Origin: Planctomycetia bacterium
GTDB lineage: Bacteria > Planctomycetota > Phycisphaerae > Phycisphaerales > SM1A02
Direction of reading: 5' to 3'
Length of the DNA: 64,000 bases
NCBI GenBank assembly: GCA_005787685.1
Contig: SYAC01000014.1
Span: 62,001 to 126,000 of the forward strand
Positions 1 to 64,000 of this stretch are shown in pieces. A program made the position numbers and the translations under genes. The notes beneath the pieces were generated by a model that worked only from the letters and a program-made list of their open reading frames with translations, did no database searches and was not told the origin of the DNA. The first letter of the stretch is position 1. Every line of letters starts with the position of its first letter.

Positions 1-1198
1 ATTTATCCGCCAGGTTTGTTGGAACATTCGTCACAATTTTATTTTCTGCCGCAATGTTTGGGGTGGAATGTGGAGCCAGAAAAATATCATTGTCCTGATC
101 ACATTTTGTAAGCACCAATATTTCATTTTCCGCCAAGTGCGAAGTGTCACATGAGTCAACCTGTTGGCAGCGAAGAACAAGCGTGGCGTGCTCAATAGCC
201 CGCAACCGCGCCTCTTGACCAAGTTGTTGCAACAAAGAAATTTGATCCACGCCATGTTGTGCGCCGTCATCCATCGGGCCCCGCTCAACTATTTGATTGT
301 TCATTTCGATCGCGCACTCCGCTCCTGGCGAATCCACCAGCAACACCTCCATGGTTCCGCCAGCGACAGGAACAATCCAGGGCTCCACCAGGGCGTCGCG
401 GGTTGTGCCCGCAAGGTTGGCTACAACGGCGCGATCTTGTTGCAACAGCGCGTTCATCAGCGCGCTCTTTCCGGTGTTTGGATTACCCGCAAGCACCACC
501 CACGGCGCCGCCTCCAAACGCTCCATGGGAATGCTGGCATTTACAATATTTTCAATCTCGCGCAGCGCGGCGCGTAATCCAACACACAACACACCGGGCG
601 AAATAGCCACAACATCTTCCTGATCCGTGAAGTCAATTCCCGCCTCCACAAGCGCCAACATGTCGGCAAGCGCCTCCAATAATCGTGAGGCAATATGTCC
701 AAGGGTTCCCCTGCGCAAATATTCCGCGGCGCGCAGTTCCGCGTCGGTGCGCGCAGAAATGGTTGCAGCCACACCCTCTACCTGATCAAGTGTTAGTCGA
801 GCGCTTAAAAATGCGCGCAATGAATATTCGCCCGGACCAGCGCGTCGAATATTTTTATTCGCACCCGCAAATTCAGACACCACCATTTCCAGCAAGTGCG
901 GGTTTCCTGGCAGTAGAAGTTCAAACGAATCCTCGCCGGTGTAGGAGTTCGGTCCTGGCATAACAATTGCAAGCGCTGGCAACTCACCAAATGTAAAAAA
1001 CAATCGTGTTGAATATATTCCCCGCCCGCGCGTCGCCGCCGCACGCTCTGTGGCTCTTAAAATTTCTAAGGCCCCCGCACCCGAAATCCGAATGACGGCG
1101 CGTGATGACTTTCCTGGCGGTGACGACACCGCCACAATCACATCATGAAGTTGCCACTGTTGCTTATCGGCGCCCTGTGGTGATATTTGGTTTGTCAT
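1..1198 (-). CDS. mnmE: tRNA modification GTPase MnmE (TrmE), 3' end missing
   Basis: With MnmG this GTPase modifies the wobble uridine (U34) of certain tRNAs in the cytoplasm. I translated it from the ATG at 1198-1196; about 399 residues are present before the window edge cuts off the C-terminus. The N-terminal tetrahydrofolate-binding domain carries the family's GPNSYTGED and GEYSLRAFL motifs. The G domain shows GNPNTGKS (G1), GTTRD (G2), DSPG (G3, usually DTAG) and TKCD (G4, usually NKxD). Between G3 and the next helix there are about 20 extra residues compared with E. coli MnmE, and the catalytic-Glu position (E. coli E282) appears to be Gln. A strong AGGAGG lies 9 nt before the start. 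It is the last gene of an operon after yidC. Identity is secure; the G-domain oddities come from my own alignment. Confidence 0.93.
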   Translation of the reverse strand, partial: MTNQISPQGADKQQWQLHDVIVAVSSPPGKSSRAVIRISGAGALEILRATERAAATRGRGIYSTRLFFTFGELPALAIVMPGPNSYTGEDSFELLLPGNPHLLEMVVSEFAGANKNIRRAGPGEYSLRAFLSARLTLDQVEGVAATISARTDAELRAAEYLRRGTLGHIASRLLEALADMLALVEAGIDFTDQEDVVAISPGVLCVGLRAALREIENIVNASIPMERLEAAPWVVLAGNPNTGKSALMNALLQQDRAVVANLAGTTRDALVEPWIVPVAGGTMEVLLVDSPGAECAIEMNNQIVERGPMDDGAQHGVDQISLLQQLGQEARLRAIEHATLVLRCQQVDSCDTSHLAENEILVLTKCDQDNDIFLAPHSTPNIAAENKIVTNVPTNLADK

Positions 1199-1274
1199 GC
1201 AAGCCAACCTCCTGGGTCGACACCGATCATTTGTGACCGCCCGCAACAAGATCACGGCGCGTCACGCCCACAAC

Positions 1275-3506
1275 TCACTCGCGATCTTTAAAGCGTTTCT
1301 GTGGCTCGCGCTTGTTGCGCGCGCGCTCCATGGCCTTCTCATAGAAGCGGCCTATGCGATCCTGCTTGGCTGGATCACGCGGCTTGGGCGTGAAATCCAT
1401 TTTGTCCATTTGCGCGCGAATGCGCTTACCCTCAAATATTCCAATAATGGTGCTGGTCATGATGTATAAATTCAGGCCGCTGGGCGCGTTATAAAGCATG
1501 ATCGGAAACAGCACCACCGTCATCCACTTCATGATCTTCTGTTGCTGCAATTGCTCCGGCGTCATAGACGCGTTTGGCGGCGGCGTCATATATTTTTGTT
1601 GCAAGAAGAAAAGTCCGCCCATTAAAATTGGAATGAGATTGATGGAGGCAAACTCAAACGGCCATTTGATCAGCGGCGCTGGAAAACGGATGAAATGATC
1701 CGCCGCGCTGAGGTCGCCCAAGAATTGCCAGCCGCCAAAGTTTTGAAACAATCCAAAGAACGCTGGTTGCTGGCGCAACGCGAAGGCGAAATACAGAACG
1801 GCATACAGCGCGATCCAAATTGGTGTTTGCAAGAATGTTGGCAACATTCCGCCCACACAGCCCACGGGATTGATTCCCTTCTCGCGGTACAAGCGCATTT
1901 GCTCAGCCTGTAATTTTTTAGTATCGCCGGGATAACGCTTTTGCAACGCCTCAAGCTCGGGCTTAATTGAAGCCATTCCACGCGTCACTTTGGTCATTGA
2001 AATTTGACTGCGCTTGGTCACGGGATGCAAGAAAAATCTCACCACCATGACTAACACCATGATTGCAATAGCCCAATCAAACACAACATAGTCGTGCAGG
2101 AAAGTGAGCATAATCATGATTAAATTGGCCAGCCAAGCAAAAGTGCAGAAAGAGCAGCATCCGCCCATGAGATATTGAATCAAGCCATCCATGCGTAGCG
2201 CCTTGAATGGTTCTACAACTTCAAGCACTTTGGGATTTAAGGGGCCAGCGTAAACACCCATATCGAAGCGCGCTGTTGCGCCTGGAGCAACTTGAGTTGT
2301 AGCGCTTCGAAGCTCACACACCACGGTCTGTGTTGCTGGATTGGTATCAGCCAAAGCGAACACGCTTTCCACCGCGTTCATGATTTTGGAATTATCTTTA
2401 GGCGGAGCAAACAGTGCGTGTACCGCCAGCGCAAAGTATCGATTGGTGGTGCCGTACCAACTCAATTCAAATCCCTGTGCTTTTTGGTCTGGTTGTGGCC
2501 ACAACTGCGGTGTGCCAGCGGTTATTTTGCCAAGCGCGTCAGCGCGCTCAAACATGGCGCCATGCACCACCACATTGGCGCGGGTTGGGTCGCGTTGGGC
2601 GTTATATAAATAGCCAAATTGAAAGCGGCGAATATCCATCATGCCGCCTTGATCTATGGAAAGATCGCCGGGTCCATATTGAATCCAGCGAACAATGTGT
2701 GCGTCCGGCGAAACATTTTGCACGCTCTGTTGCAAGTTCAGTTCGTACGAATTTTCCGCCAACGTGAATTGACGAATTACTCGCAACACAACATTTCCAT
2801 TTTCGTCAACCACTTCAGTTTCAAATACTCCCGGGGAACGCTCTGCCCACACCGAGCCGTACAAACTTACGGTGCTTCCATCTATTTCCACACCGCGCGC
2901 ACTAAACAGCGGCACTTGCCACCCATCCAATGTTTGTACGGTTTGTAATTCATACCGAAAGGAGTCCCCTGGTAATGCCGGCACATTGGTTTCTTTGCGG
3001 ACCAACGCCTCTTGATGTCGGAGGGATTCCTGCGCGGACACCGCGTCGTTCCAGAAATCGCTGAAGACAATGCGCGAAAATCCGGCGCTAATTGGTGAGA
3101 ATTGAATTTGATATTTATATTTTCCAGAATCAAGCGAGCCTAGCGTTGCGGGATTAACTGGCGCCGTGGTTCCAGAAGGTAGGCGCGCGAAGAACTTTTG
3201 TGATGTGGCAACAGTGGTCGTCGGTGTTGCGTTTGCGTGAATTGCAATTGGCGCAATTGGGGCGCTTGCGGATGTGGTGGCGCTGGACACGCCTGGCGCC
3301 GTCGCGGTGGTGGCACTTGTGTTTGCGGCTGCCGCGGGAGAACTCGACACCCCATTTGAAATCGGCGCGGCGGTTGGTAGCTGTGGATCAATTCCGCCAT
3401 TTTTCTTGGCGCCTGGACCCCATATCGCGGTCGCGACAACGCCCAACATGGCTAGAGATATTGCAATTGTCAACGGCCAGCGTGATTTATTTCTTGGCTC
3501 ACTCAA
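1275..3506 (-). CDS. yidC: Membrane protein insertase YidC
   Basis: YidC/Oxa1 inserts and folds inner-membrane proteins, alone or with SecYEG. After an N-terminal transmembrane segment (about residues 10-30) comes an Ala/Thr/Pro-rich linker, then the large periplasmic beta domain typical of Gram-negative YidC, then the conserved Oxa1 core from about residue 440. The core has the functional Arg in VVRFFLHP, the cytoplasmic coiled loop with KRYPGDTKKLQ, and KGINPVGC. The C-terminus is basic, as in ribosome-binding tails. Start: the frame is open to a TTG at 3524, but the upstream gene ends at 3511 and AAGGA sits 10 nt before the TTG at 3506, so I prefer 3506 (743 aa). It follows the metallophosphoesterase directly and precedes mnmE by 76 nt. 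Confidence 0.95.
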   Translation of the reverse strand: MSEPRNKSRWPLTIAISLAMLGVVATAIWGPGAKKNGGIDPQLPTAAPISNGVSSSPAAAANTSATTATAPGVSSATTSASAPIAPIAIHANATPTTTVATSQKFFARLPSGTTAPVNPATLGSLDSGKYKYQIQFSPISAGFSRIVFSDFWNDAVSAQESLRHQEALVRKETNVPALPGDSFRYELQTVQTLDGWQVPLFSARGVEIDGSTVSLYGSVWAERSPGVFETEVVDENGNVVLRVIRQFTLAENSYELNLQQSVQNVSPDAHIVRWIQYGPGDLSIDQGGMMDIRRFQFGYLYNAQRDPTRANVVVHGAMFERADALGKITAGTPQLWPQPDQKAQGFELSWYGTTNRYFALAVHALFAPPKDNSKIMNAVESVFALADTNPATQTVVCELRSATTQVAPGATARFDMGVYAGPLNPKVLEVVEPFKALRMDGLIQYLMGGCCSFCTFAWLANLIMIMLTFLHDYVVFDWAIAIMVLVMVVRFFLHPVTKRSQISMTKVTRGMASIKPELEALQKRYPGDTKKLQAEQMRLYREKGINPVGCVGGMLPTFLQTPIWIALYAVLYFAFALRQQPAFFGLFQNFGGWQFLGDLSAADHFIRFPAPLIKWPFEFASINLIPILMGGLFFLQQKYMTPPPNASMTPEQLQQQKIMKWMTVVLFPIMLYNAPSGLNLYIMTSTIIGIFEGKRIRAQMDKMDFTPKPRDPAKQDRIGRFYEKAMERARNKREPQKRFKDRE

Positions 3507-3510
3507 ATGA

Positions 3511-4290
3511 TTAGCGTCCTTCAATCAATCGATCGCCCAACCAATTTGTCAATTTTGGAATGGCGTAAATTTTTTCTACGACGGGCTGAATGGGGTATTC
3601 GACCCTATAAAAGTTAGCACGAAGCGCAGTCAGATCATCTTTGGTTTCTAAAATCATGTAGGAAGCCCGCGAGTCCGAATCGCGCGGTTGACCAACAGAT
3701 CCCGGATTTAAAATAACCTTTTCGCCCTCTGGAAATTCAAACACGTTGTCAATTTCATGGGGCTTGAAAAATTCCTTCGCTCCCATAAAAACTCCAGGAA
3801 CATGGGTATGCCCAACAAGACAGAACTTATCAATGCGCTCAAAAATAGAGGCCATTTTTCCCGCACTGCTGTCGGCGTCTTCTGGAAACATATATTCATT
3901 GATTGGGCGGCGTGGCGAGCCATGCACGCAAAGAAATGGACCCATGATAAAACGCACACGCAATTTTCCAAGAAACTCCCAACGCCTAGTTGCCGCTTCG
4001 CAATCTCGCTTGGCTTCTTTCTCAAACTGCTCGCGCGTCCAGAATGCCGCATCTTCCGCCGCCTTGTTGAAGTTGGTTGGCTCATACAGCACGGCAAAAT
4101 CATGGTTACCCATTAAACTCCACTCGCAACGCTTAGCCACCAAGTCAACGCATGCCACGGGATCGGGGCCGTAGCCAATAATGTCGCCCAGCGAAATAAT
4201 TTTGTCGACACCCTTGCTGTCAATATCGGCAAGCACTGTTTGCAGTGCTTCCAGGTTTCCATGAATGTCGCTGAGAATGCCTATGCGCAT
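3511..4290 (-). CDS. Calcineurin-like metallophosphoesterase
   Basis: Cytoplasmic dinuclear-metal phosphoesterase of 259 aa. All five family motifs are present: DIHGN at the N-terminus, GDIIGYGPDP, GNHD, HGS and GHTH, followed by NPGSVGQPRD as in the YfcE/MJ0936-type subgroup. The substrate cannot be read from sequence; phosphodiesters or nucleotides are typical. It heads the operon with yidC and mnmE: the yidC start lies 4 nt after its stop. A GGAAA ribosome-binding site precedes the ATG, and a good promoter lies just upstream (4311-4339). Confidence 0.9.
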   Translation of the reverse strand: MRIGILSDIHGNLEALQTVLADIDSKGVDKIISLGDIIGYGPDPVACVDLVAKRCEWSLMGNHDFAVLYEPTNFNKAAEDAAFWTREQFEKEAKRDCEAATRRWEFLGKLRVRFIMGPFLCVHGSPRRPINEYMFPEDADSSAGKMASIFERIDKFCLVGHTHVPGVFMGAKEFFKPHEIDNVFEFPEGEKVILNPGSVGQPRDSDSRASYMILETKDDLTALRANFYRVEYPIQPVVEKIYAIPKLTNWLGDRLIEGR

Positions 4291-4310
4291 GTTATTTCCA
4301 AGGGCATTCG

Positions 4311-4339
4311 ATATTACGGCGTGGTTTGGAATGCGTCAA
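4311..4339 (-). promoter_or_regulatory. Promoter of the metallophosphoesterase-yidC-mnmE operon
   Basis: On the minus strand TTGACG (4339-4334) is followed after exactly 17 nt by TAATAT (4316-4311). This gives a short leader of about 14 nt with a GGAAA site before the ATG at 4290. It is among the best -35/-10 matches in the window. Confidence 0.6.
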
Positions 4340-4753
4340 AAACAGTTTACGCTTGTTGCGAAATCCCGCATAAATATGAGGTTTGTTTTTGGAGTGCCTT
4401 GCGCCAAGTCTTTCGCGGTTTGTACAAGCGCGTCCCACTCCACCAATTTTGGGAAAGTCTTCGATTCTCACGGAGAACGATTCTTTCAATACCAATGCTG
4501 TATTTCTCGCTCCGCGGCTTCTAGTGCAATGAATAATCGATCTTGCGGATTGGGTTATTCATTCCTGGCTGAATTTTTACGCACCAAAAGCCGCCTCTGA
4601 AATGTGCAAGCTTGCGTGTAAATATTTTATAAATCATTCCCGCCCAACCACGCAACCATCGCTACGATAAGTTCTCTTGTAAAACTTGTTTCATTTTCTG
4701 GATGTCCCAGAAACTGAAATGCTTTCGAATAACTTGCCCTGGAGATTGCACGT
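4340..4753. other. Intergenic region upstream of lpd
   Basis: About 410 nt between the divergent metallophosphoesterase and lpd. Short ORFs here have no recognisable protein character and I do not call them. It holds the lpd leader. A TACGAT hexamer at 4663-4668 could be the lpd -10 element (leader about 80 nt), but no clear -35 is visible. A GGAG site (4741-4744) precedes the lpd ATG. No terminator-like hairpin was seen. Confidence 0.4.
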
Positions 4754-6244
4754 ATGGCACTTAAACGCTTTGATCTTGTAGTGATTGGTGGCGGTCCTGG
4801 TGGTTATGTGGGCGCCATTCGCGCCGCGCAAATGGGTTTAAAGGTGGCGTGCGTTGAGCGCGACAAACTTGGTGGCGTGTGCTTGAATTGGGGATGCATT
4901 CCAACCAAAGCGCTGCTGCACAATGCCGAACTTTATCGCGAAGCAATCACGCATGGTTCGCAATGGGGGTTTGAATTCAAGCCAACTGATGTCGTTGTGG
5001 ATTGGAGCAAGGTTGTTGGTCGAAGCCGCAATATCACTGGCCAGTTGAATTCTGGAATTGCGTTCCTGTTTAAGAAAAATAAAATTGAGCACATTGTTGG
5101 GCATGCAAAAATTATCGCGGGCAAGGTTGGCGGCGCGCCGTGCAAAATTCTTGTTGGTAAAGCAACCGGCGCGTACTACGGTGGTTCCGGTGACGGCGCT
5201 GGTGAAACCATAGAGGCCGATCGCATTCTTATTTCAACTGGCGCTCAACCCGTGCAACTTCCATTCGCCCCCAACGACGGCAAGGTTGTGGTCTCAAGCT
5301 ACGAGGCCATGAATTTGCCAAAGAAGCCGGCGAGCATGGTCATAATTGGTTCGGGTGCTATCGGTATGGAATTCGCCTATTTTTACAACTCGTTTGGCAC
5401 CAAGGTGACGGTCATTGAAATGTTAGATCGCATTCTTCCGGTGGAAGACGACGATATTTCTGCCGCCGCTCAAAAATCTTTCGAGAAACAAGGCATTCAG
5501 TTTCTCACCAGCCACAAAGCGGCCTCGGTTGATAAGAGCGCAACCGGCGCCAAGGTCACGGTTGAAAGCGTGAAGGATGCAAGCAAGAAGGTTTTGGAGT
5601 GCGAGGTTGTTCTCGTTGCCGCGGGTGTGCGCGCGCGTGTTGAGGGCTTGTGCGATACCTCGCTTGGTTTAAAGATGTGGGATTCAGGTCCGGCTCGCGG
5701 ACATATATGGACGGACTACAAGGAAAAATCCGAGCCAACCTATCAAACAAATCTGCCCGGCGTGTATGCCATTGGTGATGTGATTGGTCCGCCATGGCTG
5801 GCACACGTTGCCAGTGAAGAAGCCGTGGCGTGTGTTGAACGTTTCATGGGCCACCACACCTTGGGCGTGGATTACGCCAGCATTCCCGGTGCAACCTATT
5901 GCAATCCTCAAGTCGCCAGCGTGGGTATGACGGAACGTGATGTGAAAGCCAAGGGCTTGGCTTATACGGTTGGAAAATATCCCCTCAAAGCGCACGGCAA
6001 AGCCATTGCGGTTGGCGCCACCGAAGGGCTTGTGAAATTAATAGCCAGCAAGCCTTATGGCGAAATTTTGGGCGCGCACATTTTTGGTGAAGACGCCAGC
6101 GAGTTGATTCATGAAATTTGTGTCGCCAAACGCCTTGAAGCCACCATCGAGGACATCATTTCCACGGTGCACGCGCATCCAACAATGGCTGAAAGCATTC
6201 ACGAAGCCGCACTTGCGTCCGAAGGCCGCGTAATTCACGGTTAA
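4754..6244 (+). CDS. lpd: Dihydrolipoamide dehydrogenase (E3)
   Basis: FAD- and NAD-dependent enzyme that reoxidises dihydrolipoyl groups on E2 of 2-oxoacid dehydrogenase complexes or on glycine cleavage H protein. It has 496 aa. The FAD-binding GGGPGG is near residue 13, the redox disulfide CLNWGC is at C43/C48, the NAD-binding GSGAIG is near residue 197, a second FAD motif GDV is near 341, and the active-site HAHPTMAE is near the C-terminus. A Gly-rich insertion of roughly 15 residues sits around residue 140. GGAG lies 9 nt before the ATG. The gene stands alone, 14 kb from the E1/E2 genes at 18.7-22.4 kb that it probably serves. Confidence 0.96.
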   Translation: MALKRFDLVVIGGGPGGYVGAIRAAQMGLKVACVERDKLGGVCLNWGCIPTKALLHNAELYREAITHGSQWGFEFKPTDVVVDWSKVVGRSRNITGQLNSGIAFLFKKNKIEHIVGHAKIIAGKVGGAPCKILVGKATGAYYGGSGDGAGETIEADRILISTGAQPVQLPFAPNDGKVVVSSYEAMNLPKKPASMVIIGSGAIGMEFAYFYNSFGTKVTVIEMLDRILPVEDDDISAAAQKSFEKQGIQFLTSHKAASVDKSATGAKVTVESVKDASKKVLECEVVLVAAGVRARVEGLCDTSLGLKMWDSGPARGHIWTDYKEKSEPTYQTNLPGVYAIGDVIGPPWLAHVASEEAVACVERFMGHHTLGVDYASIPGATYCNPQVASVGMTERDVKAKGLAYTVGKYPLKAHGKAIAVGATEGLVKLIASKPYGEILGAHIFGEDASELIHEICVAKRLEATIEDIISTVHAHPTMAESIHEAALASEGRVIHG

Positions 6245-6566
6245 ATTTTTTAAGCACATTTAATACTGGCTTGTTTTTAGGGGCGAGGATACCCAGTTTG
6301 AAGTTCGAATTTTCATACACCAACTACATCCAACTTATAAACCGATTCTCCACCCGTTTATCCGCTAATTTTTGTAATTTGGTGATTCGTTGTTTATAAA
6401 TGGCGAGATATTTGAGTGAGATATTTCGTATGTGTGTTTAAATTCAATATGGCTCAATAATGCGGAAATTTATGCGTGTAATTTGAAATACCCATAAAAG
6501 GTGTCAGTATTCCTTTGTGTAGATGCGGCATGTCGATCACGTGGGACCGACTAAAGGCAGGACTGT
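6245..6566. other. Intergenic region before the HTH regulator, with candidate operator
   Basis: A 322-nt AT-rich stretch with no ORF I can support. It contains a promoter candidate (6372-6400). An imperfect dyad, GTCGATC (6532-6538) and GACCGAC (6545-6551) around a 6-nt centre, lies just ahead of the start of the HTH gene and could be an autoregulatory operator. That last point is inference from position only. Confidence 0.35.
6372..6400 (+). promoter_or_regulatory. Candidate promoter for the HTH-repeat regulator
   Basis: TTGTAA (6372-6377), a 17-nt spacer, then TATAAA (6395-6400). This would give a leader of about 160 nt before the ATG at 6567. Confidence 0.4.
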
Positions 6567-7811
6567 ATGCGAACAGCCGACGATCGGCGCGAGCGTTTAG
6601 CAAAGTTTATTGATTTAGCCAAGGTGTATCGTGGTTGGTCGCGTGTTGAAATTTCACGCGCGTTGGGTCGTGATGCTGGAAAACTTTTACCGGAAAGTGG
6701 AAATCCAAAGCTGGATTTGGTTGTAAGCCTTGCCGATGCGCTTGATTGGAGTGTGGGCGATGTTGTTGATGGGGTTTGGACCGCCGATGTCGAACCAGAG
6801 TTGGGTGGTGATTATGCATCGCTGGACGCGTCCGCACGCATCGCGCACGGTGAGGGGCAGTATCGAAAAATGCTAAGCATTGCCAATCAAATGAATCGAA
6901 TTGCAACATCGCCGTGCGAGCGAGCGCTGGCATGTAATCGAATGGTTGGCGCGTACGACGGTCTGGGTCAATACATCAAGAGTGTTCCCTGTTTACAGTC
7001 CGCGCTTGCGGAGCGGGGAATTCCATCAGGACTTCGTCTCATGCTCACGGTGAATTTAGCCAACGCCCATTATTTACTGTGGAATCTTGTGGAAAGCCGA
7101 TCAGCAGCGCACGAAGTATTGGAATTATTGGAGTCAACCACCTTAATAGAGCGTCGCGATCGCGTGTGCCACGCCTTTGCCCACTATGTGCGGGGAAATA
7201 GTTTTCGAAGAATGATTTCCGTTGAAAATGATTTATCACGCGCACATGCGCAGCGGGCTCGGGATGAATTATCACAGGCGTTGAATGAGTATGAAGATCT
7301 TGCCGACACATTCGCTGATGAACGCTATGCGGCTATTGCCAACACCTGTCGCGGTGGTCTACTTGAAGTCCAAGCCGTGCTTGGCGAAATAACGCCAAGC
7401 GACGCGCTGGAGCGCTTAACCGTTGCACTTGATCGCGTGGTTGATGTGGCCGCCCACCCAACTGGTGATTGGCTTGAAAGTTGGGGATGGTGGTGCATCT
7501 TTGGTTGCAATATGGCGCTGCGGCATTTTCAAGAGGATGCTATTTCCATGCGCATGGCCATATTCACAAACAAAGCCATGGAAATCGCCGACCGTCTAGA
7601 AAATTGGAGCTTGCGCGAATGCGTGTTTCAAATGGATTTACGGCGGCACGATCGCTTGATCAATGAGCCCTGGGTTTTGGATGATGAAGAGGTTCGAATT
7701 CTTGCGGGAACCATGGGGCGATTTCCAAATTTTCGTGCGGCAGGCTGGCGCATTTTAAACGAGGCGCGATTTGTTGACGCGGAAGGAGGCGCCCGATGGC
7801 TCGGAGCTTAA
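6567..7811 (+). CDS. XRE-like HTH protein with long helical-repeat C-terminus
   Basis: A 414-aa protein I can only classify by architecture. Residues about 22-66 look like a Cro/CI (XRE) helix-turn-helix: SRVEISRALGRD as the first helices, then LVVSLADALDWSVGDVVD, the usual closing pattern of that fold. The remaining ~340 residues are all-helical and repetitive in pattern (A-x-Y, L-x-x-A pairs), resembling TPR-like repeats of regulators that sense a peptide or partner protein. There is no receiver or enzymatic motif. AGGCAGGA precedes the ATG. Its last 16 nt overlap a small membrane protein gene, so the two are likely co-translated and may function together. The target genes are unknown. Confidence 0.75.
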   Translation: MRTADDRRERLAKFIDLAKVYRGWSRVEISRALGRDAGKLLPESGNPKLDLVVSLADALDWSVGDVVDGVWTADVEPELGGDYASLDASARIAHGEGQYRKMLSIANQMNRIATSPCERALACNRMVGAYDGLGQYIKSVPCLQSALAERGIPSGLRLMLTVNLANAHYLLWNLVESRSAAHEVLELLESTTLIERRDRVCHAFAHYVRGNSFRRMISVENDLSRAHAQRARDELSQALNEYEDLADTFADERYAAIANTCRGGLLEVQAVLGEITPSDALERLTVALDRVVDVAAHPTGDWLESWGWWCIFGCNMALRHFQEDAISMRMAIFTNKAMEIADRLENWSLRECVFQMDLRRHDRLINEPWVLDDEEVRILAGTMGRFPNFRAAGWRILNEARFVDAEGGARWLGA

Positions 7812-8107
7812 ACATTCAACGCAAAACACGAATTTTGTTTTTGATATTGATTGGTGTTGCAGGCACAGTTGCCGCCAGTGTTGTATCGCGTCCGTCGGGG
7901 GCGGCGTCATCAAATGGAAGCGTGGACGCGTTCATGGGAACTGGATTGCCGTGGTGGAAAAAATCGTTGTCACACACCGTCCAAGAAGAGTGGCTTTTCG
8001 CGCAACAAATGAACGCAAACTATGGGCCGCGATGGCGTACAGCGCTTCCAGACAAAACTGTGTTGAAGCTCTACCAACAGTTTTGCGCGGGACAGACGCA
8101 GCGCTAA
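7796..8107 (+). CDS. Small membrane-anchored protein, unknown function
   Basis: A 103-aa product with a basic N-terminus (RSLNIQRKTR), one hydrophobic segment (about residues 12-30) that could be a membrane anchor or signal, and a polar tail. I recognise no family. The case for a real gene is the very strong ribosome-binding site GGAAGGAGG (7781-7789) 6 nt before the ATG, and the 16-nt overlap with the upstream regulator gene, both typical of translational coupling. It may be the membrane partner of that regulator (inference). Confidence 0.65.
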   Translation: MARSLNIQRKTRILFLILIGVAGTVAASVVSRPSGAASSNGSVDAFMGTGLPWWKKSLSHTVQEEWLFAQQMNANYGPRWRTALPDKTVLKLYQQFCAGQTQR

Positions 8108-8137
8108 AATTGCTTTGTTTGGGCAAAAAATGGGGTG

Positions 8138-8167
8138 TTATCAAATTTGTGCCGCCCTCCGTAGTAT
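8138..8167 (+). promoter_or_regulatory. Promoter of gmk, leaderless type
   Basis: TTATCA (8138-8143), 18 nt, then TAGTAT (8162-8167). The ATG of gmk begins 6 nt after the hexamer, so transcription would start at or next to the start codon. No Shine-Dalgarno sequence is present. Confidence 0.5.
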
Positions 8168-8173
8168 CGCCCT

Positions 8174-8767
8174 ATGGCAGCAGGGTTGCTTCTCGTTCTC
8201 AGTGGTCCGTCAGGCGTGGGCAAGACCACGATCGCGCACGAAATGCTTCGGCGATTTGGTGGATATTTTAGTGTGAGCGCAACCACACGCCCACCAACCA
8301 GCGATGAAAAGAGTGGTGTGGACTATTCGTTTGTCGCCCCCGAAGTTTTTCAAAACATGATTGATCAAAATCTTTTCATTGAATTTGCCCAGGTGTTTGG
8401 CCGAAGTTGGTACGGCACGCCACGCCAACCCGTCGATGCGGCGTTGGCCCGTGGCGAGTTAGCGGTGCTTGATATCGATGTGCAAGGAGCGGAACTTGTG
8501 CGCGACAAATATCCTGACATGCTTGGAATTTTTATTCTTCCCCCCAGCGAGGAGTCGCTGTTAACGCGCTTGCGTCAGCGGGGTCGCGAGGATGAATCTG
8601 CAATTCAGCGACGCTTTCGTGAATCCACTATTGAAATGCAGCGGGCCCGCGATAACGGTATTTACAACGCGTTTGTGTTGAACGACGATCTTTCAGCAGC
8701 TATTGAGGAAGTGGCCTGTCTTGTGGCGGAACGATTGAAATCGCAAGTAACGCAACGCACACAATAA
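8174..8767 (+). CDS. gmk: Guanylate kinase
   Basis: Cytosolic enzyme converting GMP and ATP to GDP and ADP. The 197-aa length is normal for the family. The P-loop GPSGVGKTT lies at residues 10-18, the GMP-binding SATTRPP follows, then SWYGTPR, and DIDVQGA marks the Walker B/LID-proximal region. The start is fixed by the family's usual N-terminus immediately before the P-loop. There is no ribosome-binding site; see the -10 hexamer at 8162. It is followed 76 nt later by lemA. Confidence 0.96.
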   Translation: MAAGLLLVLSGPSGVGKTTIAHEMLRRFGGYFSVSATTRPPTSDEKSGVDYSFVAPEVFQNMIDQNLFIEFAQVFGRSWYGTPRQPVDAALARGELAVLDIDVQGAELVRDKYPDMLGIFILPPSEESLLTRLRQRGREDESAIQRRFRESTIEMQRARDNGIYNAFVLNDDLSAAIEEVACLVAERLKSQVTQRTQ

Positions 8768-8831
8768 ATACATTTGCCGCGCAAATCTCAAATCCAAACG
8801 ACCGTAAAGGCGTTCCTTATCAACTTGGATC

Positions 8832-8837
8832 TAGAAC
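8832..8837 (+). promoter_or_regulatory. Candidate -10 element of lemA, leaderless type
   Basis: TAGAAC ends 6 nt before the GTG at 8844, in the same arrangement as several other genes of the window. No good -35 is visible and the last base deviates from the -10 consensus. Confidence 0.35.
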
Positions 8838-8843
8838 TCAAAA

Positions 8844-9470
8844 GTGGTCATAATGCACCTCACAATGATATTGGCCTTGTTCATGAATCCAGGAATTATT
8901 GTTGCAGGCGTCGCGATCATTTTTATCGCGCTGGTGACCGTGGTTGTGTTGTACAACGGACTTGCGGTTCGACGGGTGCGCGTGGCCAACGCCTTCAGTC
9001 AAATTGATGTGCAATTGCGGCGGCGCTCCGATTTAATTCCAAATCTGGTTGAGGTTGTGAAGGCCTACGCCCAACATGAGCGCTCAACGCTGGAGGCGGT
9101 CCTTCGCGCGCGCGGCAGCGTGAACGCCGCGGCTGGCGAAGCTTCGGCTGGAAACTTTGGCGCCATCCGCTCGCTATCCGTCGCCTCCATGGCCCTTGGT
9201 GGTGCGTTGGGTGCATTGTTCGCGCGCATCGAGGCGTATCCAGATTTGAAAGCCAACACGCAATTTATTGCGCTGCAAGAGCAATTATCTTCCACAGAAA
9301 ACCGCGTCGCGTTCGCGCGCCAAGCATTGAATGACGCGGTCATGCGTTACAACGAAGGTCTTGTCACCTTTCCTGGCAATTTGGTCGCGGGTGTTTTTAA
9401 GTTTCAGCAAGCCGAACTTTGGACCACCTCCGAAGATTCGCGCGCACTTCCGTCCGTTGGAATTTCATGA
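8844..9470 (+). CDS. lemA: LemA family protein
   Basis: Membrane protein with one N-terminal transmembrane helix (about residues 12-38) and a cytoplasmic or periplasmic helical-bundle domain. The LemA signature is clear: VVVLYNGL at the end of the helix, RRRSDLIPNLVEVVKAYAQHE, then TENRVAFARQALNDAVMRYNE. 208 aa. The biochemical role of LemA proteins is unsettled, but they are commonly encoded next to M48/HtpX-type proteases, and that is the case here (htpX-like gene at 9604). The start could be GTG 8844 (fits a leaderless promoter) or the in-frame ATG at 8853. Confidence 0.9.
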   Translation: MVIMHLTMILALFMNPGIIVAGVAIIFIALVTVVVLYNGLAVRRVRVANAFSQIDVQLRRRSDLIPNLVEVVKAYAQHERSTLEAVLRARGSVNAAAGEASAGNFGAIRSLSVASMALGGALGALFARIEAYPDLKANTQFIALQEQLSSTENRVAFARQALNDAVMRYNEGLVTFPGNLVAGVFKFQQAELWTTSEDSRALPSVGIS

Positions 9471-9603
9471 TGCATATCAACCGCGCACGCGTATCCATTC
9501 TCCGGAAACCATTGCAAATCCGCCGAATCCAGCATAAATGTGTGTCGCAATACGGCGCGAATGTGTTGTGTTATTGGCGAGTGTGTGATGTGGTTCTTGG
9601 TGG

Positions 9604-11595
9604 ATGTCACATATGAATTTTTTTGAACAACAAGACCAGGCCAAGCGACGCACAACTTGGTTGATACTTCTTTTCGTGTTGGCTGTTGCGTGTGTTGCTC
9701 TTAGTTTCTACGGACTGGCGTTGTTTGTTCTTGTTCCACAAGCGCAAGATCGCGGCAAGCAGGGCGCGGAAGTTTGGTGGGATCCTCTAATATTTATGCA
9801 AATCACCGGCGCGGCGTGCCTGCTTATTTTTCTAGGCGCGGGCGCCCAACGCCTTCGCCTTGGCAGTAGTGGAAAGTCGGTTGCGGAGGCGCTTGGTGGT
9901 CAACCATTGCTGGGCTCCACCGAAAACCACGACGAGAAAATACTGCGCAATGTTGTGGATGAAATGGCGCTGGCCAGCGGCATGCCAGTTCCACCAATTT
10001 ATATTTTGGAGGAAAACTCAATCAATGCGTTCGCGGCTGGAAAAAATCCACAAGACGCCGTTCTTGGGTTCACCCGTGGCGCCATCGCACAACTTAATCG
10101 CGAAGAGTTGCAGGGCGTCGCCGCACATGAGTTCAGCCACATCGCGCACCAAGACACGCGGTTGAATTTGCGCATCGCGTGTGTGGTGGCTGGAATAATG
10201 TTTATTGCGCTCATCGGGCGCGTCATGCTTCAGGTTGGTGGAAGAATTGCCACCTCGACGCGCGGGTCCAGCAAAAAAAATGATTCCGCCGGCGCTGCGC
10301 TGGTGATTGTTGCCGCAGGCGTTGGTCTTCTTGTTGTTGGCAGCATTGGAGCTCTCTTTGGTCGACTACTTCAGGCGGCCGTGAGCCGTCAGCGTGAATT
10401 TTTGGCAGACGCGTCGGCGGTTCAATATTCCAGAAATCCATCGGGTATCGCCAATGCGTTGCGTCGTATTGGTGGCGTGGATTTCATGCCCATTCAGTCC
10501 CCGGCGGCATCTGGCTTAAGCCATTTCTTCTTTTCAAAGTCAATGCACTCCTGGCTTTCCACACATCCTCCCCTTCCAGAACGAATTCGACGCATTGAAC
10601 AAGGCGGCTTTGTAGCGCAGGTTATTGGTGAATCATCTCCTTCAGCAGCGGTGAATTCAGGGGGCTCCAATTCTTCAAATGAAAATGTTTCGGGCGTGGC
10701 GGGTGAAGTTTCGGCTGCATTTATGGCGAGTGAGGCGGTGGGTGTGTCTGGCAGAGCAAACACAACTCGCACAACAAGTCAGCCCCTAACACGGGCCAAA
10801 GTGTTTGAAGCGACCATGTCCAAGGATATTGCGCCGGAATCTTTTCACAAGGCGCACGACTTGTTGCTACGGATTCCAGCTGCTGTTCAACACGCAACAA
10901 ATGAGCCGTTGGATGTGCAGGCGGTTTTGTTGTTGCTTGTCACCGGAACGCGACCAGAAATGCGTGAGAGCGTGCGCGCAATTACAAACGAACAACTTGG
11001 TGAAGCGATGGTTGCGTGTTGGGATCGACTTGCTTCAAGCATGTTGAATTTGACAGACGAAATGCGCCTCGCCGTGCTTGATCTTTGTGTTCCAACCCTA
11101 ACCCAACTCAGCAAACAACAATATGTGGCTTTTCGCACAACGCTGACCGCCGCCATGCGCTCCGACGGCAGGGTTGATTTATTCGAGTGGATGACGCGCA
11201 CTGTTTTAACTCGAAGAATTGAAACACGATTTGGCGCAATGTCCACAAAAAAGCCGGCGCGCTCTTTACGGGAGTGCTCCAAGGAAATTCGAATTGTGTT
11301 GGGAACGCTGGCGCGCGCGGGCGGTTCAAACCATGGTGCGCTCGCATTTGATAGCGCGCTAACAAAGTGTGGTCTGAACGGTCTTTCATTTCCCGCCGCC
11401 ATAGAGTGCGATCTAAACGAGCTTCATTTTGCGCTTGAAGGACTTGACACGCTTGTTCCACGCGATCGGAAACTTCTTGCGGGCGCGCTTGTGACCGTGG
11501 CTTCAGCTGATAACGCGTACACCACGCAGGAACTATTGTTGCTGCGGGCATTTGCTTATCGCTTAGACATCCACTTGCCCTTGCTCGTAATATGA
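9604..11595 (+). CDS. M48 family (HtpX-like) membrane metalloprotease with C-terminal helical extension
   Basis: Zinc-dependent integral-membrane endopeptidase, probably in membrane protein quality control. Two transmembrane helices lie in residues 18-80, the zinc motif HEFSH is near residue 174, two further hydrophobic segments follow, and the third-ligand region REFLADASAVQYSRNP comes near 265. The protease part (to about residue 330) is followed by a low-complexity Ser/Gly linker and a further ~260-residue helical domain, making it 663 aa against about 290 for HtpX. The extension contains DGRVDLFEW, reminiscent of TerB-like repeats. It lies 130 nt after lemA and is followed 4 nt later by a lipoprotein gene. 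ATG 9604 or ATG 9613 could be the start. Confidence 0.88.
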   Translation: MSHMNFFEQQDQAKRRTTWLILLFVLAVACVALSFYGLALFVLVPQAQDRGKQGAEVWWDPLIFMQITGAACLLIFLGAGAQRLRLGSSGKSVAEALGGQPLLGSTENHDEKILRNVVDEMALASGMPVPPIYILEENSINAFAAGKNPQDAVLGFTRGAIAQLNREELQGVAAHEFSHIAHQDTRLNLRIACVVAGIMFIALIGRVMLQVGGRIATSTRGSSKKNDSAGAALVIVAAGVGLLVVGSIGALFGRLLQAAVSRQREFLADASAVQYSRNPSGIANALRRIGGVDFMPIQSPAASGLSHFFFSKSMHSWLSTHPPLPERIRRIEQGGFVAQVIGESSPSAAVNSGGSNSSNENVSGVAGEVSAAFMASEAVGVSGRANTTRTTSQPLTRAKVFEATMSKDIAPESFHKAHDLLLRIPAAVQHATNEPLDVQAVLLLLVTGTRPEMRESVRAITNEQLGEAMVACWDRLASSMLNLTDEMRLAVLDLCVPTLTQLSKQQYVAFRTTLTAAMRSDGRVDLFEWMTRTVLTRRIETRFGAMSTKKPARSLRECSKEIRIVLGTLARAGGSNHGALAFDSALTKCGLNGLSFPAAIECDLNELHFALEGLDTLVPRDRKLLAGALVTVASADNAYTTQELLLLRAFAYRLDIHLPLLVI

Positions 11596-11599
11596 CTTC

Positions 11600-12097
11600 A
11601 TGGTTCTTCGCGCCACGGTCATCACATTTCTTGTTTTGTGCGCTGCTTCGTGCGCCAACACGCCGCGCGCAAATACGGTTCAACCCTTCGAGGGTCAAAT
11701 GCGCCAACTTGTCGGGCGATGGATCTTCTCTCCCGGCGATAGTTCTCTGAATCCCAATCCTTCAGACGAGCAATCGGTTGATGCAATTGAAAGTCCAATT
11801 GGCTCCACTCTTTCGTTGGGGGATAATGGAATCATGACGGCGCGCGCGGCGAATTTTGTGCGCCGCGGGACCTGGAAATTAGTTTCGGGTTCGTTGAAAA
11901 TAATTGTCGATCCCCCACCAGAACGGCGAGAGTTTTTGTTGGCTCCGGTTGTTGAATTAGATCAACTCACGCTTACTGGCGCGGATGGTGTTGTATTGGT
12001 CTATCACCGCGACAATTTTATTGCGCTTCCACATTTAACACCAACATTGGCCAATCCCAAAATCCCCAATGATGCTCCAACTCCCGCTCAAAAGTAA
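11600..12097 (+). CDS. Putative lipoprotein, unknown function
   Basis: 165 aa with an N-terminal hydrophobic segment ending in LCAASC, which is a plausible though imperfect lipobox with Cys near residue 18. The mature part alternates short beta-like stretches (GTWKLVSGSLKIIVDP, LTLTGADGVVLVYHRD), the pattern of small lipocalin-like or META-type domains; I cannot name a family. It starts 4 nt after the protease stop and precedes the phosphatase by 11 nt, so it is part of the same operon. Confidence 0.7.
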   Translation: MVLRATVITFLVLCAASCANTPRANTVQPFEGQMRQLVGRWIFSPGDSSLNPNPSDEQSVDAIESPIGSTLSLGDNGIMTARAANFVRRGTWKLVSGSLKIIVDPPPERREFLLAPVVELDQLTLTGADGVVLVYHRDNFIALPHLTPTLANPKIPNDAPTPAQK

Positions 12098-12108
12098 TTT
12101 ATAAACCC

Positions 12109-12711
12109 ATGAACAATGATTCCCGTTCACAAATTTGGGTAATTCGCCACGCCGAAACCGATTGGAGCCTCAATGGCAAACACACGGGTAGAACGGATAT
12201 CCCGCTCACCGCGCGCGGAAATGCGGCGGCGATTGAATTAAAACCGTGGATCAGCGCCATGCGGTTTGAGACGGTTCTTTCAAGTCCGCGCACGCGCGCT
12301 ATTCATACCGCGCAATTGTGTGGACTAGAAAAGCAGATACAAGTTGAGCCGCTGTTGGCAGAGTGGGATTATGGCGACTACGAAGGATGGACATCGCCGG
12401 AGATCGCCGCAAAAAACCCTGGTTGGGATTTATGGCACCACGGTTGTCCCGGCGGAGAGCGTGTTGACGATGTGCACGGGCGAGCGGTGCAACTATTGGA
12501 TCACTGCAAATCGCTCAGCGGAAATATCGCCATGTTCACGCATGGTCATTTTTCACGCGTACTGATTGCCACATGGCTCGAATTACCCGTCACGCGTGGC
12601 AGAAGTTTTGCCATTCGAGCCGGCAGCGTGAATGTGCTTGGTTGGGAGCACCAAAATAAAGTTATTTGGAGCGTGGGCGCGGTGCCGTCGGGACCAGGAG
12701 TTGGTCGGTGA
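12109..12711 (+). CDS. Histidine phosphatase (phosphoglycerate mutase-like) family protein
   Basis: 200 aa with the catalytic RHAETDWS near residue 14, a phosphate-binding SSPRTRAIHTA, the acid/base region LLAEWDYGDYEGW, and the second active-site His in THGHFSRVL near residue 145. The family includes cofactor-dependent phosphoglycerate mutases and many broad phosphatases; the short length and the sequence around the acid favour a phosphatase. The natural substrate is unknown. Its stop codon overlaps the start of the following crotonase gene in a GTGA arrangement, so the two are translationally coupled. Confidence 0.88.
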   Translation: MNNDSRSQIWVIRHAETDWSLNGKHTGRTDIPLTARGNAAAIELKPWISAMRFETVLSSPRTRAIHTAQLCGLEKQIQVEPLLAEWDYGDYEGWTSPEIAAKNPGWDLWHHGCPGGERVDDVHGRAVQLLDHCKSLSGNIAMFTHGHFSRVLIATWLELPVTRGRSFAIRAGSVNVLGWEHQNKVIWSVGAVPSGPGVGR

Positions 12712-13688
12712 CATTTCAAGCGCCCAAGCCGCTTCTTTTGGAATATTCAAGTGGCTGTCATGACAATAAACCATCGTGCGCCGTGGCCACTATCACATTC
12801 AATGATCCAGACCACCGTAATGCGCTTGGAGATGAAATGTTTTCAGCGCTAGAGGACGCGCTGTTGGATATACAAAAAAATTGTGAGGTAAATCAAATTT
12901 CTTTCCAACCAGACTTGCCTGGCGATATAAAAAATAATGTTCGCCCAGAAATTAATCAGTTAGGTTTGGCGGCGCACACACAAGCCCTCAATACAAGCCC
13001 AACACCTGATCATTCCAAAACCCGCGTTGTTGTGCTGCGCGCTCGTGGATCAGCGTTCTGCGCCGGCTTTGATCTTCGTAATGTGGCCAACGACACGAAC
13101 GGCTCACAACCCGTGCTGGCTAATTATTTGCGGCGTCTTCATGCGTGTATTGAAATTATTTCGCGGCTTCCCGCCGTCACCGTGGCCGCCGTTTCTGGCG
13201 CCGCACTCGCTGGCGGCTGCGCGCTTGTGTCGGCATGTGATTTTGTTGTGGCCACTCCAAACGCCAAGTTTGGATATCCAACCCATGTCATTGGTTTATC
13301 ACCATCCATTAGCGCTCCAACGCTTTCGTCGCGCATGGGCATGGGCTCGGCGCGTGAATTATTGCTGGGCGGCCAACTTATTCTTGGTGTGCGCGCCCAT
13401 GAATTGGGATTTGTTTCACGCATCGCTGGCGCAACATTGGCGAGCAACAACGCTCCAATCCAGCCCCCGCATCAACATCAAGAAAATGCGCTAATTCAAG
13501 AAACCAACATTCTTGTCAGCACATTGCTCGCCAAGGAACCATTGGCTCTGTTGACAACCAAGCGTTGGTTGCAACAACTTGATCAACACTACGCGGGCCG
13601 CGAATCTGCCCTGTTGGCCAGTCTTTCTGGAGTTGGTGGCGCGGAAAGTGTTGATCGCGTGGCGGCGATTTGGAAAAATCGCACTTAA
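12708..13688 (+). CDS. Enoyl-CoA hydratase/isomerase family protein lacking both catalytic Glu
   Basis: Crotonase-fold protein, 326 aa from the GTG at 12708, chosen because AGGAG lies 7 nt before it and it overlaps the upstream stop. The CoA-binding and oxyanion motifs are present (SAFCAGFDL, then SGAALAGGCALVSACDF). At the two positions that carry catalytic Glu in rat liver hydratase, this protein has Ala (GGCALV) and Thr (GYPTHV). A 45-residue insertion sits between the first and second strands (about residues 50-95). It may have another acyl-CoA reaction or have lost hydratase activity (inference). First of three neighbouring crotonase genes. Confidence 0.85.
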   Translation: MTFQAPKPLLLEYSSGCHDNKPSCAVATITFNDPDHRNALGDEMFSALEDALLDIQKNCEVNQISFQPDLPGDIKNNVRPEINQLGLAAHTQALNTSPTPDHSKTRVVVLRARGSAFCAGFDLRNVANDTNGSQPVLANYLRRLHACIEIISRLPAVTVAAVSGAALAGGCALVSACDFVVATPNAKFGYPTHVIGLSPSISAPTLSSRMGMGSARELLLGGQLILGVRAHELGFVSRIAGATLASNNAPIQPPHQHQENALIQETNILVSTLLAKEPLALLTTKRWLQQLDQHYAGRESALLASLSGVGGAESVDRVAAIWKNRT

Positions 13689-13704
13689 ACAGTGCGGCTT
13701 TTTA
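13680..13704 (+). terminator. Rho-independent terminator overlapping the stop codon
   Basis: CGCACT (13680-13685) pairs with AGTGCG (13691-13696) around the loop TAAAC, followed by GCTTTTTA. The loop begins with the TAA stop of the crotonase gene, so the last two codons form the left arm. It separates the gmk-side operon from the next crotonase pair. Confidence 0.75.
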
Positions 13705-13789
13705 TTTCAGTCTCGCGCGCCAAGCGTGGTTGATGAAATTTTTGCCGATTGATTTGACCGACACGCGACCAAGACTTGTTTCGTTTCGC

Positions 13790-13795
13790 TACTCT
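13790..13795 (+). promoter_or_regulatory. Candidate -10 element of the second crotonase gene
   Basis: TACTCT within GCTACTCT lies 7 nt before the ATG at 13803. No Shine-Dalgarno is present and a terminator lies just upstream, so a new transcript must begin here. The -35 is not evident. Confidence 0.45.
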
Positions 13796-13802
13796 TTCAT
13801 GC

Positions 13803-14567
13803 ATGAATGAATTGGTCCATATCAATTCCGCGCACGCCACTGCTGGAATATTTGAAATTTCACTTCATCGACCCGACGCGCGCAATGCCCTTGACTTTGA
13901 ACTTATAGAACAACTTGAACGCGCCGTGGCGACCGTGGCGGCGAATTCGGACGCTCGTGTTCTTGTTCTTTCCGGCGTTGGCAAATCATTTTGCGCTGGC
14001 ATGGATCTTCGTGGCGTTCTCAATGACGCTCAAAAAATGGGGCTTATGCTGCATGGACTTGCGCGTGTGGGTTTGGCGCTTCGCAAACTTTCCATTCCAA
14101 CCATAGCCAAGGTGCAAGGCGCTGCGATCGGTGGCGGTTGCGGACTTGTGGTCGCGTGCGACTTTGCCTTCACACACGAACAAGCAAAGTTGGGATATCC
14201 AGAAGTTGATCTTGGCGTGTGTCCCGCGGTTGTGGCGCCGTTTCTAATTTCTAAAATTGGCGCAGGTCGCGCGCGCTCCCTGCTTTTAGCTGGCGGACTT
14301 GTTGATGGCAAAGAGGCCGTGCGTATTGGTTTGGCGACACAACTGGTTTTGGTTTCTGAACTAGATAGCGCCACAATGGACTTCGCACAAAAATTATCCA
14401 CTGGCGGTCCAAACGCCATCGCCACCACCAAGCGCTTGCTGCTTGAACTTGACACACTTATCAACGCGACCGTTTTGTCGGAAGCCGCCAATCTTTCCGC
14501 AGCAATTATTGCGGGTCCCGAAGCGCAACAACGATTGCGAGCCCGATTTGCCGCCAACGAAAAATAA
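13803..14567 (+). CDS. Enoyl-CoA hydratase family protein, methylglutaconyl-CoA hydratase-like
   Basis: 254-aa crotonase. Motifs: HRPDARNALD, oxyanion-hole KSFCAGMDL, and GGGCGLVVACDF followed by LGYPEVDLGVCPA. Only the second catalytic Glu is kept (in GYPEV); the first is Gly, a pattern shared with methylglutaconyl-CoA hydratases of leucine breakdown, though this does not prove the substrate. The open frame extends to a TTG at 13776; I take the ATG at 13803 because a -10 hexamer sits just before it and the conserved domain begins there. Followed 3 nt later by the third crotonase. Confidence 0.9.
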   Translation: MNELVHINSAHATAGIFEISLHRPDARNALDFELIEQLERAVATVAANSDARVLVLSGVGKSFCAGMDLRGVLNDAQKMGLMLHGLARVGLALRKLSIPTIAKVQGAAIGGGCGLVVACDFAFTHEQAKLGYPEVDLGVCPAVVAPFLISKIGAGRARSLLLAGGLVDGKEAVRIGLATQLVLVSELDSATMDFAQKLSTGGPNAIATTKRLLLELDTLINATVLSEAANLSAAIIAGPEAQQRLRARFAANEK

Positions 14568-14570
14568 ACC

Positions 14571-15452
14571 ATGATTCAAACTCCGCTTCCAATAGAAATT
14601 CGAGCGGACAATATTGCGGTTCTGTCGCTTGTTCCCAATCCATCCAAGCCGCGGGGTGGGGTTGTTGTGCTTGATCGCTGGTTGATTGATTCGCTTGACG
14701 AGTCATTGTGCGCGCTTGCGCAACAAGATTTGTCGGGACTTGTTCTTCAAAGCGCCAGCGAGCGCGTATTTGTGGCGGGGGCTGATCTTGCGGAAATTGA
14801 CGCTCTGAATGACCACGATCTTGATTTGTATTTGCGCGCCGGAAGCGTGGCGTACGGACGCGTCACATCGCTTCCATTTGCCAGTGTTGCCATTATTCAC
14901 AAGGCCGCCCTTGGTGGCGGACTTGAGCTTGCCCTGCATTGCGACGCTCTTGTTGGAGTCACTCCCGCTCCCGGTGAAAAAAGTTGGAAGGTTGGACTGC
15001 CTGAATGTGGTCTTGAAATTTGTCCTGGCTGGGGTGGCACCTTAATGCTTGCCTCGCGTATGGATATTTCCAAAGCCATTCTGGCCACCTGTGCGGGCTC
15101 GCCATTTGATGCCGCGGATATTCCAGCAGGCCTGTTCGCCAAAAGTGTTTCGGCAGGCCAGTCCCCCATTGATGCCGCGGTCGCTTGGATTCTTGCAAAT
15201 CCAAAATTAAAAACACCGCGCCATCCATTATCCGTCGCTGACGAGCAATTTCACCAACCAACATTGTCCGCGCTTAAACAACTTGAAAAACAACTGCCAA
15301 ACACCGCCGCGGCGCGCGCTGTTGTTGACGCAATCAACACTGGTGTTCGCCATGGCTTTCAAGCTGGCGTGTTGTGCGAGCAAAAGCATCTCATTGATTT
15401 GCGGCATACTCCACAAGCCCGCGCCCGCCTTGATGCATTTTTAAAGCGATAA
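14571..15452 (+). CDS. Enoyl-CoA hydratase with both catalytic Glu present
   Basis: 293-aa crotonase-fold protein. Oxyanion-hole motif ERVFVAGADLAEID; the first catalytic Glu is in GGGLELALHCD and the second in VGLPECGLEICPGWGGT, the latter reminiscent of the hydratase half of FadB/FadJ-type multifunctional enzymes. It is therefore the most canonical hydratase of the three. The C-terminal ~90 residues (HPLSVADEQ onward) are longer than in a minimal crotonase. Separated from the previous gene by 3 nt and probably co-transcribed with it. Confidence 0.9.
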   Translation: MIQTPLPIEIRADNIAVLSLVPNPSKPRGGVVVLDRWLIDSLDESLCALAQQDLSGLVLQSASERVFVAGADLAEIDALNDHDLDLYLRAGSVAYGRVTSLPFASVAIIHKAALGGGLELALHCDALVGVTPAPGEKSWKVGLPECGLEICPGWGGTLMLASRMDISKAILATCAGSPFDAADIPAGLFAKSVSAGQSPIDAAVAWILANPKLKTPRHPLSVADEQFHQPTLSALKQLEKQLPNTAAARAVVDAINTGVRHGFQAGVLCEQKHLIDLRHTPQARARLDAFLKR

Positions 15453-15468
15453 ATACTGCAAGGCGGCC

Positions 15469-15501
15469 GCGTGTATGTATATTTATAAAATATATACACG
15501 C
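15469..15501. promoter_or_regulatory. AT-centred inverted repeat before the acyl-CoA dehydrogenase gene
   Basis: GCGTGTAT (15469-15476) pairs with ATACACGC (15494-15501), and inside it ATATTT (15479-15484) pairs with AAATAT (15488-15493), with a 2-nt bulge and a 3-nt loop. The 14-bp stem lacks a T tract, so it is not a classical terminator. An operator or mRNA stability element is possible. Confidence 0.5.
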
Positions 15502-15582
15502 GTGTCTCTTGCGGGGGTTGATCCTTATTGTTCTTTGGCGTTGAATAGAACGCTTTACTTGAACAATATTAAGGAGCACACC

Positions 15583-17523
15583 ATGGCCTCAGCAAATCTT
15601 GCCACCGATTTAAAAAATGTTTCTGAAAAAGATCGCAAACAAATCGAGCAGGCACAGGAAATGCTTGGACCGGATCCCGAAAAGATGGGTCTTGTGAAAA
15701 ACTATTTCTGGGGCAACTTTCGCGAGAGCGTGGCGTTTCCATATCCTGAAATTTCCGCAGAGGAAACAGCGCGCTGCGATCAACTTTTGGCCGCGCTTGA
15801 CCAATATTTAAAGAGCGAGCATCCCGCAATTGAAATTGATCAAAAGCAGGAAATTCCAGATTGGGTTGTGAAGCGACTCTTTGAGTTGGGCGCGCTTGGA
15901 ATGACCATTCCCAAGGAATATGGCGGCGGCGGATTTGGTATCACCAGTTATAACCGCTCGCTTGAGCTCATTGGTCGTTATTGCGGAAGCACCGCGGTGC
16001 TTGTCAGCGCGCATCAAAGCATTGGTTGCAAGGCGTTAATGTTGTTTGGAAATGAAGAGCAAAAAAATCGTTTTTTAACAAGGATGGCCAAGGACTCACT
16101 CTCCGCATTTTGCTTGAGCGAGCCAAATGTTGGCTGCGATGCAGGTGGGCAAGAAACCCGCTGCGAGCTCAGTGCATGTGGAAATTTCTACATCCTCAAT
16201 GGTGAAAAGAAATGGGCAACAAGCGCGGCGCTTGCGGGCTTCTTCACCGTCATGGCGAAACAAAAAATTAAGAATCCAAAAACAGGAAAAGAAAAAGACG
16301 CGGTTAGCGCGCTCATTTGCACACCCGACATGGCGGGTGTTGAAATCTTTAGCCGCAACCGATCCAAGTGCGGTATTCGCGGAACATGGCAGGCGCGCAT
16401 TAAGCTGACCAATGTGAAGGTGCCAAAGGAAAATCTTCTTCACAAAGAAGGCCGCGGTCTGAATGTTGCGTTGACTTGTTTAAATTATGGACGCTGCACG
16501 CTCAGTGCGGGCATGTTGGGTGGCGCCACTTTCGCGTTTGAACAAGCCTGTAAATGGGCCAAGTATCGCTATCAATTTGATCGCCCGATTGCGGAGTTTG
16601 ATTTGATCCAAGAAAAGATCGCGCGCATGAGTGGTCGTCTGTACGCCATGGACGCCATTCTGTACATGACCACTGGTTTCCTTGATCGACACGACGAGGA
16701 CATCATGCTGGAAACCGCGATGTGCAAGGTGTTCTGCAGTGAAATGGGCTACCGCATTGTGGATGACACCATGCAAATCATGGGCGGCGAAAGCTACATG
16801 ACCGAAAATGGAATTGAGCGAATTTGGCGCGATTCACGCATTAATATTATTGTTGAAGGCGCCAACGAGGTCATGCACAACTTTATCTTTGGCTGGGGAT
16901 CAAAGCAGTTGGGTGAGTGGATGCTCTCTGTTCGCGCCAATCCTTTAAAGTCATTTGGCAGCGCCGTGAAAATTGGTGGCGAACTTTTCCTGGGTGTTCG
17001 TGGCGGGCTTCCCTCGATTAAAAAACTGCACCCCCGCCTAAGAAAGTTTGGTCTTTCAACAATGATGCACATCCGTGAGCACAGCCACCAGGTGAAAATG
17101 GCTTTCAAAGAGCATGAGGAAAGACTCATCACCAACCAAACCGTGCAGGCGCGTCTTTCTATGTGCGCGCTTTGGATCCACGCCGTGGTGTGTTCGCTTT
17201 CAAAACTTGATCGCTTGCTGCGAAATGGTCTTGATGGCGAAGCCCTTGAACACGATATGGCTATTGTTGAGCACTTGGTCGCTATGGCCGACCTGGAAAT
17301 CCAATCCGAAATTCGTGCGCTTCGCACCAACTGCGATTCCACCATGAGGCGCGCGGCGGAGATGGCTTTCAAGCGTTCTAATCTGTTGCCAAATTCGAAT
17401 TACACCATCCCAGAAAGCACCGCGGATCTAAAAGCTCGTGGTTCCGGCCACAAAGTCAATCAATCACCCATTCCACAGTTTGGTACCGGAAGCGTGTTTG
17501 ATGGCGTAAAGGTTGGCAAGTAA
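15583..17523 (+). CDS. Acyl-CoA dehydrogenase with C-terminal extension (VLCAD/ACAD9-like architecture)
   Basis: FAD enzyme introducing a double bond into acyl-CoA and passing electrons to ETF. 646 aa from the ATG at 15583, chosen because AAGGAG lies 6 nt before it. The N-terminal helical domain has IPKEYGGGGFG; the beta domain has AFCLSEPNVGCDAG and NGEKKWATS; the C-terminal helical domain has YRYQFDRPI, MGGESYM and the catalytic-Glu motif VEGANEV. About 190 further residues follow, as in very-long-chain/ACAD9-type enzymes. Downstream comes leucine-type dehydrogenase, so an isovaleryl- or other branched acyl-CoA role is plausible, but architecture alone would suggest longer chains. Substrate undetermined. 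Confidence 0.93.
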   Translation: MASANLATDLKNVSEKDRKQIEQAQEMLGPDPEKMGLVKNYFWGNFRESVAFPYPEISAEETARCDQLLAALDQYLKSEHPAIEIDQKQEIPDWVVKRLFELGALGMTIPKEYGGGGFGITSYNRSLELIGRYCGSTAVLVSAHQSIGCKALMLFGNEEQKNRFLTRMAKDSLSAFCLSEPNVGCDAGGQETRCELSACGNFYILNGEKKWATSAALAGFFTVMAKQKIKNPKTGKEKDAVSALICTPDMAGVEIFSRNRSKCGIRGTWQARIKLTNVKVPKENLLHKEGRGLNVALTCLNYGRCTLSAGMLGGATFAFEQACKWAKYRYQFDRPIAEFDLIQEKIARMSGRLYAMDAILYMTTGFLDRHDEDIMLETAMCKVFCSEMGYRIVDDTMQIMGGESYMTENGIERIWRDSRINIIVEGANEVMHNFIFGWGSKQLGEWMLSVRANPLKSFGSAVKIGGELFLGVRGGLPSIKKLHPRLRKFGLSTMMHIREHSHQVKMAFKEHEERLITNQTVQARLSMCALWIHAVVCSLSKLDRLLRNGLDGEALEHDMAIVEHLVAMADLEIQSEIRALRTNCDSTMRRAAEMAFKRSNLLPNSNYTIPESTADLKARGSGHKVNQSPIPQFGTGSVFDGVKVGK

Positions 17524-17573
17524 TTCGTTGTTGATTTTTAATTCTTCCATTTATTTATATAAGGACTGCGCTC

Positions 17574-18662
17574 ATGAAACTGTTTGAAACACTCTCTGAT
17601 CATGGCCATGAACGAATTTGTTTTCATAACGATTCAACCACGGGACTTCGCTCCATCATTGCCATTCACAGCACTGTGCTTGGCAATGCGCTTGGCGGCA
17701 CGCGCCGTTGGGCATACACTGACGAGGCTGAGGCCATCCGCGATGTGCTGCGACTATCAGAGGGTATGACCTACAAATCTGCCGCTGCCGACCTTCCAAT
17801 GGGTGGCGCAAAAAGCGTGATCCTGATCAAGCCTGGTCAGGCCGCAACCAGAGCCGAGGGTCTCGCCATGGGTCGCTTTGTTGACACCATGAATGGCGCC
17901 TACATTGCGGCGGAAGATGTTGGCGTAACGCCACAATTTTGCGATTGGATGGCCGAGGAAACTCAACATGTCATGGGTGGCGAAACCGTGAGCCATGGTG
18001 GTGATCCAAGTCCATTCACTGCCGCGGGTTGCTTTAACGCTATGAAGGCGTGCTTAAAACACCTTGGTCGTAAGGTTGATTTTTCAGAAATGACCATTGG
18101 CGTGCAGGGTGTTGGCGCAACGGGTTACCGTGTTGCAAAGTTGTGCAAGGAAGCTGGCGCCAAAGTAATTGCAAGCGATGTGAATCGTGGTGCGCTTGAA
18201 AAAGCCGTAAAAGAACTTGAAATCAGCGCGGTGAACGACGGTGAAAACATTTTCACTACCAAGGTCGACATACTTGCGCCGTGCGCGCTTGGTGGAATTC
18301 TTGATGACCGAACCATCACAAACCTGAAGTGTCAAATTGTCTGTGGCACCGCCAACAATCAATTGCTGCACGCCATTGATGATGGCGCGCGCCTGAAGAA
18401 GTGCGGTATTTTGTATGGTCCAGATTTCGTTGTGAACGCCGGGGGCCTGATTCGTTTAGCTGGTTTGTATCTCGGAATGACCGAAAGCAGGATCAATCAA
18501 AAGATTGAGCAAATTGAACACACAACAATTTCCGTGCTCAAAGAGGCCGGCGATGCGCACAGTGCGCATGAAGCCGCGGTGGCATACGCCAAGCGCCGCA
18601 TTGAACATGGGCGCGAGCGCGCCCGGGCAAATCCAAATCGGGTCGCAACCACCACTCCATAA
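17574..18662 (+). CDS. Glu/Leu/Phe/Val family dehydrogenase, probably leucine dehydrogenase
   Basis: NAD-dependent oxidative deaminase converting branched-chain amino acids to 2-oxoacids. 362 aa. The catalytic region has MTYKSAAA with the substrate-binding Lys, then MGGAKSVI with the catalytic Lys, and the active-site Asp in AAEDVGVT. The Rossmann motif GVQGVGATGYRVA lies near residue 175. Length and motifs match leucine/phenylalanine dehydrogenases rather than glutamate dehydrogenase. AAGGA lies about 10 nt before the ATG. Position directly upstream of the branched-chain oxoacid dehydrogenase genes supports a branched-chain substrate. Confidence 0.9.
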   Translation: MKLFETLSDHGHERICFHNDSTTGLRSIIAIHSTVLGNALGGTRRWAYTDEAEAIRDVLRLSEGMTYKSAAADLPMGGAKSVILIKPGQAATRAEGLAMGRFVDTMNGAYIAAEDVGVTPQFCDWMAEETQHVMGGETVSHGGDPSPFTAAGCFNAMKACLKHLGRKVDFSEMTIGVQGVGATGYRVAKLCKEAGAKVIASDVNRGALEKAVKELEISAVNDGENIFTTKVDILAPCALGGILDDRTITNLKCQIVCGTANNQLLHAIDDGARLKKCGILYGPDFVVNAGGLIRLAGLYLGMTESRINQKIEQIEHTTISVLKEAGDAHSAHEAAVAYAKRRIEHGRERARANPNRVATTTP

Positions 18663-18686
18663 GTCGCCAACATCGCTGGGTACGCT

Positions 18687-18715
18687 TTGACATTCTCGCA
18701 CTTGTTTTGTTTATT
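18687..18715 (+). promoter_or_regulatory. Promoter of the E1alpha-E1beta-E2 operon
   Basis: A perfect TTGACA (18687-18692), a 17-nt spacer, then TTTATT (18710-18715). It would give a leader of about 23 nt carrying the TAGGAAA ribosome-binding site before the ATG at 18745. Confidence 0.55.
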
Positions 18716-18744
18716 CACGCCGTTTATTTTCCTAGGAAATCATC

Positions 18745-19878
18745 ATGCCAATCAAGAGCGCGTTCACGACAACCATTGATCATGTATCTATTCTGGACGC
18801 CAACGCGAAGTTTGACGAGAAACTTGGTGCTGGTTTAATTCCGGACGCCGATCTTGTTCGCTTGTATGAGCACATGTGCGTGTGTCGCCATCTGGATGAG
18901 GTTGCTTTCAAGCTTCAACGCTCTGGTCGAATGGGGACATTTCCGCAGAACATGGGACAAGAGGCCGCCAGCATGGGTGCGGCATATGCGTTGGACAAGA
19001 CTGATTGGTTGGTGCCTTGCTACCGCGAGAATGCCGGTCTGATTTGGCGAGGTCTTCCAATGGAAATGATCTTGTTGCATTGGATGGGTGACGAGCGCGG
19101 CAACGCAATTCCGCGCGAGTTGTATTGCATGCCGCTTGCCATTCCTATTGGAACACAAATGTTGCACGCTACGGGTTTGGCGTGGGCGTCTAAGTACCGC
19201 GGCGAAAAGCGTGTGGCGTGCACCTTTTTTGGAGATGGCGCCACTAGTGAGGGTGACTTTCATGAGGCCATGAATTTCGCGGCTAATCTTGATATTCCTG
19301 TCATCTTCTTTTGCCAAAATAATTTCTGGGCCATTAGTGTTCCTGGAAAAATTCAGTGCTCCGCGCCAACTATCGCTCAACGCGCCGTGGCTTATGGCAT
19401 GGACACAATTCAATGCGATGGAAATGATATTTTCGCCGTTGTGTATTGCGTACGAAAAGCCGCGGCGCTTGCCCGAGAAAAGGGTCGTCCGTTCTTTATT
19501 GAAGCAGTCACCTACCGCTTGGGTGATCACACCACGGCCGATGATGCGCGCCGCTACCGTGACCAGGACGAGGTTGATCTTTGGAAATCCCGCGACCCAA
19601 TTATTCGCATTCGCACATTCCTAACCGCGCGTGGCCTTTGGGACGACACCAAAGAGGCCGCCCTGGCAGAACGCGCCCAACGCGATGTGGCGGCGGCGGT
19701 TGAGCGTGCGGAAACGATCGCGTCGCCAAATCGCGATGACTTTTTTAACAACATGTACGCCACAATTCCACCCGACCTTGCGCTGCAGCGCGACACTATG
19801 CAAACACATGGCATTGGTCAGGATCCATCCCAAATTGACGGCGCGGTCATTGAGTTGCCCGCCAAAACTTCACACTAA
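18745..19878 (+). CDS. Branched-chain 2-oxoacid dehydrogenase E1 alpha subunit
   Basis: Thiamine-diphosphate-dependent subunit that decarboxylates branched 2-oxoacids in the cytoplasmic multi-enzyme complex. 377 aa. The thiamine-diphosphate motif begins GDGATSEGDFHEA and closes with CQNNFWAIS near residues 170-195. The phosphorylation-loop-like region GDHTTADDARRYR is closest to the branched-chain E1alpha pattern (HHSTSDD) and argues against pyruvate. The E1beta gene starts 12 nt after its stop. Confidence 0.92.
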   Translation: MPIKSAFTTTIDHVSILDANAKFDEKLGAGLIPDADLVRLYEHMCVCRHLDEVAFKLQRSGRMGTFPQNMGQEAASMGAAYALDKTDWLVPCYRENAGLIWRGLPMEMILLHWMGDERGNAIPRELYCMPLAIPIGTQMLHATGLAWASKYRGEKRVACTFFGDGATSEGDFHEAMNFAANLDIPVIFFCQNNFWAISVPGKIQCSAPTIAQRAVAYGMDTIQCDGNDIFAVVYCVRKAAALAREKGRPFFIEAVTYRLGDHTTADDARRYRDQDEVDLWKSRDPIIRIRTFLTARGLWDDTKEAALAERAQRDVAAAVERAETIASPNRDDFFNNMYATIPPDLALQRDTMQTHGIGQDPSQIDGAVIELPAKTSH

Positions 19879-19890
19879 AGGAACAACAGC

Positions 19891-20859
19891 ATGGCCAATC
19901 TCACACTGGTGCAAGCAATCAATCTGGCTCTTATTCAAGAAATGGAGCGCGACGAGCGCGTGTTAATTCTTGGCGAAGATGTTGGTCCAAACGGTGGTGT
20001 ATTTCGTGTGACCGAGGGACTTCACAAAAGATTTGGTGGCAAACGCGTGGTGGATACACCGCTGGCTGAAAGCGGAATCATTGGAACAAGCATTGGCCTT
20101 GCGATGGCCGGCTTGCGTCCAATTCCAGAAATTCAATTTGAGGGATTCCTTGGACCCGCTTATGACCAAATTTGTAGCCACGCCGCGCGCATGCGCACGC
20201 GCACTCGCGGCGCCATGACGGTACCCCTCACTATTCGTATTCCTGTTGGAGGCGGCATCCACGCGCCGGAACTTCACTCGGATAGCCCGGAATCGATCTA
20301 TATCCACCAACCCGGCATAAAGGTTGTCATGCCCAGCAGTCCCTATGACGCCAAGGGGCTTTTAATTTCCGCCATTCGTGATCCAGATCCCGTTATGTTC
20401 TTTGAACCAAAGCGTATTTACCGCGCTTTCCGCGAGGAGGTTCCAGAAGACGAATACACGCTTCCACTTGGCAAGGCGCGTGTGGTGTGTGAGGGAAACG
20501 AAATGACGGTTGTGAGTTGGGGAGCCAGTGTTGTTCAATGCATGCAAGCTATTGAGCGCAGCGGTCGTTCTATTGAACTCGTTGATCTACGCACGCTCTA
20601 TCCATTTGATATGGAGACCGTGGAAGCCAGCGTGAAGAAAACTGGGCGCTGTGTCATTGTGCACGAAGCCCCAAAAACATGCGGCTTTGGTGCTGAAATT
20701 GCGGCCCGCATTATGGAGCGATGTTTCTTGTATCTGGAATCTCCGGTGCAGCGCGTGGCTGGTTTTGACACCATCATGCCATATTACAAACTTGAACTTG
20801 ATTACATGCCAGACGCGGATCGAATTGCCCGCGCAATCGAGGAAACAGCGGCGTACTAG
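19891..20859 (+). CDS. Branched-chain 2-oxoacid dehydrogenase E1 beta subunit
   Basis: Partner of the E1alpha subunit in the heterotetrameric E1. 322 aa. Typical blocks: LGEDVGPNGGVFRVTEGL, DTPLAESGIIG with the active-site Glu, a central RIPVGGGIHAPELHSDS, and a transketolase C-terminal domain with VSWGASV and HEAPKTCGFGAEIAA. AAGGAACAACAGC precedes the ATG. Co-transcribed with E1alpha and E2. Confidence 0.94.
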   Translation: MANLTLVQAINLALIQEMERDERVLILGEDVGPNGGVFRVTEGLHKRFGGKRVVDTPLAESGIIGTSIGLAMAGLRPIPEIQFEGFLGPAYDQICSHAARMRTRTRGAMTVPLTIRIPVGGGIHAPELHSDSPESIYIHQPGIKVVMPSSPYDAKGLLISAIRDPDPVMFFEPKRIYRAFREEVPEDEYTLPLGKARVVCEGNEMTVVSWGASVVQCMQAIERSGRSIELVDLRTLYPFDMETVEASVKKTGRCVIVHEAPKTCGFGAEIAARIMERCFLYLESPVQRVAGFDTIMPYYKLELDYMPDADRIARAIEETAAY

Positions 20860-20925
20860 TTTGTATTTGCCTTTAACACATGTTGTATTCAATTCACACA
20901 CACACTCGCTCTTGGAGAAACTCAT

Positions 20926-22353
20926 ATGGCTGGCGTAAAACAACCTGACGACAAAAGTCATTTCATTCTTCCGGATCTTGGTGAGGGTGTTCACGAGGCC
21001 GAACTTATTAAATGGCGCGTGCAAGTTGGCGACACAGTCAAGGAACATCAAACAATGGCGGAAATGGAAACCGACAAGGCTCTGGTTGAGGTTCCAAGTC
21101 CGTGGAATGGTGTTATTGGTGAACTGTGTGGTAAGGCTGGCGATACAATTTTGGTTGGAAGCGTGTTGGTTCGATACGCAAGCAAGGGCGCGAGCGCCGT
21201 TACCAAGCCCCAAACTGTTTCCGCGCCTGCAAAGCAACAGGCGGCTTCCGCCGCGCAACACGCCGCGCCCGTTGCCAAAGTGGATGTAAAAGTGGACGCC
21301 AACGAGGACGCTGGCACTGTGGTTGGAAATGTGAGTGGTTCGCTTGGTGTTCCAAGTCGATTCGCGCGCAAGCCAGAACATGAAAGTATTTCTTCGTCGG
21401 CCAACAAATCACTTGCAACCCCCGCTGTTCGTCGTATTGCCAGAGAACTTGGCGTGAATATTCAACAAGTACGCGGAACTGGTCGCGGTGGCCGCGTCAC
21501 CGCCAGCGATCTTCAAGCTGTAAGCCAGGGCGCGGTAGAGGTCACGCGCGAAACGGCGGCATCGCGGGTTGTTATGGCACAACCCATCAATCGCTCCAAC
21601 AACGACAATGTGGTCGCCACAATGTCTGAGCCTCTTTCTGTCACATATCCCAGCGTAAATCGCGATGGCGTGAAAGAATGCATTCCATTTCGCGGCATTC
21701 GTAGAAAGATTGCACAGGCCCTTGATTTATCGGTCAAAACCGCCGTGCATTTCACCCTGGTTGACAGCGCGGACGTAACCAAGCTTGATCGCAAGCGCAA
21801 GGAATATTCAGCCGCTTTGGGAACAAAGCTCAGCATGCTGCCGTTTGTCATGTTGGCGGTGTGCAAGGCGTTGCGCAAACACCCAACGCTGAACGCGAAT
21901 GTGGATGACACCAACGAAGAAATCCTAATCAAGGAGCCTATTCATCTTGGTTGCGCCGTGGACACTGATCACGGACTCATGGTTCCAGTTCTTCGAAACG
22001 CCCAACAAAAAAATGTTGGAGAGCTGGCCGCGCTTGTGAAAGAACTTGCGGAATCTTGTAAACAACGCTCGGTCGCCCGCGAAAATCTTGTGGGCGGAAC
22101 ATTCACTATGAGCAATGTTGGCAGTTATGGTGGCGCATTCGCCACCCCCATTATTAATTATCCAGAGGTCGCCATTCTTGCTGTCGGCCGCGCCAAAGAG
22201 CAGGTTTTGACCAAAGACGGGACATTTTACGCCGGGTTTGTTCTGCCGCTGAGCCTTTCTTGTGACCACCGAATTGTGGATGGCGCTGAGGGGGCGCGCT
22301 TTCTAAACACGGTGCTTGGTTTGTTGGAAAACCCTGACAAATTGTTGGCTTGA
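20926..22353 (+). CDS. 2-oxoacid dehydrogenase E2 (lipoyl acyltransferase)
   Basis: Core of the complex, transferring the branched acyl group to CoA. 475 aa with a single lipoyl domain (residues about 12-88, lipoylated Lys in METDKALVE at K51), an Ala/Pro-rich linker, a peripheral-subunit-binding domain with TPAVRRIARELG and GRGGRVTASDL (about 165-200), a second linker, and the catalytic domain (about 245-475) ending in the active-site motif SCDHRIVDG. TTGGAGAAA precedes the ATG. No E3 gene follows; lpd lies at 4754. The lipoyl group would be made by LipA, encoded at 25304. Confidence 0.95.
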   Translation: MAGVKQPDDKSHFILPDLGEGVHEAELIKWRVQVGDTVKEHQTMAEMETDKALVEVPSPWNGVIGELCGKAGDTILVGSVLVRYASKGASAVTKPQTVSAPAKQQAASAAQHAAPVAKVDVKVDANEDAGTVVGNVSGSLGVPSRFARKPEHESISSSANKSLATPAVRRIARELGVNIQQVRGTGRGGRVTASDLQAVSQGAVEVTRETAASRVVMAQPINRSNNDNVVATMSEPLSVTYPSVNRDGVKECIPFRGIRRKIAQALDLSVKTAVHFTLVDSADVTKLDRKRKEYSAALGTKLSMLPFVMLAVCKALRKHPTLNANVDDTNEEILIKEPIHLGCAVDTDHGLMVPVLRNAQQKNVGELAALVKELAESCKQRSVARENLVGGTFTMSNVGSYGGAFATPIINYPEVAILAVGRAKEQVLTKDGTFYAGFVLPLSLSCDHRIVDGAEGARFLNTVLGLLENPDKLLA

Positions 22354-22394
22354 TCGACAAAATATTTTTTTGTATTCCCAATCTGCACCTTGGT

Positions 22395-22400
22395 TAGACT
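22395..22400 (+). promoter_or_regulatory. Candidate -10 element, leaderless type
   Basis: TAGACT ends 6 nt before the ATG at 22407. No ribosome-binding site is present. A clear -35 is not visible. Confidence 0.45.
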
Positions 22401-22406
22401 GTATGA

Positions 22407-22607
22407 ATGAACCTTGTTTGGAAATCGATTTTCCTTTGCATCTTTGCGATCGCTCCAAGCTCGCTTGCTCAAAATGATGGTCCACCGCTACCAGCAGAAA
22501 TCAATCCGCCCGGCTGGCCTCTTATTGGATATGGATTGGCTTTTCTTTTGGTCGGAATCGCCGTCTATGTCAGCATGTACACATCCAAGCGCGCAAATAT
22601 TGAGTAA
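22407..22607 (+). CDS. Small membrane protein, unknown function
   Basis: 66 aa: an N-terminal signal-like segment ending in SSLAQ, a short Pro-rich polar stretch, then one transmembrane helix (about residues 38-57) and a short basic tail. Unknown family. Support comes from the -10 hexamer placed exactly 6 nt before its ATG, the coherent signal/transmembrane layout, and close packing with two further small genes. Confidence 0.6.
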   Translation: MNLVWKSIFLCIFAIAPSSLAQNDGPPLPAEINPPGWPLIGYGLAFLLVGIAVYVSMYTSKRANIE

Positions 22608-22616
22608 AGATAAATC

Positions 22617-22928
22617 ATGAAGAAAAAAATAACCCTAAAGCCTAAAAACGCACTTGTTGTTTTAAACACCGTTCTGCTTGTTGTGCTTGGAATTGTCACC
22701 CTGGGTCCAAGCGCCAAAGCCCAAGTTGGTCGATCGCGCGGTCAATACATTATGGTGGGTGGAAAAAGTGTCGCCAGCGTCACTAATCAGCCCGGTGTGG
22801 CTTATATCTTGGATCAATCCAGTCAAGAGCTTATTTGTCTTACATGGAACGAAGAATTCAAATCTTTAACCGGCGTTGGCTACCGAAATATTTCAAAAGA
22901 TATTGAACAAGGACAACGATCCCGTTAA
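22617..22928 (+). CDS. Small exported protein, paralogue of the next gene
   Basis: 103 aa. A very basic N-terminus (MKKKITLKPKN) leads into a hydrophobic segment ending at AKAQ, which is a likely signal peptidase site near residue 35. The mature part has a beta-rich core: VAYILDQSSQELICLTW then VGYRNISKDI. The same layout (about 20 residues, then V-x-Y/W-I-x-D-x-S-x-E, then a closing N-L/I-S-x-D/L) recurs in the downstream protein at 22946, so the pair probably arose by duplication. No known family is recognised. Confidence 0.65.
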   Translation: MKKKITLKPKNALVVLNTVLLVVLGIVTLGPSAKAQVGRSRGQYIMVGGKSVASVTNQPGVAYILDQSSQELICLTWNEEFKSLTGVGYRNISKDIEQGQRSR

Positions 22929-22945
22929 TCGGTGCAAAATACACC

Positions 22946-23275
22946 ATGAAAAGCAAATCAAATAATTTTCAAATGAACACGGTCGGATTGTGGGCAAGCG
23001 CGTTTGTTCTTGGTGGGCTCATTTTAACCCAGGCTGGCAAGAATCAGGCGGCTCAAGCTGATTCCATAACTGGTCCTTCTGGATTTTCTATATCCACCAT
23101 CACAATTGGAAATGTTGTGGGTACCACAAACAACCACATCTACGATGTTCTTTGGATTATCGATGATCGAAGCGAAACACTCATGATTTATTATGGCGAT
23201 ACAAGCAACCGCACCCTTGAATTGAAAACCATAAAAAATCTTTCCGATCTCTTTAGCCAAGCCAGGCCAAAATAA
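22946..23275 (+). CDS. Small exported protein, paralogue of the previous gene
   Basis: 109 aa. N-terminal hydrophobic segment (about residues 13-32) followed by AAQADS, a plausible export signal. The mature part contains YDVLWIIDDRSETLMIYY and a closing KNLSDLFSQA, aligning with the C-terminal half of the protein at 22617. Function unknown. No good Shine-Dalgarno precedes the ATG; it lies 17 nt after the previous stop and is probably read through from it. Confidence 0.65.
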   Translation: MKSKSNNFQMNTVGLWASAFVLGGLILTQAGKNQAAQADSITGPSGFSISTITIGNVVGTTNNHIYDVLWIIDDRSETLMIYYGDTSNRTLELKTIKNLSDLFSQARPK

Positions 23276-23318
23276 GTTCTAAATCATTTTGAACGGCGCG
23301 CGTTTGTGAACTGTAACA

Positions 23319-24266
23319 ATGAAGCCCACCGACTTGTTAAAGCCTAGTCCCCCCGTTGACGCGGTTATGGTGAAGCGCCGCGCTGGCGCTTTCACTACGC
23401 GAAGCATAAAAACTTCCGCAAAATCCTCTGGACTTCGCCTTGCCATGTCCATGCTGGACCTCACAACTCTTGAAGGCAAGGACAGTCCAGAAAAGGTGCG
23501 CGCGCTTTGCGCCAAAGCAATCTGTCCACATGTTTCTAGCACGCCCCTGAATGATCCCGTTCCATCGGTTGCGGCCGTATGTGTATACCCCGCGCTTGTG
23601 CCAACCGCAAAACTGGCGTTAGCGGGTCACCCAATTCATATTGCCGCGGTCGCCACCGGATTTCCAAGCGGTCAGTACCCACTCAATATTCGCCTGCAAG
23701 ACGTTCGCGCCGCAGTTCTTGCGGGCGCTGACGAAATTGACATGGTTGTAAGCCGTGGACTTTTTCTTTCTGGTCAATTCAAGGAGTTTCAAAATGAAAT
23801 TGTGCAAACCAAAGACGCGTGTGGTCCGGCACATTTAAAAATAATTCTTGAAACTGGCGAGCTTGAAACGCTCGACAACGCGCGCCGCGCAAGCGATCTT
23901 GCCATTGACGCTCTGTTAAGTCGCCCCGGATCAAACTCGCTTTCGGACGGAGAAGTTTTTATTAAGACCAGCACTGGAAAAATTCAGCCCGCTGCAACCA
24001 TGCCAGTCACGCTTGTCATGCTTGAGGCAATTCGCGACACGTTTGTTGCGGGTGGCCCCAAAATTGGAATGAAGCCTGCCGGGGGAATCCGCACCGCAAA
24101 ACAAGCGCTTCATTATCTTGTCATGGTCAAAGAAACATTGGGCGATGATTGGCTCACCCCAAACCTGTTTCGCTTTGGAGCCAGCTCGCTTGCCAACGAT
24201 ATTTTACGGCAAATTCTAAAGCTTGAAACGGGTCGATACGCTTCATCGTGGGATCTTGGTGAATAA
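23319..24266 (+). CDS. deoC: Deoxyribose-phosphate aldolase
   Basis: Class I aldolase splitting 2-deoxyribose 5-phosphate into glyceraldehyde 3-phosphate and acetaldehyde. 315 aa. The three catalytic residues of the E. coli enzyme are visible: Asp in DEIDMVV, the Schiff-base Lys in VFIKTSTGK, and the second Lys in GMKPAGGIRT. VCVYP and ATGFPSGQ are also typical. It is about 50 residues longer than E. coli DeoC, mainly at the N-terminus. Convergent with the ThuA-like gene. Confidence 0.95.
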   Translation: MKPTDLLKPSPPVDAVMVKRRAGAFTTRSIKTSAKSSGLRLAMSMLDLTTLEGKDSPEKVRALCAKAICPHVSSTPLNDPVPSVAAVCVYPALVPTAKLALAGHPIHIAAVATGFPSGQYPLNIRLQDVRAAVLAGADEIDMVVSRGLFLSGQFKEFQNEIVQTKDACGPAHLKIILETGELETLDNARRASDLAIDALLSRPGSNSLSDGEVFIKTSTGKIQPAATMPVTLVMLEAIRDTFVAGGPKIGMKPAGGIRTAKQALHYLVMVKETLGDDWLTPNLFRFGASSLANDILRQILKLETGRYASSWDLGE

Positions 24267-24302
24267 CCCAAAAACTACGCCCTGATTATTTGCGCCCGTC
24301 TT

Positions 24303-25241
24303 TTATTTATTTTCAAGCTGGATATTTGCCTTTACTTCGGGCTGTATCAGCGTCTCACTCCGTTTAGATTTGCCGACATCACCCATAGCCCACATAATTC
24401 CACCCAAAACATGCTTTCGAAATTCGGGCTCTAAAAAAGTTTCCTTGGTATGACCCATGGCCGTGTACCAAGTGCGCCCTCCTTCGAATTCATGCATCCA
24501 CGAAATTGGATGATCTCCATTCATTGTGAATTCGCCCAAATCTTGATCATCCACATTCATCAACACATGAACATTTTTTCTTGGATTGGTTTTGAACCTA
24601 TACCACTCGTCCTCGCGCCTTAGCGTGTCTGGAAATTCAACCGTGCTTATATGTGTCTTGTCTTCTCGAAGCACGGTGGCCAAAATAACTTTGGTGTGAT
24701 CACGAAACCAGGCTCCAACAAGTTGTCCATACCACGGCCAGTCATACTCGGTATCCGCGGCTGCATGAATGCCGACAAATCCACCGCCAAGGTGGATGTA
24801 TTGTTCAAACGCTGACTGTTGTTCCTTGTTCAGCACATCACCGGTTGTGCTAAAAAATATGATCGCGGAGAATCGGTTTAGGTTTTCGGTTGTGAACGCC
24901 CCAGAATCCTCTGTTTGCTGCACCACAAAATTTTCCACTCCAATTTCGCGGAGCGCCAGAACGCCCTCTGGGATATTTTTGTGTCTGTAGCCTTTTGTTT
25001 TTGTAAAAACAAGAACGCGTGGCAACTCCCCCTTTTTCTTTGCGCCCAAATTGTCTTTTTTTTCTGCGCGCTCTGTTTGAATTTGATCTGGCGTGGCCTT
25101 GGGGGGAGGCATGGTGTTGTTTGCCAAGGTGGTCTTGGCTTGATTTGAGCAACCGCTGAGTGCCAACACAACCAATGTTTGAACCGCCACGCGCATTGCC
25201 TGTTTGCGCGCCCATCTTGCCGCGTGTGCCATAAAGACCAT
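24303..25241 (-). CDS. ThuA-like domain lipoprotein
   Basis: 312 aa. A basic N-terminus and hydrophobic segment end in LALSGCS, a good lipobox with Cys near residue 31. The mature protein is a ThuA-like (trehalose-utilisation) domain related to class I glutamine amidotransferases: LVFTKTKGYRHKNI, FSTTGDVLN, GGGFVGIHAAADTEYDWPWY, then NGDHPISWMHEFEGGRTWYT. Such domains are very common in planctomycetes, often in proteins linked to sugar metabolism; the activity is not established. The start ATG 25241 sits 6 nt after a CATACT hexamer. Divergent from lipA. Confidence 0.9.
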   Translation of the reverse strand: MVFMAHAARWARKQAMRVAVQTLVVLALSGCSNQAKTTLANNTMPPPKATPDQIQTERAEKKDNLGAKKKGELPRVLVFTKTKGYRHKNIPEGVLALREIGVENFVVQQTEDSGAFTTENLNRFSAIIFFSTTGDVLNKEQQSAFEQYIHLGGGFVGIHAAADTEYDWPWYGQLVGAWFRDHTKVILATVLREDKTHISTVEFPDTLRREDEWYRFKTNPRKNVHVLMNVDDQDLGEFTMNGDHPISWMHEFEGGRTWYTAMGHTKETFLEPEFRKHVLGGIMWAMGDVGKSKRSETLIQPEVKANIQLENK

Positions 25242-25247
25242 GGGGTA

Positions 25248-25253
25248 AGTATG
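25248..25253 (-). promoter_or_regulatory. Candidate -10 element of the ThuA-like gene
   Basis: CATACT on the minus strand ends 6 nt before the ATG at 25241. It deviates at the first base. No Shine-Dalgarno. Confidence 0.4.
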
Positions 25254-25265
25254 CCTTATTTAGGC

Positions 25266-25295
25266 TTGAATTATCTAGCTTGTTGGGGCTACGCT
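25266..25295 (+). promoter_or_regulatory. Promoter of lipA, leaderless type
   Basis: TTGAAT (25266-25271), 18 nt, then TACGCT (25290-25295), 8 nt before the GTG at 25304. The element lies within the 62-nt space shared with the divergent ThuA-like gene. Confidence 0.5.
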
Positions 25296-25303
25296 ATTGT
25301 TCT

Positions 25304-26311
25304 GTGATCACCCCGCAATCCGCAAATGATCGAACCCTTGCCCGGCATCCCAAGCCTCTTGGTGGTGATACGGCCAGAAATCTGCCTGGCGCTTCAGTCA
25401 GTCTTTCTGAATTCATATTGAACAATAAAGACGAAGCCCGCCAAACACTACAAATTGGTAAAAAGCCCGACTGGCTGCGCGCCCGTGTCCCTGGTGGTCA
25501 GGGATACCTGCGCCTGAAGGCGATCATGGATGAGCACAAGTTGCACACGGTGTGCCAAGAAGCGAGTTGCCCAAACATGGGGGAATGTTGGAGCCGCGGC
25601 TCCGCCACCATTATGATTTTGGGCGATACTTGCACGCGAAGCTGTGGTTTTTGTAATGTTAAAACTGGTCGTCCTGGCTCTATTGATAAAGACGAGCCAC
25701 GGCGAGTTGCTGAAAGTTTGCGCTTGATGGATCTTAAACATGTGGTGATTACCAGCGTGAATCGCGATGAGTTGCCGGATGGTGGCGCGGAAATATGGGC
25801 GCAAACAATTCATCTGACACGCGCCGCATGCCCCAACATGAGTATCGAAGTTCTTGTTGGTGATTTTTGTGGAAACGAAAAAAACATTCAAACGGTGTGT
25901 GATGCGCGTCCGCGAATCATTAGCCACAACATGGAAACCGTTCGGCGCATGCATTCGGCTGTCCGCCCCCAGGCGCGCTACGAACGCTCCTTGAATGTGT
26001 TGAAACAATTCAAGGCAAGTGGTCTACTTACAAAAACTGGAATCATGGTTGGTATTGGCGAACACAATGACGAGGTTCTTGAACTTATGGATGATGTGTG
26101 GCGCGAATCACGGGCCGACATATTGACGATCGGCCAATATTTACAACCAACACGCAACCACCTTCCTATCGATCGATGGGTACACCCCGAACAATTTATG
26201 ATGTTTAAAATTCAGGCGTTGAACCGCGGATTTAGAATTTGTGAAAGCGGCCCGCTGGTTCGCAGTAGTTACCGCGCCGACGAACAGGCTGCCTTGATCG
26301 ATTCCGCTTGA
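25304..26311 (+). CDS. lipA: Lipoyl synthase
   Basis: Radical SAM enzyme inserting two sulfurs into protein-bound octanoyl groups, completing the lipoyl cofactor used by E2. The auxiliary cluster motif runs CQEASCPNMGEC and the radical SAM motif is CTRSCGFC; SVNRDELPDGGA and GPLVRSSYRADEQ are also characteristic. The frame is open from a TTG at 25280; I choose the GTG at 25304 because it sits just after the -10 hexamer, giving 335 aa, slightly longer at the N-terminus than usual. Start uncertain, identity certain. Confidence 0.95.
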   Translation: MITPQSANDRTLARHPKPLGGDTARNLPGASVSLSEFILNNKDEARQTLQIGKKPDWLRARVPGGQGYLRLKAIMDEHKLHTVCQEASCPNMGECWSRGSATIMILGDTCTRSCGFCNVKTGRPGSIDKDEPRRVAESLRLMDLKHVVITSVNRDELPDGGAEIWAQTIHLTRAACPNMSIEVLVGDFCGNEKNIQTVCDARPRIISHNMETVRRMHSAVRPQARYERSLNVLKQFKASGLLTKTGIMVGIGEHNDEVLELMDDVWRESRADILTIGQYLQPTRNHLPIDRWVHPEQFMMFKIQALNRGFRICESGPLVRSSYRADEQAALIDSA

Positions 26312-26338
26312 TGGCTCTTGTTGGTGTTGTCACATACC

Positions 26339-26357
26339 CAGGCGCTGAAATCGCCTG
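26339..26357. repeat. Short hairpin between convergent lipA and M16 peptidase genes
   Basis: CAGGCG (26339-26344) pairs with CGCCTG (26352-26357) around a 7-nt loop. No T tract follows on either strand, so it is a weak terminator candidate at best. Confidence 0.35.
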
Positions 26358-26378
26358 AATAAAATTAAAATTATGCAA

Positions 26379-27605
26379 CTAGCCCTGGGGCGCAAGCATT
26401 CTTCCAACAACAGCGGGCTTCAGCGGAAACTCCTGCAAACATTGGCGCAAATCATTCAGGGTTAATTTTTCAATTCGCTCCATTTCTATTTCTATTGGAA
26501 TAGGTGGCAATCCATAGGCCCACTGGGAGCCCAATCGATGCATTCTTCCAGATGGACGCTCGCTTGCCAGCGCAATTTCTGTGGCAATGCGCGCGCGAGC
26601 TCTATCTAACTCCTCTTGTTGAAGCGCCTCACCAAGTTTTTCCATTTCTGCGCGCAGTCTCTTTTCAACCTTGGCAACATTTTGGTTTTCACACGCCGCA
26701 AACACCAAATACTCGCCAACACCATCGCGTCCCTCGTATGAACACGAGGCCTCCTCGGCTAATCCGGTTTCCACAAGGCTCCAATAAAACTTGCTTCCCT
26801 CCTTGTCACCAACAATTTGGCTTATCAAACTGCTGGCGTAACGACGCGAATCACCGAGCGCTGGCGCTGGCATCATCATGCCTAGATAGGCGCGATTGGT
26901 GTTCGGCATAACATGCGTAAATTCGCTTGGTGTTGGCGTGAATGGTGTTTGAATCCGACCGGGCTTTCCGCGTGGCCACTGTCCACAAAGACGCTCGGCC
27001 TCCAATTTCACTTTTTCAAAATCAATGGGACCCGCCACCGCCAGAACCATGTTGTCGGCTGCGTATCTATTGAAAAAATAGGTGGACATTTCATCCTTTG
27101 GCAACGCGGCAACCGTTTGTTTTGTTCCAAGAACCCTATGAGAAAGCGGATGGCCCTTGTAGTAGGTTTCCATCATCTTTTCGTAGAGCCTCATAAACGG
27201 GTTGTCCTCATACATGGCTATCTCTTCCAGAATGACGCCGCGCTCCTCCTCAAAATCCTCGTCTCGAAGCGCCGGCCGAAGAATGTCCGACAGAATTTCT
27301 ATGGCTGTAAAAATATGCTCCGGAAGAACGTGCGCATGAAACGCTGTCATTTCTCCGCTTGTGAACGCGTTGTGACTGGCGCCAATTTCATCAAAGTCGT
27401 TATTCACATCAAGCGCAGTGCGGTGCGCAGAGCCTTTGAACATCATGTGCTCTAGGAAGTGACTTACGCCCATAATGTTGCTTGATTCATCTCTGGCGCC
27501 AGTGCGCACAAAAAAACCCGCGGCCGCCGTGTGGGTTGATTGATCGACCTCGCCAACAACCAATAGTCCGTTTGAAAGACGCGCTTCTTGATACACAAAT
27601 GTCAT
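26379..27605 (-). CDS. M16 family zinc peptidase (processing peptidase-like)
   Basis: Pitrilysin-superfamily metallopeptidase of 408 aa. The inverted zinc motif HFLEH occupies residues 49-53, with the second Glu ligand in GVILEEIAMYED about 75 residues later. Also typical: AFTSGEMTAFHAHVLPEH and the C-terminal half-domain without a zinc motif, containing RPSGRMHRLGSQWAYG. The size equals one mitochondrial processing peptidase-like subunit. No signal peptide, so cytoplasmic. The start is supported by a TAGAAT hexamer 6 nt upstream of the ATG. Confidence 0.93.
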   Translation of the reverse strand: MTFVYQEARLSNGLLVVGEVDQSTHTAAAGFFVRTGARDESSNIMGVSHFLEHMMFKGSAHRTALDVNNDFDEIGASHNAFTSGEMTAFHAHVLPEHIFTAIEILSDILRPALRDEDFEEERGVILEEIAMYEDNPFMRLYEKMMETYYKGHPLSHRVLGTKQTVAALPKDEMSTYFFNRYAADNMVLAVAGPIDFEKVKLEAERLCGQWPRGKPGRIQTPFTPTPSEFTHVMPNTNRAYLGMMMPAPALGDSRRYASSLISQIVGDKEGSKFYWSLVETGLAEEASCSYEGRDGVGEYLVFAACENQNVAKVEKRLRAEMEKLGEALQQEELDRARARIATEIALASERPSGRMHRLGSQWAYGLPPIPIEIEMERIEKLTLNDLRQCLQEFPLKPAVVGRMLAPQG

Positions 27606-27611
27606 ATGAGG

Positions 27612-27617
27612 ATTCTA
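27612..27617 (-). promoter_or_regulatory. -10 element of the M16 peptidase gene, leaderless type
   Basis: TAGAAT (27617-27612) matches the -10 consensus in five of six bases and ends exactly 6 nt before the ATG at 27605. No ribosome-binding site is seen. The -35 is not clear. Confidence 0.5.
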
Positions 27618-27741
27618 GTTTGAGATTTGAACAAATTCGTTATCGGGTTAGATTTATTGAAAATGCAAAAAGACTCGGAAATATCGTCTAATTTTATTCT
27701 TTCAATTTGTGTGGTGCTTGTCTATAAAGCATGATTTATGC

Positions 27742-28092
27742 ATGAATTTCATGTCTAGAAAATCTCCGAGCGCGACTACTTCGTTTATGGCGAATTCCTC
27801 CTTTGGAGAAAACCGACGCAGTCAACTGCGTGCGATTGGTTCTGGTGAAATTATTATCGCCTGGCACCACCAGCCTAATCTACCGCGACCGTATTTCACG
27901 CTGGACATCAGCGAATGTGGGGCGCGGATTGTTGTGGATACCCTGCTTCCAGAAGGTCTAACGGGTTTGACGCTCGTACATAGGCCAACCGGAATTCGAA
28001 TTGACCGCTCATCCATGGTGATTTGGTCCCGCTCTGTTCGGGATAAGATTGGAAATTTAGAGCAATACGAATCGGGAATACGATTTTTTTAA
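27742..28092 (+). CDS. PilZ domain protein
   Basis: Likely c-di-GMP receptor of 116 aa from the ATG at 27742 (or the in-frame ATG at 27751). The two binding motifs are present: RSQLR (RxxxR) about residue 35 and DISECG (D/NxSxxG) about 28 residues later, and the domain closes with ESGIRFF. It stands alone, so it is a free-standing adaptor whose output is unknown. A diguanylate cyclase gene lies 0.8 kb away on the other strand. Convergent with recO. Confidence 0.85.
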   Translation: MNFMSRKSPSATTSFMANSSFGENRRSQLRAIGSGEIIIAWHHQPNLPRPYFTLDISECGARIVVDTLLPEGLTGLTLVHRPTGIRIDRSSMVIWSRSVRDKIGNLEQYESGIRFF

Positions 28093-28111
28093 TCTCACTC
28101 TAAATCTGAAA

Positions 28112-28855
28112 TTAGCGCGCGCGCGATAGTTTTTGAAAGCCAGTGGGCAGGGTTCCGAATACTGCCGCCATGGTTGCTGGTTCTTCTCCCAAAACATTGC
28201 GCAAGTGTGAGGCAAGCAATCGATTTGCCCTATGTAATCCCTCGTCGTCAGTAGATGGCTCTTTATGAAGCGCAAGTGATTCAAGCGCCACAAGCGTGCC
28301 CCTTCGAATTCTCCAGTGATTTGGTATTCCAGAATCGGTTGTGAAACGACCCTCGACAGGATCAAACGCAAGCGTGTTTGCTTGTGGATCTGGATCTGTC
28401 AATTCAGGTCGCCACCCTGTTTCTTCCAGTAACGACCACTGAAATCGTAAAAGTGAAAGATTGTGCGCTTCACCATTTTGAAGCGCTCTTAAATGCAAAA
28501 CAGTTGTGGCATACAGGGCTGGGTGTGGGTCGGCTGTTGGCAACATTCTTCCCAGCATGTCCGCCACATACCAGCCCGATCGATTTGCTTGCAGGCTATC
28601 CCTTAGTTTTGGAAATGTTTCACGCACATCCCACTCTGTAAGCGTGGCAAGCTCGCTTTCTCTCTTTGAAATAAATCCTATTTCTCCGCGCGAAAGAACG
28701 TCAAAGCCACCAGAAAATTTACCCTTGTCGCGCCTTGCGCCCTTAGCCAATCCCCGAACAATTCCGTTTGCTTTTGTAAACAAAACAACCGCCTGGCTTG
28801 TTTCTGACCAATCCCAGTGGCGAATACAAAGAGCTTCATCAATTAATGCTGTCAA
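28112..28855 (-). CDS. recO: DNA repair protein RecO
   Basis: RecFOR-pathway mediator that anneals strands and loads RecA. 247 aa. N-terminal OB fold with the family pattern ALCIRHWDWSETSQAVVLFT, GIVRGLAKGARRDKGKF and LSRGEIGF, then the helical domain (LRFQWSLLEETGW). The N-terminus matches family alignments if translation starts at the TTG at 28855, since no ATG is nearby. The cysteines of zinc-binding RecO proteins are absent. Confidence 0.9.
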   Translation of the reverse strand: MTALIDEALCIRHWDWSETSQAVVLFTKANGIVRGLAKGARRDKGKFSGGFDVLSRGEIGFISKRESELATLTEWDVRETFPKLRDSLQANRSGWYVADMLGRMLPTADPHPALYATTVLHLRALQNGEAHNLSLLRFQWSLLEETGWRPELTDPDPQANTLAFDPVEGRFTTDSGIPNHWRIRRGTLVALESLALHKEPSTDDEGLHRANRLLASHLRNVLGEEPATMAAVFGTLPTGFQKLSRAR

Positions 28856-28904
28856 TGTATTTGTATTTTAAAATGAGTTTTAAAATCCAGGGCTTATTTA
28901 GAAA

Positions 28905-29870
28905 CTAATTCGAGGGTTCAACACGATTTCGTCCTAATTTTTTTGCCCTATGCAGTAGCTTATCTGCAGCGCCAAGCAGGGCCTGGGGCGTAATTTCCTC
29001 ATTGAAATTTGCTGTGTCGCAAACTCCAAAACTTGCTGTAATGTTAAAATTTTTGTTTTGGGGCCAAGTTTTCAATTGAATATCGTTTCGAAGGCGTTCT
29101 GCGACCTCGATGGCGAATTGAATACTTGTTGATGGCAAGATAAGCGCAAACTCTTCTCCGCCAATACGACATGCGATATCCATTGCTCGTCCACTTGAAA
29201 GCGTTTGGGCAACACCCAAAAGAACCTCATCACCAAAGATGTGTCCAAACCGAGTATTCACTCTTTTAAATCGATCTATATCGCAAAGCACTAGCGAAAG
29301 TGGTTGACCGTCTCGTTTGAATTGCGAAATCGCTTGAATCATTCGCTCGTCAAAATAGCCGCGGTTTTTAAGTCTGGTATGTGAGTCAAGTTGAGCACGT
29401 TCCTCTAACAATTTCACACGGCCTTGGATACGCAGGGCTGCGCGAACGCGCGCCCTTAATTCGGACGCGTCAAATGGCTTGAAAATAAAATCCATGGCGC
29501 CCATATCAAGCGTCTTAACGATGTCGACCGTTTTCCTGCTGGAGCCAATAAACATCACTGCAATATTTTTTGTTTCGGAGTCTTCTTTTAGCCTTGAGAG
29601 CAATTTAAGCCCATCTATTTCGTCTGTTTCTATGTTTAGCAAAATAACTTCTGGTTTAATAGTTTTTGCTTTCAAAAAACCGTCTATCGAAATCGTTGTG
29701 CCATGAAATTCGACCCACTCGGTTTGCAGCTCCGATTTTAAAAGATCATGCATGGCTGCAGATTCAGTAATTGCGAGCAGTCGCGGAATTGGGTTTTCTT
29801 CAACAGCCTTTGAAATATTGCCTTTAGCGGTCATTTGGCTGCTGTTGGGTTGGGATTCGTTAATTTTCAT
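28905..29870 (-). CDS. Diguanylate cyclase (GGEEF) with degenerate receiver domain
   Basis: 321 aa. Residues about 30-150 fold like a response-regulator receiver: the Lys is kept (FIFKPFD), but the phosphoacceptor Asp is Asn (LLNIETD, N79) and the usual acidic pair near the N-terminus is not there. Residues about 155-318 form a GGDEF domain with the active variant GGEEF, DIDRFKRVN substrate loop and GDEVL; the RxxD inhibitory site (RAMD) sits five residues before GGEEF. It should make c-di-GMP with product inhibition, but regulation by phosphorylation is doubtful. Divergent from the MBL hydrolase gene. Confidence 0.88.
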   Translation of the reverse strand: MKINESQPNSSQMTAKGNISKAVEENPIPRLLAITESAAMHDLLKSELQTEWVEFHGTTISIDGFLKAKTIKPEVILLNIETDEIDGLKLLSRLKEDSETKNIAVMFIGSSRKTVDIVKTLDMGAMDFIFKPFDASELRARVRAALRIQGRVKLLEERAQLDSHTRLKNRGYFDERMIQAISQFKRDGQPLSLVLCDIDRFKRVNTRFGHIFGDEVLLGVAQTLSSGRAMDIACRIGGEEFALILPSTSIQFAIEVAERLRNDIQLKTWPQNKNFNITASFGVCDTANFNEEITPQALLGAADKLLHRAKKLGRNRVEPSN

Positions 29871-30062
29871 GCGTCTTGCCTGGTTCCGTGGTGAGCGATC
29901 TAGCTTTAATTCTCTACTATTACTAACTATAGGATTTAACTGTCACATATTGATAAATAATTAAAAAAGTTGCTAAATTGCATATTTATTTGGTTAAATG
30001 TGGGTACACTCAGGATTTAGAAAGCCCAGCCGCACGAAAGTGCTGTTGAAGGAGATTCAGCC

Positions 30063-31019
30063 ATGGTTCCTAAGCCGCCGCCCAAAGAAGGGCAATTAGG
30101 CTTCCTTTTTTTACCGCCGTTGCGCGTCCAAGGCATTAGTGTCGCGGGCGAACAGGCTGTTGTTCATGTTCCTGAGCTTGATATTGTTTTTGATATAGGC
30201 CTGTGTCCACGCGCAACCCTTGCTGCGGGAACGGTTTGTCTAAGCCACGCCCATATGGACCATGTTGCCGGTCTGCCTTATTGGTTTAGTCAAAGGTCGT
30301 TTCAAAAATTGGGGACCGGGCGTGTTTTGTGCCACCCAAAACTCGTTCGTCCGCTTGAGGTCATGATGGAGTCCTGGATTGATTTAGAGCGACAAAAGAC
30401 GCCACACGAAATTGTGGGTATTGAGCCAGACGGCCACTACCAATTGCGACCGAACATGAATGTGCGCGCAATTGAAGTTAGCCACTCCACGCCCGCTCTT
30501 GGATTTTGTGTCATCGAAAATCGAAGCAAGCTCAAAGATGAGTTTCAGGGATTCCCTCAAGATCGTCTGCGAGAATTAAAACTTTCTGGGACAGAAATTT
30601 CCCGCGTTTCTGAAATTCCTTTGGTGGCCTACACCGGTGACACAGAAACTGGTCCATTTCTCTTTCGCGATGAGTTCACAAACGCTAAGATTGTGATCAC
30701 CGAATGCACCTTCTTTGAAAAGGAGCACAAGGATCGAGCTCGTGTGGGTAGACATATTCATGTTGATGATCTTTTGCCACTTATGCAGGCGTGGAAAGCA
30801 GAACATGTTGTCATCACACACATTAGTCGTCGAACAAATTTGCAATTTGCGCGCGAGCGCCTTGCCGAAGTTCTTGGTTCACACATGGATCGGATTCATA
30901 TTTTAATGGATCATCGAACAAACCGACAGCGCCTTGAGGGGCAGGTGCTTGAAAGTGGTGAGGCGGCTACAAAAAAATCTTCCGCCGAAAATTTGGTTAA
31001 GCCCATCTCTGAAAAATAA
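30063..31019 (+). CDS. MBL-fold metallohydrolase, RNase Z-like
   Basis: 318 aa. The metallo-beta-lactamase zinc motif is SHAHMDHVAG near residue 62, with AYTGDTE and a late His in THISRRT; this arrangement follows RNase Z-like proteins (tRNA 3' processing) more than hydrolases of small molecules. The exosite region of true RNase Z is not obvious to me, so the substrate stays open. GAAGGAG lies 8 nt before the ATG. It is the gene upstream of dnaA. Confidence 0.82.
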   Translation: MVPKPPPKEGQLGFLFLPPLRVQGISVAGEQAVVHVPELDIVFDIGLCPRATLAAGTVCLSHAHMDHVAGLPYWFSQRSFQKLGTGRVLCHPKLVRPLEVMMESWIDLERQKTPHEIVGIEPDGHYQLRPNMNVRAIEVSHSTPALGFCVIENRSKLKDEFQGFPQDRLRELKLSGTEISRVSEIPLVAYTGDTETGPFLFRDEFTNAKIVITECTFFEKEHKDRARVGRHIHVDDLLPLMQAWKAEHVVITHISRRTNLQFARERLAEVLGSHMDRIHILMDHRTNRQRLEGQVLESGEAATKKSSAENLVKPISEK

Positions 31020-31203
31020 AAATCTTCACAAAATATTTTAATTTGGTTGACGATAGGGCAAAGTGGTTTTACATTGTCTTGCCGTGCTTCGTGAAGGACT
31101 TCGTTGTGCGGGCTTGTTGATGTTTTGTTTTTTTGGGTGGCGTGAATGGACGCAAACCACCTCCAATCTGAATTCGAATTTGCGCTTGATTTGATCTTCA
31201 AAA

Positions 31204-32610
31204 ATGTCCTCCACCGATAAAGAACTTCAAGAAAAAATGTACGCCTACCTTCGGCGTCACCATCCTGAAATTTGTCGGCATTGGTTCGACGAAATTTCTG
31301 TCGCTGGTGTTGAGGGCGGCTTGTTAAGACTGGTTGTAAACGAGCCTGTTCGCTTGAAATATTTGCAGCGAACTTGTGTCCCCTTGTTTACGGAAGCGGC
31401 TCAGTCCGCCTCTGGGCGTCTTATGACCGTTCGGTTTGTTGGGTCTGATGTTGAGAAGGTTGACACGTCTATCAAGTTTGCTCGTCCTGTTCATGTTGAG
31501 GATGGTTCAGTAGAGGGTGGTATTTCAGAAACTCCACTTTTGCTTGATGAGCAGGTTCTTCTCAGTCCTGACTATTGTTTTGACGCGTTTGTGGTCGGCC
31601 CCGGAAACCGTTTGGCCCATGCTGCCGCGCTCGCCGTGACATCAAAACTTGGTCGGGTATATAACCCGTTCTTTATTCATGGTGCTGTTGGTTTGGGAAA
31701 AACACACCTGTTGCAATCGGTTTGCCAAGCCACTCTGCGCAATCAGCCGGGCGCGAGAATTTTGTACATCAGTTGCAATACTTTTATGGATGCCTTTCAC
31801 GAGTGCGTCCGAATTGGTCGCATGAGCGACTTCCGCTTGCGATTTCGTAATGTCGACCTTTTGGTTATTGATGACATTCATTTTTTATCCCGTCGCGAGC
31901 AAACTCAAGAGGAGTTTTTTCACACGTTCAATATGTTGCATCAATCTGGGCGCCAAATCGTGTTAAGTTCGGACGCTGCCCCGTCTGAAATTCCAGATCT
32001 TGAAGAGCGTTTGGTTAGTCGATTTAACAGTGGACTTGTCGCGCGAATTGATCGTCCTTGTTACGAAACGCGTGTGTCCATTTTAAAAGCCAAGGCCAAG
32101 ATGCATGATCTTCAACTTTTAGACGATGTGGCCGCCTATGTCGCGGCAAGAATTGATTCCAATATTCGCGAGCTTGAGGGTGCTCTCACCAAAATACGCG
32201 GTGTTGCCATGGCTCTTGGTAAAACAATTGACCTTGATCTTGCAAAAGAGGCCTTGGGAGTAAATGTAATTGCGATTGGTTCTAAAAACAATCAGCCTTC
32301 CATGCAGACTATTCTTGATTCGGTAGCCCAATATTACGATGTCAAAATGACTGACCTGTTGGGAAAACGTCGGCACAAAAGTGTTGTTCTACCCCGCCAG
32401 GTTTGTATGTGGCTAGCTCGTCGCCACACGCGTTACAGCTTGCAAGAAATTGGTGGATATTTGGGTGGTCGTGACCACACCACGGTTCTTCATGCGGTTC
32501 GAACAGTAACCGCCAGAAGCGAAATGGATGGATGCTTACGAACGGATGTTGAGCATTTAGAAGAAGGTCTGAAAAGTTCTGGGTTTGTTTCACCGACTTC
32601 CCCACAGTGA
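31204..32610 (+). CDS. dnaA: Chromosomal replication initiator protein DnaA
   Basis: AAA+ ATPase that binds DnaA boxes and melts the origin. 468 aa. N-terminal domain I (about residues 1-80), a short linker, Walker A GAVGLGKTH near residue 160, Walker B VIDDIHFL near 220, and the C-terminal DNA-binding domain ending in GGRDHTTVLHA. No Shine-Dalgarno lies upstream of the ATG. The downstream intergenic region carries DnaA-box-like sequences. Confidence 0.97.
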   Translation: MSSTDKELQEKMYAYLRRHHPEICRHWFDEISVAGVEGGLLRLVVNEPVRLKYLQRTCVPLFTEAAQSASGRLMTVRFVGSDVEKVDTSIKFARPVHVEDGSVEGGISETPLLLDEQVLLSPDYCFDAFVVGPGNRLAHAAALAVTSKLGRVYNPFFIHGAVGLGKTHLLQSVCQATLRNQPGARILYISCNTFMDAFHECVRIGRMSDFRLRFRNVDLLVIDDIHFLSRREQTQEEFFHTFNMLHQSGRQIVLSSDAAPSEIPDLEERLVSRFNSGLVARIDRPCYETRVSILKAKAKMHDLQLLDDVAAYVAARIDSNIRELEGALTKIRGVAMALGKTIDLDLAKEALGVNVIAIGSKNNQPSMQTILDSVAQYYDVKMTDLLGKRRHKSVVLPRQVCMWLARRHTRYSLQEIGGYLGGRDHTTVLHAVRTVTARSEMDGCLRTDVEHLEEGLKSSGFVSPTSPQ

Positions 32611-32917
32611 ATGAACAGGCCGATTTGTCTGTGAACAACCTTTCTGATTCGTTCGGAAATTTTCAATGAATCTGGGTGTCATTGTTGCTTTGCTGCAAAT
32701 TTTGAATTTTATTTTCAAATTGCCGTAAGGTTTTAAAAGCGAAAGAAACAAGTCGAACGGCGAGCGACATGTTGCGCACAGACTTGTATTTTCTTAAGCA
32801 CTGATTTTGTGGATACTTGCGATCTATTCTGATTCATTATTCACAATCAGACAGCCCCTTTATCTATGACTGTGAATATATCTATGAATAATGAAGCAAG
32901 GGAAGCATCAACTCAAA
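32611..32917. other. Candidate replication origin region (DnaA-box cluster)
   Basis: A 307-nt AT-rich gap between dnaA and fpg. One perfect DnaA box (consensus TTWTNCACA) is at 32837-32845, and three with one mismatch are at 32630-32638, 32808-32816 and 32871-32879, the last three on the opposite strand. The segment around 32696-32736 is strongly AT-rich and could be an unwinding element. Position next to dnaA agrees with many bacterial origins, but GC skew could not be computed here. Confidence 0.5.
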
Positions 32918-33766
32918 TTATGTCCTGGTCTTATTGCTTCGATTTAATTTCTGACAAGCGGGACAAAATACGGTCGTCCTTTGAGCGCACACTATCTTTC
33001 TTAAAACAGCTCCACATTTGACACACGGCTCCCCATGACGACCATAGACCTGATGGGTCTTCTGATATGTACCGGCGCTTCCTAGGGCATCTCTGTGGTC
33101 TTGAATGGTGGAACCACCACCGTGAATCGAGCTCTTTAGGATGATTTGAAGATTGTGAACAAGCTTCTTGATTTCTAGGAAGCTTAATGAATTCGCTTTA
33201 CGCAACGGATGAATTCGTGTTTGAAACAAAGACTCGTCCGCATAGATATTTCCAACACCGGCCAAAATCGATTGATTCAATAGGGCGGCTTTTATAGAAA
33301 ATTTGCGGTCGAGCAAATTCAGTCGTAATTGCTCCGCCGTTATTGCAATGGCGTCTGGACCCAATTTTGACCAAACACTATTGCGCACAATTTGCATAGA
33401 TTGATATGCGCGCACATGTCCAAAGCGACGCGGATCTTTATGGTGCAACTCGAATTTTTTACCGTTATGAATGAGTACCCAGTGAACATGCACGTGCGCG
33501 GCGCGCTCGGATTGAAACGGACGGATTGTTAAAGAACCGCTCATGCCCATGTGAAAAAGCATGACCCGACCACACACAGACTCCAGAACAAATTGTTTCC
33601 CGTGGCGAACAATTCGCGCTATGGTGAGACCCAAAAGAAGGTCGCTCGGATCACTGGGGCCGCGCACAAAACTTGATCTGTGAACATGCACAGAAACAAT
33701 GGTTGAGCCAACGCATTTGCGTGATAAACCGCGACAAATTGTCTCAACTTCGGGTAGTTCTGGCAC
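32918..33766 (-). CDS. fpg: Formamidopyrimidine-DNA glycosylase
   Basis: Base-excision repair enzyme removing oxidised purines such as 8-oxoguanine, with AP-lyase activity. 282 aa from GTG 33766. The catalytic N-terminal PELPEVET (Pro after the initiator Met), the conserved HGKQF Lys, the helix-two-turn-helix region (AGVGNIYADESLF) and the C-terminal zinc finger CVKCG-CPAC with the conserved Arg in AQRTT are present. No ribosome-binding site; a TATAGA hexamer lies 8 nt before the GTG and overlaps the moxR promoter. Confidence 0.96.
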   Translation of the reverse strand: MPELPEVETICRGLSRKCVGSTIVSVHVHRSSFVRGPSDPSDLLLGLTIARIVRHGKQFVLESVCGRVMLFHMGMSGSLTIRPFQSERAAHVHVHWVLIHNGKKFELHHKDPRRFGHVRAYQSMQIVRNSVWSKLGPDAIAITAEQLRLNLLDRKFSIKAALLNQSILAGVGNIYADESLFQTRIHPLRKANSLSFLEIKKLVHNLQIILKSSIHGGGSTIQDHRDALGSAGTYQKTHQVYGRHGEPCVKCGAVLRKIVCAQRTTVFCPACQKLNRSNKTRT

Positions 33767-33774
33767 TCATCAAC

Positions 33775-33782
33775 TCTATACT
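33775..33782. promoter_or_regulatory. Overlapping divergent -10 elements of fpg and moxR
   Basis: The plus strand reads TATACT at 33777-33782, 6 nt before the moxR ATG at 33789. The minus strand reads TATAGA at 33780-33775, 8 nt before the fpg GTG at 33766. The two hexamers share four base pairs, so polymerase can occupy only one at a time. Confidence 0.5.
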
Positions 33783-33788
33783 GAATGC

Positions 33789-34865
33789 ATGAACGAAACC
33801 GAATCAAACAGCATGTCAGAACACGAAATCACCAATGAAATTTCCTGGGCCCTGGAGGCGGTTGGTCGAGTTCGCTCAGAAGTCCACAAAATAATTGTTG
33901 GCCAAGAACAGGTCCTTGATGAAGTTTTATTAACCATGGTCTGCGGCGGTCATGCGGTTGTGGAGGGAGTGCCGGGACTGGCGAAAACTTTATTAATTTC
34001 AACCCTGGCCAAATGTCTTTCTTTGCAATTCAGCAGAATTCAATTTACCCCAGACTTAATGCCCTCCGATATCACAGGAACAGAAGTGATAGAAGAAGAT
34101 CGCTCCACAGGTATGCGATCACTTCGATTTGTTCGTGGTCCTATTTTTGCCAACATTGTTCTTGCAGATGAAATCAATAGAACGCCGCCCAAAACCCAGG
34201 CCGCTCTTTTGGAGTCCATGCAAGAGCGTCAGGTGACGGTTGGTGGTGTCACGCACAAGCTTGCGAATCCATTCTTTGTGCTTGCCACACAAAATCCAAT
34301 CGAGCAAGAAGGAACTTATTCACTACCCGAAGCACAACTTGATCGATTTATGTTGAACATTCGTATTGGATACCCAAGTGAGCAGCAAGAATTAGAAATT
34401 GTTTCGCGTACCACGGGCCAAGCCAAATCCGAAGCAGTTTCCGTTCTCGACTCCATGGATCTAATGAGGGTTCAGGCCGCGGTTCGTCAAATACCAATCG
34501 CCGACCACGTGGCACGCTACGCGTTGCGAATTGTTCGGGCAACACGGTCAGGTGAAAATGATGGCTCCTTAAACACAGCTACTCCAAAAATTGTGAAAGA
34601 CTATGTTTCTTGGGGCGGCGGACCGCGAGCGAGTCAATTTTTAGTGTTGGCCGCGAAAGCAAAGGCTTTATTTTCGGGTGAAACACACGTTCTTCCAAAG
34701 CACATTCAAGAAGTTGCCTTGCCCGTTCTTCGCCATCGCGTTGTCACAAATTTCAACGCCGAGGCGGATGGTGTGAACTCGGATGTTGTTGTGCAAGCAC
34801 TGCTCAACACAATTCCTCTTGATGCATCAACTGGCCAACGACCATTAGGCACGCTTATCCAGTGA
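33789..34865 (+). CDS. MoxR family AAA+ ATPase
   Basis: Chaperone-like ATPase of 358 aa. Walker A is GVPGLAKT near residue 60, in the GxPGxAKT form usual for MoxR; Walker B is VLADEINRTPPKTQAA near 125; sensor 1 is ATQNPIEQEGTYSLPEAQLDRF. MoxR proteins typically act with von Willebrand-domain partners encoded beside them, as here. The frame is open to 33699; I place the start at the ATG 33789 since the homologous region begins just after it and a -10 hexamer lies 6 nt upstream. First of seven tightly packed genes. Confidence 0.94.
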   Translation: MNETESNSMSEHEITNEISWALEAVGRVRSEVHKIIVGQEQVLDEVLLTMVCGGHAVVEGVPGLAKTLLISTLAKCLSLQFSRIQFTPDLMPSDITGTEVIEEDRSTGMRSLRFVRGPIFANIVLADEINRTPPKTQAALLESMQERQVTVGGVTHKLANPFFVLATQNPIEQEGTYSLPEAQLDRFMLNIRIGYPSEQQELEIVSRTTGQAKSEAVSVLDSMDLMRVQAAVRQIPIADHVARYALRIVRATRSGENDGSLNTATPKIVKDYVSWGGGPRASQFLVLAAKAKALFSGETHVLPKHIQEVALPVLRHRVVTNFNAEADGVNSDVVVQALLNTIPLDASTGQRPLGTLIQ

Positions 34866-35833
34866 GCACATCACCACTTCGCGCCGAAGCTTATTTAGCG
34901 CCAGAAACACTGGCACAGCTTTCGTCATTTGAATTGCGCGCACGAATGGTTGTTGAAGGCATTTCTAGCGGAATGCATTCAAGCCCTAAACAGGGAATGG
35001 CGGTTGAATTTGCGGAACATCGTCCGTACACGCCAGGCGAATCACTTCGTCATCTTGATTGGAAAATGTTTGGACGCAGCGACAAGCTGTATATAAAGCG
35101 ATACCAGCAAGAGACAAGCCTAGATGTTGTGATATTGGTTGATTGTTCAAATTCAATGAGATTTTCAACCCTGCAAACAAAAACTGGATGGGGTGGCACC
35201 GACGCTGGGCGTGCAACAAACCAGTGGACAAAATTCGACTGCGCCGCCGCAATTACGGTGGCGTTGGCGCACCTGTGCTTGCAGCAGCGTGATCGGGTTG
35301 GTCTACATATTTTTTCCGACGAAATTAAGTCGGTTGTTCGACGATCTGGAAGTCACAGGCAGTGGAAAAGTATGGTGCAGGCGCTGGCAACTGTGCCAGT
35401 GAAGGGCGTTGCCAATCTTTCGCGAGCCGTAGATCAACTCATTGCAAGCCTTGGACAACGATGTTTAATATTTGTGTTAAGCGATTTTTTGTATCCGCTT
35501 GAGAGCGCCTATGACTCCATTGCAAAATTAAAATTCAAAGGACACGACTTGGTTTTGGCACGGATTCTTGATCGTGCAGAGCTTCAATTCAAGCTTGAAG
35601 GATTACGAAGATTTGAGGACCTTGAAGGAGCCCAAGACATTGAGGCCGATGCCGACAATATTCGAGCGGCCTATCTGGAGGCCTTGCAAAAACACGACAA
35701 CGAATTGGAAAAACTCACACGAAGTTTCATGTTTGATATCTGTCGCATAGATAGCCACGAATCCGTGGGCCCACCAATTACAAATCTGCTTGGTCAGCGA
35801 GAAACCCGCAATAAACTCCGGAGGACGCGGTGA
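34862..35833 (+). CDS. DUF58 domain protein
   Basis: 323 aa starting at GTG 34862, overlapping the moxR stop by 4 nt. The DUF58 block YTPGESLRHLDWKMFGRSDKL begins near residue 57 and leads into a von Willebrand-like fold with a metal-ion-dependent adhesion motif DCSNSM and a later LSDFL. No transmembrane segment is seen. Usually the direct partner of MoxR in such operons; molecular role unknown. Confidence 0.92.
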   Translation: MSTSPLRAEAYLAPETLAQLSSFELRARMVVEGISSGMHSSPKQGMAVEFAEHRPYTPGESLRHLDWKMFGRSDKLYIKRYQQETSLDVVILVDCSNSMRFSTLQTKTGWGGTDAGRATNQWTKFDCAAAITVALAHLCLQQRDRVGLHIFSDEIKSVVRRSGSHRQWKSMVQALATVPVKGVANLSRAVDQLIASLGQRCLIFVLSDFLYPLESAYDSIAKLKFKGHDLVLARILDRAELQFKLEGLRRFEDLEGAQDIEADADNIRAAYLEALQKHDNELEKLTRSFMFDICRIDSHESVGPPITNLLGQRETRNKLRRTR

Positions 35834-37938
35834 TTTTTGAAAGCCCCATGCTTGCCCTTGCCGCCGCCGCGGCCGCGTGTATTCCAATAATTTTACATTT
35901 ATTTCTTCGCCGACCCAAGAGCACTCCGTGGGGATCAAACTTTCTTCTTCAAATTGCGCTGGCGCAACTGCAGCGACGACGCCGGCTCGACAAGTGGATT
36001 TTACTTTTGCTTCGGGTTTTGGCCATAGCACTTGTTGGCTTGGCGGCAGCCGAACCGCTTGCAAACTCATGGGTGAAACAAGAAATAAAAAAAGATCGAT
36101 GGATTATTCTTGACGATGGCGCGACCTCCGCCGAAATACAGGAAGGAGGCTCAAGTGTTTTGGATGGTTTCAAACAAAAAATAATAAAAAGTATACGGTT
36201 ACAAAACGCAGCCGAGCGTTGCGGCGTAGTGCTAGCGTCCATTCCGGCGCGCTTGCTAATAGAACCGACAACCAATCATGAAGCAGTTATCCAGGCAATT
36301 TCAAAATTGACTCCCAAAGAAGTTCCAAGCGACATACCAACCGCGTTGGAAAAGGCATTCCCCCAAATCGAAAATAAATCAATCGCTAGAAGCGTGGAGG
36401 TCTGGAGCGGGTTTCGACGGGGTAGCGTTAATTTAGATGTTGCGCTTGCAAATAATTTAATGAATCGGGCGGAACAAGTTGCGCTTACGGCAACAAAGCC
36501 GCTTCAGGAAAAATCTAAAAACGTGGCGCTTTGGAGTAGTTCATCATTTCGATCCGCGGGCGAGACCGAAGACACAAATCAACGCATTTTCCAGGTGGAA
36601 CTCAGGCGTGAGGGGGAGCTTGCGCCAAGCGCGGGCCAGGTTCTATTTCAGAACATACAAAATGAAGCGGTGTCTAAAAGTGACATGGCGTGGAATGAGG
36701 GCGTATCCGAAAAAAAACTAGAAGTTTTTGTGCGGCTCGAAAATGATCAGCAACAAGGAATTCAGGCCACGATTCCAGAAGACGCGCAGCCACTGGATAA
36801 CAAAATATATTTTTCTTTGAACACCCAGGATCATTCCAAAGTCACCATTTTGGGTCGAAAATCTCTTGAGCAAAATATAGAAAATCTACCGGCCGCAAGT
36901 TGGGTTCTTCGCGCAATCGAATCAACCGGAAAAAATGTTCAGGAAATTGACGCGCAAACAATATCAATTCGTCCCCCGCTTGCCACTGATACAGTTGTTT
37001 TAACCAGGCCAGACCTGGTTGACGAAGCAGGTTGGTCGTGGCTTCAAAAATTTGCAAGAGAGGGAGGGGTACTTGTCATTACCCCGGCGGCGCAAAGCCC
37101 CCAACAAAATTGGGCGGTCGATATTGAAAGACTTTTGCAAATTCCAATTCGGTCTCAAAAGGAAATTAAAACTGGTGAATTTAGATTCGCCAAAAAACAA
37201 CCCCGCACCGGACCGCTTGCCCTGCTTGGTGCTGAGTTGGATGTTTTGTGCGAGCCAGTCCATGTTTACAAATTTATGCCGCTTGAAACAACCGACGCCG
37301 CCGCACAGTCAGGGCTTTTATTTGAAAACGGAAGCCCAGCTATGTGTTGGGCCAAGCCAAAAAACGGAAGCGGAATCGTTGTCGTATTCGCCTTCACGCC
37401 GGATTTGTCATGGACCGACTTGCCTATTAAACCACTTATGGTTCCACTATTCCAAGAAATTGTGCGCGGTGGATATGCAATCGCTAGCGAGCAACAACAA
37501 ATACAAACAGGAAGCGCGCTTTCGTTGGGATCAATCGCAGCCGGAGGAGTTTTTATTCCACCAACACAAAGTGGATTGGGCGCAATTGAAATTGATGAGC
37601 TTGGTAAATCAAAATCATTGGTTTTGGCTCCTGGTTTTTGGACGCTTCAAAAAAGAAACGCCCCAAACAAAACATTCGCGGTCAATCTTGCGCCAATCGC
37701 CGCATCTATACAACCACTCGCGCCCAGCGCCGTTCAGGCTTGGTTTTCAACCGTGAAACCAATTCAATTTCAGGAAGACGCTCAGGAAATTTCGGCGGAT
37801 AATTCGTGGAGTGTTTCCGATCCAGTGTTCAGCGGAACATTATTTCTTTGCGCTCTCATCTGCGCGTTGATGGAATCCATACTTTCTCGCTGGGGTTCAC
37901 CAAAGCCCACGCAACAACCCATGCAAGCGGGCGCATAA
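35830..37938 (+). CDS. BatA-like membrane protein (aerotolerance-type N-terminal domain)
   Basis: 702 aa, start GTG 35830 in a 4-nt overlap with the DUF58 stop. The N-terminal BatA-type double helix is present: PMLALAAAAAACIPIILHLF, then LRRPKSTPWGSNFLL and a second hydrophobic segment to residue ~80. The long soluble part starts with a degenerate von Willebrand-like stretch (RWIILDDGA, lacking the DxSxS metal site) and a later glutamine-amidotransferase-like segment. A transmembrane helix near the C-terminus follows. It is an anchored, mostly extracytoplasmic protein. Confidence 0.82.
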   Translation: MIFESPMLALAAAAAACIPIILHLFLRRPKSTPWGSNFLLQIALAQLQRRRRLDKWILLLLRVLAIALVGLAAAEPLANSWVKQEIKKDRWIILDDGATSAEIQEGGSSVLDGFKQKIIKSIRLQNAAERCGVVLASIPARLLIEPTTNHEAVIQAISKLTPKEVPSDIPTALEKAFPQIENKSIARSVEVWSGFRRGSVNLDVALANNLMNRAEQVALTATKPLQEKSKNVALWSSSSFRSAGETEDTNQRIFQVELRREGELAPSAGQVLFQNIQNEAVSKSDMAWNEGVSEKKLEVFVRLENDQQQGIQATIPEDAQPLDNKIYFSLNTQDHSKVTILGRKSLEQNIENLPAASWVLRAIESTGKNVQEIDAQTISIRPPLATDTVVLTRPDLVDEAGWSWLQKFAREGGVLVITPAAQSPQQNWAVDIERLLQIPIRSQKEIKTGEFRFAKKQPRTGPLALLGAELDVLCEPVHVYKFMPLETTDAAAQSGLLFENGSPAMCWAKPKNGSGIVVVFAFTPDLSWTDLPIKPLMVPLFQEIVRGGYAIASEQQQIQTGSALSLGSIAAGGVFIPPTQSGLGAIEIDELGKSKSLVLAPGFWTLQKRNAPNKTFAVNLAPIAASIQPLAPSAVQAWFSTVKPIQFQEDAQEISADNSWSVSDPVFSGTLFLCALICALMESILSRWGSPKPTQQPMQAGA

Positions 37939-40229
37939 TGGAATGGATTTTACAACAACTTGGAGCTCCGCCCGCCTTGCAAGGACAGCCGTGGCATTTG
38001 ATATATGAAAATCCGGCGCCCACTTGGCTCTGGCTCGTTGGCTTTATTGTTATTTTTTTATTGCCGACCGTCTCTTACACAAACATTAGGGGCACAATCA
38101 AGGCCCGAACTCTTTTAGCAAGCCTTCGAATCATTGCACTGCTATTTGTTGCATTTATGGCCATGCAACCAGCGCTTGAGTGGCCACAAGAAAAAAGAGA
38201 ATCAGATTTTGTGGAGGTGCTTGTAGACAGCAGTTCGAGCTTGCAGGTGAAGGATTCCATAAACCAACAAGGGAGCACGGTTTCGCGTGCGGAAGTTGCA
38301 AAGAACATATTGAATGAAAAAGTGTGGGACACAATTGCGCAAGAGCACAAAATTGAATGGGTGTCCGTAACAGGCACATCACAAGTGGTGCAAGACAGGC
38401 AATCCATGCCGCAAGCGCAAGGAAATAGAACACTTCTGGCTTCCGCCCTTAGCGAAACGCTCCAAAGAAATCTAGGACGAACACTCTCAGCCGTGGTTGT
38501 TATTTCAGACGGAAGAAGCCAGGACGCCGTTCAATCCACAACCCTTCGCCAAATCCAATCACTTGGAGTACCCATATTCACAATTCCACTTGGAGATCCA
38601 AGTGGGATGAATGATCAAGCGATTCTTTCTGTTGAGGCTCCACAAAGCGGTTTTTTACTTGACCAAATTCCCATACAGGCCCAGGTTTCAACTCGAAAGC
38701 CAAACGAAAAAATCCGCGTTGTATTACGAGAGAAAGAAACACGAACAAAAATAGATGAGCAGAATGTGGTTTCCGACTCGGACGGCAAAGCAAACGTAAC
38801 ACTTATTGGTCAGGGTTCCAAAGCGGGTAGTGTGGTTTGGGAAGTTGCAACCGATGGCACGCCCGATATTGACCAGTCAAACGACACACAACGCGTGGAT
38901 ATTACCTTTGTTGATCGATCAATTCGCGTCTTATATTTAGACGGCTGGCCACGGTGGGAGTTTCGCTATATCAAAAATATTTTATTAAGAGAAAAAGGAA
39001 TTGAAAGTTCCATCATGCTTCTTTCGGCCGACCGTGATTTTGCGCAAGAAGGAACCACGCCGCTTTCTCGTCTGCCCAAGACCGAAAAAGAGTTTTCCGT
39101 ATTTGATGTCATTATTCTTGGCGATGTTCCAGCCGGATTTTTAAGCACCACCCAGCAAAAAAGCATTCAGGAACTTGTAGCCAAGCGCGGTGTTGGCTTG
39201 TTGTGGATTGCAGGAGAAAGAAGCACCCCATCAAGTTGGCGCGGCGCTCCGCTAGAAGATTTACTTCCATTCAGAGGCTCGCTTGATTTGCCGCGAATTG
39301 ATCGACCCGTGTATATGCAACCAACCGAAGCAGCCGCAAGAATAGGTCTACTTCGTCTTGGTAACCAAAAAGATATGGAGGAATCATGGCCACCAGAACT
39401 TTCATCAAGCGGTGAACCCTGGGCCAAACTTGAATGGGTTCAACGCATAGAAACACGCGATTTAAAACCAACCGCTGAAGTTTTAGCAAATGCTGTTGCG
39501 CCAAGCGATCCATCCACACCAAAAAACACAGAAACAAATGGCCCCATACCCATGGTTCTCACCATGCGCTATGGATCTGGACAAACCACCTATGTAGCAA
39601 CCGACGAAACATGGCGATGGCGCCACGGTCGCGGAGAAACACTTCCAGAAAGATTTTGGGTTCAAATCATTAGGCACTTGGCGCGCGCCGGACTTCGAAA
39701 CAGTGCGGGTATATCGCTATTGGTAGACCCCCCGCGCGCCAACACAAATCAACCGGTTCGAATTGTTGTTGATCTTGCGGGTGCAACACTAAACGATACG
39801 GTTGTTGTAGAGGCTCGATCAACGACGGGTGGAAAGACCATTGATATAACTCTGAAACCAGAGGGCGGAGACAGGTTTTCTTGCGTATGGTCGGCGCCAA
39901 GCGACGGAGCGGGCGTTTGGAAACTTAAGATTCGCCAACCGCAAGTCGCCGAATCCCCAGAAGCCAATCTAACAATTATCCAAGAAGACACGGAAAGAAT
40001 TGAAGCCCTTCCTGATCACGACTTTTTACAAAAACTAAGCGCCGCCACCAACGGACAATTTTTATCAATATTAGAAATTGACAAGTTGGAAAAATTGATA
40101 CCCAGGCGCTCGTTTATCACGCGCCAACCAATTCGAATGCCGCTTTGGAATCAATGGATATTTTACGCGTTTTTTGTGGTTGTTATCGCCACAGAATGGA
40201 TTGGCAGAAAAATTATGAAGCTGGTTTAG
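37938..40229 (+). CDS. Membrane protein with von Willebrand-like and amidotransferase-like domains
   Basis: 763 aa from the ATG at 37938, whose A is the last base of the previous TAA stop. Two N-terminal helices (about residues 30-52 and 62-85), then a von Willebrand-type region VEVLVDSSSSLQVKDS with VVVISDGRSQ, then a glutamine-amidotransferase-like fold (RVLYLDGWPRWEFRYIKN, IILGDVPAG, LLWIAGERS), and a beta domain. One helix near the C-terminus. This layout recurs in planctomycete operons with MoxR and DUF58. No catalytic residues could be assigned. Confidence 0.82.
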   Translation: MEWILQQLGAPPALQGQPWHLIYENPAPTWLWLVGFIVIFLLPTVSYTNIRGTIKARTLLASLRIIALLFVAFMAMQPALEWPQEKRESDFVEVLVDSSSSLQVKDSINQQGSTVSRAEVAKNILNEKVWDTIAQEHKIEWVSVTGTSQVVQDRQSMPQAQGNRTLLASALSETLQRNLGRTLSAVVVISDGRSQDAVQSTTLRQIQSLGVPIFTIPLGDPSGMNDQAILSVEAPQSGFLLDQIPIQAQVSTRKPNEKIRVVLREKETRTKIDEQNVVSDSDGKANVTLIGQGSKAGSVVWEVATDGTPDIDQSNDTQRVDITFVDRSIRVLYLDGWPRWEFRYIKNILLREKGIESSIMLLSADRDFAQEGTTPLSRLPKTEKEFSVFDVIILGDVPAGFLSTTQQKSIQELVAKRGVGLLWIAGERSTPSSWRGAPLEDLLPFRGSLDLPRIDRPVYMQPTEAAARIGLLRLGNQKDMEESWPPELSSSGEPWAKLEWVQRIETRDLKPTAEVLANAVAPSDPSTPKNTETNGPIPMVLTMRYGSGQTTYVATDETWRWRHGRGETLPERFWVQIIRHLARAGLRNSAGISLLVDPPRANTNQPVRIVVDLAGATLNDTVVVEARSTTGGKTIDITLKPEGGDRFSCVWSAPSDGAGVWKLKIRQPQVAESPEANLTIIQEDTERIEALPDHDFLQKLSAATNGQFLSILEIDKLEKLIPRRSFITRQPIRMPLWNQWIFYAFFVVVIATEWIGRKIMKLV

Positions 40230-40282
40230 ATCATTATTCTGAGCTTTGAAGCTCAATTGCTACGCTTTCAGCAAGGTCATAC

Positions 40283-43200
40283 ATGTCGCAAATCTCTAGA
40301 CAAATTTCAATTCTTCGACAAAGAATAATTGTCTTAAACCGTATTCAGGTGGTTGCTCTAGCCATGAGTGTTCTGGGAATTGGCCTCGCCATGGCCGGCG
40401 CTGTTGATTATGTGGTTCATTGGCCAATGGCGGGACGATTTATAATTTTTGTGTCGGGAATATTTTTAATTTATAAGGGATTTCAAAAGTGGTTTCGGCC
40501 AATCTGGAATCAAAAACCATCTCCAACCAGCGTTGCGATTCGAGTTGAGCAAATCGAACCAGGTCTGCAAGGACTTTTGGCAAGCGCAATTGATTTTGAA
40601 AATGGTGGTGTTCAAAAAAGCAACCCACTGGCTGTGGGCATCATTCAAAAAGCAAGCGCGCTTTGGAAACAAACCCGTCCAAACAAGCACATTCGCCGAT
40701 CACCGGCTATTTACGCAGTAGGAGTGGCGTGGGTTGTGGTGGGTCTGTGGTTCGCAAGTTTCTATTTGGCGCAGCAGACCACACTAACCGCCATTATTCG
40801 AACACTTGTTCCATGGAGCCAAACAGAATGGCCGCCCCGCTTATTCATTCACGCCGAAATGAGAACTTCCCATGTCGCAAAGGGGGACACGTTTATGCTG
40901 CGCGTGAAGGCCAACGAAGGACAGGATCCCAATAAATCAAGCGGCGTACTTGTGAGCGCGCGGTGTGAAACAATAGAAGCCAACGGCGAAGTCACCACCA
41001 AGACACTGGAATTAGTGGCGCAAAGCGACGGATCGTGGGAAAAACCAATTATAGCGGAAGGAAATTCAATGTCGTTTGTGTTTTTCACTGACGACACAAA
41101 AACTTCTCCAGTCAATGTTGTTGTTGTGGAACCATTAAACATTCAAAGTGCGCAACTCATCATTCAGCCTCCCACATACGCCGCAAAAAATCGGGAGAAG
41201 GTAGATATGAAATGGAATGGAGGAACCATGCCAAATTTGCCCGCGGTTCTGGCGGGCGCAACAGCAAGTTTAGACATGGATATTTCCGCCCCACTTTCAC
41301 CACCACGCGATCAGTTTGGTGAAGTTGATGCCACTTGGTTAGCACGAACAGTTGTCGCACTTGACACCAATACCAACACCGGGGTTGGGGCAATTCAATT
41401 TCGCGCCACCACACCGCAGCAATGGAATCTTTCTTGGACAATCAATAACGGTGTAGACATAGTGGTTGACCCCGCCGACGAAAACGGAATCCGCGGGCAA
41501 CAACCACTGCGAACCAGAATTCAAGTAGTTATAGATCAAGAACCCACAGTTGTGATCAGCGACCCAGAACAAGATGAGATTGTGACAAAGAACGCAAGCA
41601 TTCCAATACTCATAGAGGCAAGAGATGATCTGGCGCTTGAATCTGTTGGATTTCGAATTGATCGACAGCAACGCTCGGGCGAACCGGCGCCCAAAATAAT
41701 TCAGAACAAAGTGTCGAACACGGTCAAGTCAGAGGCCGAGCTGAAGGATGTTTTGCGACTGAATTCAATGGAACTTCAAAACGGAGACATGTTGCTTTTG
41801 CGTGGAACCGCACAGGACGCCTTTGAAAACGAAGGTAAAAAAAGAAATTCCACCCTTAGTGAGCCTAGAAAAATTCGGGTGGTCGACCAGGCAGTGTTTG
41901 AACAAAACATCCGCCAACAAACAAGCGCTCTTCGTCAAAATATTGCGCGCCTGGAAATTGGTCAAAAGGAAACAAGAAATGAAAAAGAAATCAACAACAA
42001 TATTCAATCCCAAAAAAGTGTCACCGATCGAATAGATCAGGCGCAAAAAACAACATCTCGGCTTGTGAACCGCCTGGATCGAAACGGAATGAAAGAATCG
42101 AATATCGCGCAAGCCCTTCGCGATGTTGAGCAACAGGCAACAAGGGCGGCCACTCACAGCCAAAACGCATCACAGCAGCTTCAGCAGGCATCTCAAGGAA
42201 ACAACGAGGCGCTTGAAACGGCAAAGAAGGAACAGGATGAATCGCTCCAAGCAATTCAAGCCATGCTGGACATTCTTGATCAAGATAACGACGCCGCAGG
42301 CGCGCAACGCAGGGCCGACAAGGTTTCCCAGGCAATTGATCAACATCGCAAGGAATTGCAAGAGATAGCCAAAAAAACCGCGGGTCGAATTTTGGAGGAC
42401 TTGTCAATTGATGAGAAAAAACAACTCAGTGATCAGGCGCAAAAACAAAAAGACACCGCCCAGGAAGCCCAAGCACTTGTAGAAGACCTTCAAGAGCGAG
42501 CCGAGCGAAGCAAGAAAAAGGATCCAATACAAGCCGAAGCCCTAGAAAATGCGGCGAACGAAGGCAAGAAGGGTGATGCAGCAAAAAAAATGGAGGAGGC
42601 GGCTGAGCGCAGCGAAAAAAACCAAAGTGGTGCAGCAGATGATTCCATGCAGGATGCGGCTCAGACTATTGAAAAAATTCAGAAGGCCTTAAAGGCCAAT
42701 CAAAACGCAAAGAAAGAGGAGTTAAAGAGGCGCATATCCAGTTTGGTTGAAACAATTCGTAGCCTTGTTGTGCGCGCCGAAAAGGGAAGATCGGACATAG
42801 ATGTGTTTGAGGACGCACAAGAAGATGTTCGCAAGTCAACCCAAGAAAAAGCCGAGATGTTGGCGCGCAATACCACCGCCGCCATTGAGGAATCAAAAAG
42901 TGCGGGACGATCCACTGAGGCAATTTCAAAAATATTAGAAAGAGCCAGCGACCTTGAAAACGCAGTCGTGGTGGCGCTTCGAGCCTCACCGCCGCAAATC
43001 GGCGCCGCTCAAGAGGCTTCGTCGCGCGGGCTTGAGTTGTTGAAGCAGGCGCTTGCAAAGGCGGAGGAAGTAAAACAAAAGCAGAAAGATGAAGAGGCCG
43101 AAAAAGAGCGAGATGAACTTGCAAACAAGTATCGTGAATTTGCGCGACAAGAAAAAATACTTCGGCAAGAGGTTTCAACCATTCTTTCACCAGAAGAAAT

Positions 43201-44587
43201 TGAACTTGACCGAAGAAGCGCCGCTATTTCAAGGGAGGTGGCCGAGCGCCAAAAGACACTGCGAATTCAAATTTCCAATATTCCAAATCAGTCGGAAATG
43301 GTGAAAGAATCAGCCGTGTTTGTAAAAGCACACGAATTGATTGAAGAATGGATGGGCTCTACCCAGGAACAACTCGCTCAAACAAAACCCACACCCGAAA
43401 CCGTGGCGCAGTGCGACATGGTTATTGAATCTTTGGAGGCACTGGCCAATTCACTCACTGATCCAGAACAAAAAGATGATCCGTTTGCGCAAAATCAAGA
43501 AGAGGGTGGTGGAATGGGTGGGGGAGGCGAACAAGAGAATGAGAAAAAAATTCCACCGCTTGCGGAATTACGCCTTGTGCGAGAGCTGCAAGCGCAAATT
43601 AATCGCAGAACAAAAGTGATTGAGGGCGTTGGCGCAAATTCGCCAGGCGCAACCAAGGCCATTGCTGATCTTTCCAAGCTCCAAAACGATGTACGGTTGT
43701 TGGGGGAGGAATGGGTGGACAAGATGAAAAAAATCTCTAAGCCCCCCACTTCGGGCGAAAAATTTAATCCCGTTCCTAAAGACAACTCATCCACACCAGG
43801 ATTTTCCACAAAATCTATTCATGGAGCATTCATTCGCTTTCAAGAAAAAAATAATTCAAACGCAAACACCGAACCGCCAAGCCAGGCGCCAACAAATCCA
43901 GATGCAAAAGCCGCAGAGCCCCCCAAGACACTTGATGAATTGCTCGGAATTGGTGGAGGCGGTGGAGAAAAAGCCGCCCAGGCACAGCGCAAGGAAAACC
44001 TTGAGCGTGGATTGAATGAAGAATCACTGAACGATCTTGCGGACGCTGCGTTGCAAGACATGAGGCTTGCAGAAAAACTTGTTTCAGAAGATCGCGATAT
44101 GGGCATTGGTACGCAACGCGTTCAAGCTCAAGCGCTTTCACGATTAGACGCACTTATTGACGCGGCGGTCAAGTTTGAAAAGTCATCGTCTAAAAAGTCT
44201 TCTCAAAAGAAATCTCAAAAATCTAAATCTAGTTCTCAACCTGAATCTGGGTCACAACCAAATCCAAACGGAGAAAAAAAACCAGAAGGCGAAGAATCTG
44301 AAAAAGACGGAAATTCTAAATCAAACAAGGATTCCAAGGGCGATAAAGATAAAGATGAACGCGGTGATAACAATAACGGTTCGGGTGACACAATAAATCC
44401 TCCAGAATTTGAGGATGCCCAGCTTCAAGCCGATTCAGCCATGAACGAAGATCGCGCCGAGTGGGGACGGCTTCCCCAAAGAATCCGTGAAATTATGTCG
44501 CAAAGCCGCCGCGATCGAATCAGCGCCCTCTATCAAAAGGCGACAGAAGCCTATTATCGACGCATGGCAGAGGATCGTGGACCATGA
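40283..44587 (+). CDS. Giant coiled-coil membrane protein (DUF4175-like)
   Basis: 1434 aa. Two transmembrane helices near the N-terminus (about residues 20-65) plus one near 145-170, a beta-rich extracytoplasmic part to about residue 560, then more than 500 residues of Gln/Glu/Lys/Ala-rich coiled coil, Gly-rich linkers, and a Ser/Lys/Gln/Asp-rich low-complexity tail (44176-44400) before a conserved-looking end GRLPQRIREIMSQSRRDR. It resembles DUF4175-type proteins. A 54-nt gap with a small palindrome and a TACGCT hexamer (40261-40266) precedes it, so it may also have its own promoter. Likely structural or tethering role (inference). Confidence 0.85.
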   Translation: MSQISRQISILRQRIIVLNRIQVVALAMSVLGIGLAMAGAVDYVVHWPMAGRFIIFVSGIFLIYKGFQKWFRPIWNQKPSPTSVAIRVEQIEPGLQGLLASAIDFENGGVQKSNPLAVGIIQKASALWKQTRPNKHIRRSPAIYAVGVAWVVVGLWFASFYLAQQTTLTAIIRTLVPWSQTEWPPRLFIHAEMRTSHVAKGDTFMLRVKANEGQDPNKSSGVLVSARCETIEANGEVTTKTLELVAQSDGSWEKPIIAEGNSMSFVFFTDDTKTSPVNVVVVEPLNIQSAQLIIQPPTYAAKNREKVDMKWNGGTMPNLPAVLAGATASLDMDISAPLSPPRDQFGEVDATWLARTVVALDTNTNTGVGAIQFRATTPQQWNLSWTINNGVDIVVDPADENGIRGQQPLRTRIQVVIDQEPTVVISDPEQDEIVTKNASIPILIEARDDLALESVGFRIDRQQRSGEPAPKIIQNKVSNTVKSEAELKDVLRLNSMELQNGDMLLLRGTAQDAFENEGKKRNSTLSEPRKIRVVDQAVFEQNIRQQTSALRQNIARLEIGQKETRNEKEINNNIQSQKSVTDRIDQAQKTTSRLVNRLDRNGMKESNIAQALRDVEQQATRAATHSQNASQQLQQASQGNNEALETAKKEQDESLQAIQAMLDILDQDNDAAGAQRRADKVSQAIDQHRKELQEIAKKTAGRILEDLSIDEKKQLSDQAQKQKDTAQEAQALVEDLQERAERSKKKDPIQAEALENAANEGKKGDAAKKMEEAAERSEKNQSGAADDSMQDAAQTIEKIQKALKANQNAKKEELKRRISSLVETIRSLVVRAEKGRSDIDVFEDAQEDVRKSTQEKAEMLARNTTAAIEESKSAGRSTEAISKILERASDLENAVVVALRASPPQIGAAQEASSRGLELLKQALAKAEEVKQKQKDEEAEKERDELANKYREFARQEKILRQEVSTILSPEEIELDRRSAAISREVAERQKTLRIQISNIPNQSEMVKESAVFVKAHELIEEWMGSTQEQLAQTKPTPETVAQCDMVIESLEALANSLTDPEQKDDPFAQNQEEGGGMGGGGEQENEKKIPPLAELRLVRELQAQINRRTKVIEGVGANSPGATKAIADLSKLQNDVRLLGEEWVDKMKKISKPPTSGEKFNPVPKDNSSTPGFSTKSIHGAFIRFQEKNNSNANTEPPSQAPTNPDAKAAEPPKTLDELLGIGGGGGEKAAQAQRKENLERGLNEESLNDLADAALQDMRLAEKLVSEDRDMGIGTQRVQAQALSRLDALIDAAVKFEKSSSKKSSQKKSQKSKSSSQPESGSQPNPNGEKKPEGEESEKDGNSKSNKDSKGDKDKDERGDNNNGSGDTINPPEFEDAQLQADSAMNEDRAEWGRLPQRIREIMSQSRRDRISALYQKATEAYYRRMAEDRGP

Positions 44588-45741
44588 ACAGCAACAACGG
44601 CAAAAAGCTTGCCGCGCTGATGGCGTCGTTTGTTTTTCTGATGAGTGATCAACACGCATACACGATTGCCAACAACCAAAATGTTATTCCCACGCCGCAA
44701 ACCGAAACAATAAAAAAGCAAGACGCGCCAGTTGAAGCAGTTGATTTAGATAAGGAGCGTCCAGCTGAAGTTGGCGCGAGCGCCCAAAACGCGCCAATGG
44801 AATTGGAGATCACACAAGCCAACATAGAGGCTGTTGAACAGGGATTACGCTATTTGGCCAGCCTTCAAAATGAAGATGGATCGTTTGGTCGGGGACAATT
44901 TGCAAAAAATTCTGGCATTACCGCACTTTGTGGATTGGCGTTTATGGCAGACGGGCACCTTCCTGGGCGTGGCGCTTACGGGGACAACGTTCGCAAGGCT
45001 CTGGGTTATGTGTTAAATAGCGTGACCGAAACTGGATTGCTTGCGGCTGAAAATAGTCATGGACCAATGTATGGACACGGATTTGCCACGCTTTTTTTGG
45101 GTGAAGTGTATGGAATGAACACAGAAGATGCGCGAGTTCGCGACACGCTTACGCGCGCGGTAGAACTTATTGTGAACAGTCAAAATCAAGAAGGCGGCTG
45201 GAGATATAACCCGGTTCCCTATGACGCGGATATCAGCGTAACAATTTGCGAAATTATGGCTCTCCGCAGCGCGCGCAACGCCGGCATTAAGGTTCCAAAA
45301 GAAACCATAGACAAAGCCATCGCGTATGTTCGATCATGTCAAAATAGTGACGGTGGATTCCGCTATATGTCATCCGCGGGAACAAGTGCTTGGCCACGAA
45401 CCGCGGCTGGAGTGGCAAGTTTGTATTACGCGGGCGTGTACTCCGACAATTCCATTGATCGCGGCTTGGATTATTTGCAAGAATTAGCGAATCCCGGCGG
45501 GAAAAATAATTCAAGCGAAGCGCATTATTTTTACGGTCATTATTATGCCGTTCAGGCCATGTATCTCGCTGGCGGAAAGCGTTGGACAAATTGGTGGCCA
45601 AACATCCGTGATGAAATTATTTCAAGACAGGCAATCAACGGTGGCTGGATGGATTATCAGGCGGGTCAGGCCTACAGCACATCCATGGCTCTCATTGTTC
45701 TGCAAATGCCAAAACGGTATTTGCCCATATTTCAAAAGTGA
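44584..45741 (+). CDS. Exported prenyltransferase/squalene-cyclase-fold repeat protein
   Basis: 385 aa overlapping the previous stop by 4 nt. N-terminal signal-like segment, then a Pro/Glu-rich linker and five to six helical repeats with the QN-x-DGS/GGW pattern: SLQNEDGSFGRGQFA, SQNQEGGWRYNP, CQNSDGGFRYM, RQAINGGWMDY. These are alpha/alpha-toroid repeats as in terpene cyclases, but the DxDD catalytic motif of squalene-hopene cyclases is absent, so it is more likely a binding protein than an enzyme. Probably acts in the periplasm with the rest of the operon. Confidence 0.87.
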   Translation: MNSNNGKKLAALMASFVFLMSDQHAYTIANNQNVIPTPQTETIKKQDAPVEAVDLDKERPAEVGASAQNAPMELEITQANIEAVEQGLRYLASLQNEDGSFGRGQFAKNSGITALCGLAFMADGHLPGRGAYGDNVRKALGYVLNSVTETGLLAAENSHGPMYGHGFATLFLGEVYGMNTEDARVRDTLTRAVELIVNSQNQEGGWRYNPVPYDADISVTICEIMALRSARNAGIKVPKETIDKAIAYVRSCQNSDGGFRYMSSAGTSAWPRTAAGVASLYYAGVYSDNSIDRGLDYLQELANPGGKNNSSEAHYFYGHYYAVQAMYLAGGKRWTNWWPNIRDEIISRQAINGGWMDYQAGQAYSTSMALIVLQMPKRYLPIFQK

Positions 45742-46940
45742 AAACCATCATCCATAGGATTTTATTTTTTGGAAGCGCGCTTTTGATAGTGGAATATGTT
45801 TGCGCGGATGAAACAATTCTGTTTCAGACAATTGCGCCACAGATTAACAATACAATCTCTGCTGAAACGATTCCCCAAAGCGATCAATGGTCTGGTTGGT
45901 GTGGAGTGAAAATGGTTTCCACAATCCAACAGCCAAGGGCCTTATCACAAAGCTTCTACACAATCAACGATGGCCAAAGATTCGCTGGAACCTTTGAGCT
46001 GGCCAACGCAAAACTCTCTTGGCGTAGCGGTATACAACAATCTTTTTTGGTAGACCTTGAAAAGACCCACTCAATTGGCCCACTCTTTATTGGCGAGCGT
46101 ATAAACAAAAATACCGACACAATTTTCTTGGTGAACAACGACCAGCTTGACGGATTTATTGAATCCATAGACTCAACAACAGGCGCGACGCTAGAGATTG
46201 CAAGCAAGGCTTCAGACAAATCCGAGACGCCCACGAAAGAAAAAATAAATATTCCAATTCAGCGCATTTCTGAAATACAGCTTGCAACTAAAATTAAAAA
46301 TCCAACCGGATGGAGATTTTGGCTTTCGGATGGAAGCGTTGTTGATGCGGATTCTTGGACCGCAAACAAAAGTACATGTCAACTTACAGCAGTACACACA
46401 ACACCAGTTATAAATTCGGTCATTCCCTGGAACAACATATTGTCTATCGCCCCAAATCCCGTGAGTATTACAAATTTGGCAAGTTGTCCGTGGAAAATTA
46501 TTCAAGGTACGGATAAACAAACAAACCGACTCGCACCACCCGTGGTTTCAGCAAGCATTACCCCCGCCGCATTTGACGCAATTCCAATGGATTTCTATGG
46601 ACCGGGAGTTTTTGAATTTTCACTTGGACAAAATGCCGCAACACTGATCGCCGTTATTACTGTTCCACCACAGCTCAAAGGCAATATTGAATGCAGGGTT
46701 TCGATTGAGGATGGCGAGAAAGCCTTGCTTGAGCAATTCATAAATCCCGAATCTGGACCCGTTGATATTAGAATTCCAATTCTTGGTAATAAATTGGTGG
46801 TGCGGCTGGATCAATCCAAACGCGGTGCGTTTGGATGCGCAATTCGGCTTGAAGGCGCCATGCTTATTTCACAATCGTGTGGCGCTCCAATTCAAACCAG
46901 CCCTTCTCCCGCCAACGCTCCAGCAAAATCTGATATGTAA
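45738..46940 (+). CDS. Exported protein of unknown function, last gene of the MoxR operon
   Basis: 400 aa beginning GTG 45738, 4-nt overlap with the cyclase-fold gene. Signal peptide in the first 24 residues (hydrophobic, ending YVCAD). The mature protein is beta-rich throughout, with FYTINDGQRFAGTFELAN, DQLDGFIESIDS and GWRFWLSDGSVVDADSW, and a C-terminal jelly-roll-like part (FEFSLGQNAATLIAVITV) that resembles carbohydrate- or NPCBM-type modules; this is a weak guess. Its last 77 nt overlap the convergent comEC gene. Confidence 0.75.
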   Translation: MKTIIHRILFFGSALLIVEYVCADETILFQTIAPQINNTISAETIPQSDQWSGWCGVKMVSTIQQPRALSQSFYTINDGQRFAGTFELANAKLSWRSGIQQSFLVDLEKTHSIGPLFIGERINKNTDTIFLVNNDQLDGFIESIDSTTGATLEIASKASDKSETPTKEKINIPIQRISEIQLATKIKNPTGWRFWLSDGSVVDADSWTANKSTCQLTAVHTTPVINSVIPWNNILSIAPNPVSITNLASCPWKIIQGTDKQTNRLAPPVVSASITPAAFDAIPMDFYGPGVFEFSLGQNAATLIAVITVPPQLKGNIECRVSIEDGEKALLEQFINPESGPVDIRIPILGNKLVVRLDQSKRGAFGCAIRLEGAMLISQSCGAPIQTSPSPANAPAKSDM

Positions 46941-49446
46941 AGCCATTGCCAGGCGCGCCTTGAATCCATGTCACTCGAAGCGCCCCGTCACGGCAAGTTA
47001 CGCCACGCGAAATATTTTGAATCGCTTGAGCAACTCGATCGAATCGAAATCTTTGATAGCCGGTGCTTTGTATTACTACCTTGGGCTTGGAACCTGCAAT
47101 TAGTCCAACAATGCCATCCGACCAAGCGCCGTGGTGTGGTAATTCCATAACCATGGTCGGATCAAAATCTTTTGAAACAAGAACATTCGCAATCGCCTCT
47201 GTTTGCGCGTCGCCACACAGCATTAACCATGACAATGAATTTTTATGAGCCTCAGTAATTTGATTTTTGGTTTGCGGTTCGATACGCATGACTAAACTTG
47301 ACTCATTCATAATTCGGCTTCGATATCCAATCTTGGGATGAAGCGCGGTCCATACAAACCCATCAAAGACAGCGGTTTGACCAGCACTAAATAATTCAAC
47401 ACTTAAACCCCTTTTTTGAAGGGCATCAATTAAAATGCCAGGAGCGTGTTGCGAGTTTGCAAATTGAAGAAGTGATTCCGTGGCATAGACGCGTTCAACT
47501 TGGAACGCAGCGACAATTTCTGGCAATGCCGAAAAGTGGTCCAGGTGTGGGTGAGAAATAAAAATAGCATTCAGGCGTGAGCAGCCAATAGCCTTGAGTG
47601 CTGGAATAATCAACTTGCTTCCACCCGCCCTGCGCGAAATAGTTCCCGCATCAAAAAGAACACACGAATTTGGCGTTTCAATAATGTGGGCGCTTCCATC
47701 ACCCACCGAAATAGTTGTCATTCGAAGTCGCCAACCCGAAGTGGGTGTATTTGCGACAGAAATTGGAAAAAAAATAGACGCAATAAACAAAGATAAATAA
47801 ACAACAACAGACAACCTTTTTATCCAGAGCCACACACCAAGCCAACATCCGGCGAGCGCCATTAATTCAATAACAGACCACCACCAAGGAATTAATCCCC
47901 CCTGAATATTTGCCGCTGGTAGCGTTCCAACAAATTCCGAAAGCCATAAAAAAATATTAGAAAAAAAAGATAACGGATATCCCAAAATAAACCAAGCACC
48001 AGGAAGCAAACCAACTAAACACGACAGTGAAGCAAGCACGGTTATGATGGCGGCAATAGGAGCCAGCACGGTGCTTGCAACAGCCGCCCATAAAGAAAGA
48101 CTTCCAAAATGTGATTCAGTAATTGGTGTTGACATAAACCAAGCCGCCAAACTCGCTGATAGTGCGGTTACGATTGGCCTTTTTAATCCTGTCGCGAACC
48201 AAATACGGGTCAATGGAAAAAAACAGAATATGGCTGTGATGCTGCGTAATATTGGATCTGTTCCATATCTCAAAGCTAGAACAGCTCCGTAACTCAATTG
48301 AAATCCGGGATTCCAGGCAGCCCAGGGATCACAAATCAGGGTGAATATGGCGGCAACCGCCAGTAACCCATCAGCCTTCCAACCACGATCGCAGGCGACA
48401 GAAACTCCCAGCAAAATTCCAGCAATACCGGCTCGAAGCACGGATGTTTCGACATCAACAACAAATAAAAATACAAGAGATGTCAATACAAGAAACCATC
48501 CGCGAATTGCCCATGGAAAATGAAACAACTCCATGCAAATCCATGCGGCACCAAACAACACAGCCAAATTAAAGCCGCTAATAGCCAAAAAATGGCTTAA
48601 CCCGCTGAAAGAAAAACTTTGACGCAACGCTTGATAACCGGGAAGTTCTCGACCAGTTGTCATGGCAACCACCAGTGTTTTAATTTTGGTGTTTGCGACA
48701 CCATCCATAACATGAAGTAAATTTTTATCCACCCACCCACAGAGCCACCGATGAATGATTGCCACAAAGTTGGTTTTAAAATTTATTTTATTTATAACAA
48801 CGGGATTCCCCGCAGCAGAAATATTCGCAGCGTGATTCAAACGAAACGCGCGAACGCGAAAATCTGATTCACCCGGGTTATGAGGTTCTGCAAGCCCTCG
48901 TAGCCAGCCAACACCCTCCACGATGTCACCAACGGAAAATTCGGAACCGTTACCTGATATGAACAAGGTTGCAATTCCTTGACATTCCAGAATAGTGTTA
49001 CGATTTTTAATCTGAATAACATTAACCAAAGCACGATAACGCGGTGGATCAACTGCGTTTTGAAATGAATCTAATAAATCAATATCAATGACATCTGGCT
49101 GGTGGAAATTTTCTGCGATAGCCGCTCGAAAAAAAACTAGAACGGGATCAACACCAACACAAGCTTTTATATTTCCAACCGACTCTCTTGTGACCGCGTG
49201 GCCACCCCAAGCAATACCAAGAAGGCATACAGACACGAATACAAAATATTCAGCAAACCTATTCGCCAAGGCAACCGCCAATAGCGCCAGAACCGCGGCT
49301 CCCACAATGCATACATCAATACATAACTCGGCCGCGGATTCCGGTTTCAATGACAAACCAACTGAAACAGACGCCACCAATATCAACGCAATAAGAAGCC
49401 CACATTTTCCATCTCGCACCAACCAAGAATGATGCAAAAATCCCAC
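46864..49446 (-). CDS. comEC: ComEC/Rec2 family DNA-uptake channel protein
   Basis: 860-aa membrane protein of natural transformation systems. N-terminal helices and an OB-like periplasmic domain (DUF4131), then the ComEC competence core with FSGLSHFLAISGFNLAVL and many transmembrane helices, then a C-terminal metallo-beta-lactamase domain with SHPHLDHFSALPE and LPHHGAWSDG. The MBL active site appears intact (degradation of the non-transported strand is the proposed role in the family). Only this competence gene is in the window. Its 3' end overlaps the convergent gene by 77 nt. Start GTG 49446 uncertain. Confidence 0.92.
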   Translation of the reverse strand: MGFLHHSWLVRDGKCGLLIALILVASVSVGLSLKPESAAELCIDVCIVGAAVLALLAVALANRFAEYFVFVSVCLLGIAWGGHAVTRESVGNIKACVGVDPVLVFFRAAIAENFHQPDVIDIDLLDSFQNAVDPPRYRALVNVIQIKNRNTILECQGIATLFISGNGSEFSVGDIVEGVGWLRGLAEPHNPGESDFRVRAFRLNHAANISAAGNPVVINKINFKTNFVAIIHRWLCGWVDKNLLHVMDGVANTKIKTLVVAMTTGRELPGYQALRQSFSFSGLSHFLAISGFNLAVLFGAAWICMELFHFPWAIRGWFLVLTSLVFLFVVDVETSVLRAGIAGILLGVSVACDRGWKADGLLAVAAIFTLICDPWAAWNPGFQLSYGAVLALRYGTDPILRSITAIFCFFPLTRIWFATGLKRPIVTALSASLAAWFMSTPITESHFGSLSLWAAVASTVLAPIAAIITVLASLSCLVGLLPGAWFILGYPLSFFSNIFLWLSEFVGTLPAANIQGGLIPWWWSVIELMALAGCWLGVWLWIKRLSVVVYLSLFIASIFFPISVANTPTSGWRLRMTTISVGDGSAHIIETPNSCVLFDAGTISRRAGGSKLIIPALKAIGCSRLNAIFISHPHLDHFSALPEIVAAFQVERVYATESLLQFANSQHAPGILIDALQKRGLSVELFSAGQTAVFDGFVWTALHPKIGYRSRIMNESSLVMRIEPQTKNQITEAHKNSLSWLMLCGDAQTEAIANVLVSKDFDPTMVMELPHHGAWSDGIVGLIAGSKPKVVIQSTGYQRFRFDRVAQAIQNISRGVTCRDGALRVTWIQGAPGNGFTYQILLERWREKGWFELERHTIVK

Positions 49447-49479
49447 CTATTTGAAACACGGGCCTTTTTTACCCACAAT

Positions 49480-50520
49480 TTATTGATTTGAAAGCCGAAT
49501 CACGGTTTCAAGAAGCGAATTGACCCGACCAGACTCAATCGCTTCAGAAGCCAGGGCGGCTGCCGATTTAGGATCACTTGCTTTGTCGGCAACCATTAAA
49601 CCAAGGGCCGCGTTTATTAAAACCAAATCCAACGACGATCCGCGATCAATACCGCAAACCAATCGTTTGAATTGGGTTGTGGCATCAATTAAATTTTCAG
49701 AAGCGCGCGGGACAGAACGACTGCGAGAAATACCAAACTGCTCCGGTTCAAACACAATGTCACCCATAATTCGACCACGAACAATTTCAACGGCGTATGT
49801 TTTATCACAGACACTAACCTCATCAAATCCGTCAGCACTGTGAACCACAAACGCTTTTATGGCGCCGCGGCGGGCAAGCACTTGAGCAACGGGCTCCAAC
49901 AAATCACGACTCCAAACACCCACAACTTGTCGCAATGCACCGGCGGGATTTGCCAGTGGACCAATCGCGTTGAACAGGGTTGGAGTTCCAATCGCCTTGC
50001 GCGCATCGGTCGCAAACCGCGCCGCCGGATAGTGTTTGGGCGCAAGACAAAAGCAAAATCCACACTCCGAAAGCATTTTTACCTGTTTGGCTGGCTCCGT
50101 CGCAATATTCACGCCCAATGCGGCCAGCGTTTCCGAAGAGCCAAATCCAGTGCGCGAGCGATTTCCACTTTTAGCCACAACTCCGCGGCAGGCCGCAATA
50201 ACAAGCGCGGAAAGCGTGCTGACATTCAGCATTTTAGGGGCGCCACCCGTACCCGCAGTGTCAATAATTTTTTCACAGGCAATTTCCGTTGGAATTCGTG
50301 TTGATGAATTCATCAATGCTTGAACACCACCGAAGATTTCAACCGCCGTTGGAGTTCTCTGTGATATCAGGCGTAGCCATCGCTCAATCAGTGGCGTTTC
50401 AACCTTACCGCTAAAAATAGCGCCCATTGCCAGGCCGACTTGCTCGGATGTAAGAGGTTTTCCATTCTGGGCAACCAACAACATTTCTTGCATGATCTGA
50501 ATTGGATCATCATTCTTCAT
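49480..50520 (-). CDS. trpD: Anthranilate phosphoribosyltransferase
   Basis: Tryptophan biosynthesis enzyme joining anthranilate and PRPP. 346 aa with DTAGTGGAPKMLNVST near residue 87, KSGNRSRTGFGSSETLAALG (family usually KHGNRS), and a conserved FNAIGPLANPA. The start lies 2 nt after the stop of the upstream fusion gene. No other trp genes are in the window, so tryptophan genes are scattered in this genome. Confidence 0.93.
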   Translation of the reverse strand: MKNDDPIQIMQEMLLVAQNGKPLTSEQVGLAMGAIFSGKVETPLIERWLRLISQRTPTAVEIFGGVQALMNSSTRIPTEIACEKIIDTAGTGGAPKMLNVSTLSALVIAACRGVVAKSGNRSRTGFGSSETLAALGVNIATEPAKQVKMLSECGFCFCLAPKHYPAARFATDARKAIGTPTLFNAIGPLANPAGALRQVVGVWSRDLLEPVAQVLARRGAIKAFVVHSADGFDEVSVCDKTYAVEIVRGRIMGDIVFEPEQFGISRSRSVPRASENLIDATTQFKRLVCGIDRGSSLDLVLINAALGLMVADKASDPKSAAALASEAIESGRVNSLLETVIRLSNQ

Positions 50521-50522
50521 GG

Positions 50523-52508
50523 CTATAGCTTGTAGGACTTCATTAATTTTGAAAGCTTTGATTGCTGTGGATTTTGCAAAAGTGATCGCTCAAACGCAGC
50601 CTTGGCCGATGAGCGAATGTCCGCATCTTTCTTTCCACCCACCAACCAGGTGTTGAGTAAATTAATGCCAATCCCATTCCATGCGGGCCAATGCCTTGTA
50701 TCTATACGGACAGCATCGCGGTAGCTTGCCAAACTTTTTTCGTAATCACCAACACGAAAATATGCCCAACCAAGCCGCTCGTAACTGTTTGGATTCGGAG
50801 CAAGTTTGACCAACAACAATGCCGCGTTCACCGCCTCGCGGTAGCGTTTACTTTGCGCATACGCGTTTAGTAAATTGGTCAAAAGTTGAGGGGTTGGCTC
50901 CATTAATTCAGCAGCAAGCTCATATTGAGCGATCGCCAAATCTGGTTTTCCAGATAATTCATATGAAACGCCAAGATTGATGCGCGCGATTCCAGAATCC
51001 GGCTTCAGCTTGACAGACTTTTCCGCATAGACAATCGCGCTTCGCCCCTCATCAAGTTGCAAATAGGCTGTCGCCATATTGAGATTGGCGTCAAAATCAT
51101 CCGGACGTATGAGTAACGCGCGGTGATAGGCGCGAATGCAATCCACCAATTGATTGAGAACCTGCAACGCCTTTCCACGACCAAATTGTGCGTCAAAGTT
51201 TCCCGAATCAAGTTCCGCCGCGCTTGCATAGGCTGATTCGGATTGTGTCCAATCTTTTTTAAGCGCCTGCGCCTGTCCCACACCAATCCATGCATCAGGT
51301 AGCTTGGGATTTTCTTGAAGGATTTCCTGAAATGTGGCGAGAGCATTATCGTAATCACCCGAATCAATTTGTTGTTTGCCGCGAGAGAGCAAAGCCGACT
51401 CGTCAACCGTAGGAGCAACAGGACCATTCCATAACGAGGGCGAATTTGTTGGTGTATTCCCGCGAATTTCATCCAGTGTTTTGGTCTTACACGCCACATT
51501 CAACACCAATAGTGTTGAAACGAATAGTCCAAGCAGGGCAGAAGCCTTTGACTTTGGAGTAAGAGATTTTTTTGAACTTTTCAAATCAAACTTTAATTTA
51601 CCACCCCGCAATCGCCGAGCGTTTTCCAAATCCCAACTTTGTCCCTGAAATAAGCTCTCTTTTGGAGTTTCAAGAATCATGGGAACATTTTTCCAAGCGC
51701 CTACCGCGGTGACTGCCTTAAAACAGGCTTGTCCACACGCGCCATCAAGAATGTGCGCATGGCGATCCTTGCGGCTTCCACAAGGAAATTTCGAATCGTT
51801 CGCGTGGATTACCCTCACATTTTTGAACCCTAAATGACGATTTATTTCAGCCAGCGTTTTATTTGCATTGGTTGATGTGTCCATGTTGTAACCTGCCGCC
51901 AGGGCGTGGCAGGTATCAATGCAAAAGGCGATTCGCCCCGAATCACCAACAAGCTCACGAGTGACTGCGAGTTGATTGAAGTTGTAACCAAGAGTTGTTC
52001 CGGCGCCAACCGTATTTTCAAGACATGTGAAAACTCGGTATCCAGGAAGATCCTTGTGAAGTTGATCCAGGCTGGAAGCCAAACGCTTCAGACCCTGCAA
52101 CTCATGTGGGTTGGGTTGGGCCAACAAATCATTTTTTTCCTGCGGGGAGCGCTTGCCAATTAAATGTGCGCCAGGATGCATGACACACAATTCAATACCG
52201 AGCATTTCACAGCGCTCCAACTCGCTTCGCTGCAGCGCAATCGATTTTTTTCTAGAAGCAGTGTCTGGACTGGCAAGATTTACCAAATAACTATTGTGGC
52301 TTACCACCCGGTGATCTTTGGGGTTGCTCCAACCGGCCTTCTTCAATGCCTCAAACCAATCCGCGCATTCTTGTTGAGATGGTTGTCGCGGCTTCCACTG
52401 GCGTTGGTTCGCCGTGAACAACTGCACACAATCAAGACCAAGCGCAACAGCTTCGTGTACGGCGTTTGCAACACCACCCGCAGCGCTTCGATGTGAACCA
52501 ATACGCAT
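50523..52508 (-). CDS. Endonuclease IV fused to a TPR lipoprotein-like domain
   Basis: 661 aa in one frame. Residues 1 to about 305 are a complete endonuclease IV: SHRSAAGG at the start and all metal ligands of E. coli Nfo are identifiable (VVSHNS, VMHPGAH, CLENT, FCIDTCHA, VIHAND, DRHAH, ILETPKE). Without a stop, the frame continues into SSKKSLTPKSK, a hydrophobic stretch ending in the lipobox NVAC (Cys340), and then at least six TPR repeats (DAWIGVGQAQALKKDW, LGWAYFRVGDYEKSL). The second half looks like a separate lipoprotein with its own signal, possibly started internally at the TTG at 51584. AAGGATG precedes the ATG. Confidence 0.85.
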   Translation of the reverse strand: MRIGSHRSAAGGVANAVHEAVALGLDCVQLFTANQRQWKPRQPSQQECADWFEALKKAGWSNPKDHRVVSHNSYLVNLASPDTASRKKSIALQRSELERCEMLGIELCVMHPGAHLIGKRSPQEKNDLLAQPNPHELQGLKRLASSLDQLHKDLPGYRVFTCLENTVGAGTTLGYNFNQLAVTRELVGDSGRIAFCIDTCHALAAGYNMDTSTNANKTLAEINRHLGFKNVRVIHANDSKFPCGSRKDRHAHILDGACGQACFKAVTAVGAWKNVPMILETPKESLFQGQSWDLENARRLRGGKLKFDLKSSKKSLTPKSKASALLGLFVSTLLVLNVACKTKTLDEIRGNTPTNSPSLWNGPVAPTVDESALLSRGKQQIDSGDYDNALATFQEILQENPKLPDAWIGVGQAQALKKDWTQSESAYASAAELDSGNFDAQFGRGKALQVLNQLVDCIRAYHRALLIRPDDFDANLNMATAYLQLDEGRSAIVYAEKSVKLKPDSGIARINLGVSYELSGKPDLAIAQYELAAELMEPTPQLLTNLLNAYAQSKRYREAVNAALLLVKLAPNPNSYERLGWAYFRVGDYEKSLASYRDAVRIDTRHWPAWNGIGINLLNTWLVGGKKDADIRSSAKAAFERSLLQNPQQSKLSKLMKSYKL

Positions 52509-52511
52509 GCG

Positions 52512-53552
52512 TTACATCCTTGCGCCATCCAGGGCCTTTGCCGCAGCAACAATTCGCTCCGCGGTGCGTACGGCTGCAAATCCAGCCTCGGCATCAGCGA
52601 AGGGTTTTCGACCGGTGTGAATAGCGTCAACAAAATCTTCAAGCTGTAATTTCAACGGCTCCCCCGCCTTCACATCAAGCGGCTCAACCGAGACAAGATC
52701 AAGCCAGTTCACGCTGCTTAAATCTTCGCCCTCTTTCAGGCTTTTCTTTACCGAAGTCAATTTTTCTTGATTGGCGGTTTTGCGAATAACCGTCCCCTTG
52801 CGCTCCACAAAATCCGCGCTCATGTACGCGTCCGACCCAATCAAGCGAATTTTGCGTTCGGTCTTTAGGGCCAATCGACTTGCGGTGATGTTGGCAACAC
52901 AACAGTGACCATCTGGTCCAGGCGCAAAAGTTAACCGTGCGTTGCACACGTCTTCACTATCGCCCAACACGCTCACCGCGCTGGCGTGCACCTCGGATGG
53001 CTCTCGTTCTAGCAGCATTAACAATAAATCAAGATCGTGAATCATCATGTCAAGCACAACGCCAACATCAACACTGCGAAATGTCATTGGACTAATTCGG
53101 TCGATTTCTATAAAGCGCGGCATTCCCAACGCGAGCTGGCGAATAGCCACCATGACGGGGTCGTATCGCACAACATGGCCAACCTGAAGAATGGCGCCAG
53201 ATTTGGCAGCGGCATTGGCAATGGCGCGCGCTTCAACAACACTGGGCGCCAATGGTTTTTCAATCAGGCAATGAACGCCCCTGGCAAGCAGCGCCTCGGC
53301 GGCGGCGCGGTGGTGAATTGTTGGAGTTGCAATCACCACGCAATCCACACCATGTGTGATTAATTCATCAACACTTGCGAAGCCCTTACCACCATATGTT
53401 TGGGTCATTTCATTACGGCGCGACTCCTCACGGTCAACAACACCGACAAGGTCAACGCCTTCAAGTTGCGTGCCCAAACGAACGTGGTGGCGACCCATGC
53501 GGCCCGTGCCAACAACACCATAACGGAGTTTTTTCTTGCTCATTGTTGCCAT
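52512..53552 (-). CDS. Gfo/Idh/MocA family oxidoreductase
   Basis: NAD(P)-dependent oxidoreductase, 346 aa from the ATG at 53552 (ATG 53543 also possible). GVVGTGRMGRHH is the N-terminal dinucleotide motif; VVIATPTIHH and LIEKPLAP follow; MIHDLDLLLML is the metal/substrate-proximal motif. Substrate unknown: the family handles sugars and inositols. It heads the minus-strand operon with the nfo fusion and trpD, with 3-nt spacing. Confidence 0.9.
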   Translation of the reverse strand: MATMSKKKLRYGVVGTGRMGRHHVRLGTQLEGVDLVGVVDREESRRNEMTQTYGGKGFASVDELITHGVDCVVIATPTIHHRAAAEALLARGVHCLIEKPLAPSVVEARAIANAAAKSGAILQVGHVVRYDPVMVAIRQLALGMPRFIEIDRISPMTFRSVDVGVVLDMMIHDLDLLLMLLEREPSEVHASAVSVLGDSEDVCNARLTFAPGPDGHCCVANITASRLALKTERKIRLIGSDAYMSADFVERKGTVIRKTANQEKLTSVKKSLKEGEDLSSVNWLDLVSVEPLDVKAGEPLKLQLEDFVDAIHTGRKPFADAEAGFAAVRTAERIVAAAKALDGARM

Positions 53553-53621
53553 TAAGGATAGTCGTTTTGGAGTGAAATATATAATCACGCTGACCGTAAA
53601 TGGGCATTGATGGCAAGTGAT

Positions 53622-54488
53622 TCATGGGCCAACAACAGACTCAACGGCGCGCTTGAACATGGAAAGCCCAAGTGTGTCACCGGCGCGTTGTGTGGTTGAC
53701 ATGCGGGTCCACCACGGGTGTTGTGTCCAGCGTGTGAATCGCTCGGGGTGAGGCATGAGCCCAAATACCAAACCGCTTGCGTCACATATTCCCGCGACGG
53801 CGTTCATGCTGCCATTAAAATTGTCATGGGCTGCATAGCGCAAGGCTATTTGACCATTTTTTTCAAGCGTTTCCAGCGTGTTCGAGTCCGTCATAAATCG
53901 ACCCTCACCGTGGGCACAAGGAAGCATGGCGCAATCTTGATCGAATGAAAGTCCGTGTGTCCACACACACCTTGTATTGGCGGGAATTTCCACTCCCGTC
54001 CATGCATCATGAAATCGCTCGCCAATATTTGTGGCAAGTGCAACCATTGGCGCGGCGGCAATGCGTGGCCACTCTTCAAGTTGTTGGTTGCAAGACATGC
54101 GCGTATTTATCGACATGGATTCATTCATTGACGAGCTTGCGGCAGAACACGCCGCGGGACCAGGCAGCAAGCCAGCCTGCACCGCAATTTGAAATCCATT
54201 GCATGGACAAATTATTGGGGTGCCCCGCTCAATTGCCGCGGCGAGTGCTGGGTATATTTCTTTGCGCATCAATGCCGCCATAATTCGTCCGGCCGCAATA
54301 TCGTCGCCATAACTAAATCCACCAGGCAAACCAATCAGCGTAAATTTATCCACAAGGGTTGGCTGGCGTATAAGCCGCGAAAGCAAAACGCTTTCAGGAT
54401 GCGCGCCCGCGGCGGCAAAAGCTTGCGACAACTCCAGGTCGCAATTAATTCCCGGCGCAGTAATAACAAGGGCTTTGGGAGATTTCAT
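53622..54488 (-). CDS. purQ: Phosphoribosylformylglycinamidine synthase subunit PurQ
   Basis: Glutaminase subunit supplying ammonia to PurL in purine synthesis. 288 aa. Nucleophile Cys in CPCNGFQIAVQAGLLP, LPGGFSYGDDI before it, and the His/Glu pair in LMPHPERF. The start lies 3 nt after the purL stop, so the two are coupled. Confidence 0.95.
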   Translation of the reverse strand: MKSPKALVITAPGINCDLELSQAFAAAGAHPESVLLSRLIRQPTLVDKFTLIGLPGGFSYGDDIAAGRIMAALMRKEIYPALAAAIERGTPIICPCNGFQIAVQAGLLPGPAACSAASSSMNESMSINTRMSCNQQLEEWPRIAAAPMVALATNIGERFHDAWTGVEIPANTRCVWTHGLSFDQDCAMLPCAHGEGRFMTDSNTLETLEKNGQIALRYAAHDNFNGSMNAVAGICDASGLVFGLMPHPERFTRWTQHPWWTRMSTTQRAGDTLGLSMFKRAVESVVGP

Positions 54489-54491
54489 GGG

Positions 54492-57491
54492 CTACCAATT
54501 CTCTCCAGCGCTTTGCCAAGCGGCCCGCAGTGCGCCCACAGCAATCTGTTCTTGACCCACCACAAACAAGCCGCTGTTGTTGAATGTTCCAATTACGCCG
54601 TGCGCAATATCAGCCAGCATGACTGTAATTTTAGAAATATTTTCTGGAGCAACTTCAAGTAAATAGCGGCTAGGTGTTTCGCTAAAAGCGCACGCCGCAA
54701 TCGGGATATTTTTTTCACAGGCCATTGCGTGCAAATTTATTTCAACGCCTAAATCGCCACCAAACGCCATTTCGGCGGCTGCCAGTAAAGCGCCACCCTC
54801 GCTTGCGTCATGCGCGCTTGCAACAAGACCAGAGGCAATACACGCCGCAACGGCACGCGCGGTCTTTGGACCAACTTGCAAATCAACCATTGGCAATCGC
54901 ATATCCATGCCAGCACAATCTCCAAGCATTGATCGGTGCGAGCCACCCATGCGCGCATCGGTAAGACCCACTAAAACCAGCATATTTCCTGCTTTTTTTG
55001 CGTCCATGGTTACGGCGCGTTCCACATTCTCAACAATGGCTAGCCCCGAAATAAGCAGGGTTGGCGGAATGTGAATGGTCTCGCCACTCTCGGTGGTGAA
55101 CTGATTGTTAAGAGAATCTTTTCCACTAATAAATGGAGTGCGATACGCCAACGCGCCATCTAAACACGCCTCCGACGCACGCACCAAACTACCCATATGG
55201 CGCGGGTCCTTACATGATGGCCAACAAAAATTATCCAGAATGGCGATCTTGGTTGGATCGCTCCCCACACACACCAAGTTGCGTACACATTCATCAATTG
55301 CGGCCAGCGTCATGATGTATGGATCAGCGGCAAGACCGGTTGCTAAACCATTGGCTATGGAAACCCCACGCGTTGAATGCGTCAATGGTTGCAATACCGC
55401 GGCGTCGCCTGGGGCGCCAAACTTTCCTACAAGTGGCTTGATCACGCTTGTCCCTTGAACCTCGTGGTCGTATTGGTGAATAATCCACGCCTTACTGCCA
55501 ATGTTGGCGTGCGCAAGAAGCGAACAAAGCGTGTCCAGCAAACCCGCGCCGTCCTTCCGTGCCGACGCATGAAGCGTGGGCGTGTAGCGCGTGTGCCATT
55601 CACCATCCCACACCGCTTCGCGTACGGGATTGGGTAGACCTGTATCAAGAAAGGACATGGACAAGCGGCCCATTTCTGTTCCGTTCCACAACAAAATCAA
55701 CTCCTGGTTGGGTGTTGCAAACTCCCCCAGATCACACATGGTTACGCCGTGGTCATTGCATAGTGTTTGCAGTTGTGCAACATTCGCAACTGGTACCGAT
55801 AGCACCATGCGCTCTTGAGCCTCGCTAATCCAAACTTCAGTCGGAGTAAGCCCCTCGTACTTCAGTGGGGCACGATCAAGGTTGACCAACGCTCCAATAT
55901 CTTTACCCATTTCACCAATAGCGCTTGAAAAACCACCCGCACCGCAATCCGTAATGGCATGAAAGAGCGGTTTGTTATTGGTGTCACGCGCAGCAAGAAT
56001 GGCGTCTAGGGTTTTCTTTTGTGTGACGGGGTTTCCAATTTGCACCGCATGACCAAACTCATCGGCGTGTGAATCCGTCAATTCGGCGCTAGAAAATGTC
56101 GCGCCATGAATTCCATCGCGGCCAGTTTTTCCGCCAAGCACAATAATTCGGTCGCCCGCGCGCACCCTTCCGCGAACAAGTTCGCGTGGCAACACGCCAA
56201 CAACCCCGCAATACACAAGCGGATTTCCCACATAGCGTGGGTCAAACCACACTCCACCGTTCACGGTTGGAATACCCATGCGATTGCCGTAATCACGCAC
56301 TCCCGCGACAACCTGGCGCAATACCCGCGCCGGCGGAAGGCAGCCTTTGGGAACAATCGCATCTGGTGGTGCGACACAAAATACATCTGTGCAGGCGATT
56401 GGCTTGGCGGCAAGACCAGTTCCCATGACATCGCGAATACAACCACCAATACCCGTGGCTGCCCCGCCGTAGGGTTCGATTGCGCTTGGATGATTGTGGG
56501 TTTCAACTTTCATACACAGCGCGTGTGTGTCGTCAAAGGCAATCACGCCGGCGTTGTCAACAAACACGCTTAGGCACCAGTCAATCGAGCCCGGCTTTGT
56601 TGTATCCATAAGTGAATGCGTGGCCGCGGCCACCGTGTGCTTCAGCAAATTATCGATTACTAATTCGCCCGATTTTCCAAGCGTGTGTCCCGAAATTTTT
56701 TCCGCCCGCGCCAATAAACTTGGCGAATTAGACGCCAAAGATTTTTCCGTGTAGCTCACTCGGCTCTTCAATGTTTTGTGTACGCAATGCTCGCTCCAGG
56801 TTTGCGCCAGCGTTTCAAGTTCAATCTCGCGTGGCTCGCGCGCCAACGCGCGGTAGTGCGCCTGAATAGCAAGCATTTCAGGCAGGTCCAAAAATAAATG
56901 AGCCTGTCGACTTAGTTTCTCAAGTTCGTCATGTGCCAAATTCAGCAGTGGAATTTCTTTCACCTGAACGGCGCGCGCTCCGCCAAGGGGAAACTGAGTT
57001 GGCATGTATGGCGCCACATGAATCGCCTGTACAACAGTGTTGGCTAAATATTTTATGGCAAGACTTTCGCCTTGGGCAACACTGGTGCCATGAAAATCCC
57101 AGCGCTCACCAGTTCGAACCCGCACCGCTTTGCCCACAAGTTTTTCCACCGCAAGCTCCACGCTTTCGGCTGCGGGATCCGTCACGCCAGCAAGTGGATG
57201 TACTTCTATTGTGCAGCCCAGCTTTGGAACAACAGACGCACAGGTAAACGCAACCTGAGTCACCGGGTCCGCCAACAATTGTTGGCTGATAAATTGCAGG
57301 TCGGTTTCATTCAGATCACCATCAAAAAAATAAACTTGTGCGTGTTGAATAAGTTCTGGGGCAACACCGCTATCGGCAACCACGCGCCTGAGCAACGAAG
57401 AGCCACGCACATCTACACACCCAGATTTTGGGCGCACCTCTACGCGGTGAATTATTTGGATTTGGCTGGCGCAAAGGTGGCTGGCAGACAT
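54492..57491 (-). CDS. purL: Phosphoribosylformylglycinamidine synthase PurL with N-terminal PurS-like region
   Basis: Converts FGAR to FGAM with PurQ-derived ammonia. 999 aa. The N-terminal ~190 residues contain two tandem PurS-like segments (EVRPKSGCVDVRG and EVHPLAGVTDPAAESV), then the catalytic blocks SEHCVHKTLK, VETHNHPSAIEPYGGAATG and GGKTGRDGIHGAT. It thus combines PurS and PurL while PurQ is separate, as in the mid-size bacterial form. The frame is open to 57536, but TACACT lies 6 nt before the ATG at 57491, which I take as the start. Confidence 0.95.
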   Translation of the reverse strand: MSASHLCASQIQIIHRVEVRPKSGCVDVRGSSLLRRVVADSGVAPELIQHAQVYFFDGDLNETDLQFISQQLLADPVTQVAFTCASVVPKLGCTIEVHPLAGVTDPAAESVELAVEKLVGKAVRVRTGERWDFHGTSVAQGESLAIKYLANTVVQAIHVAPYMPTQFPLGGARAVQVKEIPLLNLAHDELEKLSRQAHLFLDLPEMLAIQAHYRALAREPREIELETLAQTWSEHCVHKTLKSRVSYTEKSLASNSPSLLARAEKISGHTLGKSGELVIDNLLKHTVAAATHSLMDTTKPGSIDWCLSVFVDNAGVIAFDDTHALCMKVETHNHPSAIEPYGGAATGIGGCIRDVMGTGLAAKPIACTDVFCVAPPDAIVPKGCLPPARVLRQVVAGVRDYGNRMGIPTVNGGVWFDPRYVGNPLVYCGVVGVLPRELVRGRVRAGDRIIVLGGKTGRDGIHGATFSSAELTDSHADEFGHAVQIGNPVTQKKTLDAILAARDTNNKPLFHAITDCGAGGFSSAIGEMGKDIGALVNLDRAPLKYEGLTPTEVWISEAQERMVLSVPVANVAQLQTLCNDHGVTMCDLGEFATPNQELILLWNGTEMGRLSMSFLDTGLPNPVREAVWDGEWHTRYTPTLHASARKDGAGLLDTLCSLLAHANIGSKAWIIHQYDHEVQGTSVIKPLVGKFGAPGDAAVLQPLTHSTRGVSIANGLATGLAADPYIMTLAAIDECVRNLVCVGSDPTKIAILDNFCWPSCKDPRHMGSLVRASEACLDGALAYRTPFISGKDSLNNQFTTESGETIHIPPTLLISGLAIVENVERAVTMDAKKAGNMLVLVGLTDARMGGSHRSMLGDCAGMDMRLPMVDLQVGPKTARAVAACIASGLVASAHDASEGGALLAAAEMAFGGDLGVEINLHAMACEKNIPIAACAFSETPSRYLLEVAPENISKITVMLADIAHGVIGTFNNSGLFVVGQEQIAVGALRAAWQSAGENW

Positions 57492-57497
57492 GAAACG

Positions 57498-57503
57498 AGT
57501 GTA
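57498..57503 (-). promoter_or_regulatory. -10 element of purL, leaderless type
   Basis: TACACT (57503-57498) ends exactly 6 nt before the ATG at 57491. No ribosome-binding site precedes that ATG and no clear -35 is visible. Confidence 0.45.
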
Positions 57504-57622
57504 ACGCTGAGTGGTCACATACTCGAGCCAAAGCATAATTCAGGGCAATTTTGATTCGTTTTTTTGCGACCATACAATTTCAGCCGCGCCATTTATGTCT
57601 TATTAACCAACGCAGTTGCGAT

Positions 57623-59269
57623 TTAGAAAATCAATTGCAGGCGCGTTCGGAATACAAACTCGCCTTCGCCCGAAGCCCGCCAACCCGCGGGGGTGTCAAT
57701 GTAGCTACCACCAACATTTGAATAAAAATTCATTCCCAAATCAGTGGTCCACTTTAAATCTTGACCATCTAAATACCAATTTAAGCCCACGGTTATGATG
57801 TTGAGTGGGCCTTGTTGACTTAATGCCGCAGGACTCGATTGAGTGGAACTCCAGTACGAGTATTCATAGCGACCAAAAATTTCAACCTTTGGGTCTACAT
57901 ATATCGCGGGTTGAATTGTCAAACCATACGCGTTTATATAGCCAAAGTTTTGATCAAGGGGTGGACCAAGCGCGGTGGCACGATAAACTGAATTTGAGTT
58001 GATGTAGTTGTAATACGCAGACGCAAACACGCTTGCTCCCCCAAAATTCCACTGCCCATCAACGGTGGCGCTGTTCCATGTATTTTTAGAACTAGAGGAT
58101 GTCAATGATGTGTCATATGCATTTGCTGGAGTGGTCACTTGCGCGTGGTACGCAAATCCTAAAAGCATTCCCGCTTGTTCACCCATGGGGCTTGTGAAAC
58201 TATTAAAGTCATTCCAGGCACCAAACGGTTTCCATTCAATTCTAGAATTAACGCTGAAAGAAGACTGTTGCGAATACCAAGGGCTGTTCAGCGGCATAGA
58301 TCCCACAGACTTTAAATCCTCGCCAAGAACATTGTCGGTGCCACCATTATCAAGCGATAAATTCCAACGCATATCATCGCCCTGAAATTGCAATTCCATT
58401 CCCTGCGAATACCACAGGCCATAATTGCGCGACACAATTGAACGACTTACCGCCATCTGATATTGATCCACCACAAGTTGTTCGCGCGCATACGGCAAGC
58501 GATATTGACCAAATCGAACACTCCAGTTGTCGCTGAAATTAATTCTGGCCCAAGCGTCAAGCAATTGAAGTTGGCCGCTCTCGCTTCCCTGAACATTTCC
58601 TCCCGGATCGTTTGACGCAATTCCCACCGCTTGGTTGAACACAAAATTTGTCTTCACCATGAATTGAATGGCTGGACTAAACACATGGCCCTTGAAAATA
58701 AGTTCATTAAAGCCACCAGACCCAAATCCATAGCGGTTGGTCAGTTGATCTTGTGCTTGATCCTCAAGAGGATTAATACTGCTCCACATAAACGCGGGCT
58801 GAATGAATCCGCCCACTTCCAACTTAAAGCGGCCGTCGGGGCTGGCCATAAAGAAGCCATCATTCCAACCAGCCGTCATGGCGTCTTGGCGCAAACTGGC
58901 GCGGCTTTCGGAGTCCGCAAGCACGTCCTCCACCACGCTACGAATTTGACCGGCGCGCTCCTCGCTGAGCCACTTCTCGCCCTCCAGAGCCTTTAGGTCA
59001 GCTACTTGTGTGTCCAGCGATTTGTTTTTGCGCTCTAGAGAGTCAATACGCTGTAAAAGCGCTTCTAGGGTTGCGCCGCCGCCGTCAGTTGCCTTGGTGG
59101 TTGCGAGCGCGGATTCACCCAGTTCATCGCTAGCAAAGGCGTGAACAGGCACCGCCAACGCACTAATGAAGCAAGCCACCAGGCCACAGAGTTTCCCCCT
59201 ATTGAAATATGTATTAGAGATCGGCTTGGAAACCGTCTCAAGCGTGGATTGATGTAGAGACTGATTCAT
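57623..59269 (-). CDS. OprP-like outer-membrane porin (paralogue 1)
   Basis: 548 aa. Signal peptide to about residue 45 (ending HAFAS), a coiled coil (LLQRIDSLERKNKSLDTQVADLKALE), then a cassette KWLSEERAGQIRSVVEDVL and GFFMASPDGRFKLEVGGF shared with the neighbouring porin, then a barrel with alternating aromatic strands. NWSVRFGQYRLPYAREQLV corresponds to the OprO/OprP (phosphate-selective porin) signature. The C-terminus ends in Phe (LQLIF), typical of Gram-negative porins. Substrate unknown; OprP-family sequence does not fix phosphate specificity. A TACTAT hexamer is at 59284-59289, 14 nt before the ATG. Confidence 0.88.
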   Translation of the reverse strand: MNQSLHQSTLETVSKPISNTYFNRGKLCGLVACFISALAVPVHAFASDELGESALATTKATDGGGATLEALLQRIDSLERKNKSLDTQVADLKALEGEKWLSEERAGQIRSVVEDVLADSESRASLRQDAMTAGWNDGFFMASPDGRFKLEVGGFIQPAFMWSSINPLEDQAQDQLTNRYGFGSGGFNELIFKGHVFSPAIQFMVKTNFVFNQAVGIASNDPGGNVQGSESGQLQLLDAWARINFSDNWSVRFGQYRLPYAREQLVVDQYQMAVSRSIVSRNYGLWYSQGMELQFQGDDMRWNLSLDNGGTDNVLGEDLKSVGSMPLNSPWYSQQSSFSVNSRIEWKPFGAWNDFNSFTSPMGEQAGMLLGFAYHAQVTTPANAYDTSLTSSSSKNTWNSATVDGQWNFGGASVFASAYYNYINSNSVYRATALGPPLDQNFGYINAYGLTIQPAIYVDPKVEIFGRYEYSYWSSTQSSPAALSQQGPLNIITVGLNWYLDGQDLKWTTDLGMNFYSNVGGSYIDTPAGWRASGEGEFVFRTRLQLIF

Positions 59270-59400
59270 AAAGCGAAGTTGTCATAGTAACACGATAAAA
59301 CCACAAACTCGTACATTGCGAGTCTGCGGCTGGTGATTTCAACACCCTCAACAGGGTGAATCTAAATCGAATTTAATCGGCAAATAAGGCAGTATTTATC

Positions 59401-59440
59401 AAAAAGAAAGCCGCCCGGCTCCAAAAGGAACCGGGCGGTT
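59401..59440 (-). terminator. Rho-independent terminator of porin 2
   Basis: Read on the minus strand, AACCGCCCGGTTCC and GGAGCCGGGCGGC pair (13-14 bp with one mismatch) around TTTT, followed by TTTCTTTTT. It lies 60 nt after the porin stop codon (59501) and before the next gene on the same strand. Confidence 0.9.
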
Positions 59441-59500
59441 GGTCTTGAAACCCTGACAACTACTAGGTCAGGATGGATAACGTCTTAAGTAAGGAGTGAC

Positions 59501-61069
59501 TTAGAACACCACCTGAATTTGTGCGCGACCAAGCCATTGGCCACCACTGTTGGAATCACCAGCTGTTTGCCAGTTTGTACCAGCAACTGCTTGGTTGTAG
59601 ATACCGCCTTGGAAGACGATACCGTTCGCTGCCCAGCCTGTGTCGAATGTGAACTTAACATTCTTATTCAAGTAAATATTCAAACCAACGGTGAAAATGT
59701 TGTTCATCTGAGCGTTGAACACATTATTTTGACCAACAGTAATTGGGTTATTACCACCTTGGTTCACAGTGTTATACCACTGCCAGCTACCAAACAACTC
59801 GGTGTTGTCGCTGATGAAGTAACCACCCTGAACTAAAGAACCGTAGCTTTGAATAGAACTACCGTTTCTTGCGGCTACAACTACAGGGGGAGTTCCTGTG
59901 GTTTGCACAGGCAAACTTCCGGTCATGTTTCCAAAGAAGGCTGCGTACAAATTAGCGCCACCAAGGTCCCATGACACATCTGCGGTGTAGGTGAAGAAAC
60001 CAGCATCGGTGTTGGCTGAGCCCACGCCACCAAAACTACCCGTCGCAGGGTCGAACAGACTATTTTGGTTACCACCGTGTTGCCAGTTGAAACCAGCACC
60101 CAACATTAAACCCTGACCACCACCACGCATGCTGGTCATGTCATTAAACTGAGCCCAGTTACCTGAGACCAGATATTGAATGCGACCAGTAATTGCGTAT
60201 TGTGCATAGGCTCCGTCTGTGCTGCTCATGTTCTGCGTTGCAAAGTTGGCATTGTTGCCACCGTTGTTAAAGCTGATCATGCCCATGAGGTTGTCATTGC
60301 CAGCGGTGAGCTGAATACCATCAGTCCAACCTGTTGAGAACATTTGGTTCACAACGGATCGTTCCACGCCAAGTTGATTAGCTGAAGAAACCAACTCTTC
60401 ACGAAGGAATGGGCTCTTAAATTGACCCATCTTCAAGCTCATACCGTTACCCATGTCCTTGTTGATGTAGGCATCTTCAAGATTGGCGGTTGAAGCTGAA
60501 CCATTACCACTGTTCGCACCAGCCGTGTTGTATGGGCTAGTTGTATCAGCAACAGTTTGTGAGTTGGCTGGCAAATAAGCCATAGTTACTTTGTACTGCC
60601 AACTTGGATCAACAACATTACCGGAGAAGCTGAGCTTGGCTCGGCGAATTTCGGTTCCGTATTGAGCCTTGGTTGCGGTTTGATCAACGACCCGGGAAGC
60701 ATTCCAAGCACTATTGGTCTGCCAGGCGTATGAAGTACGAACCTGAACCTGACCGTTTACTTGCAACTTGAAGTTTCCATCTGGGCTGGCAATGAAGAAT
60801 CCATTGTTGTAGCCAGAGGTAGCCGCGGTTGCTTGAAGGCTGGAGCGGGTGTCCGCGTCTGCCATCACATCTTGTACTACGCCACGGATTTGGCTTGCTC
60901 GTTCTTCTGTTAGCCACTTGTCTCCGTTTTGGCTCTTCAACTCATTGAGCTCTTTCTTCAACTCAGCGATTTGCGCGTTAGTGTCGTTTGTTGCTTCAAC
61001 AGACGCTGCAGTAGCCGAAGCGGCAACGGCAGTGAAAGCGAGAAGACCAACATATTTTGTCAAACTCAT
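59501..61069 (-). CDS. OprP-like outer-membrane porin (paralogue 2)
   Basis: 522 aa from the ATG at 61069, preceded by AGGAG 9 nt upstream; the frame is open to 61165 but lacks a signal there, whereas MSLTKYVGLLAFTAVAAS is a good signal peptide. Coiled coil (QIAELKKELNELKSQN), the shared cassette KWLTEERASQIRGVVQDVM and GFFIASPDGNFKLQVNG, then the barrel with MSLKMGQFKSPFLREELV and a C-terminal Phe (QIQVVF). It has its own strong terminator and a long leader with a hairpin, so it is probably strongly expressed. Codons and layout match paralogue 1. Confidence 0.92.
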   Translation of the reverse strand: MSLTKYVGLLAFTAVAASATAASVEATNDTNAQIAELKKELNELKSQNGDKWLTEERASQIRGVVQDVMADADTRSSLQATAATSGYNNGFFIASPDGNFKLQVNGQVQVRTSYAWQTNSAWNASRVVDQTATKAQYGTEIRRAKLSFSGNVVDPSWQYKVTMAYLPANSQTVADTTSPYNTAGANSGNGSASTANLEDAYINKDMGNGMSLKMGQFKSPFLREELVSSANQLGVERSVVNQMFSTGWTDGIQLTAGNDNLMGMISFNNGGNNANFATQNMSSTDGAYAQYAITGRIQYLVSGNWAQFNDMTSMRGGGQGLMLGAGFNWQHGGNQNSLFDPATGSFGGVGSANTDAGFFTYTADVSWDLGGANLYAAFFGNMTGSLPVQTTGTPPVVVAARNGSSIQSYGSLVQGGYFISDNTELFGSWQWYNTVNQGGNNPITVGQNNVFNAQMNNIFTVGLNIYLNKNVKFTFDTGWAANGIVFQGGIYNQAVAGTNWQTAGDSNSGGQWLGRAQIQVVF

Positions 61070-61154
61070 TGCATGTGCTCCTGATATAAAAGTGATTTTG
61101 GTATTCACCCTGACCCTGGGTTCGTACCTTTGCGTCATCCACCCTGCCGTCGGT

Positions 61155-61177
61155 GTCTTTGCCACAAAGGCAAAGAC
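61155..61177 (-). promoter_or_regulatory. Leader hairpin upstream of porin 2
   Basis: A 9-bp perfect stem around a 5-nt loop, about 90 nt before the porin start codon. No T tract follows, so it is a stability or regulatory element rather than a terminator (inference). Confidence 0.5.
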
Positions 61178-61364
61178 CGGAGGGAGTTCTCAACCTATCG
61201 GTCTAAAGAGATCCATAAGTTGAGGGCAAGATCATAGTGTGGTCGCGTTCAATGTGTGGCGTTTGTGATAAAAATATCAATTTTTAAGGCGTTAAGGCAG
61301 TTTCTTTGGTCTATCTTGAGTGTGTAAATCATTGCACCACAATATGTTGGGTATTTTTTAAACA

Positions 61365-61384
61365 TTGTAAATTTTGTTTTACAA
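61365..61384. repeat. TTGTAAA/TTTACAA inverted repeat
   Basis: Perfect 7-bp arms with a 6-nt spacer between radA and porin 2. Size and spacing would suit a dimeric regulator, but no motif family can be named, and the surrounding AT-richness raises the chance of coincidence. Confidence 0.3.
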
Positions 61385-61455
61385 ATTTTTTCGGGGTTTT
61401 TTGCAAAATGAGCAAAAAAAACAAATGTAAGCGGGATTTTGTAGGGCGATTTACA

Positions 61456-62928
61456 TTAGCGACGCGCTGATTTTGCGCGGCTTTGGCCAGTTGGATTTGG
61501 GGTAAGAAGCTCAAATGCCTCAGAAATATGCTCAATTTTGATTATTTCCAAGGACTTTGGCGCTTGAACTTTCTGTGAAGCGGGCACAACCAGGCGGGTT
61601 ACACCGCGTCTTGCGGCTGCGGCGATCCGTTCATGCATTTGAGAAACAGGTCGTAATTGCCCAGAAAGTCCAATTTCACCAATTGCAGCAAAGCCATCTG
61701 GCACGGCGCGGCCAAGTCTGGCGCCAGCAACAGCAAGTGAAATACCTAAATCCGCGGCTGGTTCAAACACCTTTAATCCGCCGGCGGCCGCGGCGTAGAC
61801 ATCTTGATCGCCTAAGCGCAGACCGCCGTGTTGTTCTAGCACCGCAATCAACATGGCAAGACGGCTTGCGTCAACGCCTGAGGCTTTTCTTTTTGCGGCG
61901 CCAACCAAGCCGGTTGCGGTAAGCGCTTGAACTTCCGCAAGCAAACAGCGCGTGCCGGCCATGGTTGGAACACACGCCGAGCCAGGCCGCGGAGCAAGCG
62001 ATGGATCAGCGGCCAGCGCGCTTTCATCAACTTGGCGCAGACCAAGCGAAGTCATTTCAAATAGACCAACTTCAAGCGTGCTACCAAAACGATTTTTTGC
62101 GGCGCGCACAACGCGGTGCGCGTAGTGACGGTCGCCTTCGAAACTCAGCACCACATCTACCAAATGTTCGAGTAGGCGCGGACCGGCAAGCATTCCATCT
62201 TTGGTGACGTGACCCACAATGACCACAATAATTCCCGTTGTTTTTGCAAGCGCAACCAAATCAAGCGCGCAGCGGCGCAGTTGAGAAACACTGCCGGGAA
62301 CGGCGTCAATATCCACGCGGTGCACAAGCTGAATCGAATCAACAACCAACACGGTTGGATTGAGTTTGCGCGCCTGCTCAATGATGCGCGCAAGATTGCT
62401 CTGCGCGTGAATCCATAAATTTTTCTCGCGCGAAATGTTTTGTGGGGGAACGGTTGTTTGTGTTTGTAAAGTGTCGCGCGCGGCTGTTGCGGTGGAGGTT
62501 TCCAAACGCTCCGCACGCAGGCGCAATTGATGCGCGCTCTCCTCACTGCTTGCGTACAACACAGTGCTGCCACGATCAGCCAACGCAGCGAGCGCCTGCA
62601 GAAGAAGGGTACTTTTACCAATTCCAGGGTCGCCACCAAGCAACACAACGCTGCCCGGAACAAATCCGCCGCCAAGCACGCGGTCAAACTCCGCCACACC
62701 GCTGGCAATGCGCGGAATAAGCGAGGCCTGAATTTCACCAAGCGGTTGCGCCTCGCCGGAAAGCTCCGTGTCCACTTCAACGCTTGTGGGCAACATGCCG
62801 GGGGTTGGCTTTGCCTCAACAAATCGCTGCAGTGAATCCCATGTTGCGCAATCCGGGCACTTGCCCAACCACTTTGGATGGTTGGCGCCACAAGCACCGC
62901 ACAAATAAGACACGCGTTCTTTTGCCAC
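61456..62928 (-). CDS. radA: DNA repair protein RadA
   Basis: Recombination ATPase promoting branch migration. 490 aa from GTG 62928. N-terminal zinc finger CGACG-x-KCPDC, Walker A GGDPGIGKST near residue 97, the RadA-specific KNRFG motif, and a C-terminal Lon-protease-like domain (GEIGLSGQLRPV). The start has no Shine-Dalgarno but sits 6 nt after a TAGACT hexamer with a TTGCCA -35, and the initiator precedes the family's typical zinc-finger N-terminus. Confidence 0.96.
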   Translation of the reverse strand: MAKERVSYLCGACGANHPKWLGKCPDCATWDSLQRFVEAKPTPGMLPTSVEVDTELSGEAQPLGEIQASLIPRIASGVAEFDRVLGGGFVPGSVVLLGGDPGIGKSTLLLQALAALADRGSTVLYASSEESAHQLRLRAERLETSTATAARDTLQTQTTVPPQNISREKNLWIHAQSNLARIIEQARKLNPTVLVVDSIQLVHRVDIDAVPGSVSQLRRCALDLVALAKTTGIIVVIVGHVTKDGMLAGPRLLEHLVDVVLSFEGDRHYAHRVVRAAKNRFGSTLEVGLFEMTSLGLRQVDESALAADPSLAPRPGSACVPTMAGTRCLLAEVQALTATGLVGAAKRKASGVDASRLAMLIAVLEQHGGLRLGDQDVYAAAAGGLKVFEPAADLGISLAVAGARLGRAVPDGFAAIGEIGLSGQLRPVSQMHERIAAAARRGVTRLVVPASQKVQAPKSLEIIKIEHISEAFELLTPNPTGQSRAKSARR

Positions 62929-63289
62929 GCCCTCAGTCTACGGCGCGGGCGGTGGCGGTGGCAAAAAGCGGCGCAAATGCACCCATATCGCTCAATTTAT
63001 GGTTGGTTATGTTTGGCAATACAGACAGCGACACCAATCGAGTCGGAGTTTCGATCGGCGTCGCATAGTGACGAGCAATTGGTTGTGCTGTGGTGACGCA
63101 CCGCTGTGCCACCAACTTTGGCAAGGACGCAAGCGCCCTTGTTAAGAACAATATAGTGCGTCTTTGATGTTTGTCACAGTGATAGTTGGAATTTTTTTAA
63201 AATTATTGAATGCATGGCGGGCGAGTAATTCATTACGATGATGATGCGCACGCAACAAACTCATTGCGCATGAATAGATTGGAGCTCGA
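62929..63289. other. Divergent intergenic region between radA and the 70-aa gene
   Basis: 361 nt. Short ORFs here look like noise. It contains the radA promoter at the left end (62935-62964). The right end has GGAG 6 nt before the ATG at 63290 and a long T-rich stretch (63190-63205). I saw no hairpin or repeat of note. Confidence 0.4.
62935..62964 (-). promoter_or_regulatory. Promoter of radA, leaderless type
   Basis: On the minus strand TTGCCA (62964-62959), 18 nt, then TAGACT (62940-62935), 6 nt before the GTG at 62928. It has the best -35/-10 pair among the leaderless candidates. Confidence 0.6.
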
Positions 63290-63502
63290 ATGAAACAAAC
63301 AGTCGACGCGCTATGGCAACTCGCAAGGCTTGCGGTTTTGTCTAGGTTTCAATTGCGCGGTGCGTATTGGAAGTGGCGCGCTGACACGGCTTTCGGAACA
63401 GATTTGAAGCGCATGCCATCCCGCGCGGCGCGCTTGAAGGCCGTGCTTGAATATGGCGCATGGGTTGGACAAATGCGCCGACTTGCGGCGCGTGAACACT
63501 AG
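63290..63502 (+). CDS. Small conserved-looking hypothetical protein
   Basis: 70 aa, highly basic, Trp/Arg-rich and helical (ALWQLARLAVLSRFQLRGAY, AVLEYGAWVGQMRRLAA). GGAG lies 6 nt before the ATG. It ends overlapping by 4 nt the convergent nuoH gene. I have an impression of similar short proteins near Complex I genes in planctomycetes, but cannot confirm it here. Function unknown. Confidence 0.6.
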   Translation: MKQTVDALWQLARLAVLSRFQLRGAYWKWRADTAFGTDLKRMPSRAARLKAVLEYGAWVGQMRRLAAREH

Positions 63503-64000
63503 TGAATGCTCAGCGGTCCCTGGCGCGGATCTGGAATCGCAGCATCGCTCATTGCAATTGGGTGGCGGCTTACAGAACCAGTGCCATCGACCATTGGACT
63601 GAAACGACTTCCGATCATTGGAATTTTGTGATTGGGAGAGGCTTGGCGCGGCATGAACGGTGAAATGACATAGAGCGCCGCAATGCAACCAATGGAGCCA
63701 ATCCATATGTATGAATTCCAACCCATAAACACAAACGCGGCCGTCATAAGCAGCACCATGAGCGAGGTTGGAATAAGACCTTCCCAAGCCAGTCGCATAA
63801 GTTGATCAAAGCGAAAGCGTGGAAGAGTCCATCGAATGGCCATGGCGAATGCCACCATGAATGTCACCTTGGCCATCATCACGGCAAATTGCGCGCCGAT
63901 GAGAAGCAGGCTGCCTTCAGCGGGAAGGTCAAACCACAAACCAAAAGGACTAATGCTCCAGCCGCCAAGGAAAAGCAGGCTGAAGAATGCCGCGCCTGTG
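63499..64000 (-). CDS. nuoH: NADH-quinone oxidoreductase subunit H, C-terminal part
   Basis: Membrane subunit of respiratory Complex I contributing to the quinone site and proton path. The gene enters from the right edge; the translated part runs FFSLLFLGGWSISPFG, then transmembrane helices with MMAKVTFMVAFAMAIRW and LPRFRFDQLMRLAWEGLIP, the family signature, then two more helices and a polar tail with a stop at 63499. About 166 residues are present. Other nuo genes presumably lie beyond the window. Confidence 0.9.
   Translation of the reverse strand, partial: TGAAFFSLLFLGGWSISPFGLWFDLPAEGSLLLIGAQFAVMMAKVTFMVAFAMAIRWTLPRFRFDQLMRLAWEGLIPTSLMVLLMTAAFVFMGWNSYIWIGSIGCIAALYVISPFMPRQASPNHKIPMIGSRFSPMVDGTGSVSRHPIAMSDAAIPDPRQGPLSIH

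Follow-up and report, generated by a model that had tools for sequence, protein, structure and literature searches.

How can a single reading frame encode both a cytoplasmic DNA repair enzyme and a lipoprotein destined for export, and what becomes of the resulting chain? This question is posed by an open reading frame in the window (the whole 64,000-nucleotide stretch of planctomycete DNA analyzed here), which a preliminary description had read as endonuclease IV (Nfo) running stop-free into a TPR lipoprotein. The frame spans 50523..52508 on the minus strand, begins with ATG and encodes 661 amino acids followed by a stop. Inspection of the frame confirms that its 661 codons are uninterrupted, with no stop codon at the junction of the two halves, and relatives of full length lack one as well. 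Judged from sequence, the protein unites an ordinary Nfo with a TPR lipoprotein in a fusion that is conserved and, in crossing compartments, unusual.

The reading frame encodes two confidently predicted domains

The Nfo domain occupies 51606..52508 on the minus strand (residues 1-301), as delimited by family model, reference structure, metal ligands and structure prediction. Residues 3-284 match the TIGR00587 nfo model with an E-value of 5e-71 and 239.2 bits, which passes the cut-off of 129.65; the narrower PRK01060 equivalog models also match, with scores under their cut-offs. Comparison with Escherichia coli Nfo (1QTW) yields a sequence match at E 1.5e-49, and Foldseek aligns the Nfo half of the AlphaFold model to 1qtw with a TM-score of 0.90. 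When ligand positions are mapped on 1QTW, 9/9 are found in the window (H71, H111, E164, D198, H201, H235, D248, H250 and E280), and all nine trinuclear-site ligands are kept throughout, in the fused copies (42/42) as in the separate ones (25/25). The family match and the ligands together bear out the claim of a complete Nfo. The two proteins share the fold, the nine ligands and a full-length domain; AP endonuclease activity of the window protein is a prediction. E. coli Nfo, at 285 amino acids, is soluble and free, whereas the window protein adds ~360 residues, including a membrane segment. A search of the window's genome for a second, free nfo found none, leaving the fused copy as the sole Nfo.

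The C-terminal half (residues ~368-661; 50526..51407, minus strand) is a TPR superhelix recognized by Pfam TPR families and modeled with a pLDDT of ~90 or more. Repeats begin at about residue 372, and Foldseek matches this half of the model to the consensus TPR superhelix 8chy. Weak matches were also obtained to the TPR lipoproteins PilW/PilF, Tgl and PrsT (NCBIfam names), which share with the window protein a lipobox-type cysteine followed by a TPR superhelix; the signal is N-terminal in those lipoproteins, whereas it is internal here. These names were rejected for the TPR half, as every score lies far under its curated cut-off (PrsT, 65.6 versus 312.2; PilW, 41.8 versus 154).

Four elements, all on the minus strand, connect the domains. 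A Lys/Ser-rich flexible linker (51546..51605, residues 302-321; pLDDT <50 for 304-321) leads into a hydrophobic segment of the signal-anchor or signal-peptide kind (51492..51545, residues ~322-339; mean hydropathy 2.1; model helix 321-338). The lipobox-type Cys340 (51489..51491), which is invariant and set in the motif N-V-A-C, is followed by a post-cysteine linker (51408..51488, residues 341-367), with low model confidence over 337-361. This succession agrees with the preliminary description in its Lys/Ser-rich n-region, hydrophobic segment, Cys340 and TPR repeats; the lipobox itself is not canonical. For the whole chain, AlphaFold returns two confident domains (mean pLDDT 86.4) and, between them, a disordered linker that contains a single helix, and the mutual placement of the domains is not fixed (pTM 0.49). 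Pooled pN/pS values of 0.16 for Nfo and 0.10 for TPR, against 0.63 for the linker, strongly indicate that both halves are under strong purifying selection.

The open junction is conserved across six genera

A search of 60 relatives was followed by one of 181 genomes of the family, and each junction was read individually. Six genera contribute to the 42 distinct fused junctions obtained in this way, namely g1 (the window's genus), g41, g17, g6, g60 and g62, such that the open junction is kept across dozens of species of small-genome planctomycetes. Within the window's genus, the junction is open in 12/12 genomes that carry it on a single contig, the window included, and independent assemblies agree. 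All 42 distinct sequences are free of in-frame stops at the junction (0 in 1833 codons). The +1 frame of the same DNA contains stops in 32/42 and the +2 frame in 15/42, so the stop-free junction exceeds chance expectation. The distance from a WDxxN motif to the cysteine ranges from 27 to 74 codons across the 42 fused sequences and is in frame every time.

Other genera of this family, and members of two further families of the order, carry nfo and the TPR gene as adjacent, separate genes on the same strand, with a stop between them or with different frames. Relatives therefore do not always carry two genes with a stop between them, an outcome that the preliminary description had named as counting against its reading: congeners are all open, and it is other genera that have two genes. 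Outside the order, the sampled genomes have Nfo without the TPR gene. Viral contigs held no relative of the fusion and plasmids held plain nfo only. A literature search on this fusion or on lipobox polyproteins returned nothing useful.

Several apparent exceptions were read closely. One genome (G001) looked split, and its junction falls across two contig ends. No Nfo was detected in congeners G005, G009 and G011, two of which are ~91% complete; this would fit either loss of the gene or missing contigs in an incomplete assembly. Long open frames in genus g54 and in genomes G058 and G124 were considered as further fusions and rejected, since on reading they are separate genes. A near-identical copy of the planctomycete fusion occurs in a genome titled Betaproteobacteria bacterium (L040, RFYV01000065.1), which is probably a mislabeled or mis-binned metagenome assembly.

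Every genome concerned is a metagenome assembly, which gives some footing to the view that the fusion is an assembly or sequencing artifact, or else a recent stop-loss pseudogene. The same open junction nonetheless recurs in many independent assemblies from six genera, linkers of 27-74 codons are all in frame, and both halves are strongly constrained. An assembly error is ruled out by the many relatives with the same junction, and artifact or recent decay as a whole is exceedingly improbable.

One chain is probably translated in most genera

The preliminary description offered as its first explanation that the stop had been lost and that the lipoprotein is started internally, at a TTG at 51584. 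The loss of the stop stands. The TTG is indeed in frame, as codon L309 (51582..51584, minus strand), but it is not conserved in relatives, no Shine-Dalgarno-like motif was found upstream of it and 10/42 fused sequences have no start in reach. We judge that it is not a start, and reject it as a general mechanism.

The same loss of starts is visible across the sample. Among separate sequences, 41/42 have an ATG that the signal segment could use within reach, against 18/42 of the fused ones (kinship ignored); for any of ATG, GTG or TTG the counts are 42/42 and 32/42. Of the ten fused sequences with none, several are devoid of start codons over a long interval: L052, L054, L055, L068 and L097 lack any between the WDxxN motif and the midpoint of the hydrophobic segment. 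The pooled linker data show no suppression of synonymous changes and hence give no hint of a concealed start or regulatory element.

Internal initiation of the TPR lipoprotein, whether or not a read-through fusion is also made, could still draw on the in-frame starts of those 32 fused sequences, on MR-L starts in some g41 species, and on the in-frame ATG (AMAK or LMAR) conserved just before the signal segment in g17 (loci L048-L051). Set against these are the startless frames, the scarcity of ATG in fused relative to separate sequences, candidate positions that are not conserved across genera and Shine-Dalgarno motifs upstream of candidates that are not convincing. Taken over all genera, such a start is improbable; in g17, and that genus alone, it is plausible. 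Outside g17, translation of a single chain is very likely. As far as sequence can tell, then, one chain carries an internal signal, with no stop before it and with starts lost in many relatives.

Origin and genomic setting of the fusion

In a tree of both halves (67 rows), parsimony assigns four changes to the fused state, at least two of which are forced by well-supported branches, and a single group of all fused copies is rejected (AU p 3.6e-5). The tree would fit either one old fusion that was re-split in some lineages or repeated fusions.

The window gene belongs to an operon-like run on the minus strand (49480-57536) of purL-like, purQ-like, Gfo/Idh, nfo-TPR and trpD genes with gaps of a few bases. 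Its upstream neighbor is the Gfo/Idh oxidoreductase; downstream lies trpD in the window's genus and queF in several genera (L083, L078, L094, L092, L091), and all are unrelated housekeeping genes. According to a published study (PMC6461901), planctomycetes of fresh water have smaller genomes and shorter spacers than their relatives from soil and sediment; that study also treats the MAG from which fused locus L049 comes, ZH-13MAY13-plancto70. Genome compaction is for this reason a plausible origin of the fusion. General stop loss in the genus was rejected: a blind scan of one congener (G014; 795 kb, 590 ORFs) recovered this fusion as the only internal lipobox in an otherwise soluble ORF, and a scan of the window gave no other convincing case.

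An internal lipoprotein signal may resolve the chain

We next consider the fate of the chain, for which the segment between the domains provides the evidence. Linker sequence and length vary among relatives, and the rest of the segment is variable as well; between A297 and P366 in alignment A1, no column but the cysteine is invariant, and the cysteine is present in 42/42 fused copies and 25/25 separate ones. The stretch before the hydrophobic segment has a net positive charge in 42/42 fused sequences. The residue at -1 is G, A or S in 42/42, a count that is partly by construction because the cysteine was sought beside these residues, whereas the invariance of the cysteine is unforced. In the window, Cys340 follows the hydrophobic segment with the small residue A339 at -1, as in a lipoprotein; the signal, at residues 322-339 of the ORF, is not N-terminal. 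The genome encodes Lgt (PF01790, E 1.7e-52) and LspA (PF01252, E 1.7e-26), with one copy found of each. Together, the invariant cysteine, the small residue at -1, the positive charge and the two enzymes are the marks of an internal lipoprotein signal. As a separate observation, Lys or Arg directly follows the cysteine in 30/42 fused versus 4/25 separate copies (kinship ignored).

The best reading of these features is a polyprotein that would resolve itself through the lipoprotein pathway, to which we assign a probability of roughly 55%. In this proposal, nfo and the downstream TPR lipoprotein gene were originally separate neighbors, and in several genera the stop of the former and the start of the latter were lost such that one chain is translated, a step that the sequences support well. 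The N-terminal Nfo would fold and work in the cytoplasm. By topology rules, what was once the signal peptide would adopt an N-in/C-out orientation within the chain and direct export of the TPR half by the Sec translocon. Since signal peptides keep their N-terminal side in the cytoplasm, as type II signal anchors do, a folded Nfo ahead of the signal would be topologically acceptable. Lgt would then lipidate the invariant cysteine, and we infer that LspA cuts before it. Nfo would be left with a hydrophobic C-terminal tail embedded in the inner membrane, and the TPR half would become a normal lipoprotein. With the halves parted by the internal signal, loss of the stop would be tolerated.

The residue at -3 tempers this proposal. 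The published lipobox consensus, from which the LspA cut site is also taken, has L, V or I at this position (PMC6952399). The window motif, N(-3) V(-2) A(-1) C, fails the consensus [LVI][ASTVI][GAS]C, and Asn or His stands at -3 in nine sequences of the window's subclade; other species of its genus carry LTGC, LSAC and LPAC. Strict consensus separates poorly in this family, where 9/42 fused and 8/25 separate copies satisfy it. Leu at -3 is found in 10/42 fused versus 13/25 separate copies (raw counts, kinship ignored), and Asn at -3 in 0/11 N-terminal lipoprotein-like ORFs of one congener. The Asn or His of the window's subclade speaks against full confidence in cleavage, and an uncut tether would fit it too.

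Such a tether would be a single-span protein of ToxR or CadC type, with Nfo held inside, TPR outside and a cysteine that is perhaps lipidated and left uncut. Beyond the non-consensus -3 in the subclade and the relaxed -3 of fused copies generally, it would accommodate the flexible linkers that AlphaFold places on both sides of the hydrophobic segment, and the greater hydrophobicity of that segment in fused than in separate copies (kinship ignored), which would fit the needs of an internal signal and those of a permanent anchor. A cysteine in 42/42 with G, A or S at -1 would, however, have no easy explanation if lipoprotein processing were absent. The genome also encodes LspA, no functional link is known to join Nfo to a TPR protein of the periplasm, and the adjacent genes are of unrelated housekeeping kinds. 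We regard a lasting tether as unlikely, though as the main rival. The second explanation of the preliminary description, a membrane-tethered repair enzyme, thus holds for one product with a membrane segment; the permanence of the tether is doubtful, as the cysteine, its -1 residue, Lgt and LspA point to separation. It is similarly doubtful that the chain stays whole, joining Nfo at the inner membrane to an outside, possibly lipidated TPR domain such that base-excision repair is localized to or coupled with the envelope.

Implications and comparison with known systems

Gene fusions usually unite proteins of the same compartment, whereas nfo-TPR, found in six genera or more, joins a cytoplasmic repair enzyme to an exported lipoprotein and has retained the signal with its cysteine throughout. 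If LspA resolves the chain, lipoprotein signals would serve as built-in cleavage sites that make the stops between some neighboring genes dispensable, and polyproteins could arise by this route where bacterial genomes are compact. If the chain is uncut, an AP endonuclease would be anchored in the membrane. In both cases, an automated annotation taken from just one half of the ORF is misleading.

Two kinds of known system invite comparison. Single-span regulators of the ToxR, CadC and RodZ type have a cytoplasmic DNA-acting domain, one membrane span and a periplasmic domain, an order predicted for the window protein as well. To our knowledge these regulators have no lipobox cysteine; in nfo-TPR the cysteine never varies, and a repair nuclease takes the place of the DNA-acting domain. 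FbcH of Bradyrhizobium (cytochrome b/c1) is a polyprotein cut at an internal signal sequence by the type I enzyme. It shares with nfo-TPR one ORF, an internal signal peptide and separation by a signal peptidase, the last of these predicted for nfo-TPR. The halves of FbcH are subunits of one complex, whereas those of nfo-TPR are unrelated and the putative cleavage site between them is of the lipoprotein (LspA) type.
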